A stretch of DNA of 37,412 nt from Candidatus Bathyarchaeota archaeon (lineage in GTDB: Archaea; Thermoproteota; Bathyarchaeia; 40CM-2-53-6; RBG-13-38-9): NCBI GenBank assembly GCA_018397035.1, contig JAGTQV010000003.1, forward strand, positions 1 to 37,412. Reading direction: 5' to 3'. Below the pieces are notes generated by a model. The model was given only the letters and a program-made list of their open reading frames with translations, was not told the origin of the DNA and did no database searches. The first letter of the stretch is position 1, and every line of letters starts with the position of its first letter. Positions 1-37,412 of the stretch are shown piece by piece. The translations under genes and the position numbers were made by a program.

Positions 1-1
1 C

Positions 2-850
2 ACCCCGGACGGAAGAAAGATAGTCTACTGGTCACTAGCATCAGGAAACCCAGACATATGGATGATAAACAGCGACGGAACCGACAACACCCAACTGACG
101 AGAAGCCCCTACATGGACGCCTACCCAACATGGAGCCCAGACGGAAAGAAGATAGCCTTCGAGTCAGACCGAGCAGGAACCTTCGACATCTGGCGGCTTT
201 CCTTGGATGATCCCATAAGTGTCGATGTTGATTTTGGGAAATGTGTAGTCCCAGGAAGCACGGGGAAAGCTTCTCTGACGATCAGATCGAGGGACATCCA
301 TGGCATGCTGATGGTGGAAAAGGTCTGGTTGCACTTCGACTGGGAGGGCGAGGAAAAATACGCTGAGAGGAGCTCTCCTCCAAATATTCTCAAAGCGGAT
401 GGTCTAACTTGTATAATCGTTGAGTTTCCAGTCCCTGAGAGCGTTGAGCCAGGATATCACTTCTACGACGTCAAGATCCAGTATACGATAGATGACCAAG
501 CTGAATGGCGCAGCAAAACTTACGAACTTACAGCCAGAGATCTAAAAGTTGGAACTATTCAAGAATATGATTGTCATACTCTACATGTCCAACTTGGCTC
601 TGAGCTGGACCAGCTCTATAGGGGCGCAATTAGCCGATCTATTGCTCTTGGAGTGACAACATCTGAGGTCACAGTTTCTCTCAAAGGCTACTTTGACTAC
701 CTTCTGACGAGAAATAGAGAGAAGTTTCAGGAAGCAAATGAAGAGTACTGCAAGGCCAAGGAACTGTACTTATCTGAGGATTACGATGCCGCGTGGTCCA
801 CTTTCAGAAAGCAAGGACGATCCTCGGTGAGCCAATATCTGAACCCGTAA
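2..850 (+). CDS. PD40/TolB-type beta-propeller surface protein, 5'-truncated and frameshifted near its end
   Basis: The reading frame is open from base 2, so the gene begins outside the window. The first 60 residues hold at least two WD40-like/PD40 repeats (SPDGKKIAF, then FDIWRL; an earlier TPDGRKIVYW, then PDIWMI), as in TolB-type propellers. About 200 residues without an obvious family follow, with a beta-rich middle and a helical end rich in charged residues (EEYCKAKELYLSEDYDAAW). The frame stops at 850. One frame over, an open stretch continues to 960 and encodes a transmembrane helix with a basic end (see the separate entry). The original product was therefore probably an extracytoplasmic propeller held by a C-terminal anchor. 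The propeller call is good; the function is unknown. Confidence 0.75.
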   Translation, partial: TPDGRKIVYWSLASGNPDIWMINSDGTDNTQLTRSPYMDAYPTWSPDGKKIAFESDRAGTFDIWRLSLDDPISVDVDFGKCVVPGSTGKASLTIRSRDIHGMLMVEKVWLHFDWEGEEKYAERSSPPNILKADGLTCIIVEFPVPESVEPGYHFYDVKIQYTIDDQAEWRSKTYELTARDLKVGTIQEYDCHTLHVQLGSELDQLYRGAISRSIALGVTTSEVTVSLKGYFDYLLTRNREKFQEANEEYCKAKELYLSEDYDAAWSTFRKQGRSSVSQYLNP

Positions 851-960
851 CGGAAACAAGATGGTCTAACTTTCTAGTATCAGTTGCAGCATTGTCTGTC
901 ACCGTTGCGCTGACGATCTTGCTGATAGTACAATCAAAGAAGAGATTGGCCACGAAGTAG
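807..960 (+). pseudogene. Displaced C-terminal membrane anchor of the preceding propeller gene
   Basis: Reading from about 807 in the frame one base off from the upstream gene gives KARTILGEPISEPVTETRW, then a hydrophobic helix (FLVSVAALSVTVALTILLIV), then QSKKRLATK and a stop at 958-960. Restoring one A in the AGAAAG run near 804-809 would fuse this tail to the propeller protein and give a classic C-terminal anchor with a positive cytoplasmic end. This is either a real frameshift mutation or a homopolymer sequencing error. Confidence 0.6.
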
Positions 961-1060
961 AAGTATCCACGCTTGAATATGACATAGTGGATCAAAGCAT
1001 TTTCTTCGTCACCATAGAATATTTTTTTCTGTGAATCTAAACCTGTCATATCTTTCTTTT

Positions 1061-1948
1061 CTACATCAGGAGGTAAGTTCCAGCAACAACAATCAAGGTT
1101 GAGGTGATGACTCTCAGAGAGATCTTCTCCTTCAGGAACATGCTTGACATTACTGCAGCCCAGACGGGTGAGGATGAACTCAGAGGAGCCGCTCTTGAGG
1201 CACCTATGAGCTGTATACTGAATAGAAAGACAACGCCAGCAAGCGTCATCCCTAAGATGCCGGACAGAATCAGAAGGATCAGGGCTCTCCTGTCCAAGTT
1301 TGAATTCTTGGACTGCAGTCTTGAAGCGGTAATCAAAACCAGGCTCAGGAGGGGGAACCGCGCAGTGTTGGCTTGTATTATGCTGACGGTCCTAAGTCCT
1401 GCGGCTACGAGTGTGGTGCCTATAGACCAGAGAACTGCTGCAGCAAACGCGATCATGAGACCTTTCCTTCGATTGGCTTGCTCCAGCTTGACGTTACGTT
1501 CTGCGAAAACGATCGCTATTCCTGCGAATACTAAGACTGAGCCCACGAGGTGTTTAAGGAGGAGGCTCTCCCCAAGCAGTAGCGTTGCGAGAGCCATCAC
1601 AAAGAAAGGGTAGGAATACCCGATCGTGTAAGATCTTGAGACGCCGATAAGACCTATGCTCCAGTACAGACACGTATCCCCCAACCCGAATCCTATCAAC
1701 GCCGCTCCGATGACTATAAGCGATCCGTAGAGGTCCAAACTGAATAGGTCGGGAAAAGCTCCCATTACGAGAGAGACCAAGAACATAGAGATCGATGCTG
1801 AAGACGTTCTCACTGCGTTTGCGGTTAACGGCGAGACTTTCCTCAAGGTCTTCGCAGCAACTATCGTGGAACCAGCCCATAGGAAGGCTGCAATGATCGA
1901 GAACAGTTCACCCAGCAACGGCGTCAAAGTGAGCGCCTCTATTATCAC
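1061..1948 (-). CDS. EamA/DMT-family transporter
   Basis: A 295-residue, very hydrophobic protein with about ten predicted membrane helices in two similar halves. This is the architecture and usual length (280-310) of the drug/metabolite transporter superfamily, EamA type. Typical features are the early LWAGSTIVAAKTL segment and, in the second half, a charged loop LQSKNSNLDRR before the last four helices, which end in VVAGTYLLM. Such proteins export or import small metabolites across the cell membrane; the substrate cannot be told from sequence. The start is a GTG at 1948. The gene is convergent with the broken propeller gene and has no partner in an operon. Confidence 0.85.
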   Translation of the reverse strand: MIIEALTLTPLLGELFSIIAAFLWAGSTIVAAKTLRKVSPLTANAVRTSSASISMFLVSLVMGAFPDLFSLDLYGSLIVIGAALIGFGLGDTCLYWSIGLIGVSRSYTIGYSYPFFVMALATLLLGESLLLKHLVGSVLVFAGIAIVFAERNVKLEQANRRKGLMIAFAAAVLWSIGTTLVAAGLRTVSIIQANTARFPLLSLVLITASRLQSKNSNLDRRALILLILSGILGMTLAGVVFLFSIQLIGASRAAPLSSSSPVWAAVMSSMFLKEKISLRVITSTLIVVAGTYLLM

Positions 1949-2045
1949 TTAGCAGTCTTAAGGTTTGATGAGTATAGGCGAATGTTCCGCCTGAACGCAT
2001 ACAGCTAGTATAGTCTCTGGGCTCAGTCTTCGTAGTAAAGGGTAA

Positions 2046-2237
2046 TCAGCATGTACACCTGCCCCCTCGCATTAGGAGGTTCTCAGGAACTGGGAACTTG
2101 GTGATGTCGCAGATGTAAAGCACCGCTCTTTCCATAATGGCCCTTTTGCCATCAGGTGCGTTGGAAGCTTTTCTGTATAGAATTGTAAGCTCGCTGACGG
2201 TGTAATCACCAATTTGTATGTCAGCAAATGTTAACAA
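2046..2237 (-). CDS. Small hypothetical protein (63 aa)
   Basis: A short open frame starting with TTG at 2237, with an in-frame stop just upstream, so it cannot be longer. The product has protein-like composition (DIQIGDYTVSELTILYRKA, later ERAVLYICDITKFPVPENLL) and ends with a Cys-containing RCTC. It has no recognised domain. It would be divergent from the small basic protein gene at 2330. It may be spurious; the only support is composition and the absence of another gene here. Confidence 0.3.
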   Translation of the reverse strand: MLTFADIQIGDYTVSELTILYRKASNAPDGKRAIMERAVLYICDITKFPVPENLLMRGGRCTC

Positions 2238-2329
2238 TTTTCAGATGGAATCTGTTCAATTATTCCTCTTCCAACGTCAAGCGACTTCAATTCAAAGAGT
2301 TAATAGCTAAGACGCAGTGTGATGAACTC

Positions 2330-2455
2330 ATGGTCAAGAAAAAGAAGAAAGGAAGGCGAAAAGGCACAGGGCGAAAGTGGACCGTAAAGGGAAGAGTGAA
2401 GAGAAGGATCAGAAAGACTGGCAGGGCCGCGGGTAGAGTTCTGAGCAGACTATAA
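2330..2455 (+). CDS. 41-aa strongly basic protein, possible nucleic-acid binding
   Basis: An ATG at 2330 opens a 41-codon frame whose product is almost entirely Lys, Arg and Gly: MVKKKKKGRRKGTGRKW, then TVKGRVKRRIRKTGRAAGRV, ending LSRL. The net charge is very high and there is no hydrophobic core. The frame is open further upstream (to 2228), but only the ATG-initiated part has this composition. Such tails and mini-proteins in archaea are usually associated with DNA or RNA binding; that is inference. A poly-A/G coding stretch can also arise by chance, so certainty is moderate. Confidence 0.45.
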   Translation: MVKKKKKGRRKGTGRKWTVKGRVKRRIRKTGRAAGRVLSRL

Positions 2456-2589
2456 GAAGAAGGCAACGCCACTTTCGGCGTGGTGGCCCCCACCGATAAT
2501 GTATGCCACACGCGCCTTATACCACTTCAATTTGATCAGGGCAGTGCCCTTACAAGAGAAATCCTTAAGCCTCAGGTTTGAAACGATCG

Positions 2590-3990
2590 TCAGACTTGGA
2601 GACTCCGTCTGCCTTCTGACTGATCATTACTAGCTTGAAGTTTCATCAATGATTCGTATCGCTTCACCAAGGCATGGAGTGCGGTCACAGCCCTTTCAGG
2701 TGATGGGAAGACCGGTATCCCCATCGAGTGCATCTTTTCCTTCTCCCTCTCCTCAACCTCTGCGCCGCCCACATAACAGACTACTACGGGCTTGTCAGTC
2801 TTCTCGACAATTCTCTTCACGGCCTCGGCTGCGCGAGGAAGAGGATCCGCGAATATCGGCATGAAGGCGTTGATCTCTTCGTCGGCAACGTTCTCCTCCA
2901 TAACCAGCTGGAACGCTTCACTTGTGGTAGTTGTGACGTCAAATGGATTGCTGAAGACACAGTGGCTGGGTAATAGCTGCCGGAGCCGTTTCTCTGCCCT
3001 CTCTGAGATTGATGGCAGCTCCAGTCTGATTTTGTCAGCAAGATCAGAAGCCAGAATGCCTGCTCCGCCTGAAGATGTTACTACAAGTGCACCTCGGCCT
3101 TTAGGCAAAGGCAGGAATGAGAGAGCCTTGGCGAAGTCGTAGAGCTCCTCTAAGCTGTTCGCGGTGAGTATCCCGGATTTTCTGAACGCAGCCTCATAAA
3201 CCTCGGCTCTTCCTGAGAGCGACCTCGTGTGCGAGCTCGCGGCTCTGACGCCCAGCTTGCTCCTGCCACCCTTCAGGGCTATGATCGGCTTCTTCCTTGA
3301 GACTTCTGAGGCTGCCTGAATGAATTCCCGTCCGTGATCGATGCCCTCAACATATATCGCTATGGCTCTCGTATTTTCGTCATCGGCAAGGTACCTGAGA
3401 AGATCTATCTCATCAACATCAACCTTGTTTCCGAGGGAGACGCATTTGCTTACTCCGATTCCCTCCTTCTCAGCCCAGCATTCGAGGGCCGTGCCGACAA
3501 GTCCGCTTTGGGTTACTATCCCGATGGGCCCCTTCTTCTTGACACCGACCCACATCGACATTCCAATGTGAGGATTATCGACCCCGATACAGTTCGGTCC
3601 AACCAGTCTGATCCCGGTCTCTCTTATGATTTGAATGAGTATCTTCTCCAGTTCCTCTCCTTCTTTGCCTGTCTCACGGAAACCTCCTGAGATCACAACT
3701 GCTGACTTAACCTTCTTGCGTCCGCATTGCTTCAGCACTTCTGGAACTGTCGGCGCGGGCACAACGATGACGGCGAGATCAACTGACTCCGAGATCTCCT
3801 CGACGGAAGAATACGAGTTCAGACCTAGTATCTCTCGAACCTTAGGATTGACCGGGTAGAGATTACCTTTGAATCCGGTCTGAACCAGATTCTTCAGGAT
3901 TAGATAGCCGACCTTCTCTGGATCCCTTGACGCTCCCACAATGGCGATCGACTCAGGCTCAAAGATCGCCTTTATGGCCTCGTCTCTCAA
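2590..3990 (-). CDS. Acyl-CoA synthetase (ADP-forming) alpha-subunit-type protein
   Basis: This 466-residue protein matches the alpha subunit of ADP-forming acetate/acyl-CoA ligases, which convert acyl-CoA + ADP + Pi to acid + CoA + ATP. It has an N-terminal CoA-binding Rossmann domain (IAIVGASRDPEKVG, residues 15-28; YPVNPK 45-50), a succinyl-CoA ligase-like domain with GPNCIG (131-136) and the phosphohistidine loop S-S-H-T-R-S-L-S-G with the expected His at 254, and a third flavodoxin-like domain from about 300 (ALVVTSSGGAGILASD). The C-terminal tail (about 440-466) is polar. Reaction requires the ATP-grasp beta subunit, which is not next to it here. The loop has Arg where SHTGSLAG is common. 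Substrate (acetate, branched or aryl acid) is not predictable. Confidence 0.85.
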   Translation of the reverse strand: MRDEAIKAIFEPESIAIVGASRDPEKVGYLILKNLVQTGFKGNLYPVNPKVREILGLNSYSSVEEISESVDLAVIVVPAPTVPEVLKQCGRKKVKSAVVISGGFRETGKEGEELEKILIQIIRETGIRLVGPNCIGVDNPHIGMSMWVGVKKKGPIGIVTQSGLVGTALECWAEKEGIGVSKCVSLGNKVDVDEIDLLRYLADDENTRAIAIYVEGIDHGREFIQAASEVSRKKPIIALKGGRSKLGVRAASSHTRSLSGRAEVYEAAFRKSGILTANSLEELYDFAKALSFLPLPKGRGALVVTSSGGAGILASDLADKIRLELPSISERAEKRLRQLLPSHCVFSNPFDVTTTTSEAFQLVMEENVADEEINAFMPIFADPLPRAAEAVKRIVEKTDKPVVVCYVGGAEVEEREKEKMHSMGIPVFPSPERAVTALHALVKRYESLMKLQASNDQSEGRRSLQV

Positions 3991-4118
3991 GACCGATCCT
4001 TCACTCAGGTTAGGTGGATGATATTCAACACAGTGCCTGCGCTAGTTCTGACTCCGTTACATAAGACTTTTGGGGTTCACTCTACACATATCTTGGGAGC
4101 TGCTTTGAGATCGATACT

Positions 4119-4916
4119 ATGGAGTCCTTGAATCAGGGAAGACCTATCATTGCGCTGGAGGATGTCTCGCTCCAGAGAGAAGGGGTGAGAATACTCGACC
4201 GAATCAACTGGTGGGTGTTCCCAGCTGAACACTGGGCGATCATCGGGGAGAACGGGGCTGGTAAGACTCGACTGTTGGAAATAGTCGCAACCTACCTGTG
4301 GCCTAGCCGTGGCAGGGTGGAAGTGCTGGGGAAGGAGTTCGGCAAGGTTGAGTTGCATCAACTCCGTCAGAAGATAAGTTGGATAAGCTCAGCACTCGAA
4401 CAAGAACTACCGCAGCGCCAGCCTGTACTGGAAGTGGTGCTCTCCGGATACTTCTCGACCCTACGATTGTTTGTGAGGCCTCAAAGAGAAACTGTTGAGC
4501 GTGCGCTGACGCTTCTTCGGCTTGCAGGCCTACAACATCGTGCAAGACAGATTTTTGCTACACTATCCACAGGTGAAAAGAGACAGATACTTATCGCCCG
4601 GGCAATGATGAAACAACCGAAGATACTAATCTTAGATGAGGTCTGCGCAGGCCTTGATCCCGTGGCGAGAAGAGGCTACCTCAACTCGGTGAGAAGGCTG
4701 ATCAGGAAGGAGTCGAGCATCAATGTGCTCTTTGCCACTCACCACCTCGAAGAGATCTTCCCTGAGGTCACTCATGTTCTCGGATTGAAGCGTGGGCAGA
4801 TCTTATTCTCTGGAAGGAAAGAAGATCAGTTAACTCAGAAGAACATTAGAGCCTTGTTTGATGGCGGTGTGAGACTGCGTATTTCGAATGGCACCTATTA
4901 CTTGGAGGTTTGTTGA
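4119..4916 (+). CDS. ABC transporter ATP-binding protein (orphan)
   Basis: A complete ABC nucleotide-binding domain of 265 residues. Walker A is GENGAGKT (43-50), the Q-loop region precedes ISWISSALEQ, the signature is LSTGEKRQ (149-156) rather than LSGGQ, Walker B and D-loop are ILILDEVCAGLDP (169-181), and the switch His is in FATHHLEE (205-212). The LSTGEKR signature and TH-HLEE(I) resemble the ModF/molybdate- or iron-type ATPase branch. No permease or binding protein lies beside it; downstream is a gene-poor stretch. It could energise a distant permease or act as a soluble ABC factor. Confidence 0.85.
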   Translation: MESLNQGRPIIALEDVSLQREGVRILDRINWWVFPAEHWAIIGENGAGKTRLLEIVATYLWPSRGRVEVLGKEFGKVELHQLRQKISWISSALEQELPQRQPVLEVVLSGYFSTLRLFVRPQRETVERALTLLRLAGLQHRARQIFATLSTGEKRQILIARAMMKQPKILILDEVCAGLDPVARRGYLNSVRRLIRKESSINVLFATHHLEEIFPEVTHVLGLKRGQILFSGRKEDQLTQKNIRALFDGGVRLRISNGTYYLEVC

Positions 4917-4982
4917 CAGTGTGCTCCAGATGCTTCTATACAAGATGAGAGTGGAGCTTTTTCAAGAGGAGGATCGGCCTAG

Positions 4983-5147
4983 TTACCGCTGTGTATTTCC
5001 AGCTAAACGGCGCATTATAGTCTTATAGCCTCTATTCAGCAGGCTGATTCTAAGGAGTATATGGGTTAAAGCCACGATCGTCGACATCGAAATTGCCTGC
5101 GAGATCAAGGGTGGCGTCTCAGGTTCAAGGTGGGGCGCCTCACACAC
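4983..5147 (-). CDS. Possible small membrane protein or remnant (54 aa)
   Basis: In the 377-base gap between the ABC ATPase and the Ig-like protein, a GTG-started frame on the minus strand encodes EAPHLEPETPPLISQAI, then a hydrophobic stretch (STIVALTHILLRISLL) and a basic end (NRGYKTIMRRLAGNTQR). A Pro/Glu linker, one helix and a positive tail resemble the C-terminal membrane anchor of a surface protein. It may be a standalone mini-protein or the end of a decayed gene. The rest of the gap shows nothing further. Confidence 0.3.
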   Translation of the reverse strand: MCEAPHLEPETPPLISQAISMSTIVALTHILLRISLLNRGYKTIMRRLAGNTQR

Positions 5148-5293
5148 ATACGCTAGGTCGCCGTGTAGTTAGTGAAGGAGCATATACAGAATAGCATAGA
5201 GAGCAGCTTGTTTCTGGTGCAGCGAAACAAACTATCTCTTGATCTTTCAGTTGCACGTGTCCGGTCAGTCGTAGAGTCCAAAGTCCAAGTATG

Positions 5294-5791
5294 CTAGGGT
5301 GGAAACTCAGTCTCTTCAGGATGAAATTGAAGCAGATAAGTGGTGATGGAAGTGGAAGTAAGGGGGGATCCTCCACTCAGCCAGGTGGCGTTGATCACTA
5401 TCCTTTCTCTTTGAGGTCCGAAAAACTCTATTCTGGCTATTCCTTGATCCAGATTCAACTTAACCATCTTCGACCATGTTCGATCAGGGCAAAACTTGCA
5501 GCGGATTCTGGCTGCCCCAGAGTCTAGACTGATCTTTACAGTATCATTCCTTGTCAGGTCGACTGCTCCGCTGCTGTTAACGGCCTCGACTAGAATGTCT
5601 TGCTGAGTTCCGGTAGTTATCGTTCTCGGAGCATGTATAAGCAGAGCTACGGCCCCCGTCGATTCCTTAGGTGTGAGGGATGGCCAAAGAAGGGCTCCAA
5701 CAACTACCGTTACCAGCAGGAGGGCTGACAAGACTGAGCGGGTAAGTTCTTCCTTATCGACGTTATTTTGCTTCTGCACTGGTAGTTTCAA
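5294..5791 (-). CDS. Membrane-anchored protein with one Ig-like domain
   Basis: A 165-residue protein. A short cytoplasmic N-terminus (MKLPVQKQNNVDKEELTR) is followed by a hydrophobic helix at about 19-38 (VLSALLLVTVVVGALLW), then an extracytoplasmic beta-rich domain. That domain has the rhythm of bacterial Ig-like/invasin repeats: a TITTGTQQDILVEAVNSSG strand pair, DLTRNDTVKISLDSG, two cysteines in RCKFCPDR that could form a disulfide or bind a metal, and GIARIEFFGPQ with a terminal INATW strand. It is probably anchored outside the cell. The function is unknown. The gene stands alone. Confidence 0.6.
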   Translation of the reverse strand: MKLPVQKQNNVDKEELTRSVLSALLLVTVVVGALLWPSLTPKESTGAVALLIHAPRTITTGTQQDILVEAVNSSGAVDLTRNDTVKISLDSGAARIRCKFCPDRTWSKMVKLNLDQGIARIEFFGPQRERIVINATWLSGGSPLTSTSITTYLLQFHPEETEFPP

Positions 5792-5850
5792 CTCCTATCG
5801 CTGTCCAGTCTTGGAGGAGTGTCGAGTGTCAGTTGTCTTGATAACTCTTT

Positions 5851-6291
5851 CTAGCGTTCCAGCAGTTCCAATGTAACCCCGTTAGGATCGCGGAAGTTGG
5901 ATATCCTCCAGTAAGGCTTCTCCTCAGGAGGCCTCAGTGCTCTACGTAACTTCTCACTGGATACGTCTGCTGTTGCATAGATCTTCGGCTGAAACTTGAG
6001 AGGGCCATCAATATGCTCTACACCTTTTCCCTTAAGCTCAGTCACCGCCTGATCCATGTCATCAACTCTAAACCCGAGGTGCCATACCCCTAGCGGTTTG
6101 TCCTGTGAATAGAACTCGTTAAGTTCGATCAACTGATCGTCAAGATACAGGTATGCAACACGCATCTTGTCAGTCTCGTATTTCCTGAGGACTTTGAATC
6201 CCATCACCTTTGTGTAGAATTCGAGTGATGCGTCACGATCCCTGACCACTATTCCAATGTGTTCCAGAATCATGTTCTTCGGCATCTTCAT
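5851..6291 (-). CDS. VOC (glyoxalase/bleomycin-resistance) family protein
   Basis: A 146-residue single VOC module with paired beta-alpha-beta-beta-beta units. Metal-ligand positions of the family are visible: His11 in LEHIGIVVRD, Glu in QLIELNEF, His in GVWHLGFRVDD, and the final Glu in GVTLELLER. The sequence YTKVMGFKVLRKYE and FRDPNGVTLELLE are hallmarks of lactoylglutathione lyase/dioxygenase-like proteins. A 20-residue insertion (KIYATADVSSEKLRRALRPP) before the last strands is less usual. The substrate is not predictable. The start may be ATG at 6291 or the Met two codons on. It is divergent from the corrinoid protein gene. Confidence 0.85.
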   Translation of the reverse strand: MKMPKNMILEHIGIVVRDRDASLEFYTKVMGFKVLRKYETDKMRVAYLYLDDQLIELNEFYSQDKPLGVWHLGFRVDDMDQAVTELKGKGVEHIDGPLKFQPKIYATADVSSEKLRRALRPPEEKPYWRISNFRDPNGVTLELLER

Positions 6292-6460
6292 CGTCCTGTT
6301 GAGGCTATGTTCATAGCTTCATCCGGTTTTTTAGCTTTGCCAAGCTAAGATGACTAGGCGTCTAAGCAGAGGTGCCGCGTACATCGTGGTATTCGGCGAA
6401 TGTGAGTCTCTTCTCCACCGCAGAAAACCTTATCATTATGCCGCCTCGAAACGGACGGCC

Positions 6461-7120
6461 ATGAGCGATGCAGCCATAAGCGGGATACTGCAAGAAATCT
6501 CTCGATCGATCTCAGACCTTCAGGGGATACCGCAGGTTAAGAAGCTTGTCGATAAGGCCCTCAAGCAGAAGATCGCGGTTGAAGAGATAGTTGAGAAGGG
6601 CTTGAAGAGAGGGCTGGATGAGGTCGGGTCCAGATACGAGAAGGGGGAGTACTTCCTCTCCGAGCTCCTGTATGCAGGAGAGATAATGACGAGCCTTTTC
6701 GATGTCCTCAAACCACACATGAAGCAGGATGTTATCGACCGAAAAGGAACCATACTGCTAGGCACCGTAAAGGGTGATATGCATAACATCGGCAAGAACA
6801 TCTTCGGCATGATGGCGCAGTTCTCAGGCTTCCGGGTCTGCGACCTCGGTGTCGACGTAGATTCCAAGACGTTTGTCGAGGAGGCAAAGAGGACTGGTGC
6901 AGACATACTGGGCATGTCGACCCTTCTAACCTCGACGCTGCCAGAGGTCAAGGTCGTTCTTGACAGATTGAAAGAAGCCGGCGTCAGAGGCAGTATAAAG
7001 GTGATCATAGGAGGTAACGCGGTTACCAAGCAGTTTGGGGAGGAGGTCGGTGTCGACGCAGCTGCCCTAGACGCGGTTGAAGGACTCGAGATATGCAAGA
7101 GGTGGATGGCTGAGAAATGA
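6461..7120 (+). CDS. Corrinoid methyl-carrier protein (MtaC/MtbC/MttC type)
   Basis: This protein carries a methylcobamide cofactor and shuttles the methyl group between two methyltransferases. From the ATG at 6461 it is 219 residues, the usual size. An N-terminal helical cap (about 1-90; EYFLSELLYAGEIM at 63-76) is followed by a B12-binding Rossmann domain with the cobalt-ligand motif D-M-H-N-I-G (106-111), then ILGMSTLLTST and VIIGGNAV, which match the other cobalamin contacts. The frame is open further upstream to 6350, but that extra part looks unlike the family, so the later ATG is chosen. Its stop overlaps the next start by four bases (ATGA at 7117-7120), so the two products are almost certainly made together. 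Confidence 0.88.
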   Translation: MSDAAISGILQEISRSISDLQGIPQVKKLVDKALKQKIAVEEIVEKGLKRGLDEVGSRYEKGEYFLSELLYAGEIMTSLFDVLKPHMKQDVIDRKGTILLGTVKGDMHNIGKNIFGMMAQFSGFRVCDLGVDVDSKTFVEEAKRTGADILGMSTLLTSTLPEVKVVLDRLKEAGVRGSIKVIIGGNAVTKQFGEEVGVDAAALDAVEGLEICKRWMAEK

Positions 7121-8286
7121 CTCCGAGAGAGAGAATAAAAGCAGTACTCCACCACCGCAAACCTGACGTCCTCCCGTGGCTTGAGAGCTTCTATGAGGAG
7201 ACTGTCCTCAACTGGTTCAAACAAGGACTCCCCCCTGAAAAGATCATTGTAATCGAATGGGAGATGGGAAGAGGCGGAACAAACCTATACAATTGGCCTG
7301 CTGTCAAAGGCTTCGACGCATACTCCTACTTCGGATGCCACGGCTTCTACGGGTGCGTCGTTCCAGTTGACATAGGTCCACTGCCCAGATTCAAACAGAT
7401 GGTGCTGGAGGAAGATGAAAGGTACCTGACGGTTCGAACTGAGACAGGCGCGATCGCCAAAAGGATCAAAGGCGAAGAAAGGACATGGTACAGCATGCCG
7501 ATGTTCACAGAGTTTCCTGTAAAAGACCGCAAGACCTGGGAGGAGTATAAGAAGAGGCTTAACCCTGAGGATCCCAGAAGATACCCTAAAGACTGGAACA
7601 GAGACGATTACATAGATGCCTTCGAGAACTACCAGAGAGGCCCAACGATGCTGCGGTTCAACGGCTTCTACGGCTTCGGTGCCGAACTCATGGGGATAGC
7701 ACCCTTCAACATAGCCCTATACAAGGATCCGGAGTTGATACATGACATGGCATCACACTGGGAATACTACATAAAAGAGACGATACGTGACGCTGTGGAG
7801 ACACTCAAAGAACGGATCGACATGATCTTCTGGTGGGAGGACATGGCTGAGAAACACGGACCGTTAATGTCACCGAGACTGTACAGGGAGTACTGCCTCC
7901 CACACTACAAGAACCTGACAGGCTTCTTGCGAAGAAACAACATCGACAGGATAATGGTTGATAGCGACGGCAACATCAAACCTATTCTAGACCTATTCCT
8001 TGAAGCAGGGATCACAGGGCTGTGGCCGCTTGAGGTCAACTGCGGCATGGACGCGATCGAGATCAGGAAGAAATACGGAGACAAGTTCTTCTTGATCGGA
8101 AACTTGGATAAGCGGGAGCTTGCGAAAGGCGGTGAAGCGATGAGGAGGGAAGTCGACTCGAAAGTTCCAGTACTAAAAGATGAGGGTGGATATGTCCCGG
8201 GAGCAGATCACCTGATCCCACTAGAATTCACTCTGGAGAGATTCATAGAATACTCAACATACATGAAGAAGCTGCTGCCCTACTAG
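7117..8286 (+). CDS. UroD-family corrinoid methyltransferase
   Basis: A 389-residue member of the uroporphyrinogen decarboxylase fold family, which includes the MtaA/MtbA/CmuA methyltransferases. Family traits are MTPRERIKAVLHHRKPD at the start, the central RLYREYCLPHYKNL (254-267), and GLWPLEVNCGMDAIEIRKKY followed by FFLIGNLDKREL near the end. Together with the upstream corrinoid protein it forms a two-gene operon that probably moves a methyl group from a methylated substrate onto cobalamin, or from cobalamin to an acceptor. Where MtaA/MtbA have the zinc motif His-x-Cys-Gly, this protein has D-S-D-G (282-285), so it may be a substrate-side methyltransferase or use another site. A heme-synthesis role is unlikely given the partner. 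Confidence 0.82.
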   Translation: MTPRERIKAVLHHRKPDVLPWLESFYEETVLNWFKQGLPPEKIIVIEWEMGRGGTNLYNWPAVKGFDAYSYFGCHGFYGCVVPVDIGPLPRFKQMVLEEDERYLTVRTETGAIAKRIKGEERTWYSMPMFTEFPVKDRKTWEEYKKRLNPEDPRRYPKDWNRDDYIDAFENYQRGPTMLRFNGFYGFGAELMGIAPFNIALYKDPELIHDMASHWEYYIKETIRDAVETLKERIDMIFWWEDMAEKHGPLMSPRLYREYCLPHYKNLTGFLRRNNIDRIMVDSDGNIKPILDLFLEAGITGLWPLEVNCGMDAIEIRKKYGDKFFLIGNLDKRELAKGGEAMRREVDSKVPVLKDEGGYVPGADHLIPLEFTLERFIEYSTYMKKLLPY

Positions 8287-8366
8287 CTTCGAAAAATTCA
8301 AGCGGCGGAACTTTAGGTCTGGTATGGTCTGGCGCAGAACAGGATCCGCTGGAACCACAGGAGAAT

Positions 8367-8975
8367 ATGCAATACATCAAGCGGTGCATGCTCAAAGCAT
8401 TTATCCATCAGAGAGTTAGAGTGATAAAGAGTTCACCCAAACCATCATCAAGTGTATTATGGTTGAGCAAGAAAACGGTAAAACATGCTTTTCTCTTGGC
8501 GGCTTTAATACTTTTGATCATCGGATCATACCTCCTATTGGAACGACTGAAGATTGGCCTACAGGCGGACCTTACCAAAGAACAGAGAGAGGTCGACACC
8601 TACCTGCGCAGCTACTATCTGGCTTACGGCAACAGATCTACCTCAACGCTTCTTACACTCTTTGATGAGGACGCGATCCTTTCAGCCCCTGACGGCACCA
8701 TCTGCAGAGGCGCAGATGAGATAAGGTCTTACTTCGACCGGGCCTTCATGTCTTATTCAAGCTTCACTATCACAAGGATAATAGTCAAGATCGAGGTCCG
8801 CGGAGCAGATGCTAGTGCAGTATACGAGACTAGGGTGAGGCCACGTACCCTATCTGGAGACCGTGAACCCCCCCAACTCTTCTACAGGGACACCTTCGTT
8901 TTGAGAATGGTAGACAGCACCTGGAGGATCAAGGCTCTGCTGACGGAGGTCAGCCAAGCCAAGCATCTGTTCTGA
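8367..8975 (+). CDS. Membrane-anchored NTF2/SnoaL-like protein
   Basis: A 202-residue protein. A basic N-terminus is followed by one transmembrane helix at about 38-58 (HAFLLAALILLIIGSYLLL), then a cone-fold NTF2-like domain. Its features are REVDTYLRSYYLAYGNRSTSTLLTLFDEDAILSAPDGT and CRGADEIRSYFDRAF, matching SnoaL/DUF4440 proteins, with a terminal DTFVLRMVDSTWRIKALL strand pair. In soluble relatives this fold binds small hydrophobic molecules or is catalytic; here it probably sits outside the membrane. The start is uncertain: Met1 or Met8 would both precede the helix. It follows the methyltransferase operon by 80 bases on the same strand and might be cotranscribed. Confidence 0.7.
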   Translation: MQYIKRCMLKAFIHQRVRVIKSSPKPSSSVLWLSKKTVKHAFLLAALILLIIGSYLLLERLKIGLQADLTKEQREVDTYLRSYYLAYGNRSTSTLLTLFDEDAILSAPDGTICRGADEIRSYFDRAFMSYSSFTITRIIVKIEVRGADASAVYETRVRPRTLSGDREPPQLFYRDTFVLRMVDSTWRIKALLTEVSQAKHLF

Positions 8976-9196
8976 GAAAAACCTCCCAACAGACCCTGTT
9001 GAGGCCAACTTCAGAATACTGATTAATGAGCAGGCGGTGCTTCATCCTTCAAGCTAGTGAAGAGTCGTCAAATAGGACAGGGAAGTGGTTTGCAGGATCT
9101 AAGAAGCTTCAACTTGAGTGCAGGTTCCTTAGCATATGTGCGCACCCCGCAACAAGTCACTTTCGGAACAGATGATCGAAGACAAGTTGTAACACA

Positions 9197-9214
9197 GTCG
9201 AATCAATATATGTG
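9197..9214 (+). promoter_or_regulatory. Possible TATA box of the epimerase gene
   Basis: AT-rich AATCAATATATG lies just upstream of the TTG start at 9224 in an otherwise GC-balanced 250-base spacer (8976-9223). The short distance would imply a leaderless or nearly leaderless transcript. Call by eye only. Confidence 0.3.
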
Positions 9215-9223
9215 GATTAGAAG

Positions 9224-10183
9224 TTGACGCGAGATTCCGGTTCATTCATTCTCGTGACAGGGGGAACAGGACTTGTCGGTGCACATGCAGCCAAGAGACT
9301 TATCGAAGAAGGCCTCAAGGTGGTTCTCTTCGACCTCAGCCCAAGACCTACAGATTTCATTGAAGGCCTAGATGCACCTGTTGTGAAGGGGGATGTCAGG
9401 CAACTTGAGGATCTATTTGAAGTCGATCGTCAATACCCAATCTCTGAAGTAGTCCACGCGGCCGCGGTGCCTTCAGAGTCTGCGTGCAGAAATGATCCAG
9501 CAGCCTCATTCGAGGTGAACGTGAAAGGAACGTTGAACGTGTCCGAGTTCTCGAGGATGAGAGGCTTACGTATGATCTATGTGAGCTCACAGGCGGTCTA
9601 TGGGGATCTTCATCATGAGACCTTCACACCAATCATGGAGGAGGAGTCGCCTCAATTGATCTCAGGAATATATGCATCACAGAAGCTGATGGGTGAGATC
9701 ATAGTCAGATCATACTATAGAATCTACGGACTGGCCGCGGTGATTCTTAGACCGTCATGGGTCTACGGGCCTGGACAGAGAACGGTCCAGAACCCGGTAT
9801 CAATCATCCTAGAGAATGCGGTCAAGAAGAAACCCTTCATCCTGAAGGAAGGAGGGGATCACCCGCTGAACCTAACCTACGTCAAGGATCTTGCTGAGGC
9901 GATACTCCTCTCCACAAGAAACAAGAATCTGAGACATCTGGTCTTCAATATAGATGGGGGAAGACTGGTCACTGTTAGAGATGTCGCGGAGGCAGTCAAG
10001 GAGGCTGTCCCAGGGGCTGAGATCGAGGTAGGGCCTGGATACTGGCCTGTGCTCTGCGAGCAGTCACCTGTAAGAGGTGCAGGAGACTTGACGTTGGCTC
10101 GTGTAGAACTTGGCTTTACGCCAAAGTTCTCCCTAAGTCAAGGTGTGAAAGAGTTCGCCCAGTATCTCGTCGCTCGATCCTAG
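9224..10183 (+). CDS. NAD-dependent epimerase/dehydratase (extended SDR)
   Basis: A 319-residue extended short-chain dehydrogenase, most like UDP-glucose/UDP-galacturonate 4-epimerases or dTDP-sugar dehydratases. The NAD-binding T-G-G-T-G-L-V-G is at 12-19, an acidic Asp37 follows the second strand (VVLFDLS), the catalytic Ser is in YVSSQAVYGD (119-128), and Tyr150-x3-Lys154 is in G-I-Y-A-S-Q-K. The later RPSWVYGPGQRT is typical of nucleotide-sugar enzymes. The start is a TTG at 9224 preceded by an AT-rich AATCAATATATG around 9201-9212, which may be the promoter. The substrate is not predictable; no glycosyltransferases lie nearby. Confidence 0.85.
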   Translation: MTRDSGSFILVTGGTGLVGAHAAKRLIEEGLKVVLFDLSPRPTDFIEGLDAPVVKGDVRQLEDLFEVDRQYPISEVVHAAAVPSESACRNDPAASFEVNVKGTLNVSEFSRMRGLRMIYVSSQAVYGDLHHETFTPIMEEESPQLISGIYASQKLMGEIIVRSYYRIYGLAAVILRPSWVYGPGQRTVQNPVSIILENAVKKKPFILKEGGDHPLNLTYVKDLAEAILLSTRNKNLRHLVFNIDGGRLVTVRDVAEAVKEAVPGAEIEVGPGYWPVLCEQSPVRGAGDLTLARVELGFTPKFSLSQGVKEFAQYLVARS

Positions 10184-10740
10184 TTAGTGTCTATTCCATT
10201 CAGATATCACGCAAGCGCAAACTAGTAGCTTCTTCAAGAGAGTATTGTCTGGCTGAGTCCTATCCCACAGCAATCTAGCTAGACAGTCAAAGCAGGGAGA
10301 TTTAGAACGGCCTTTAGTCGACCTCAAGCGGTTAGCGTAAGCCCGATCGAGGGCCCAGCCCCAGCCCATTATCTTCTGGTCTAGCAGGTTCTGTGTTAGA
10401 GTTGATAGTGATAGATCGTTTCAAACTCGAACGTACTCGAACTCCGTTCATATAATTCTTGAGAGTGTTGGGATCTGGCAATTGATGGATATATCGGAGG
10501 GTTGCCTCCAGCTCCAACATCCTCAAGAGAGATAATGGGTGCGACTCATCGAGGGGAAGCCTGACACCCAAATGATGCAAGACCTATACAGAATAAAAGT
10601 ATAAGCTGTTCCGTGGGCCAGTACTCCGCAGCAGCAAGAGCGGTTAGCTTTCGGTATCGCATATATTCAGGGTGCAGTACCTAAAGAGTGATCTCAAATA
10701 GGGGTAAGGTAAGACGTCTGAGACCAGACAGATCCTCCTG
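10184..10740. other. 557-base spacer, no convincing gene
   Basis: Short open frames exist on the minus strand (for example 10332-10580), but their products lack any recognisable pattern and no ribosome site stands out. I see no tRNA, no repeat array and no strong hairpin here. It may contain the promoter of the DUF2207 gene close to 10700. Confidence 0.5.
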
Positions 10741-12546
10741 TTGCTGCTGATCACGTATACGTTGGCAGGTGCAGGCTTGCTTGCAGTTGTCGTTTTTCCT
10801 GCAGCAGTAAATGATTCAGAGGGAGGCATAGAGATAATAGATTATCAGGCTACATTATCGTTGAATGGGACACTAAGAGAGAGATTCGTGTACAAGATAA
10901 CAGCAGACAACAGGTACAGGATGCTGTATAGATCTTGGGAGGCCCCTGTCGTAGCTGGTGATTTTGGCTCACCGAACATTCAAGTCCTTAGGATAATGGC
11001 GCCGCTTCAAGGGATCTACACGTATACCAAGGACTACTCCGGCACCGTGCATCTGGATCCTGAAGATGAGACTGTACACAGGGATGTGATGATACTCGCT
11101 GAACTGAATGAGGTGGGGGTTTTCAAACCGGACTACTTCAACCCAGGGATCTATGCGGTTGAATACGTCTTCGCTGTCCATCCACCGATAGAGTGTGATG
11201 ATGAACTCTGCCATCTAAACCTGAGACTCGCTTCCAGTCACATGGCTTACGCGAAGGTTACGATCACCATTAAGGACAGGGATAAGATAGCCGCATTCTA
11301 CCCTCATCCGCCAACATTGACCGGAAAAGAATTCGGCGAAGATATAGTCATCAATGGATCCTCCACTGAGAATCAACTTATCGAAGTCGAGTTACTGCTC
11401 AGGAAAGACGCTATATCGGGGATGAGCGGTTTCCGGAGTCATGTGGAAGATGTCAAGGGGAAGACGGAAAGAGCAAATCTGCTATACTCTCTACCTTTCC
11501 ACTTGGCCGAGTTCATGAGGCATGTTACGTATCTTGTTGTCTCAGTGACGCCGCTGGCCTTCCTGTACATCTACAGGAGATATGGTGTAGAGAAGTTCTT
11601 TGATGTCCCCCGATACCTGAGTTTCGTACCTTACAGGAGAAAACCGTGGATTGTCAACATGATCTTCAGCGGCGATGTTGCCGACTTCGACCAGAATGGC
11701 TTCTATGCGACGATTCTTGACCTGCACGCCAGAGGAAAGATCAAGATCGATGTGAGAGATCCGTCTAAGGGGAAGGAAAGCGGATTGTCTATACGAGTGA
11801 TTGATCCAGCTGGCGGAGAAGATGACTATGAAAGGAGAGTCATCAGATTCTTCGCAGATGATGCAGGAGGAGTCTTCGACACTGATAATGTGAATGATCT
11901 CTTGGAGAGGGCTAAGACTATGACAAGCGCACCCCCAGAACTTACAAGGATGAAATATGGTCTCGACTCCCTAGTCTCCTACAGGAATGAGAAAGTCGTC
12001 TCCACATTCGCGGTCAGTGGAAGAGGAAGAATAGCAAAACTGCTTCCTATCCCAGCAGCGCTCCTGTTCGTGAGCATTATTCTGATGGCGCTCAACCCAG
12101 ACGTCTTCAAATTGGCTGTGGGCGCTACGGTCCTCAGCATAGTTGGCATCATCCAAGTCTGCATTGGGATTACCTTTCCATCTACACTATTCGGCAGATG
12201 GAACAAGGACTATTATAGGGAGAAGCAGGAGTGGGACTCCTTCAGGAACATGCTCTCCGACCTGGCCCAATTGAAAAGGTATGCGCCTGAGGATCTGTCT
12301 ATTTGGGGTGAATGGCTCATCTACGGAACAGCGCTCGGTGTCGGGGACAAGGTTGCTGAGGCCATGAAGCAACTACACATCAATATGCCAGAGCTTGAGA
12401 CTTTAGCAACTGTGCCTGCTATAGTGCGGCCAGTGATATTCACACCTATCAGGACTCACTCAACCTCGAGCAGTACGAGTGGATTCGGCGGCGGAGGGTT
12501 CGGTGGGGGCGGAGGATTCGGGGGCGGAGGGGGAGGAGCTAGATAG
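10741..12546 (+). CDS. DUF2207 family membrane protein with Gly-rich tail
   Basis: A 601-residue member of the DUF2207 (predicted membrane protein) family. Order: signal/first helix at about 1-20, the extracytoplasmic DUF2207 domain (IEIIDYQATLSLNGTLRERFVYKI onward, about 30-230), a helix near 262-280 (VTYLVVSVTPLAFLYIYRRY), a cytoplasmic part with NGFYATILDLHARGKIKI, two more helices around 430-480, a cytoplasmic segment, and the family's hallmark tail of Gly/Phe repeats (GFGGGGFGGGGGFGGGGG), encoded by 12481-12537. The start is a TTG at 10741; an in-frame stop at 10705 excludes a much longer form. Function of the family is not established. The gene is not in an operon. Confidence 0.85.
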   Translation: MLLITYTLAGAGLLAVVVFPAAVNDSEGGIEIIDYQATLSLNGTLRERFVYKITADNRYRMLYRSWEAPVVAGDFGSPNIQVLRIMAPLQGIYTYTKDYSGTVHLDPEDETVHRDVMILAELNEVGVFKPDYFNPGIYAVEYVFAVHPPIECDDELCHLNLRLASSHMAYAKVTITIKDRDKIAAFYPHPPTLTGKEFGEDIVINGSSTENQLIEVELLLRKDAISGMSGFRSHVEDVKGKTERANLLYSLPFHLAEFMRHVTYLVVSVTPLAFLYIYRRYGVEKFFDVPRYLSFVPYRRKPWIVNMIFSGDVADFDQNGFYATILDLHARGKIKIDVRDPSKGKESGLSIRVIDPAGGEDDYERRVIRFFADDAGGVFDTDNVNDLLERAKTMTSAPPELTRMKYGLDSLVSYRNEKVVSTFAVSGRGRIAKLLPIPAALLFVSIILMALNPDVFKLAVGATVLSIVGIIQVCIGITFPSTLFGRWNKDYYREKQEWDSFRNMLSDLAQLKRYAPEDLSIWGEWLIYGTALGVGDKVAEAMKQLHINMPELETLATVPAIVRPVIFTPIRTHSTSSSTSGFGGGGFGGGGGFGGGGGGAR

Positions 12547-12862
12547 GAGCTAAGTCTGACAAAGGCTAATACTAGTGATGAATACTGGGGGATGGTCGAA
12601 AGTTTAGGGCGGAAGCTAAACAGCAACTATCATAGGAACCCTGACTAAAACCGATTCTGAGCTGCCGCGCAGGGCAGCATAGTAGGGATCAAGCTGATGG
12701 TGGAGTAGTCACCGGAGGTAGAGGTGTGGGGATCTCTGGCGGTATTGATGACAGGTGACTAGGAATAGCCAGTAAGTGTACCATCTGTTTACTAGAGACT
12801 CACACTTCATAAGACAAATGTTTTGAGCAAGAAAGTGTATACTCTGACTGGAGGATGAGATC
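12547..12862. other. 316-base spacer with a small hairpin
   Basis: No open frame of note on either strand. A 6-bp GC stem with a 6-base loop (GCTGCC at 12661-12666, GGCAGC at 12673-12678) is visible. Nothing identifies a known RNA. The 3' end holds the GGAGGATGAG ribosome site of the next small gene. Confidence 0.45.
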
Positions 12863-13027
12863 TTGGTCGCTAAAGGCGATCTGTACAAATGTGATGTATG
12901 CGGGATAGTATGTGCTGTAGATGACATATGTGGCTGCACAGAATGCGACCTAATTTGCTGTAATACGCCAATGAAAAGAGTGGGAAGAAAGACAACCGGG
13001 AAAGCAACCAAGAAAAAGAGAAAGTAA
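12863..13027 (+). CDS. Desulforedoxin-like Cys-rich mini-protein (54 aa)
   Basis: A 54-residue protein starting at TTG 12863, preceded by a good ribosome site (GGAGGATGAG, 12850-12859). LYKCDVCG (7-14) and DLICCNTPMK (29-38) match the two halves of the desulforedoxin/desulfoferrodoxin N-terminal domain, in which C-x2-C and C-C bind one iron. Between them are four extra cysteines (17, 23, 25, 28), giving eight in total. The tail is Lys/Arg-rich (GRKTTGKATKKKRK). It could be a redox or zinc/iron-binding protein, perhaps also contacting nucleic acid through its tail; that part is inference. The gene is alone and ends before a T-rich stretch near 13060. Confidence 0.75.
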   Translation: MVAKGDLYKCDVCGIVCAVDDICGCTECDLICCNTPMKRVGRKTTGKATKKKRK

Positions 13028-13343
13028 CCCGCATCATCAACTATTACCTCAAAATATCCTCTCTTTTTGCAAGTCTGAATGCTGGTTTAATGTAGCGAGC
13101 AATAACTGGATTTGTAGTGATGATATTGGTGGCATGTAGGAGTGAATGTTGAACCTCAGGTTCAACTTGAATCTGTGTACACCATTAGCTTTAGCTCGGA
13201 ACCATTATGCTGGGAAGCTATGTTAGCTGTTGCTATGCCGAGGTGTTATGTCCGCCAAGACCAGCACACGCATGAATTAGTACATAGTTCAGCGTTCGCT
13301 GATGCGGTGGGTCTGACGGGTTTTTGATCATTTGTCTCTGATC
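13028..13343. other. 316-base spacer with T-run and a perfect inverted repeat
   Basis: TCTCTTTTTG around 13058-13069 could end transcription of the mini-protein gene. A perfect inverted repeat lies at 13148-13166 (listed separately). The open frame at 13142-13327 has no protein-like pattern and is not called. Confidence 0.4.
13148..13166. repeat. Perfect 8-bp inverted repeat
   Basis: GTTGAACC, a 3-base loop TCA, then GGTTCAAC. It lies in a spacer about 180 bases past the 3' end of the minus-strand VOC-like gene (which ends at 13344). It could be an operator, a transcript-end hairpin or a relic. Confidence 0.5.
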
Positions 13344-14099
13344 CTAGACTTCAATTTCTGGGATGACTGGTTTGATTTTGAACCTCATCGGTCTTTGAAG
13401 CAACCTAGACTTCGTCCATTCAACAGCCAGCATAGGCATCATCTTCCACAGTTCCTGCTGTGTCAGTTGAAGTATAGCACCAGACGGCAAGGTTACCATA
13501 GACTCTGAGAGCCCCGGCATAACCCTGAAAGGTTTCCGTAGACTACCCAATCCTGAATATATGAGCTGTCTGTGGACGATGGTTACTGATGGGACTTTCA
13601 CGCTAAACCTGTGCCAGCCTCTGAAATGAAGACTTGGCAGCTGCTGTCTTGGGGTGGGATCCGCTGCGACGAGACGTAGCTCAACACTGCCCAACTTGAC
13701 CCTGCCCTTAGCCTCAGTACTGACAGCGCCAAGTTGCTCCAGTAGGAGCCGCTCGTCTTCTGATGGCCTGAGGGACGTTATCTGCACGGAGCGGACACGT
13801 GGCGTCTTGGCTGGGTGGCAGACGATGTTCATCTCCGGAGCCGGGTTGAAGGTCATCTCATCCAGTCCCGGGGCGTCGATCTCTACGGAACTCAAGACCC
13901 CAGATTCTGGGCGTTCTCCCTCGACGTGACCTAGAAGCTCGAGGGAGACCTTTCCAACATTAAGGAGTGCCACTGGTATAGAGGTCTGGGCTTCAGCCAA
14001 ATCGAATCTTAGGAATGGTCTCAAGCCAATTCTGGAAGCAAGCTCTCGCAAGGCCGCTTCGATGTCCGGAACGTTCGCGATGAGTGAGTCGATTTCCAA
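13344..14099 (-). CDS. VOC-like two-domain protein of unknown role
   Basis: A 251-residue protein. The N-terminus (SLIANVPDIEAALRELASRIGLRPFLRFD, then IPVALLNVGKVSLELLGH) follows the pattern of methylmalonyl-CoA epimerase/VOC modules. A second similar unit appears at about 150-230 (HRFSVKVPSVTIVHRQLIYSG, then MVTLPSGAILQLTQQ). The usual His and Glu metal ligands are not clearly present, so it may not be a metal-dependent enzyme. A linker with VQITSLRPSEDERLLLEQ joins the halves. The fold call is tentative; no substrate can be named. It is transcribed alone on the minus strand. Confidence 0.5.
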   Translation of the reverse strand: MEIDSLIANVPDIEAALRELASRIGLRPFLRFDLAEAQTSIPVALLNVGKVSLELLGHVEGERPESGVLSSVEIDAPGLDEMTFNPAPEMNIVCHPAKTPRVRSVQITSLRPSEDERLLLEQLGAVSTEAKGRVKLGSVELRLVAADPTPRQQLPSLHFRGWHRFSVKVPSVTIVHRQLIYSGLGSLRKPFRVMPGLSESMVTLPSGAILQLTQQELWKMMPMLAVEWTKSRLLQRPMRFKIKPVIPEIEV

Positions 14100-14449
14100 G
14101 CAATATTCCTGAAACTATCCCTACCCGAGACAGTTATATTCCTTATTGCGAGCGCTAGATAGACGAAATATTGACAGATGCCTTTCCCGTACAAATTGCC
14201 GTTGCAAGTAGCACGATGGTATGGGAAGTGCTTTACAGGGGCGTCGCTCAGTTCATTGTATGAGCGCTTTTGTCTGTGGTTTGTGCATGCATAGAGACTC
14301 GACCTGTGCGGCGATAATGGATTGTGATGGTGTGGTTGAGCACCAGCCGCGGTCTTCGGTGAACGTTAGCGAGTTTATTGTTTTCTGCTTCCATACCACA
14401 CGCCAATCATTTATGTAATGGCACTGTAAGCTTTTGAAGGATAGGCAGT
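14100..14449. other. 350-base spacer, no convincing gene
   Basis: The only open frame here (14221-14418, plus strand) is Cys/His-scattered with no family pattern. An AT-rich patch near 14131-14145 may be the promoter of the minus-strand VOC-like gene. Nothing else stands out. Confidence 0.45.
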
Positions 14450-15160
14450 ATGAGGGCTAAGCACATCGGTATTGTAGCGTGCAGTGCGGAAGGGGCCGCA
14501 TTATGTTATCGCACGATTTGTTTGGAGGGTGAAAAATTGATGGGAAGTTACGCCCATCCCGAAGTTACCATGCATACCCATCCACTAGGTGAATACATGC
14601 GACGCATTGAGGTGGGCGACTGGAGAGGCGTAGCCAACCTGATGTTATCCTCAGCAGATAAGCTTACAAGAGCAGGAGCCGACTTCGCGATATGTCCTGA
14701 TAACACGATCCATCAAGCATTCGATCTTGTTGTGCAAGAATCGCCAATTCCATGGCTTCACATAGCCGAAGAAGTAGCGGCCGAAGCAAAACGTAGAGGC
14801 TATCACTGCCTCGGAATCCTAGGTACACGTTTCTTGATGGAGTCCAGCGTCTATCCAGACAAGCTCGCTATAAAAGGTTTAGAGAGCAGGATACCCAAAG
14901 CGGAACAACGTGAAAAGATTAACAAGATAATCTTTGAAGAACTGGTCAGAGGCATCCTATCTTCAAACGCGCGCAAATACTTCTGTAGAATAATAGACGA
15001 GTTCAGCCAGTGGGGATGTGATGCTGTCGTGTTGGGCTGTACCGAGATACCTCTTCTGATATCCCATAAGGATTCATCTCTGCCAGTACTAGATTCAACA
15101 AGAATACTTGCAAGAGCTGCCTTAATTCAATCAACATCCAACATTGACGCGCCCAGATGA
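14450..15160 (+). CDS. Aspartate/glutamate racemase-family protein
   Basis: A 236-residue protein of the Asp/Glu/hydantoin racemase superfamily, which interconverts L- and D-amino acids without cofactor using two opposed cysteines. The second catalytic motif, LGCTEIPLL (195-203, Cys197), is intact. The first, normally C-N-T-x-H, reads C82-P-D-N-T-I-H88, so Asp84 rather than Cys directly precedes Asn-Thr. The N-terminal IGIVACSAEGAALCYRT and the ILGT segment at 122-125 also fit the family. With the altered site it may be a racemase with a shifted Cys, or a related lyase or isomerase. The gene is followed on the opposite strand by tRNA-Leu. Confidence 0.8.
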   Translation: MRAKHIGIVACSAEGAALCYRTICLEGEKLMGSYAHPEVTMHTHPLGEYMRRIEVGDWRGVANLMLSSADKLTRAGADFAICPDNTIHQAFDLVVQESPIPWLHIAEEVAAEAKRRGYHCLGILGTRFLMESSVYPDKLAIKGLESRIPKAEQREKINKIIFEELVRGILSSNARKYFCRIIDEFSQWGCDAVVLGCTEIPLLISHKDSSLPVLDSTRILARAALIQSTSNIDAPR

Positions 15161-15256
15161 AACGGACTATTGTCTGTGCCAAAGCTAATGAGCATCCATG
15201 AAGGGGGCTAGGTCTCTGTGTCAGTTCTTCTGCGTGGCAAAGCACGCACACCTCGA

Positions 15257-15395
15257 TGGTGCGGGGAGTGGGATTCGAACCCACGAAGGCCTGCGCCACA
15301 GGGTGTCTCAGGCCGTTCCTGCCACCACCTAAGCCTAGCACATCGCGACCATGTCGCGGTGCCCTGCCCCTTAGACCAGACTCGGGTATCCCCGC
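15257..15395 (-). tRNA. tRNA-Leu(UAG) with two introns
   Basis: On the minus strand the acceptor GCGGGGA (15389-15395) pairs with TCCCCGC (15261-15267), followed by A73 and an encoded CCA (15257-15259). The T arm is GTGGG-TTCGAAT-CCCAC. Removing two stretches, 15334-15361 (28 nt) and 15305-15327 (23 nt), gives an anticodon arm CAGGG-CTTAGGA-CCCTG with anticodon TAG (15329-15331) and a long class II variable arm. The second intron is at the canonical 37/38 site; the first lies at or just before 31/32 (boundary ambiguous by up to three bases because GGC is repeated). Both introns can form hairpins (CGCGAC/GTCGCG; CAGG/CCTG). Confidence 0.9.
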
Positions 15396-15568
15396 ATAGC
15401 CTCCCTCTAATGGTTTCATACATGTTATATCTTTATCCCGCTAGGGTAGGCGGCGCCACAGAGACGCCGGAACCGCCGTGTATTCTCTCAACAACTTTGA
15501 TTAATCACCCCGTAGGGATTCTATTGTGCAGACTCTCTAGGCAGCAGGCAAGGAGGCACAGGTAACCT

Positions 15569-15853
15569 TTGGGTTTGCCGACCAGCAAGGAAAAAGCAGA
15601 GAATACCACTCTAGCCTTCAGCCGAGTAGCCTGCTCCGACGTCAGCATAAGGATAATGCTCCTTCTGGAGAAGAATGATAAAGGTGCTTCCAGAGAGGAG
15701 TTGATGAGGCAGTCACTCGCGGGTAATGAGGGGATCTTCGAGTATAGCATCAATGAGCTTGTGAGATCTGGTCTGGTCTCTTCTGACTCGCCGTACGTAC
15801 TCACCAGTTCCGGTAAAGAAATAGTTAGGAAACTGAGGTCTGTCCTTCCTTAG
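15569..15853 (+). CDS. Small winged-helix DNA-binding protein
   Basis: A 94-residue protein with a winged helix-turn-helix pattern: helix VSIRIMLLLEKNDKG, recognition region SREELMRQSLAGNEGIFEYSINELVRSGLV, and wing SSDSPYVLTSSGKEIVRKL. The shape resembles ArsR/PadR-like archaeal regulators that bind DNA as dimers. No ligand or metal motif is visible. The start is a TTG at 15569 (another TTG two codons on); AGGAGG at 15550-15555 is a candidate ribosome site. It sits between two multi-intron tRNA genes read on the other strand, so its target is not suggested by context. Confidence 0.7.
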   Translation: MGLPTSKEKAENTTLAFSRVACSDVSIRIMLLLEKNDKGASREELMRQSLAGNEGIFEYSINELVRSGLVSSDSPYVLTSSGKEIVRKLRSVLP

Positions 15854-15958
15854 CAGCTTCTCTGCTTCAACAGCTTCGGGGCAGCGGATTTTCCAGAGGA
15901 CTCGGTGCCTGCCAAGTAGTGTATTATTCTTCTGCCTTTTTCTCTCAATTGCAGGAGG

Positions 15959-16107
15959 TGGTGCTCCGGGCGGGAGTCTCATGACATTTCTTCGATGCCA
16001 TTTTGAACCCGCGATCAACGGCTTTAGGGATGCTCTCCTCGCATCGAAGCCCGAAAGGCCGCTATGCTGTCGGTCCAGCACGGCTAACCGGGCTACACCA
16101 CCGGAGC
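15959..16107 (-). tRNA. tRNA-Glu(UUC) with three introns
   Basis: On the minus strand the acceptor GCTCCGG (16101-16107) pairs with CCGGAGC (15963-15969), then A73 and CCA (15959-15961). Three insertions interrupt it. A 17-nt one in the D arm (about 16066-16082, ambiguous by three bases because AGC is repeated) has a GCTG/CAGC hairpin. A 28-nt one at 37/38 (16024-16051) has GATGC/GCATC. A 26-nt one in the T loop at 59/60 (15976-16001) has a 7-bp ATGGCAT/ATGTCAT stem with one G-U. Without them the arms read GCGGC-CTTTCGA-GCCGT (anticodon TTC, 16053-16055) and GCGGG-TTCAAAT-CCCGC, a normal tRNA-Glu. Confidence 0.9.
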
Positions 16108-16206
16108 ACTCCTAGGAAAGCAAATACCTCTGACCTTTAAGCTCTTTCTAGATCGAGAGAGATCTGGGATGATCTCACTGGAGACTCGGTTAGCAGAAGA
16201 GGCTGA

Positions 16207-16482
16207 TCAGTATCTGATGCTGAACTTTTGAAATTCCCCTCTCCACTCTTCAGAGTTGACCTCCACGTTTTTGACCTTAGCCCCTAGGGAGCCCTTCTTG
16301 CAGAACTTCAGCATCTCCTCAACTGCCTCCTGATCCCCCTCGAATACTGCTTCGACGCGTCCGTCAGGCAGGTTCCTGACCCAGCCCTTAACCCCTAGTC
16401 TGTCAGCATGTTTCTTCGTCTCATGCCTGAAGAAGACGCCTTGAACAAACCCGCTAACGTAGACGTGTACTCTGGCCTTCAT
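16207..16482 (-). CDS. acyP: Acylphosphatase
   Basis: A small cytoplasmic enzyme that hydrolyses acylphosphates such as acetyl or carbamoyl phosphate. The product from the ATG at 16482 is 91 residues, the normal length; an earlier Met eight codons upstream (16506) is possible, but the family begins with the strand VHVYVSGFVQGV. Catalytic Arg is in VQGVFFRHET and catalytic Asn in VKGWVRNLPDGRVEAVFEG, both conserved. The ending EEWRGEFQKFSIRY is the usual last strand. The gene runs away from ilvD, with 127 bases between the two starts holding the palindrome listed below. Confidence 0.93.
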   Translation of the reverse strand: MKARVHVYVSGFVQGVFFRHETKKHADRLGVKGWVRNLPDGRVEAVFEGDQEAVEEMLKFCKKGSLGAKVKNVEVNSEEWRGEFQKFSIRY

Positions 16483-16541
16483 CCATATCTCCCCAGGGAA
16501 CCTCATTCTTCACGACGAACTTGGAGATATTGTTTACCCAC

Positions 16542-16555
16542 CCTTTCTAGAAAGG
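16542..16555. promoter_or_regulatory. Perfect 14-bp palindrome at the ilvD/acylphosphatase divergent promoter
   Basis: CCTTTCTAGAAAGG is identical on both strands. It abuts GTTTAAGAC (16555-16563), a plausible TATA-like element about 50 bases upstream of the ilvD start at 16610. A dimeric regulator bound here would overlap the site of TFB/TBP binding. The regulator is unknown. Confidence 0.45.
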
Positions 16556-16609
16556 TTTAAGACTGAACATCGGTGCTTACGAACGTTACTCATGTAGAGG
16601 CTAATTGTC

Positions 16610-18292
16610 TTGCCTCAGCATCCAAGGCTTAGAAGCAGAGAAGTCATCGAGGGAATCGATAGGTACGTTCACCGTGCACTGTTCAAGTGTTCAGGATTTA
16701 CAGATGAGGATCTAAGCAAGCCGCTGGTTGCCGTGGTCAACTCATGGAATGAACTGGTTCCAGGCCACATCCACCTGAACATGTTAAGCCAGCATGTGAA
16801 ACGTGGGATCTTGGAGGCTCAAGGGACCCCTATCGAGTTCAACACGATCGCGCTCTGTGACGGCATAGCTATGGGTCATGAAGGGGTGAAGATGTCACTC
16901 CCAAGCAGGGAGCTGATAGCTGACTCGATCGAGATAATGATCGAGGGGCACATGTTTGATGGGATGGTCTGCATCTCGACCTGCGACAAGATTAATCCTG
17001 GGATGCTGATGGCTGCAGCCCGGCTGGACATCCCGACTATAATGGCTCCTGGAGGGGCGATGTATCCTGCATGCCCGGGATGGGGGTACTATAAGGGCCA
17101 GAAAATCACAGTGGGGCAGCTCTTTGAGGTTCCAGGTCTTCTTGAGGCTGGGAAGGTCACCCCTGAAGAAGCAGCTTACCTGGAGGAGATCACACTCACA
17201 GGTCCAGGTGCATGCGGTGGACTTTACACCGCCACCACAACTCAGGCTCTGATAGAGGCTCTCGGAATGACGCTTCCATACATGGGGACGACGCCTGCTG
17301 TCGACGCTGCAAAGATACGCCTATGCCACGATATTGGAAGACAGGTAATGACGCTTATCAGCAAGGATATCAGGCCGAGCCAGATAATGACGCGGGAGGC
17401 CTTCGAGAATGCGATAACAGTCGACATGGCTCTAGGCGGCTCCACAAACACTATCCTCCACCTCAAGGCGGCAGCGAACGAACTCGGCATAGACCTCCCT
17501 CTTGAACTATTTGATGAGGTAAGCAGGAGGACCCCTCATCTCTGCAACATGTCCCCTGGCGGGACATACAAGATAGTTGACCTGCATAGAGCTGGGGGGG
17601 TGCCTGCCGTCTTGAAGCAGCTCGGGGAACTCATACATGGAGACCTGCCTACGGTGAGCGGCAAGACCATCAAGGAGATAGCTGAGTCTGCTAGAGTAAG
17701 TGATGATGTCATCAGATCTAGGAGAAGCCCAGTTCACAGGGAAGGTGGACTCGCGATCCTCAAGGGGAGCCTGGCCCCAGGTGGGGCTGTGCTCAAGGTC
17801 TCGGCTGTAAACCCGAAGATGTACAGGTTCAAGGGTCCAGCTAGGGTCTTCGACAGTGAAGAGGAGGTCGTCTCAGCAATAAGAGAAGGCAAGATATCCA
17901 AAGGCGACTTCATCGTCATAAGGTACGAGGGGCCGAAAGGCGGCCCTGGCATGAGGGAGATGCTGATGGCGACCGCTATGCTATCAGGCATGGGCCTCGA
18001 CGAGTCTGTTGCTTTGGTGACCGATGGAAGATTCTCAGGAGCGACGAGGGGGCCATGCATAGGCCATGTCTCACCTGAGGCTCTTGAGGGTGGACCTATA
18101 GCAGTGGTCAGGGATGGTGACCCTATACTGATGGAAGTAAGCTCTAGGAGGCTTGAGCTGGAAATCTCTAGGGATGAGCTGCAGAAGAGGCTGCAGTCCT
18201 GGAGGCCGCCAGAGAGAAAGGCTAGACGTGGATACCTCTCCAGATACTCTAAGCTCGTCACCTCAGCGGACAGAGGAGCGGTCTTCACGTAG
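16610..18292 (+). CDS. ilvD: Dihydroxy-acid dehydratase
   Basis: This enzyme dehydrates 2,3-dihydroxy-isovalerate and -methylvalerate to 2-keto acids, the third step of valine, leucine and isoleucine synthesis. The 560 residues match the family length. Iron-sulfur cluster cysteines are visible in [10 protein letters not shown] (Cys125) and [10 protein letters not shown] (Cys202), and [20 protein letters not shown] (84-103) is the signature. At the third position (PGHIHL, 51-56) there is Gly, as in E. coli IlvD, rather than the Cys of the [2Fe-2S] enzymes; I infer a [4Fe-4S]-type enzyme. The C-terminal [16 protein letters not shown] is complete. The start is a TTG at 16610. No other ilv genes are adjacent. 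Confidence 0.95.
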
Positions 18293-18294
18293 CC

Positions 18295-19116
18295 CTAGAC
18301 CAGATACTTCGGAACCTTTCCTGGTCTACATGAAACCTTCGGCTTGAGTCCAATACGACTCATCCTCTCAGCGACTCTAGGGTACATTATCACCTCCTCA
18401 ACCTCCAGACAGCCTGCGAGCTCGGGGGCGATCTCTGAGAGTCGTTCTTTGAGATGCTGAAAGCTCTCGGGCGAGGAGAAGGACCTCATGACCGCAGGAT
18501 GGCAGCTGACACCCTCATCAACCAAGTTCCTCAAGGCATCGATCTGAAGCTTGAAGCCTATGGGTGAGGCGCCTGTCAGATTCCGGAACTCAGCCTCATC
18601 ACAACCCTTCAGTGAAACCCTGACATGGAGAAAATTGAATTCTGAAAGCTCACTTGCGTACTCCCTTGAGTGGCCGAGTAAGATGCCGTTTGTCTCCAGG
18701 ATGAAATCTAGGGGCTGAAATGAGTCAAGTTCCCTGAGGAGTTGGGTGAGATGACTCTTGGAGATTGTCGGTTCACCTCCACTCAACCTGGCCTGCCGAT
18801 AACCCTTCGAGATGGCGATCGACTTCAGCTTCGAGGCGACGTCACATGGCTTATGGAATGACCCTGTTCCGGCAGGATTGTAGAGGACATCTGACTTGAC
18901 CCAGCAGAACTTGCAGGCGAGTCCACACCCCACGCAGTCTGCTGTCGCCACGCCTCCATACCATCGATCAGGCCTGAAACGCCAGTACTTCCTAGCCACA
19001 ACTTCGCCGTCAAGCTTGGTTAGGAGTCTCTCAAGTGTTAGGTGCCGCTCAACAGGATCATAAGTTGAAAGATCCAAGAGACGGGAACCTGAAGGGGCTA
19101 CGCAACTCCTTCCCAT
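18295..19116 (-). CDS. Radical SAM protein
   Basis: A 273-residue radical SAM enzyme. The [4Fe-4S] ligands are in C-G-L-A-C-K-F-C-W (C-x3-C-x2-C), preceded by two more cysteines (DCVGC) and followed by the SAM-contact ARLSGGEPTISKSHL. The later FILETNGILLG and FLHVRVSLKGCDE are usual in the barrel. The fold and the CRPG-containing tail resemble archaeal pyruvate formate-lyase-activase-like or molybdopterin-type radical SAM proteins; the substrate is unknown. It is convergent with ilvD (3 bases apart at the ends) and followed upstream by the DUF5679 gene on the same strand, 39 bases away, so the two may be cotranscribed. Confidence 0.85.
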   Translation of the reverse strand: MGRSCVAPSGSRLLDLSTYDPVERHLTLERLLTKLDGEVVARKYWRFRPDRWYGGVATADCVGCGLACKFCWVKSDVLYNPAGTGSFHKPCDVASKLKSIAISKGYRQARLSGGEPTISKSHLTQLLRELDSFQPLDFILETNGILLGHSREYASELSEFNFLHVRVSLKGCDEAEFRNLTGASPIGFKLQIDALRNLVDEGVSCHPAVMRSFSSPESFQHLKERLSEIAPELAGCLEVEEVIMYPRVAERMSRIGLKPKVSCRPGKVPKYLV

Positions 19117-19155
19117 GAAGCTTGAGCCAGTGACACCTGGGACTGGACTCAGCCT

Positions 19156-19302
19156 TTACTTTGTGAACTTCGTCATCTTGGTACCGCAGATCGGGCAGAT
19201 CGCTTTCAGGATCGGCCTGCCCTTGGCTGTCGTCTCACGCTTGACCGCATTGTCGTCAACTGTCCTCTTCTCTTTGCACTTTACACAGAACATCTCTGCC
19301 AA
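19156..19302 (-). CDS. DUF5679-type small zinc ribbon (48 aa)
   Basis: A 48-residue protein with MFCVKCKEKRTVDDNAVK, then GRPILKAICPICGTKMTKF: two C-x2-C pairs that would hold one zinc, matching the archaeal DUF5679 family of zinc ribbons. The TTG at 19302 is preferred over the ATG at 19293 because GGAG lies at a normal distance from it. An AT-rich CTTTTATTAAAC on the minus strand (19340-19350) is a likely promoter. It precedes the radical SAM gene on the same strand. Function of the family is unknown; a role with RNA or protein partners is possible. Confidence 0.82.
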   Translation of the reverse strand: MAEMFCVKCKEKRTVDDNAVKRETTAKGRPILKAICPICGTKMTKFTK

Positions 19303-19339
19303 TACAGTAGTCTCCTTGTCCGTGAAATCAAATTACCAG

Positions 19340-19350
19340 TTTAATAAAAG
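19340..19350 (-). promoter_or_regulatory. Probable TATA box of the DUF5679/radical SAM transcript
   Basis: The minus strand reads CTTTTATTAAA, close to the archaeal box A consensus, about 38 bases upstream of the TTG start at 19302. Confidence 0.45.
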
Positions 19351-19505
19351 TAATGGTCAGATACATGTTTAAGACTTCTAGATTAGTTAGACGAAGCTTT
19401 TGTCTTGCAATCATCAGACTTCTAACATGAACTCATATATCCATTACTTCCAGATGCCTCTACCACTTAATAGCCAGCAGGAATCGATCATTTCCGGGTT
19501 AGTTC

Positions 19506-19700
19506 TTGTCTTCAACGACTAGGCACGAGATACTTGCAGGGGCAGCGGTCAAGATGTTTCTGAGACTTCTTGGCGACGCCCCGAAATGCCGATGCGGCTG
19601 CAGTTGTGAGACACGGATCTTCCTGATCAGGCACCTCAAAGCCAAAGACTTCAGGGCGAATCAACTCTTTGCGGAACTATTCGATGAAGTGCTCTCATAG
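19506..19700 (+). CDS. Small Cys-rich hypothetical protein (64 aa)
   Basis: A TTG-started 64-residue frame. The helical start RHEILAGAAVKMFLRLLGD is followed by C-R-C-G-C-S-C, four cysteines alternating with single residues, and then TRIFLIRHLKAKDFRANQLFAELFDEVLS. The Cys knot could bind a metal, but I know no family with this motif in this position. No promoter or ribosome site is clear. It is called because of its helical, charged composition. Confidence 0.42.
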   Translation: MSSTTRHEILAGAAVKMFLRLLGDAPKCRCGCSCETRIFLIRHLKAKDFRANQLFAELFDEVLS

Positions 19701-19905
19701 TCCCTATGTGCGGTATCCCTCTGGAATTGTATATTGCCGGGCTGCAGTTAACCTGTCTCCGCCACTTCCAATTCTTCCGAATCTCCAGTATCGACCTAAA
19801 CAACTTGCAGGTTATGGGCGGTTCGCCAGTGATTGGATCTAGAGCCGTGATGACCGCTGTGGGCGTAGCCCTCAACCGCATATGCTCACGCTTCTCTTGG
19901 TAAGT

Positions 19906-19914
19906 CATATATAC
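19906..19914 (+). promoter_or_regulatory. TATA box of the 119-aa membrane protein gene
   Basis: CATATATAC lies about 45 bases before the ATG at 19955, and GGGAGAAACA gives a ribosome site directly before that ATG. Spacing fits an archaeal promoter with an 18- to 20-base leader. Confidence 0.5.
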
Positions 19915-19954
19915 ATGTATCTGGGACAGATAGCTACACGGAAAGGGAGAAACA

Positions 19955-20314
19955 ATGAAGGCAGAGACAATCGGTAGATGGGCTTTCATAGTCTTCGTCA
20001 TAATTGCAATACTGGCAGGGATCGCTGCGGGCGTCGGAGGCAAAGCTGCACTCGGCTGGGTCTCACTGGTAATGGTTATCCTAGGTATCATCGTTGGCCT
20101 AACTACACTTACAGAGAAGGAGACCATACCCTTCCTGACGGCTGCGATCGCACTGCTTGTGGCTAATGCCGGGTCTGTCTTCCTCGTGATCGACGAAGTT
20201 GCAAGTCCTTTGGGAAGCATCATCAACGCTATCCTGAACAATATAGCGGCCTTCGTTGCGCCTGCAGCTATATTACTTGCAGTGAAGGCGATCTACAACC
20301 TAGCGAAGGCCTGA
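19955..20314 (+). CDS. Small multi-pass membrane protein (119 aa)
   Basis: A very hydrophobic 119-residue protein with four likely helices (WAFIVFVIIAILAGIAAGV; WVSLVMVILGIIVGL; IPFLTAAIALLVANAGSVF; IAAFVAPAAILLAVKAIY) and short polar turns. It starts at ATG 19955 with a good ribosome site and upstream TATA box, so it is certainly expressed. It belongs to a common class of archaeal membrane proteins without assigned function. Its 3' end overlaps, on the other strand, the last 47 bases of the gene at 20268-21293. Confidence 0.8.
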   Translation: MKAETIGRWAFIVFVIIAILAGIAAGVGGKAALGWVSLVMVILGIIVGLTTLTEKETIPFLTAAIALLVANAGSVFLVIDEVASPLGSIINAILNNIAAFVAPAAILLAVKAIYNLAKA

Positions 20315-21293
20315 GCAACCCGGAACTTCCCCCTTTCTTTTTTGTGAGCCGGTCAAGATCATTTGCCACAGCCTTCTTCCTCAGTAACGCATAGGACGCG
20401 ACGGCTGCGATCCCGAAAGCGACAAGAATGGAAATAGTATGCTCTGTGGTTGAGCCGTCAGTAACGGCTTGGGACGGTGAAGTGGTCGCTTCAGGCATTT
20501 CAGGAGGCAAAGTCTGAGTCTGTGTAGATTCAACACTTTGGCCGGCCACCCATAAGGATGTGGAGTCTAGAGCATAACTGTAGGTTGTGGATCTGGTTCC
20601 TTTCTCGCTGGTGGTGTGCACACTGCTTAGGGCTGACACCAGAAGCCCGGTAGTCCTCTCAAAGGCGAAGCTATGTTCTGCTGTTCCGTTTGTCTCCAGC
20701 CAAACATCTCGGCCTGAATATCCTGAGTAGCTGAGGACTATTACTGGAATACTTGCACTCTGAAAGGGCATTTCTCCATATGACACAGAACAGGCGACCT
20801 TTCCGTCGATGGCGTAGTATGAAACTCTCTGCCCTTCCATGAGGGATGTGGAGATAAACTCTGTTGCGGGCATACCTCTGGTGGAGTTGTCCTCAGACTC
20901 TCGATCATTAACTTCATCCTTAACCCTCCGCGACATGTAAGTGAACGCGTTTCTATCTATGGTTGATTTGGTAGTGAATCTGTAGTGTTCGCTTCGCATC
21001 TCCTGCTTGTAGTATCCGCTGCCGGATACTGAGAGATCTATCTCTTCTCTCTTTTCGACCGTCAGGAAAGAGCTGCTTAGGTTCGTTATGGTTGCTCGTC
21101 CCGAGACGATTATGAGAGTTGTGAAGTTGCCTTCGTAACGGCCGGTTCCCTGGAGTTCGTCCTTGGTTGAGGCGTGATATGTCCAGACCGTACCTTGAAC
21201 TAGGATATCATTAGGTGTTGTAGCCGCAGTGGTGAGAGTGATATTCAGAGACAGAAACAAGATCACGAGCATAAAGGTAGACGTATGTCGCAT
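20268..21293 (-). CDS. Secreted surface protein with C-terminal membrane anchor
   Basis: A 341-residue surface protein. The signal peptide is at 1-23 (TFMLVILFLSLNITLTTAAT). A large beta-rich ectodomain of about 230 residues follows with many N-x-S/T glycosylation sites (NFTT, NLSS, NSTR, NGTA), then a Thr/Ser/Pro-rich stalk at about 255-290 (STQTQTLPPEMPEATTSPSQ), a helix ISILVAFGIAAVASYALL and the basic stop-transfer RKKAVAND. The last 25 residues after KKKGG overlap the convergent membrane gene. No domain family is recognised. It is probably an S-layer-associated or lipid-surface protein of unknown role. Confidence 0.75.
   Translation of the reverse strand: MRHTSTFMLVILFLSLNITLTTAATTPNDILVQGTVWTYHASTKDELQGTGRYEGNFTTLIIVSGRATITNLSSSFLTVEKREEIDLSVSGSGYYKQEMRSEHYRFTTKSTIDRNAFTYMSRRVKDEVNDRESEDNSTRGMPATEFISTSLMEGQRVSYYAIDGKVACSVSYGEMPFQSASIPVIVLSYSGYSGRDVWLETNGTAEHSFAFERTTGLLVSALSSVHTTSEKGTRSTTYSYALDSTSLWVAGQSVESTQTQTLPPEMPEATTSPSQAVTDGSTTEHTISILVAFGIAAVASYALLRKKAVANDLDRLTKKKGGSSGLLRPSLGCRSPSLQVI
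20325..20344 (+). terminator. T-rich terminator of the 119-aa membrane protein gene
   Basis: CCCCCTTTCTTTTTT follows the stop codon by about ten bases. Archaeal termination usually needs only such T-runs. The site lies inside the coding end of the convergent gene. Confidence 0.5.
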
Positions 21294-21374
21294 GAATATT
21301 CCTTCGTATTGTCTGGAGACTGGACTTGGTTGATTGTGATCCTTGATCTAAATGATGGATTATCCTCTTTTGCT

Positions 21375-21854
21375 TCACAGGAACATTCGCATCTCTGTAG
21401 TCGGTTTGAATCCAAACGACTCGTATAGGGGTCTACTCGCTTCCACAGCGTGGAGGGTGAGGGTCTTGAATCCGTTTTCTCTGCAGTACTGGACTATCCT
21501 GTTAAGGATCTTTCTGGCGAAGCCTCGTCTCCGGTATTCAGGCTCAGTGTATATGCTGTGCACATACACATAGCGCAAGGTGTCGTCTTGCGGTCTCGGC
21601 GGCTGTTCATAGACAGCTAAACCACCGCCTGCGACGACTCTACCGTTCTCATCCTCGATCACCCAAGCCTTGAACATTCCAGAAGGCATCATTTTCTCTA
21701 TATACCTCCTGTAAGCCTCGTCCATAGCGTCGAGGGCTTTCTCGTCCCTTGCGTTGGCAACCTCGACCCACATTAGTCGCCTCTGGCGGACTAGGATCTG
21801 AACATCGTCCAGAGTTGCTTCGCGAAGGGTGAACTTCTGCTGATCTCCAGACAA
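21375..21854 (-). CDS. GNAT-family N-acetyltransferase
   Basis: A 159-residue acetyltransferase using acetyl-CoA. The acetyl-CoA-binding motif A is Y-T-E-P-E-Y-R-R-R-G-F-A-R-K-I-L (R/Q-x-x-G-x-A), preceded by the strand RYVYVHSI and followed by motif B-like LTLHAVEASRPLYESFGFKP. The N-terminal TLREATLDDVQILVRQRR is typical. The closest kinds are general or aminoglycoside/protein acetyltransferases; no substrate can be named. The gene is alone on the minus strand. Confidence 0.9.
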   Translation of the reverse strand: MSGDQQKFTLREATLDDVQILVRQRRLMWVEVANARDEKALDAMDEAYRRYIEKMMPSGMFKAWVIEDENGRVVAGGGLAVYEQPPRPQDDTLRYVYVHSIYTEPEYRRRGFARKILNRIVQYCRENGFKTLTLHAVEASRPLYESFGFKPTTEMRMFL

Positions 21855-22028
21855 TGAGAGTCTCTCCAGAGTAGAGACAGATCGTCTTCTAACGTTATTC
21901 TAAAGTCTTTCCATAAACCAGCATGATGACTGTCTACGCGGTCTGTTGTAGTTTCTTTAAGAAGAACCAAGAGTGATTCAACATAGTCAACCAGACCTGC
22001 AGGTCAGCGTTGGCAGCTCACTTTAAGG

Positions 22029-22395
22029 ATAAGGGTGTTGATCGAACCGTTTCTCTTCGAGTACCCAGGTCGTAAGCGTGAGAAAGAGAAGAAGACCTAC
22101 TACACCTTCCTCGGCCATGACGCTCTGGTTGCATGGCGTGAGTACTTCGAGAGGCTTAGAGGATGGCCTAAGGAAGGCGAGCCCATCTACCCTCGATGAG
22201 ACCAGAAAGAAGATAGGCAAGTTTGCACTCTACCAGAAGACCTTTCGACTGCTGGAAAAGCTTCACTACATCAAGCGTGGCGGCCACTCTTCGAACAGGT
22301 ACGGCTACAACCTGCATGAGTTCAGAGACGTAGCTCGAACCCGCTTCATCTTGAGGATGAGGCTGCCAAGAACCGCAAGAAGGTCTAGTACCTAA
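22029..22395 (+). pseudogene. Degraded tyrosine recombinase (archaeal integrase)
   Basis: Two adjacent segments in different frames together resemble the catalytic half of an archaeal tyrosine recombinase. 22038-22199 gives FEYPGRKREKEKKTYYTFLGHDAL and WREYFERLRGWPKEGEPIY, then a stop. The other frame (about 22185-22395) continues TRKKIGKFALYQKTFRLLEK, then YNLHEFRDVARTRFI, which carries the H-x-x-R active-site pattern (HEFR). The N-terminal part and the catalytic Tyr are missing, and frameshift and stops interrupt it. A minus-strand frame over the same bases is a shadow. Confidence 0.65.
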
Positions 22396-22513
22396 ATGAA
22401 CTAGGGCGCCAACGCTACCAAGTAAGCGCTTATCGACTTCTGGTAGAGAATGCCAAATAGAAAGTCCAAAAGTCTTAATGTTAATTTTCAAACATTCAAG
22501 ATTTCTCAACATT

Positions 22514-22996
22514 AATGACTGAGACAGAGTGGCCCAGCAGCACCTGAGCAAGCTGTGGAGATGGATACTCCAAACCGCCCTGACCAAGGGTGATCCTGAC
22601 GTCGTTCAGGGATCCTTCACCATCACCAGAAAAGGCCTAGCTGGATGCTGGCTGCGGGAGAACTACAAGGACACCTAGGCTCAAGATGACCTGACAAGAG
22701 CCAGAGCAAATTTGAGGTATCGTTGACCCGAAGCATCCGCAACCTGCGCAAGAAAGGCCTAGTTAGAACATTCGCATTCGAGAGACCGCTACAGAGTAGC
22801 CAAGATCGAGAGACCCCTCAAGGAGCTCTCGGGAGCAGACACAAGTCAGGAGGACACGATAATGAACTTGTATGAGAGCGCAGGACAAGCCAGGAAAGAA
22901 GGAAAGGTCGCCCTGAGAGAACTTAAGGAAGACAAATCTAAAGGCAGCATTCAACTCATTGCCCTGACAGAGAAAGGCAAGAAACTGGTTAGATAG
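22514..22996 (+). pseudogene. Degraded winged-helix gene of an integrated element
   Basis: Fragments of one ancestral protein appear in sequence: HLSKLWRWILQTALTKG and SFTITRKGLAGCWLRENY, then after a stop the frame shifts to SKFEVSLTRSIRNLRKKGLV (a recognition-helix pattern of archaeal plasmid/virus regulators), and another shift gives the C-terminal EGKVALRELKEDKSKG and LIALTEKGKKLVR. Stops separate the pieces. It directly follows the broken integrase, so both are probably one decayed element. Confidence 0.5.
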
Positions 22997-23070
22997 AGAG
23001 AATCAAACATATCAAAAAGCGTAAGTTCTATAATGCTGCTACTACGCTGTTAGTCCGAGGAACCCTTTCC

Positions 23071-23496
23071 ATGTCAGAGAAAGCCCGTCAACCACCGACC
23101 ATCACTGAAGTAGTGAGTGTGGGTGACAAGTATGAGATAAGACTCCCTGAATCTGTCTGTAAAGCTTTCGAGATGACTCCGGGAACCAGGCTTCTTCTGA
23201 CAGCAGATCCAGCAGTTGGTGAGATCGTGATGAATGTTGCAGCCCGCCCAGAGTCACTGCTTGCCGAGGCGAGGATGGTGATAGATAATCATCCCGGCGC
23301 CATGGCTAAGATCACTGGAAAGATCGCTGAGGAGAACGTGAACATTGTGATGTTTCTGCTGCCAGCCTCTGCCAAGGAGACGATCAGCGGAACTATGCTC
23401 CTCGACCTATCAAAGAGCAAGAAGACGCTGAGAGATATCGAGAAGACCATTTCAGGGTTGGATGTTGTGAAGAACATAACCACCAAGCTTCTCTAA
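23071..23496 (+). CDS. AbrB-like plus ACT domain regulatory protein
   Basis: A 141-residue protein with an AbrB/SpoVT-like swapped-hairpin part at about 8-55 (VVSVGDKYEIRLPESVCKAFEMTPGTRLLLT) and an ACT domain from about 70 (MVIDNHPGAMAKITGKIAEENVNIVMFLLP). The first part usually binds DNA, and ACT domains bind amino acids, so it is probably an amino-acid-sensing transcription factor. The ligand is unknown. It ends 55 bases before the ATP synthase subunit I gene on the same strand and may be in one transcript with it. The start ATG has a GAGG-type site upstream. Confidence 0.8.
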   Translation: MSEKARQPPTITEVVSVGDKYEIRLPESVCKAFEMTPGTRLLLTADPAVGEIVMNVAARPESLLAEARMVIDNHPGAMAKITGKIAEENVNIVMFLLPASAKETISGTMLLDLSKSKKTLRDIEKTISGLDVVKNITTKLL

Positions 23497-23550
23497 GAGC
23501 TATCTTGAAAGCTTTGTTTAGGACCACCAAGATGAGTTAGATAGGATCAG

Positions 23551-25533
23551 GTGAGGATCAGGTTGTTCAGGACCACACCTATGAAAAGGCTCTACGCCGC
23601 GGTACCACAGAGATTCGAGGACGACCTGCTTAAGACCATTGGAAGACTGGGGACTGTTCAACTTGTGAGCGACTATACGATCAAGGGCTTCAGGAAAGTC
23701 GAGAACCTGGAGTGCTGTGAGAAGTATATCAAGCTCCAGCAGAGGATAGGTTCCATACTGTCTTCGCTTCCACCTGAAGAGGCCAGGCGTGAGGGTTTTC
23801 TTCACAGCCTCAAGGAAGCCTTCTCCGCCACACCCTTCATCCAGCCATCGGCCAGGGCGGAGTTACCTGAGATCGAGGGCTACATCTCTGAGGTTGAGGC
23901 TAGGCTTGACCGGAGGCTCACTGTGCTTGAGAGCCTTCGAAACGAGATCGAGAGGCTGGAGGATCTGAAGAGGCGGCTTCTGATCCTTCAGAAGCACAAC
24001 CTCAGGGTGGACCAGCTTGGCGACTTCAGATACATGTTCGTGAAGGCGGGTCTTATGCAGAGGGAGCTCACGCCGAGACTCAGAGGATACGCTGAGGGGA
24101 CGAGTGTAGGCTTCGCAGTCTTCCCTGAGACTAGGACAGAAGACTTCCTTATCGTATGCGGTCTGAATGAGGATAGACAACATATCGAGAGTGCTCTCAC
24201 ACTCCTCAACTTCAGCGAACTGACTTTTCCCAGCGACATCGATCCTCACCCTGGTGATGCTGTTCAGAAAATCTCTTCGGTGGTTGAGCAGAAGAGGAAG
24301 GAGGCCGAAGAGATTGAGAGGAGGATAAGGGAGATAGGTATGGAGTTTCGGGAGAGATCAAAGATCTACGGGCCTACAGTCTGGGAGAACATACAGCTCG
24401 AGGAGGCGAGGTCGAATCTTAGCAGAACCAGCAGGATGAGTCTGATCCATGGCTGGGTTCCAGCCGGGAAGGCCAAAGAGGTCTCTGACGCAATCCTCCA
24501 AGTAACGTCCGGCGCAGCCTTCGTGAAGCTGGAGGATCCAGGGCCGAAGGATAAGCCGCCGGTTAGGATAGAGAACAGGGGTCCGTTAGGTTCATTCGAG
24601 CTTCTGGTGAGACTGAGGGGGCTGCCAGACTATAGAGAGATAGACCCGACCCCTTTGACCGCTATCCTCTTCTCAGCCATGTTCGGCCTCATGTTCGGTG
24701 ACGTCGGTAACGGTCTGGTCTTAGCGATCATCGGCTTGATCTTCCTGAATCTCCACCGGGACTTTCTCAAGATACCTGCAGCGGCGATCCGTAGACTAGG
24801 CGGGATCATAGCGGTCTGCGGCGTATCATCGATCTTCTTTGGGGCGCTCTTCGGCGAGGTCTTCCTGCTGGAGGGGTTTATACATCCAGTCCTCTTCAGC
24901 CCCTTCCACAACCAGTCAGCGATAATGAGTGCGGCGCTCGTCTTCGGAATCATACAGATCGCTCTCGGCCTGGTACTGAAGATCATAAACATGATCAGGA
25001 AAGGAGACCTGTACAAGACCCTCTTCTCAGGCATCACATTGCTCTATTATGTGGTGGGGGTTCTCCTTGCCCTGAAATACACCGAGAAGATGTCCCTCTC
25101 AGTCTTTGCCGAAAACCTGGCCCTGACTGCAGCAGCGGTCGGGCTCCTCGCCGTGATCTTCTTCTTCCCAATAATCGAGGGTCTACTGGGGGGTGAGCTC
25201 AGATTGGTAGACCAGTTCTTGAAGGGCTTCGCAGAGTTCATAGAGACCTTCATCTCGTTCCTGGCAAACTCGATCTCCTACGTTAGGTTGGCGGCTTTCG
25301 CAATAGCTCATGGTGCTCTAGGATTATCAGCCGCCATATTAGCATCGACTGTCGGTATGCCCATCAGCTACATTCTGATGAACTTCTTGGTGATAGTTAT
25401 CGAGGGTCTAGCTATCCTGATACAGTCTATGAGGCTCACCTACTATGAGTTCTTCACGAAATTCTATTCTGGCAGTGGAACGCCTTACAGACCATTCTCT
25501 CTTCCAACATTTGCTGCTGTGTCACATAGCTAG
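23551..25533 (+). CDS. atpI: A/V-type ATP synthase subunit I (subunit a)
   Basis: The membrane stator subunit that forms the proton or sodium half-channels of the archaeal ATP synthase and couples to the c ring. At 660 residues it has the family's two parts: a cytoplasmic N-terminal arm with coiled coil (about 1-360; SEVEARLDRRLTVLESLRNEIERLEDLKRR and QKRKEAEEIERRIREIGMEF), and a membrane part with seven to eight helices (about 370-650), beginning PTPLTAILFSAMFGLMFGDVGNG and including SNSISYVRLAAFAIAHGALG, whose Arg faces the c ring. The GTG start at 23551 is used; ATG 23581 is an alternative. The K subunit and catalytic genes are not in this window. Confidence 0.93.
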   Translation: MRIRLFRTTPMKRLYAAVPQRFEDDLLKTIGRLGTVQLVSDYTIKGFRKVENLECCEKYIKLQQRIGSILSSLPPEEARREGFLHSLKEAFSATPFIQPSARAELPEIEGYISEVEARLDRRLTVLESLRNEIERLEDLKRRLLILQKHNLRVDQLGDFRYMFVKAGLMQRELTPRLRGYAEGTSVGFAVFPETRTEDFLIVCGLNEDRQHIESALTLLNFSELTFPSDIDPHPGDAVQKISSVVEQKRKEAEEIERRIREIGMEFRERSKIYGPTVWENIQLEEARSNLSRTSRMSLIHGWVPAGKAKEVSDAILQVTSGAAFVKLEDPGPKDKPPVRIENRGPLGSFELLVRLRGLPDYREIDPTPLTAILFSAMFGLMFGDVGNGLVLAIIGLIFLNLHRDFLKIPAAAIRRLGGIIAVCGVSSIFFGALFGEVFLLEGFIHPVLFSPFHNQSAIMSAALVFGIIQIALGLVLKIINMIRKGDLYKTLFSGITLLYYVVGVLLALKYTEKMSLSVFAENLALTAAAVGLLAVIFFFPIIEGLLGGELRLVDQFLKGFAEFIETFISFLANSISYVRLAAFAIAHGALGLSAAILASTVGMPISYILMNFLVIVIEGLAILIQSMRLTYYEFFTKFYSGSGTPYRPFSLPTFAAVSHS

Positions 25534-25766
25534 AAATCTCTGTTTGCAGAGGCGGGTTAGGGACGACGAACTGGAGGTATGGATGTAGCTGAGAGTTCGA
25601 TATGGCCTGTAAGAGAGCTGTTCCACGATGATACGGCCATAGGGACACAGGGCTGAACGAAACCTGAGGACATCCGGCTGAAGTGAAGAGCATCACCGAA
25701 ACCTAGGCATAAACACAGCACCTCAATGGCAAAGCTTGAATCCATACAGACTGATAGATTTGTTCG

Positions 25767-26561
25767 GTGCGGATTTTGAGAGTACAGTTTCTTGGAGCAG
25801 GGACAATAGTTCCAACACTAAAGAGATCCTACTCTTCAATACTGGTGGAGACATCTCATGAGAAATTCCTAGTAGACATAGGCCCGGCAACCCTCTACAA
25901 ACTGTACAGATCAGGCACAAACATAGAGGAGATAGATCAGATGCTCCTCTCCCACTTTCATGTAGACCATGTTGCCGACTACCTTCCACTGATACATACA
26001 AAGGCCTTCAATCCTGAGACAGGAGAGATGCAGCCGAAGGGAACCCTCACCATTTACGGTCCGAGGGGACTATCCCAATTCACCAGAGACCTGCTGGAGA
26101 ACGTGAGCCCTTGGAAGAGTGTAGCAGATTCTCTTGGATGCAGTGGCTACCTGAGCCTTCATGAGGTTACGGAAGGCGTCTTCAAGAATGGCTCAGGCTG
26201 GGTCGGAGCGGCGACACCAGTTCAGCACGCAGGCGGGGTAGCATACCGAATAGAGAGCGAAGGAAGATCTTTAACCTACTCCGGGGACACGGTCCCAGAC
26301 GAGAATCTTATCAGACTTGCCAAGCAGACAGATCTCCTCATCCATGAATGTTCATTCCCGAATGAGGATCTACTTGTAGGGTTGCACACATCAGCCTCGA
26401 AACTAGGGGAAATTGCCGCAAAGACAGATTGCGGCCGCCTGGCGATCACTCACCTGTATCCGGTCTGCGAGGAAAAGATAGACGAGATGATCGAGACAAT
26501 TCAAAGAGACTACGATGGTGAAGTGGTGGTTGCAGAGGACTATATGGTAATAGATGTCTGA
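25767..26561 (+). CDS. Metallo-beta-lactamase-fold hydrolase (RNase Z/ELAC-like)
   Basis: A 264-residue hydrolase with the metallo-beta-lactamase metal site: H-F-H-V-D-H (63-68), His in VQHAGGVAYRI, Asp in YSGDTVPDENL and His in ITHLYPV. The start RVQFLGAGTIVPTLKRSYSSILVE and LIHECSFP are typical of RNase Z-like proteins. True tRNase Z carries an exosite arm, which is not obvious here, and this could instead be an arylsulfatase or other hydrolase of this branch. The start is a GTG at 25767. It is followed by a strong hairpin (26579-26610). Confidence 0.85.
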   Translation: MRILRVQFLGAGTIVPTLKRSYSSILVETSHEKFLVDIGPATLYKLYRSGTNIEEIDQMLLSHFHVDHVADYLPLIHTKAFNPETGEMQPKGTLTIYGPRGLSQFTRDLLENVSPWKSVADSLGCSGYLSLHEVTEGVFKNGSGWVGAATPVQHAGGVAYRIESEGRSLTYSGDTVPDENLIRLAKQTDLLIHECSFPNEDLLVGLHTSASKLGEIAAKTDCGRLAITHLYPVCEEKIDEMIETIQRDYDGEVVVAEDYMVIDV

Positions 26562-26578
26562 ATAGGCTAGAACTAACC

Positions 26579-26610
26579 GTTTAGCTTCAGCCACCTTGGC
26601 TGAACTAAAC
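26579..26610. repeat. Strong stem-loop after the metallo-hydrolase gene
   Basis: GTTTAG and CTAAAC form the outer stem, then with one bulged C the inner stem is TTCAGCCA/TGGCTGAA around a CCT loop: fourteen base pairs in total. It starts 17 bases past the stop at 26561 and lies between two convergent genes, so it may mark transcript ends on both strands. Confidence 0.6.
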
Positions 26611-26666
26611 TGTCAGTATGGATACTCATCAAGGGTTCTTGGCAGCTGATGAGGGAATTCGGTATT

Positions 26667-26816
26667 CTAGACCTTTGGTGCCATCAAGACGTACCAGGCC
26701 CAGACTAGGAAAGCCACATATGCAACAGCAACAGCGATAGGTTTCAACCTGCTCAGCATTGAATTGGACGGCTCGAAGTCGGCTTGGGTCTGTTCGTCGC
26801 GCTTCTGTTTCTTCAT
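26667..26816 (-). CDS. Single-pass small membrane protein (49 aa)
   Basis: A 49-residue protein starting at ATG 26816. A charged N-terminus (MKKQKRDEQTQADFEPSNSM) is followed by one helix (PIAVAVAYVAFLVWAWYVLM) and a short end. Such small proteins with a hydrophilic N-terminus and one helix are frequent in archaea, including SecG/Sec61-beta-like ones (which this resembles in plan but not clearly in sequence). The clean layout and composition argue for a real gene. Function is unknown. Confidence 0.6.
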   Translation of the reverse strand: MKKQKRDEQTQADFEPSNSMLSRLKPIAVAVAYVAFLVWAWYVLMAPKV

Positions 26817-26837
26817 TTCTGATACATGTCCTTTCCT

Positions 26838-27295
26838 TCAGAGGAAAATGCGATCAGAATATAAGCGTTTGCATAGATCTGATGTGTTGCGTGACTGGGT
26901 TTCGGTGATGCTCTTCGCTTTTGTTGGTTGTCTTCCAAGCTTCGTCCAGCCATATGCTGCTGTGGTTGTTTCTATCAGTATATTGTATAGTGAGGCTTTG
27001 ATCATCGTCTCTTGCGCTATGTCTTGCATCTTTGTGGCTGAAACGAATTCTTCGAAGGTTCGCTTCAGCCAGCATCAGCCACAGTCATGTTTACGTTTGT
27101 AAACTCAGGGATGCCTGAAGCGTCAACTACCAATACTGTATCATCACCGCGGCCTTTCTCATCCTGCTTGGCGTCCGGCCTGTTGACGCGTCTATCGATA
27201 TTCTTTTGGTGGACGGATACTTTGATTCTAGTGGACTCTCGATATGGCGGACATGCCAGTCTTACCAATCTTACAAATTCATAAGAACTCTCCAC
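26838..27295 (-). pseudogene. Frameshifted gene of unknown function
   Basis: Two minus-strand frames meet near 27065. The first part (GTG 27295) ends DDTVLVVDASGIPEFTNVNM and TVADAG. The other frame, one base off, takes over with WLKRTFEEFVSATKMQDIA, ETMIKASLYNILIETTTAAY and TKLGRQPTKAKSITETQSRN to a stop at 26838. Joined they make about 152 residues of ordinary composition, so a single frameshift may have broken one gene. I do not recognise the family. Confidence 0.4.
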
Positions 27296-27449
27296 GCTGA
27301 AAGAATTATCGAATCGGATTCTCTACTGCTTCCAATCCTAACATTACATTAGGGGTATACCTTTTGCACTAGTCTGGTCCTTCAGAGGAAATTTTATCAA
27401 CAGGCCTAGTAGCGACTTCAAGAGAGGACGTGGCTGCATAGAGGGAACT

Positions 27450-28286
27450 ATGGACCAATACAGCTGCCCTCCTATCAGTCTCAAGGGATCGTTAGAGATT
27501 ATTATAGTTCCAAATCTCAGGAGTTCCGCAGTCAAAGCCTCTAGGATGGTTGAGGATAGGGATGATGTTCAGGTATTATTCCTCCCTGAGCCGCAGGCTC
27601 TAGAGCCATATGTTAGGAGAATTGCAAGCGGCAGCATATCTTTCGAGGATTTCGTCGAGAAAGTGCAGAGCTCAAAACTTGTGCCTGAGCCGATTGAAAG
27701 TTGGCTTTACGTTTCTGAGCCGATACTGAGAGCCCTTCCGAGGCTGGAGAGGAACGGGAGGAGGTTGGATATTCGCTGTTACCAGGAAACGAGATCACTC
27801 CAAGAGGAATTCAACTTCGCTACTGAGATAGCGTTGTTAACCTACAGGTCGAGCGTCACTGGAGAGGTCGAAGTCGAAAAGTGGATAGAGGTTCTGTCAG
27901 ACCTGAAGACGATGAGGCAGGTCACCGTCTCAAGGGAGGCAGAGTACATAAGATCTCATTCAAGCTCCTCCAGCAACCTCTGCCTATCAGGTCTGAACGC
28001 AAAAGATCTCAGAGATCACATCCAGAGGGGATTCAGGGAAGTCAGAGTCAAGTGTGTCGAGAACTTCTATCACTTCACGCCTCTGGAGATACTGCAATCT
28101 AGACTCTCAAAGATCTCTAAGATGGAGATCGAGGAGTTGTTGAAGCTTCACCTTGAATACGTCAACCAGTACGTTCTGAAGAGCCGGAACAGAGATATCG
28201 CTCATTACCTTTGGGTCGCTGACAAAGTTCCATGGCTGAGAAACAAGATTACAACCTGCCAAATCGAGCAGATGAAGATCCTCTAG
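27450..28286 (+). CDS. Unknown protein upstream of RuBisCO (278 aa)
   Basis: A 278-residue protein of mixed alpha/beta pattern. It begins with strand IIIVPNLRSS and helix AVKASRMVEDRDDV, then strand QVLFLPEPQALEPYVRRIA and SFEDFVEKV, a middle RRLDIRCYQETRSLQEEFN and a helical C-terminal half (LSDLKTMRQVTV, EELLKLHLEYVNQYVLKS). An acidic residue after a hydrophobic strand (LFLPEP) and the late Tyr/Arg-rich helix give a faint likeness to TraB/ChaN-type folds, too weak to name. It ends 246 bases before the RuBisCO gene on the same strand and might be functionally linked. The start ATG at 27450 is not certain. Confidence 0.65.
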   Translation: MDQYSCPPISLKGSLEIIIVPNLRSSAVKASRMVEDRDDVQVLFLPEPQALEPYVRRIASGSISFEDFVEKVQSSKLVPEPIESWLYVSEPILRALPRLERNGRRLDIRCYQETRSLQEEFNFATEIALLTYRSSVTGEVEVEKWIEVLSDLKTMRQVTVSREAEYIRSHSSSSSNLCLSGLNAKDLRDHIQRGFREVRVKCVENFYHFTPLEILQSRLSKISKMEIEELLKLHLEYVNQYVLKSRNRDIAHYLWVADKVPWLRNKITTCQIEQMKIL

Positions 28287-28437
28287 TATGCTGACTTCTT
28301 CATTCCTGATATCCGCCTTGGACTTGATCCCTGTATCAGAGAACGCTTTTCGAGTTTTGAACTTAGTTTTCCTTACTCATTCCGAGCCTATTTTTTCTCA
28401 TGACTTCTTCACATCCTGCATTGCCTGTGTGACTTCT

Positions 28438-28457
28438 CCAGCGGAAACTTCCGCTGG
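28438..28457. promoter_or_regulatory. 9-bp inverted repeat upstream of RuBisCO
   Basis: Arms CCAGCGGAA and TTCCGCTGG separated by two bases. It lies about 75 bases before the RuBisCO start, where a dimeric regulator could act. The surrounding spacer (28287-28529) also holds a minus-strand frame with several stops that may be a decayed gene (GSHIAYIHQSLPAEVSAGE). Confidence 0.45.
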
Positions 28458-28532
28458 AAGGCTCTGGTGGATGTACGCTATATGGGAGCCTTCCTCTAAT
28501 CAGCCTAGGATACCATCTAATATCTTCGTTTG

Positions 28533-29786
28533 ATGGATCCATCTGAGCAGGAGGTCAAGACCTCGTTGAGATACATCGACTTCGTCGACTTGAACTACAG
28601 ACCGCGAGAGGACGATCTCGTATGCGATTTCAGGGTTGAGCCTATAGGTATTAGCATCAAGGAGGCTGCGGGGGGTGTCGCCGCCGAGAGCTCGATAGGA
28701 ACTTGGACAGAACTTTCAACGATGCAGTCCTACGTAACCGACCTTCATGCGACTGCATTCATGATCAAAAAGGATCTGGTCAAGATCGCCTATCCTATTG
28801 AACTTTTTGAGAATGGAAACATGCCGAACATACTCAGCAGTGTAGCAGGCAATATCTTCGGCTTGAAGGCCCTCAGGAATCTAAGGTTGGAAGATATTCA
28901 CTTACCCAGGAGAATAGTCAAGGGCTTCAGAGGCCCAAAATATGGTATACCAGGAGTAAGAGAGATCCTCAGGGTGCCTGAGAGGCCTCTTCTCGGGACC
29001 ATAATCAAGCCGAAGCTAGGTCTGAGGGTTCAAGATCATGCCGTCGTAGCCTATAATGCATGGATTGGAGGCTGTGACATAGTGAAGGATGATGAGAATC
29101 TTAGCAGCCAATCGTTCAACCCTTTCGAGGATAGGGTGGTGAAGACACTGGAGATGAGGGATAGGGCTGAGGAGGAGACTGGCGAGAGGAAAATCTACAT
29201 GGTCAACGTAACTGCTGAGACAGAGGAGATGCTTAGGAGGGCAACCTTCGTTGAGGAGCAGGGCGGCGAATATGTCATGGTTGACATCCTGACTTGTGGC
29301 TGGTCAGCCGTCCAGACCCTCAGGGATCATGACCTGAATCTCGTGATTCATGCTCACAGAGCCGGCCACGCCGCCTTCACCAAGAATCCAAAACATGGAG
29401 TCGCTATGCGTGTCATAGCGAAGTTAGTCAGAGTTCTCGGTCTTGATCAGCTCCATATCGGAGCGGTCTTGGGCAAGATGTCTGAGAGGAAGAATGAGGT
29501 TCTGGAGAACTGTGGCGCATTAAGGGATGAGATGTACGGGCTAAAGCCTGTGCTCCCGGTCGCTTCAGGGGGCCTTCACCCTGCCCTAGTCCCCACCTTG
29601 ATCTCCATATTCGGAAAGGATCTGGTGGTCCAGGCAGGTGGAGGGATACACGGCCACGCGTACGGGACAGCTTCTGGAGCGAGAGCGATGAGACAGGCCT
29701 TGGAAGCCGCCATGAGTAATATCTCATTGAGAGAGTATTCGAGATCCCATGTCGAGCTTGCCAGTGCACTGAAGACTTGGAGGTGA
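28533..29786 (+). CDS. rbcL: Form III ribulose-1,5-bisphosphate carboxylase (RuBisCO)
   Basis: This enzyme adds CO2 to ribulose-1,5-bisphosphate to give two 3-phosphoglycerates, here as the last step of AMP breakdown. The 417-residue product matches archaeal form III length. Active-site residues are all visible: Lys159 in GTIIKPKLG, the carbamylated Lys185 with Asp187 and Glu188 in DIVKDDENLSSQSFN, His275-Arg276 in HAHRAGH, loop-6 Lys315 in HIGAVLGKMSE, and phosphate-binding SGGLHP (345-350) and QAGGGIHGHAYG. The ATG at 28533 is chosen; a TTG lies directly before it. It is convergent with the AMP phosphorylase gene 12 bases away, and the isomerase is next in that operon. Confidence 0.95.
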   Translation: MDPSEQEVKTSLRYIDFVDLNYRPREDDLVCDFRVEPIGISIKEAAGGVAAESSIGTWTELSTMQSYVTDLHATAFMIKKDLVKIAYPIELFENGNMPNILSSVAGNIFGLKALRNLRLEDIHLPRRIVKGFRGPKYGIPGVREILRVPERPLLGTIIKPKLGLRVQDHAVVAYNAWIGGCDIVKDDENLSSQSFNPFEDRVVKTLEMRDRAEEETGERKIYMVNVTAETEEMLRRATFVEEQGGEYVMVDILTCGWSAVQTLRDHDLNLVIHAHRAGHAAFTKNPKHGVAMRVIAKLVRVLGLDQLHIGAVLGKMSERKNEVLENCGALRDEMYGLKPVLPVASGGLHPALVPTLISIFGKDLVVQAGGGIHGHAYGTASGARAMRQALEAAMSNISLREYSRSHVELASALKTWR

Positions 29787-29797
29787 AAACCGAAGGA

Positions 29798-31345
29798 CTA
29801 CCTCTCCAAGACGAATCTCTCTCTTGGAGGCCTCAGCTCCTTTATCTGGCTCAGGGTCATCTCCATCCTCTCGCCCACGATCACCGCTACCTCTTCACCA
29901 GCAGCTGAAAGTGCATCCTCCAGTTTTCCAGCCTTCTCAGCAAAGATAGTGTATATTGGATCTCCACAGTCAACCTTCTCGCCAAGCTTCCTGTGTAGTA
30001 GGATCCCGGCTCCCTTATCCTTCGGGGCTCCTGCCAGCCTTGCCTGATCGACCAGCTTCGAGCTGTCCACCCAGAGTACTACTCCCGGCCTCTCTGCCCT
30101 CATCTCCAGTCTATGGTCCCCGACCCGGATGTCCTCAGGCCTTATCTCCGGGTCGCCCCCCTGGGCCCTGATTATCTCTCTAAGCTTCTGCTCAGCCCTG
30201 CCGGTTCTCAGGACCTCCATAGCCGTCTCTTCGCCTCCATCCCTGCCAGTCATCTCCAAGAGCATCCCCGCCATGTCAGTCGCCTTGTCAATCAAGTCCT
30301 GGTCCTGTCTCAGGCCCATTAGGTTCTCAAGAGCCTCCCTAGCCTCTAAGGCTGGGCCGATGGCCCGACCGATCGGTTGTCCACCATAAGTTATCGCACA
30401 TTGAATACTCATCTTGAGCCTTCTCCCAAGATCGATAAAGTCCTGTGCCAAGAGCTGCGCCTCACCCAGCGTCTTGACCTTTGTCTCAGCTCCTGTAGGC
30501 ATATCTATCACCACGTAGTTGGCTCCGACAGCCTTCTTCTTGCTGATTATGGACGGTAACAGTAATGGGTCTATGGAGAGGGGAAACTCAACCTGAACAA
30601 AGATCTCATCTGCAGGGGCCAGGTGCAGGGCTCCGCCCCAGACTATGCATCCGCCAGTCTCATCCAGGACATGCCTCATCTCATCTACACCGAGATCTAC
30701 AGGCATCAAGACCTCGGCTCTATCAGCCGTTCCTGCGGCGGAGGTTATGGCTCTCGATGAGCTCTTCGGGATTGTTAGACCGCAGGCTGCGACTATGGGG
30801 ACGAGGAGGAGTGTGGTCTTATCCCCGGGAACACCACCGATGGAATGCTTGTCGACTATCAACCTCCCTCCGAGATCTAAGGTGTTGCCTGTCTCCACCA
30901 TCGCCAAAGACAGGTTTGTGGCTTCATCGATATCTAGGGCGAAGTGGTGGAGTGAGGTCACGAAAGCTGTTACTTCGACTTCGCTCAGCTGCCCGCTGAC
31001 TAGGTCCTTTATGATCTCATATGTCTCTTCACGTGAGAGCTTCCGGCCTCTCAGTCTGTTCTTGATGTGGTTGATCGAGTTCGGTGGACTCGACGGCTCG
31101 ACCTCGACCTCGTCGTTCTCGTGAAGCCGCAGACGAGCCTGGGCCTCATCATAGACTCCTATCGTACCCCTCGCGACGACCCTTGAGGTTGTATTGACTA
31201 TCGCCGTCAATTCATATTCGTCCTTCCTGATTCTGATTCTGCCTAGGCTTCGCACGCCAAGCTCTTGAGCATCATGGTCATTCAGGATCGCGATCCATTT
31301 TCCGCCAGCATCCAGATGGATTAGTCTCGTCTTCAGTCTCATCAT
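29798..31345 (-). CDS. AMP phosphorylase
   Basis: This enzyme splits AMP (also CMP, UMP) with phosphate into base and ribose-1,5-bisphosphate. It belongs to the thymidine phosphorylase superfamily, and its product feeds the isomerase gene just upstream. Visible motifs are the N-terminal archaeal domain (RLKTRLIHLDAGGKWIAIL), phosphate-binding DKHSIGGVPGDKTTL, SRAITSAAGTADRAEVLMP, and the C-terminal PKDKGAGILLHRKLGEKV barrel-sandwich part. It has about 515 residues from the ATG at 31345; an earlier GTG at 31396 adds a tail not seen in the family. It is downstream of the isomerase in the same direction, about 70 bases apart. Confidence 0.93.
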   Translation of the reverse strand: MMRLKTRLIHLDAGGKWIAILNDHDAQELGVRSLGRIRIRKDEYELTAIVNTTSRVVARGTIGVYDEAQARLRLHENDEVEVEPSSPPNSINHIKNRLRGRKLSREETYEIIKDLVSGQLSEVEVTAFVTSLHHFALDIDEATNLSLAMVETGNTLDLGGRLIVDKHSIGGVPGDKTTLLLVPIVAACGLTIPKSSSRAITSAAGTADRAEVLMPVDLGVDEMRHVLDETGGCIVWGGALHLAPADEIFVQVEFPLSIDPLLLPSIISKKKAVGANYVVIDMPTGAETKVKTLGEAQLLAQDFIDLGRRLKMSIQCAITYGGQPIGRAIGPALEAREALENLMGLRQDQDLIDKATDMAGMLLEMTGRDGGEETAMEVLRTGRAEQKLREIIRAQGGDPEIRPEDIRVGDHRLEMRAERPGVVLWVDSSKLVDQARLAGAPKDKGAGILLHRKLGEKVDCGDPIYTIFAEKAGKLEDALSAAGEEVAVIVGERMEMTLSQIKELRPPRERFVLER

Positions 31346-31417
31346 AACTGACCTGACTCCACATGATTCCATATGTTGATATTTTTCTTCATTCACCCTC
31401 CAGTCTATGCATCAGCC

Positions 31418-32404
31418 TTACTCTTCGTCGATCCTGTAGGTCTGGTACTCGAGGATCTCGCTTGGCCGGATTGTTCCGAACATTTCATGAATTATCATTA
31501 TAGCGCCTTGAGGCGGTATGATCCCCTTCTCAGTAACTATTAGGTCTATGTATTCTGGTGGGGTTACATCGAAAGACGGGTTCCTCACAGAGATCTTTGG
31601 ATACTTTTTCAGGAAAGACTTTGGCAGGATCTCTGTTGCATCACGCTCCTCTATTACGATGAGTTCACCTATCGCGGTCTCGGGGCTGAACTTGTAGGTC
31701 TCAGACGCCACAATGAATTGTGTCCTACTCTCATGAGCAAGGGATGCTATCGAAGCGGTGCCGATCTTGTTTACTAGAGCTCCGTTAGCCGATATCACAT
31801 CCGCCCCCACGATAACCTTGTCAACTTCATTCATGAAGTAGCGTGCCGCGCTGTCAACTATCACCGTGACCGGGATCCCTTCCCTTGCAAGCAGGGCTGC
31901 AGTCTTCCTGCCTTGGAATCTAGGCCTAGTCTCCGTGACGTATACGGAGAACTTCTTCCCTTCGATCCACGCCCTCCTCATAACCGCTGCTGCAGCATCG
32001 CTCTGGCAGTGGGTCAGCAATACGTCGCCGCTTCTTATTCTTCTGGAGCCTATCTCACCAATCTTCTCAATAGCCTGCTTAGACTCTTTGATGAAGTCCT
32101 CTGCGGCGGCTAAGGCTACTGATCTGAGTCTCTCTAGGTCAGCGCCTTCCCGCCTTGCACTGTTGACCCTATGCATAAGGTAGCGGACACTGTTTGCGAG
32201 CGAGACGGCAGTCGGCCTTGTAGATAGCAGTCTCCTCGACGCAGAGTTCATCTCCTTGATAAAGGCTTCTTCATCTCTGGCTCTAGATCCTTCTGCAACA
32301 GCCTGTAAGGCCAGAATGGCTGACCGAGCTATTCGGCCGGCGCCTCTGATGTGCATAGCCTGTATGTCAGCAACTATCCTGTTCAGCCTCTTCTCCGGAT
32401 CCAA
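31418..32404 (-). CDS. Ribose-1,5-bisphosphate isomerase
   Basis: This enzyme converts ribose-1,5-bisphosphate (from AMP phosphorylase) to ribulose-1,5-bisphosphate (for RuBisCO). It is a 328-residue member of the eIF2B-alpha/MtnA fold. R20-G-A-G-R (RGAGRIARSAILAL) binds phosphate, and THCQSDAA puts Cys at 133 and VGADVISANGALVNKIGT puts Asp at 202, the same numbers as the catalytic pair in the Thermococcus enzyme. PSFDVTPPEYIDLIVTEKG ends the family pattern. The related MtnA enzyme is less likely because of the gene neighbours. The gene leads the operon with AMP phosphorylase. Confidence 0.93.
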   Translation of the reverse strand: MDPEKRLNRIVADIQAMHIRGAGRIARSAILALQAVAEGSRARDEEAFIKEMNSASRRLLSTRPTAVSLANSVRYLMHRVNSARREGADLERLRSVALAAAEDFIKESKQAIEKIGEIGSRRIRSGDVLLTHCQSDAAAAVMRRAWIEGKKFSVYVTETRPRFQGRKTAALLAREGIPVTVIVDSAARYFMNEVDKVIVGADVISANGALVNKIGTASIASLAHESRTQFIVASETYKFSPETAIGELIVIEERDATEILPKSFLKKYPKISVRNPSFDVTPPEYIDLIVTEKGIIPPQGAIMIIHEMFGTIRPSEILEYQTYRIDEE

Positions 32405-32746
32405 GACGGGCTAGCCTCAGAAGTAACTAGTCTACGCCATCAATAACTCTTTCATCAACATTTCAACTGGCCGCCAATCAATCTTCAACCTAATACTTGC
32501 AGCCTTAATGTCTGGTTGTCGGCCTGAAGTCCTTCCTGTGCCGAAACGCTGCATCTGGTGAAGTAAGCGGCATGCTGATCAACCCCCCTCGTAAATATCC
32601 CAATTTACCGGCTCAGTGTGTGAGCTGAGTCAACTGCACAGAGCAGACTGATCTTGAACATATCCTCCCTGTTCGGTATCTTTCGGTATCTGATGCTTCA
32701 TGGTTCAATGTCTAGAAGTTAACCTCAAACATCGGTCTACTGCAGT
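32405..32746. other. 342-base spacer
   Basis: No convincing gene. It contains a tandem 10-base repeat (TTCGGTATCT twice, 32672-32691) and a weak 5-bp hairpin near 32613-32630. The promoter of the isomerase operon should lie close to 32410-32470. Confidence 0.4.
32672..32691. repeat. Tandem direct repeat, 2 x 10 bases
   Basis: TTCGGTATCT occurs twice back to back. It is small and may be coincidental or a slippage product. Confidence 0.5.
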
Positions 32747-33043
32747 TCATGTCGGCGACGTTGTCCGAGCCTTCAGTGAGTAGTACACGAATGATATGAG
32801 AAACCAAAAGATCAAGTCATAGATCAGGTAACTCCAATCGATCACGTACGGGGCTTCTATGTCCACTGTCCTAGTGACGTAACCCCATGGGACCCCCCAA
32901 TAAGAGGTCCTAGGAGTTGATGGTGGAAGGGGCGCAGGCCACACTACCCCGAAATACTTCATCACAAGCTGGAGTATTGGAAAAACTATCATGATGCCTA
33001 TAGTCGATCCCAAGCTCTTAGAGAAGATCTTTAGCCAATCCAT
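32747..33043 (-). CDS. Small two-helix membrane protein
   Basis: From the ATG at 33043 it is 98 residues (a start at 33076 adds 11). Two hydrophobic helices are visible: LGSTIGIMIVFPILQLVMKYF and WSYLIYDLIFWFLISFVYY. Between them is a polar, Pro/Tyr/Trp-rich loop (WPAPLPPSTPRTSYWGVPWG) that is probably extracytoplasmic. No family is recognised. Confidence 0.6.
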   Translation of the reverse strand: MDWLKIFSKSLGSTIGIMIVFPILQLVMKYFGVVWPAPLPPSTPRTSYWGVPWGYVTRTVDIEAPYVIDWSYLIYDLIFWFLISFVYYSLKARTTSPT

Positions 33044-33352
33044 ACTTTTGACCACAATTGAACAGCTAGCACGCAACTATATGAATTGTTCTTATATGGC
33101 TTGCTGCGCAGGAAGGAACATGATGAAGGAACACAGGGAGACGTTGAAGGAAGAGTGGTTTTTCAATTCCTGCTTCTTTTCATACTAACAACCATGACTG
33201 TCGATACTGCCGGTGCCGGCCCGCGTACAGCCTAAGGATCTCTCCTCGAAGAGTACGCCCGTAACTGAGGAAACAGAAGACTTTTAACAAAAGATCAAGA
33301 ATCACGTGGCGGGTTAGCGTTGACAAAATAAAGGAATAGAGTTAACCCATGT
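33044..33352. other. Spacer before tRNA-Pro
   Basis: No gene seen. A-rich and AT-rich stretches near 33321-33345 probably hold the tRNA-Pro promoter. GGGAACA-type features and repeats are absent. Confidence 0.4.
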
Positions 33353-33455
33353 GGGGTCGTGGGCTAGTCTGGTCTACGCTACGCGGCTTGGGAAAGCCAT
33401 TTGAGGGCTTCAGGAACCCGCGAGGTCGTGGGTTCAAATCCCACCGACCCCACCA
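33353..33455 (+). tRNA. tRNA-Pro(UGG) with one intron
   Basis: The acceptor GGGGTCG (33353-33359) pairs with CGACCCC (33445-33451), followed by A73 and an encoded CCA (33453-33455). The T arm is GTGGG-TTCAAAT-CCCAC. Removing 33393-33416 (24 nt, at the canonical 37/38 site) gives an anticodon arm CGCGG-CTTGGGC-CCGCG with anticodon TGG (33389-33391). The intron folds as AAGCC/GGCTT around a short loop. Confidence 0.9.
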
Positions 33456-33978
33456 AACTCTTCATCTCTTGCAGCTGTGGTTCGGCGTTTTTCTGGTTGT
33501 TGGTTGTGGTTTGATGTTTGAACTACCGGATACTGTGAAATGGGTGGCGGGGTGGGTGTTTGAATTTCCTGAGGGGTAAGATGTCGTAGTTTTATCTCCG
33601 ACCTCATCATCTTCGCGGTTGGGATCTGGACATCAATCAAGTATCATTCCTCCACCGTTTGTTATCTTGCGATTACCTGGGCAGACGAAAAACATCTTAT
33701 CAATTCCTCTGAGGCCTAGGGTTGACTTCACGACTTCAGCTATGACCTCGCAGTTTGATGTTCGTTCTCTGGGCTTCCCCTGTCTCTGCTATTTTCCGCT
33801 TCCCCCTTCGAAATGAGTATCGGTTGACTTGGTTCGGCTTTTCACCCATTTTGATTATGCTTGCGCAAGTTCGATGTTACCTCAGCGCACTGCCGCGAAG
33901 AAGGACATCTGCAATTATGATCGATATGGAGCAGTTGGCATTTGACTGAATCGAAGATACGTAAAGATTTGTATCAAT
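33456..33978. other. 523-base spacer after tRNA-Pro
   Basis: Open frames here (for example 33619-33816) show no protein-like pattern, and no RNA gene or strong hairpin is evident. Two imperfect copies of GTTTGAA with similar flanks (near 33518 and 33559) are the only internal similarity noticed. Confidence 0.45.
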
Positions 33979-34428
33979 TCAGGCGGCTGGCCAGATCTGC
34001 AGGCCAACACAATTTGCCAGATCTATGGCTTTTCTCTGTGCTGAACTTGCTTTGATTCCGGCTGCTAAGGAGGCCTCCTCAAGATCATCTGAGATCTCGA
34101 ACAGCGGCTTCAGAACCTTCCTAAACCTCTTATAGATCAGCTCGTCTCCACAGACATCGTTGACAAGCTTTCCAAGACTCATTCTCGCCGAATTTGTGAC
34201 GAGAAACTTCCTAGATAGCACAGCACGCTCCAGGAGTGTGAGACTAAGCTCGTCGCTGCTGAATTGCAGGTAGCTCTTCTCGGTCAGAATCTCTGCGGGC
34301 TTCAGTATCGACCTCCAGAATCTGGGCTCATCAGAGCGGAGTTCTAGAAGCTCTGTAGCCTCAACTATTGGGATCCTCTGGGCCAACCTGACCCTCGAAA
34401 GACCCAAGATGGTCTCTATAGGCTTCAT
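33979..34428 (-). CDS. Hypothetical alpha-helical protein (149 aa)
   Basis: A 149-residue, mostly helical protein rich in Leu, Glu and Lys (RLAQRIPIVEATELLELRSD, then LLERAVLSRKFLVTNSARMS, then KRFRKVLKPLFEISDDLEEA). There is a single pair of distant cysteines and no motif known to me. Codon use and composition look like a real cytoplasmic protein. It stands alone on the minus strand between long spacers. Confidence 0.6.
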   Translation of the reverse strand: MKPIETILGLSRVRLAQRIPIVEATELLELRSDEPRFWRSILKPAEILTEKSYLQFSSDELSLTLLERAVLSRKFLVTNSARMSLGKLVNDVCGDELIYKRFRKVLKPLFEISDDLEEASLAAGIKASSAQRKAIDLANCVGLQIWPAA

Positions 34429-34721
34429 GAAATACTTCAGACGGCACCCTAAGTACTATGTTGTTGCCTTAACTGTTAATTCGCGGATATAGGTTTTTGG
34501 TCCTCAATCTCACAGACCGGTTGCAACTCAAAGAATCTTGATCGTGGGCGTAAAGAAGTGGTGCTTTTGAGTTTGGCTCCTGGCGGGCCGGTAGGTTTTG
34601 AACCCAGATAGATTCAAAACTACTTTTTTCATGGAGAGCCCCAATCAGACATATATCTTCTAAATAGTACGGCTCTATGGCTTAGATTCTTTCTTATTGA
34701 CCTAATCAAGATCAATCATAG
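34429..34721. other. Spacer with a tRNA-like sequence patch
   Basis: No gene. On the minus strand, CTGGGTTCAAAACCTAC followed by CGGCCCGCCA (about 34582-34612) looks like the T arm and CCA end of a tRNA, but no matching 5' half or acceptor partner is present. It may be a tRNA fragment or chance. Confidence 0.3.
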
Positions 34722-34940
34722 ATTTCTCAGCGGTTTGTCAGGAATCTTTGTAGCAGAGTTCGGATAGGTTCTCTACTTATCACAGGTACAGTTGCACTCA
34801 TCCGGAGAAGGACTGTAAAGCCACTCCCCTTTCAACCAGCATATTATTGCACGAGCTGTGGCAAACCATCAAAATACCTACCACAATACCAGAAATTGTA
34901 CTGCAGAAACTGGAGAACATATCCTCTAACAAGAGCATAG
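34722..34940 (+). pseudogene. Decayed zinc-ribbon gene fragment
   Basis: An open stretch with no start codon of note reads LLITGTVALIRRRTVKPL, then YYCTSCGKPSKYLPQYQKLYC and RNWRTYP to a stop at 34938-34940. It matches the common archaeal C-terminal zinc ribbon with a preceding helix (CxxCGKPLxYxxQYxxWYCxxC), but the last Cys is replaced by Trp and the N-terminal part is absent. It is probably the remains of a membrane protein gene. Confidence 0.5.
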
Positions 34941-35270
34941 ATACTGAAAATGTCGAACAAGGTACTTGATTAGCGAAACATGAGTGTGCACGTCATTCAG
35001 ACAGAGCATTCACAACTAATCGACCTCACCATTCATAACTGTTCCTTTGAAGAAGCTGTAAGCATCACTCAATAGAACTCCGCGTCTGTGTTTAATTGGC
35101 ATTAAGATGCTTGCGCGAGGGAGTTGGGGGCCGTTCCATCAGCTTGAGTGACTATCAGCAAGATTTAGTCAACAGGCCTTAGCATGTGAAGTCAAACAGA
35201 AAAGTCATAGGAGTATCTGCAAGAAGGCAGATGAATCTGTCCTCGTCAGATACTGCGGATAGACTTATTA
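34941..35270. other. 330-base spacer before the FKBP gene
   Basis: No convincing gene or hairpin. AT-rich CTTATTATTG around 35263-35272 is close to the FKBP start and would suit a promoter only if translation begins further in (Met8). Confidence 0.35.
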
Positions 35271-35744
35271 TTGATGGTCTCCAACAGTGGGATGAGCGTG
35301 AAACGATTGTCTATCAAGGTTGGTGATGAGGTGGCTATCCACTTCACAGCAAAGCTTGAGAATGGTAGAGTGGCAGAGACCACACGAGGCAAGAAGCCTC
35401 AAAGATATGAGATTGGAGCGGGAACGTTACTGCCAGGCTTGGAGGAAGCTCTAATCGGGTTGAGGAGAGGAGATAGAAAGAAGGTTAAGGTCCCTCCAGA
35501 GAAAGGCTTTGGGAAAAGAAATGAAGGGCTGATAGAGGAAGTCCCCAAATCAATATTCAAGCAAGGCCAGAAACTTTCTAGAGGTATGCTGGTGGAGCTG
35601 CAGTGCCGTGATGGTGATAGATGCTTAGCCAGCGTTCGCAGCGTAAAGAAGAACTCTGTAGTGGTAGACATGAATCACCCTTATGCCGGTCGAACTCTGA
35701 GTTTCGATGTTGAGATTGTGAACGTGAGAACCGCCAGTTCATGA
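35271..35744 (+). CDS. FKBP-type peptidyl-prolyl isomerase (SlyD-like)
   Basis: A cytoplasmic folding helper that isomerises proline peptide bonds. The 157-residue protein has the FKBP half GDEVAIHFTAKLENGRVAETT and LLPGLEEALIGLRRGDRKKVKVPPEKGFG, the inserted flap (about 85-130) typical of SlyD/archaeal FKBPs, and the closing strand VVDMNHPYAGRTLSFDVEIV, a SlyD signature. No metal-binding His-rich tail is present. The start may be Met1 (35271) or Met8 (35292); the first is preceded by little evidence of a ribosome site. Confidence 0.92.
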   Translation: MMVSNSGMSVKRLSIKVGDEVAIHFTAKLENGRVAETTRGKKPQRYEIGAGTLLPGLEEALIGLRRGDRKKVKVPPEKGFGKRNEGLIEEVPKSIFKQGQKLSRGMLVELQCRDGDRCLASVRSVKKNSVVVDMNHPYAGRTLSFDVEIVNVRTASS

Positions 35745-35811
35745 GATAAGAGTCAAACGTTCGTGCATTCAGTAGGGGGACATACGCTGGCATCCCTTAC
35801 GGGAAAAATAC

Positions 35812-36498
35812 TTAATATCCTAGGTTCTCGCCAACCAGCACTACTGTAGTATCCGTCTTCATGGGCCTCTTCTCAATTATTGAGAGAATGTGACAGTGGC
35901 GGTCTGGCGGTTGGCATATCTGAAGGTCACAGTGTCCGTCTCTCGTGCAGGGCGTCTCTCCAGAGAATCTCTTAACGTTCATGGGGGCTGAGACCTCCCT
36001 GATACGTCGAATCCCGCTTTCGACATCCTTGACTATCTTGTTGATTCCCGCCACGATAATCACTTTCTTAGGTCCGAAGACCATGGCGGCCACCCTATTC
36101 CCTAGGCCGTCGATGTTTATCAGCTTCCCATCCTCTGTTATCGCGTTGCTACTCGTCAAGAATACGTCAGCGTCGAAATGCCTCCTCCTGACGGCTAGCT
36201 GTTCTTCCATGCTATACTTCTTGGCCCATATGTCATCAACCTGATCTCCACGTTTCCTTAAAGCATCATCAAGTCCGATCTGCCTTATGGTCATAGAACC
36301 GGCTATGCCAACTCTTGATCCTTTTGGAATAAGTTGAAGCATTCTCTCAAGCGTCATGGCCTTTGTGGAAACATAAAAAGAATCAAAGCCATTCTTCTTG
36401 AGGGCTTCCACTGTTCTGTTCGTTTTCTCCTCGATAAACCAGTCTACGCTCTGCTTCAGTTCGATCTCCCAATTCTTCTCTTCCGACATGTCGGGCAC
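35812..36498 (-). CDS. LUD-domain protein (LutC/YkgG-like)
   Basis: A 228-residue LUD (DUF162) protein. The key segment DVFLTSSNAITEDGKLINIDGLGNRVAAMVFGPKKVIIVAGINKIV is the family core, with EKTNRTVEALKKNGFDSFYV and GIAGSMTIRQIGL before it. Relatives support lactate oxidation (LutC) or bind CoA-like ligands; no lutA/B-type Fe-S partners are nearby. The C-terminal CDLQICQPPDRHCHI, with cysteines, could hold a cluster or metal. The gene is read away from the inverted repeat at 36569-36599. Confidence 0.85.
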   Translation of the reverse strand: MPDMSEEKNWEIELKQSVDWFIEEKTNRTVEALKKNGFDSFYVSTKAMTLERMLQLIPKGSRVGIAGSMTIRQIGLDDALRKRGDQVDDIWAKKYSMEEQLAVRRRHFDADVFLTSSNAITEDGKLINIDGLGNRVAAMVFGPKKVIIVAGINKIVKDVESGIRRIREVSAPMNVKRFSGETPCTRDGHCDLQICQPPDRHCHILSIIEKRPMKTDTTVVLVGENLGY

Positions 36499-36568
36499 CT
36501 CGTATTTTGAGTCCTGCAGTCAAGCGCTTAAGTCTGTCCGTCTCATGTATGCGTGTGCGTTGCAGCGT

Positions 36569-36599
36569 CTATCTACAGGTCGCATCAATCTGTAGATAG
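36569..36599. repeat. Perfect 10-bp inverted repeat
   Basis: CTATCTACAG (36569-36578), an 11-base loop, CTGTAGATAG (36590-36599). It lies in the 305-base spacer between the divergent LUD and DUF2798-like genes, 71 bases upstream of the LUD start. It could be an operator or a structured leader. Confidence 0.6.
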
Positions 36600-36716
36600 G
36601 AAATCCGCGTCTATTAGTTATGTTCATCTTTGCGCAGGCTCATCGACAACATTCTCAACATTCTAGACGTGTGTGGTGTGGTACAGCATCTCTGCCCATG
36701 TAAAGTTCATGCATTG

Positions 36717-36730
36717 ACGTAACCTTACGT
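36717..36730. repeat. Near-perfect short palindrome
   Basis: ACGTAA, two bases, TTACGT. It lies about 75 bases before the GTG start at 36804 in the same divergent spacer as the repeat at 36569-36599. It may be an operator. Confidence 0.4.
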
Positions 36731-36803
36731 TGAACACGACTCCAGGAATATCCTCTATCTAAGAATCTACCGTGCTCGCGTTCCCTCCACCTTAATTATT
36801 CAC

Positions 36804-37268
36804 GTGAGTGAGATAAGGCGGGTTGGGAAGACTCATTCAGAGGGGGGAGTAGAGATCTATCGGCAGAACAGGCATATTCCAGGAAGGTATGGAGGCTACC
36901 CGCCAGGCTGGGGTCTTACGGGTCAGACACCTCACAATGTTGGGTTTTACGCTCCGCAACCTCGCTACAGCCAAGTGCATCAGCTTCACCCATACCCTCA
37001 GCAGTGCGGTTATTCATCGCTGTACCGACCCGATCCATCAATAGCGAGACCGTCTCCTGCCTCTTCAATACTGGTGACCTTCCTGATGTCTCTAGGCATG
37101 TCCTTTGCACTGTCTCTGACCAACAGCTTGATCAATTTCGGTTTGAAACCAAGTCTTATCCTGTTCTGGATCCAATCTTTCACAATAGGCGTGATCGTAG
37201 GCTTTCCGTCAGCCTTGGTAGTGCTCCCCGCAGCTAGGAGAATCGCGGATATAGTCATGACAAGCTAG
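36804..37268 (+). CDS. DUF2798-like two-helix membrane protein with Tyr/Pro-rich N-terminus
   Basis: A 154-residue protein. The first 80 residues are rich in Tyr, Pro, Gly, His and Gln (PGRYGGYPPGWGLTGQTPHN, then QPRYSQVHQLHPYPQQCGY) and look disordered. The second part is the DUF2798 pattern: FLMSLGMSFALSLTNSLINFG, then WIQSFTIGVIVGFPSALVVL and PAARRIADIV. The domain is found in bacteria and archaea without assigned function. The GTG start at 36804 follows a CTTAATTATTC stretch. The disordered N-terminus is longer than usual and could mediate binding or phase separation; that is speculation. Confidence 0.7.
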   Translation: MSEIRRVGKTHSEGGVEIYRQNRHIPGRYGGYPPGWGLTGQTPHNVGFYAPQPRYSQVHQLHPYPQQCGYSSLYRPDPSIARPSPASSILVTFLMSLGMSFALSLTNSLINFGLKPSLILFWIQSFTIGVIVGFPSALVVLPAARRIADIVMTS

Positions 37269-37369
37269 GGTCATCCGGTCTGTAGATTAGAGCAGGCTCA
37301 CACACCTCTGGCCGGTATCCAGCGCCTAGGTTGGAAATCCTTTGTCGAAACTGATCTAGTCAGATCAAA

Positions 37370-37392
37370 TGTGCAAAAAAAAAGCCGGCTAG
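37370..37392 (-). terminator. Possible terminator for a minus-strand gene beyond the window
   Basis: On the minus strand, the GC palindrome AGCCGGCT is followed by nine T (37375-37383). A gene lying downstream of 37412 and read leftward could end here. No gene is seen between 37269 and the window end. Confidence 0.35.
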
Positions 37393-37412
37393 ACACGGTC
37401 CAAGATGCCTAT

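Follow-up and report, generated by a model that had tools for sequence, protein, structure and literature searches.

Structure of the interrupted tRNA-Glu gene

The window (the whole stretch of DNA analysed, 37,412 nucleotides) carries on its minus strand, from 16107 (the 5' end) to 15959, a tRNA-Glu(UUC) gene with three insertions and an encoded CCA end (Table 1). Removal of 16, 28 and 26 nt leaves a 76-nt tRNA with a full cloverleaf, GCTCCGGTGGTGTAGCCCGGTTAAGCATAGCGGCCTTTCGAGCCGTTGATCGCGGGTTCAAATCCCGCCCGGAGCA. This spliced sequence is identical, letter for letter, to the spliced tRNA-Glu of a related genome (L105 in G007), and many other relatives differ from it by 1–2 nt, which excludes a chance origin of the gene. 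A preliminary description had proposed a tRNA-Glu gene of the multi-intron archaeal type, with three introns whose excision restores a normal tRNA, and the cloverleaf and the G007 match bear out both proposals. Of the insertion sizes given there, 28 and 26 nt stand, and 17 nt is replaced by 16 nt for the D-loop intron. Each insertion was said to form a small hairpin, and this is so, the hairpin of the D-loop intron being merely 2–3 bp. A plus-strand reading of the gene was rejected, the tRNA being on the minus strand.

The gene was missed by ARAGORN, which reported no tRNA anywhere in the window, and the only window match of Rfam at the gathering threshold was a tRNA at 33353–33452, with none at the tRNA-Glu(UUC) locus. 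Both misses are expected given the three insertions. The tRNA at 33353–33452 (+) is a second interrupted gene, for tRNA-Pro(UGG), with one canonical intron of 24 nt and a strict splice motif. Elsewhere in the window (28530–32404), translations read by eye resemble a RuBisCO-like protein (28530–29786), an AMP phosphorylase (29798–31396, minus) and a ribose-1,5-bisphosphate isomerase (31418–32404, minus), a clustering that we take to be that of the archaeal AMP pathway.

Table 1. Parts of the tRNA-Glu(UUC) gene and neighbouring features, in window coordinates
Feature	Coordinates	Strand	Remarks
TATA-like CTTAAAGG, speculative promoter	16134..16141	-	27–34 nt upstream of the tRNA 5' end; read from sequence only
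Exon 1, tRNA positions 1–20b, 23 nt	16085..16107	-	identical in G007
D-loop intron, 16 nt, position 20b/21: GCCGTGCTGGACCGAC	16069..16084	-	strict BHB
Exon 2, positions 21–37, anticodon UUC, 17 nt	16052..16068	-	
Anticodon-loop insertion, 28 nt, position 37/38	16024..16051	-	position set by relatives
Hypothetical outer intron, 17 nt, if the block is a nested pair	16035..16051	-	helix CUUU/GAGG 4/4
Hypothetical inner intron, 11 nt, if the block is a nested pair	16024..16034	-	helix GAGG/CCCU 3/4
Exon 3, positions 38–59, 22 nt	16002..16023	-	
T-loop intron, 26 nt, position 59/60: ATGGCATCGAAGAAATGTCATGAGAC	15976..16001	-	best strict BHB in the precursor
Exon 4, positions 60–73, 14 nt	15962..15975	-	
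Encoded CCA end	15959..15961	-	CCA also 3' of most relatives' genes

Introns in the D loop and the T loop

Splice sites were judged against a strict bulge-helix-bulge (BHB) motif, defined as a 4-bp helix flanked by two bulges of 3 nt, with cleavage after the second base of each; here the helix pairs the end of the 5' exon with the 3' end of the intron. Modelling of the BHB at each junction, which the preliminary description had put forward as a check, gave a strict motif at 20b/21 and 59/60 and none at 37/38 in one step. At the two sites with a strict motif, the paired bases vary among relatives in a compensatory manner.

At 20b/21 the helix CGGU/ACCG is paired at 4/4, both bulges are of 3 nt, and the inner stem is 2–3 bp. 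The intron strand of this helix differs among relatives (GCCG, ACUG, AUCG) with the pairing kept. Relatives without the intron have GGTCAAGC or GGTTTAGC at this site, and this sequence, together with the strict BHB at both junctions, sets the length at 16 rather than 17 nt. Cuts of 17 nt were rejected, being without a strict BHB and leaving a D loop shorter than in relatives. The intron had been considered near the lower size limit, a view that does not hold for this order, where introns of 12–20 nt are ordinary at 20b/21, both in relatives and in the tRNA-Glu(CUC) gene of the same genome.

The single T-loop intron had been recognized at its correct length. Its helix UUCA/UGAG is paired at 4/4, with an inner stem of 6 bp and an outer stem, the T stem, of 5 bp. 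The intron is absent from G003 and G007, the nearest genomes by their tRNA-Glu gene, both of which have the D-loop and 37/38 introns; with two introns in common and this one absent there, it was either gained in the window lineage or lost in that of G003 and G007. Among 61 genomes searched, the exact 20-mer TTCAAAATGGCATCGAAGAA at the T-loop intron junction (window 15988–16007) was found elsewhere only in G013, in a tRNA-Leu-like gene (L200, G013:C107:15752-15771) from another family of the same order. To judge from the sequences, this sharing fits the transposition of introns between tRNAs that Fujishima 2010 (as cited in PMC4090602) put forward for Thermoproteales.

The 37/38 and 59/60 introns (16051–16024 and 16001–15976, minus) contain a 9-nt perfect complement, CTTCGATGC / GCATCGAAG, equalled in 2 of 5000 shuffles, and its pairing would compete with each intron's own hairpin. 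A functional 9-bp pairing of introns 2 and 3 was not adopted, the intron-3 half being found also in the G013 tRNA-Leu-like gene.

Interrupted tRNA genes and splicing endonuclease of the same genome

The genome (G000) comprises 1.70 Mb in 156 contigs and is 74% complete. The preliminary description would have taken an intact tRNA-Glu(UUC) gene elsewhere, together with no transcript from this locus, as a sign of a pseudogene; no intact gene was found in this 74% complete genome by pattern search or by gene search. The only other close matches to the window gene were a tRNA-Glu(CUC) gene with two introns (one of 12 nt at 20b/21, the other of 24 nt at 59/60) and a Gly-like tRNA. Use of a BHB-guided splicer yielded a tRNA-Asn(GUU) gene (L018, G000:C42:4981-5090) with three BHB introns, one of them just after position 8, as well as three tRNA-Ala genes and one tRNA-Lys gene with two introns each. 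Approximately 31 introns are present in 19 resolved tRNA genes, a partial sample in which the assignments of L012, L194, L195 and L196 are uncertain; these numbers come close to the published extreme, that of Pyrobaculum calidifontis, which has 71 introns in 46 genes (PMC8450103).

A subunit of the tRNA splicing endonuclease is encoded at G000:C31:1766-2005 (PF01974, E 3.9e-28), and its closest solved structures are 3p1z, 2cv8, 3ajv and 2zyz. Most members of the order have two PF01974 genes, and one was found in this 74% complete assembly. The presence of two such genes in most members fits an alpha2-beta2 enzyme, the type of endonuclease reported with non-canonical introns (PMC4090602).

tRNA-Glu genes of related archaea

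The neighbouring dihydroxy-acid dehydratase-like gene (16610–18292) has its closest matches in Candidatus Bathyarchaeota and Hecatellales MAGs; the best identity being 59%, the placement of the lineage is approximate. From sequence comparison, the host does not look like a member of the Thermoproteales.

We searched 150 relatives with the window gene and followed this with splice-aware alignment. Besides G000, 31 members of the order had a tRNA-Glu(UUC) gene that could be located, and it was interrupted in all 31, the sites in the order being 10/11, 20b/21, 34/35, 37/38, 53/54, 59/60 and 70/71. Uninterrupted versions were found in six class-level relatives (G041, G060, G067, G072, G078 and G094). 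The exon sequence is nearly fixed across many genomes and the introns diverge. The acceptor-stem intron at 70/71 was seen in the tRNA-Glu genes L152 (G016), L206 (G019) and L132 (G023), those of G016 and G019 having the 10/11 intron in addition. None of 2000 sets of shuffled introns reached the observed mean BHB pairing at 20b/21, 59/60, 34/35 and the relatives' outer 37/38 site, a test that is somewhat inflated by the sliding of intron boundaries to the best register.

Proposed nested introns at position 37/38

Most genes of family f3 have an intron at 34/35 (usually with the helix GGCC/GGCC), followed at 37/38 by a block of 38–42 nt in which no one-step BHB was found. Read as one intron within another, the block has an inner intron that begins after the RRRGNN end of the outer intron and stops before A38. 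The RRRG of the outer intron pairs with a complement near the 3' end of the inner one, and once the inner intron is removed the outer intron gains a perfect canonical helix. Both helices (the outer CUUU/RRRG and the inner) are paired at 4/4 in 11 of the 13 genes examined, as against about 1% of shuffled blocks; the genes are related, so that the 11 positives are not independent trials. The inner pairs are compensatory (GGAG/CUCC, GGAG/CUCU, AGAG/CUCU, GGGG/CCCC and GGGG/CUCC). For L129 of G031, removal of five introns (34/35, inner, outer, 53/54 and 59/60), each with a 4/4 helix, takes 187 nt to a 76-nt tRNA; L204 of G024 likewise gives a 76-nt tRNA after five removals, of which three have a helix of 4/4 and two a helix of 3/4.

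On the twintron reading, splicing of the inner intron first would be forced, because it sits on the 3' junction of the outer intron and borrows a strand of its helix. Ordered splicing as such is known, introns having been described that lie so close that one must leave before the next BHB forms; our literature search returned no account of one helix strand common to two introns at one junction.

The window insertion at 37/38 is at the canonical position, as the preliminary description held in calling it the only canonical intron of the three, but its splice motif is the weakest in the gene, with 0/4 pairs for a one-step BHB. A cut at 43/44 (GGCU/AGCC) was rejected because it leaves the anticodon stem mismatched and loses GCCGT, which close relatives keep, and other 37/38 registers worked through by hand (mature loop end GG or AA; anticodons CUA or UUA) gave no BHB. 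Splitting the block into 17 and 11 nt gives an outer helix of 4/4 and an inner helix of 3/4, equalled by 6% of shuffled blocks. The blocks of G003 and G007 (27–28 nt) divide in the same way, into an outer intron of 16–17 nt (4/4) and an inner intron of 11 nt (3/4), and the scores of the three blocks are matched by 3–6% of shuffles. For a degenerate nested pair in the window gene, these figures are no more than suggestive.

Discussion

The locus is very probably a functional, spliced tRNA-Glu(UUC) gene, its host being an archaeon that belongs to the Bathyarchaeota or stands near them. The gene would be transcribed as an interrupted precursor, which the archaeal tRNA splicing endonuclease, probably a two-subunit alpha-beta enzyme, would cut at BHB sites, removing 16 nt at 20b/21 in the D loop, 28 nt at 37/38 in the anticodon loop and 26 nt at 59/60 in the T loop; ligation of the four exons would give the 76-nt tRNA. 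Transcription, the order of cutting, and the processing at 37/38 by a relaxed motif or by two nested steps (17 + 11 nt), are the parts of this scheme that we infer. Against it stand the absence of one-step BHB pairing at 37/38, the single PF01974 gene in the 74% complete assembly, and the missing quarter of the genome, in which an intact tRNA-Glu(UUC) gene could sit. The poor 37/38 motif and the room for another copy in an incomplete genome are also what could be said for a decaying pseudogene with insertions. We consider this very unlikely, since the gene is interrupted in all 31 relatives of the order and the 74% complete genome itself yielded no uninterrupted copy; moreover, the 76 exon bases are all intact and match those of a relative with different intron sequences, and strict BHB motifs are kept at two sites. 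That the insertions are an artefact of assembly or binning, as a MAG-like assembly of 156 contigs might suggest, is barely credible: the 20b/21 and 37/38 introns recur in diverged form in G003 and G007, and the 59/60 intron, with its full BHB, has an exact 20-mer in common with the G013 tRNA-Leu-like gene.

Two readings of the 37/38 block were weighed. It could be a single intron of 28 nt, removed by a broadly specific enzyme that accepts a relaxed, non-BHB site, a reading to which we give an even chance. Alpha-beta endonucleases accept relaxed motifs (PMC4090602), and the block and anticodon stem form one continuous hairpin (-18.2 kcal/mol), but every other resolved intron of the tRNA-Glu gene family has a helix of 3–4/4, and in one step the window, G003 and G007 blocks pair worse than shuffles. 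The block may instead be a degenerate twintron, in which an 11-nt inner intron, removed first, splits a canonical intron of 17 nt at its 3' splice junction, making four introns in the gene. This would refine the functional-gene explanation rather than replace it, and we regard it as plausible, if somewhat short of probable. The 4/4 outer and 3/4 inner helices of the window, G003 and G007 blocks favour it, as does the same arrangement in f3 with its compensatory pairs and its rarity in shuffles; to be set against these are an A.C mismatch in the inner helix of the window block, the 6% of shuffled blocks that do as well, the very short length of an 11-nt intron, and a split point picked after the fact. 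More broadly, we advance tentatively, and at less than even confidence, that tRNA introns have invaded tRNA introns in this order, producing a twintron at 37/38 with the inner intron on the 3' splice junction of the outer one and tRNA-Glu(UUC) genes of up to five introns (G031, G024), the window gene being a decayed example with four.

Multiple introns in archaeal tRNAs are known, as the preliminary description had noted, and three-intron tRNAs have been published. The pre-tRNA-Glu(UUC) of Pyrobaculum calidifontis (Thermoproteales), as cited in PMC4390854, is the same tRNA with three BHB-type introns, a likeness drawn at the level of the gene rather than of intron positions or sequences, but the organism belongs to another order. 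Pyrobaculum islandicum pre-tRNA-Pro(UGG), with introns at 25/26, 37/38 and 56/57 (PMC4090602), likewise combines a canonical intron with others in the D arm and the T arm, but in a different tRNA and at other exact positions. Outside the Thermoproteales, Caldiarchaeum subterraneum has multi-intron tRNAs with introns in the D, V and T arms; 13 of its 45 tRNA genes are interrupted (PMC3293823), compared with most of the sampled tRNA genes here. Heavy interruption is also shared with the Asgard Atabeyarchaeia and Freyarchaeia, of another phylum, where PMC11291895 gives 92–95% of tRNA genes as interrupted, more than half of these lineages' genes having multiple, often non-canonical introns. The three-intron window gene is thus itself of a published type, and the novelty probably lies in the five-intron, probably nested genes of its relatives. 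Five introns per tRNA-Glu(UUC) gene in G031 and G024 apparently exceed the three per gene that we found in print, and the Asgard genomes of PMC11291895 may hold more. Our literature search, with many subscription papers outside its scope, returned neither nested, twintron or four-intron archaeal tRNAs of the f3 kind nor an account of tRNA introns in Bathyarchaeota/Bathyarchaeia.

Because default finders miss the window gene, the number of tRNAs counted in such genomes can be in error. With these data, heavy interruption of tRNA genes is recorded also in an order related to the Bathyarchaeota, and the approximately 30 related tRNA-Glu genes form a series in which introns can be traced, against near-fixed exons, as they are gained and lost, shared between tRNAs and probably nested. 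If the nested introns are real, the RNA itself would enforce the order of splicing.
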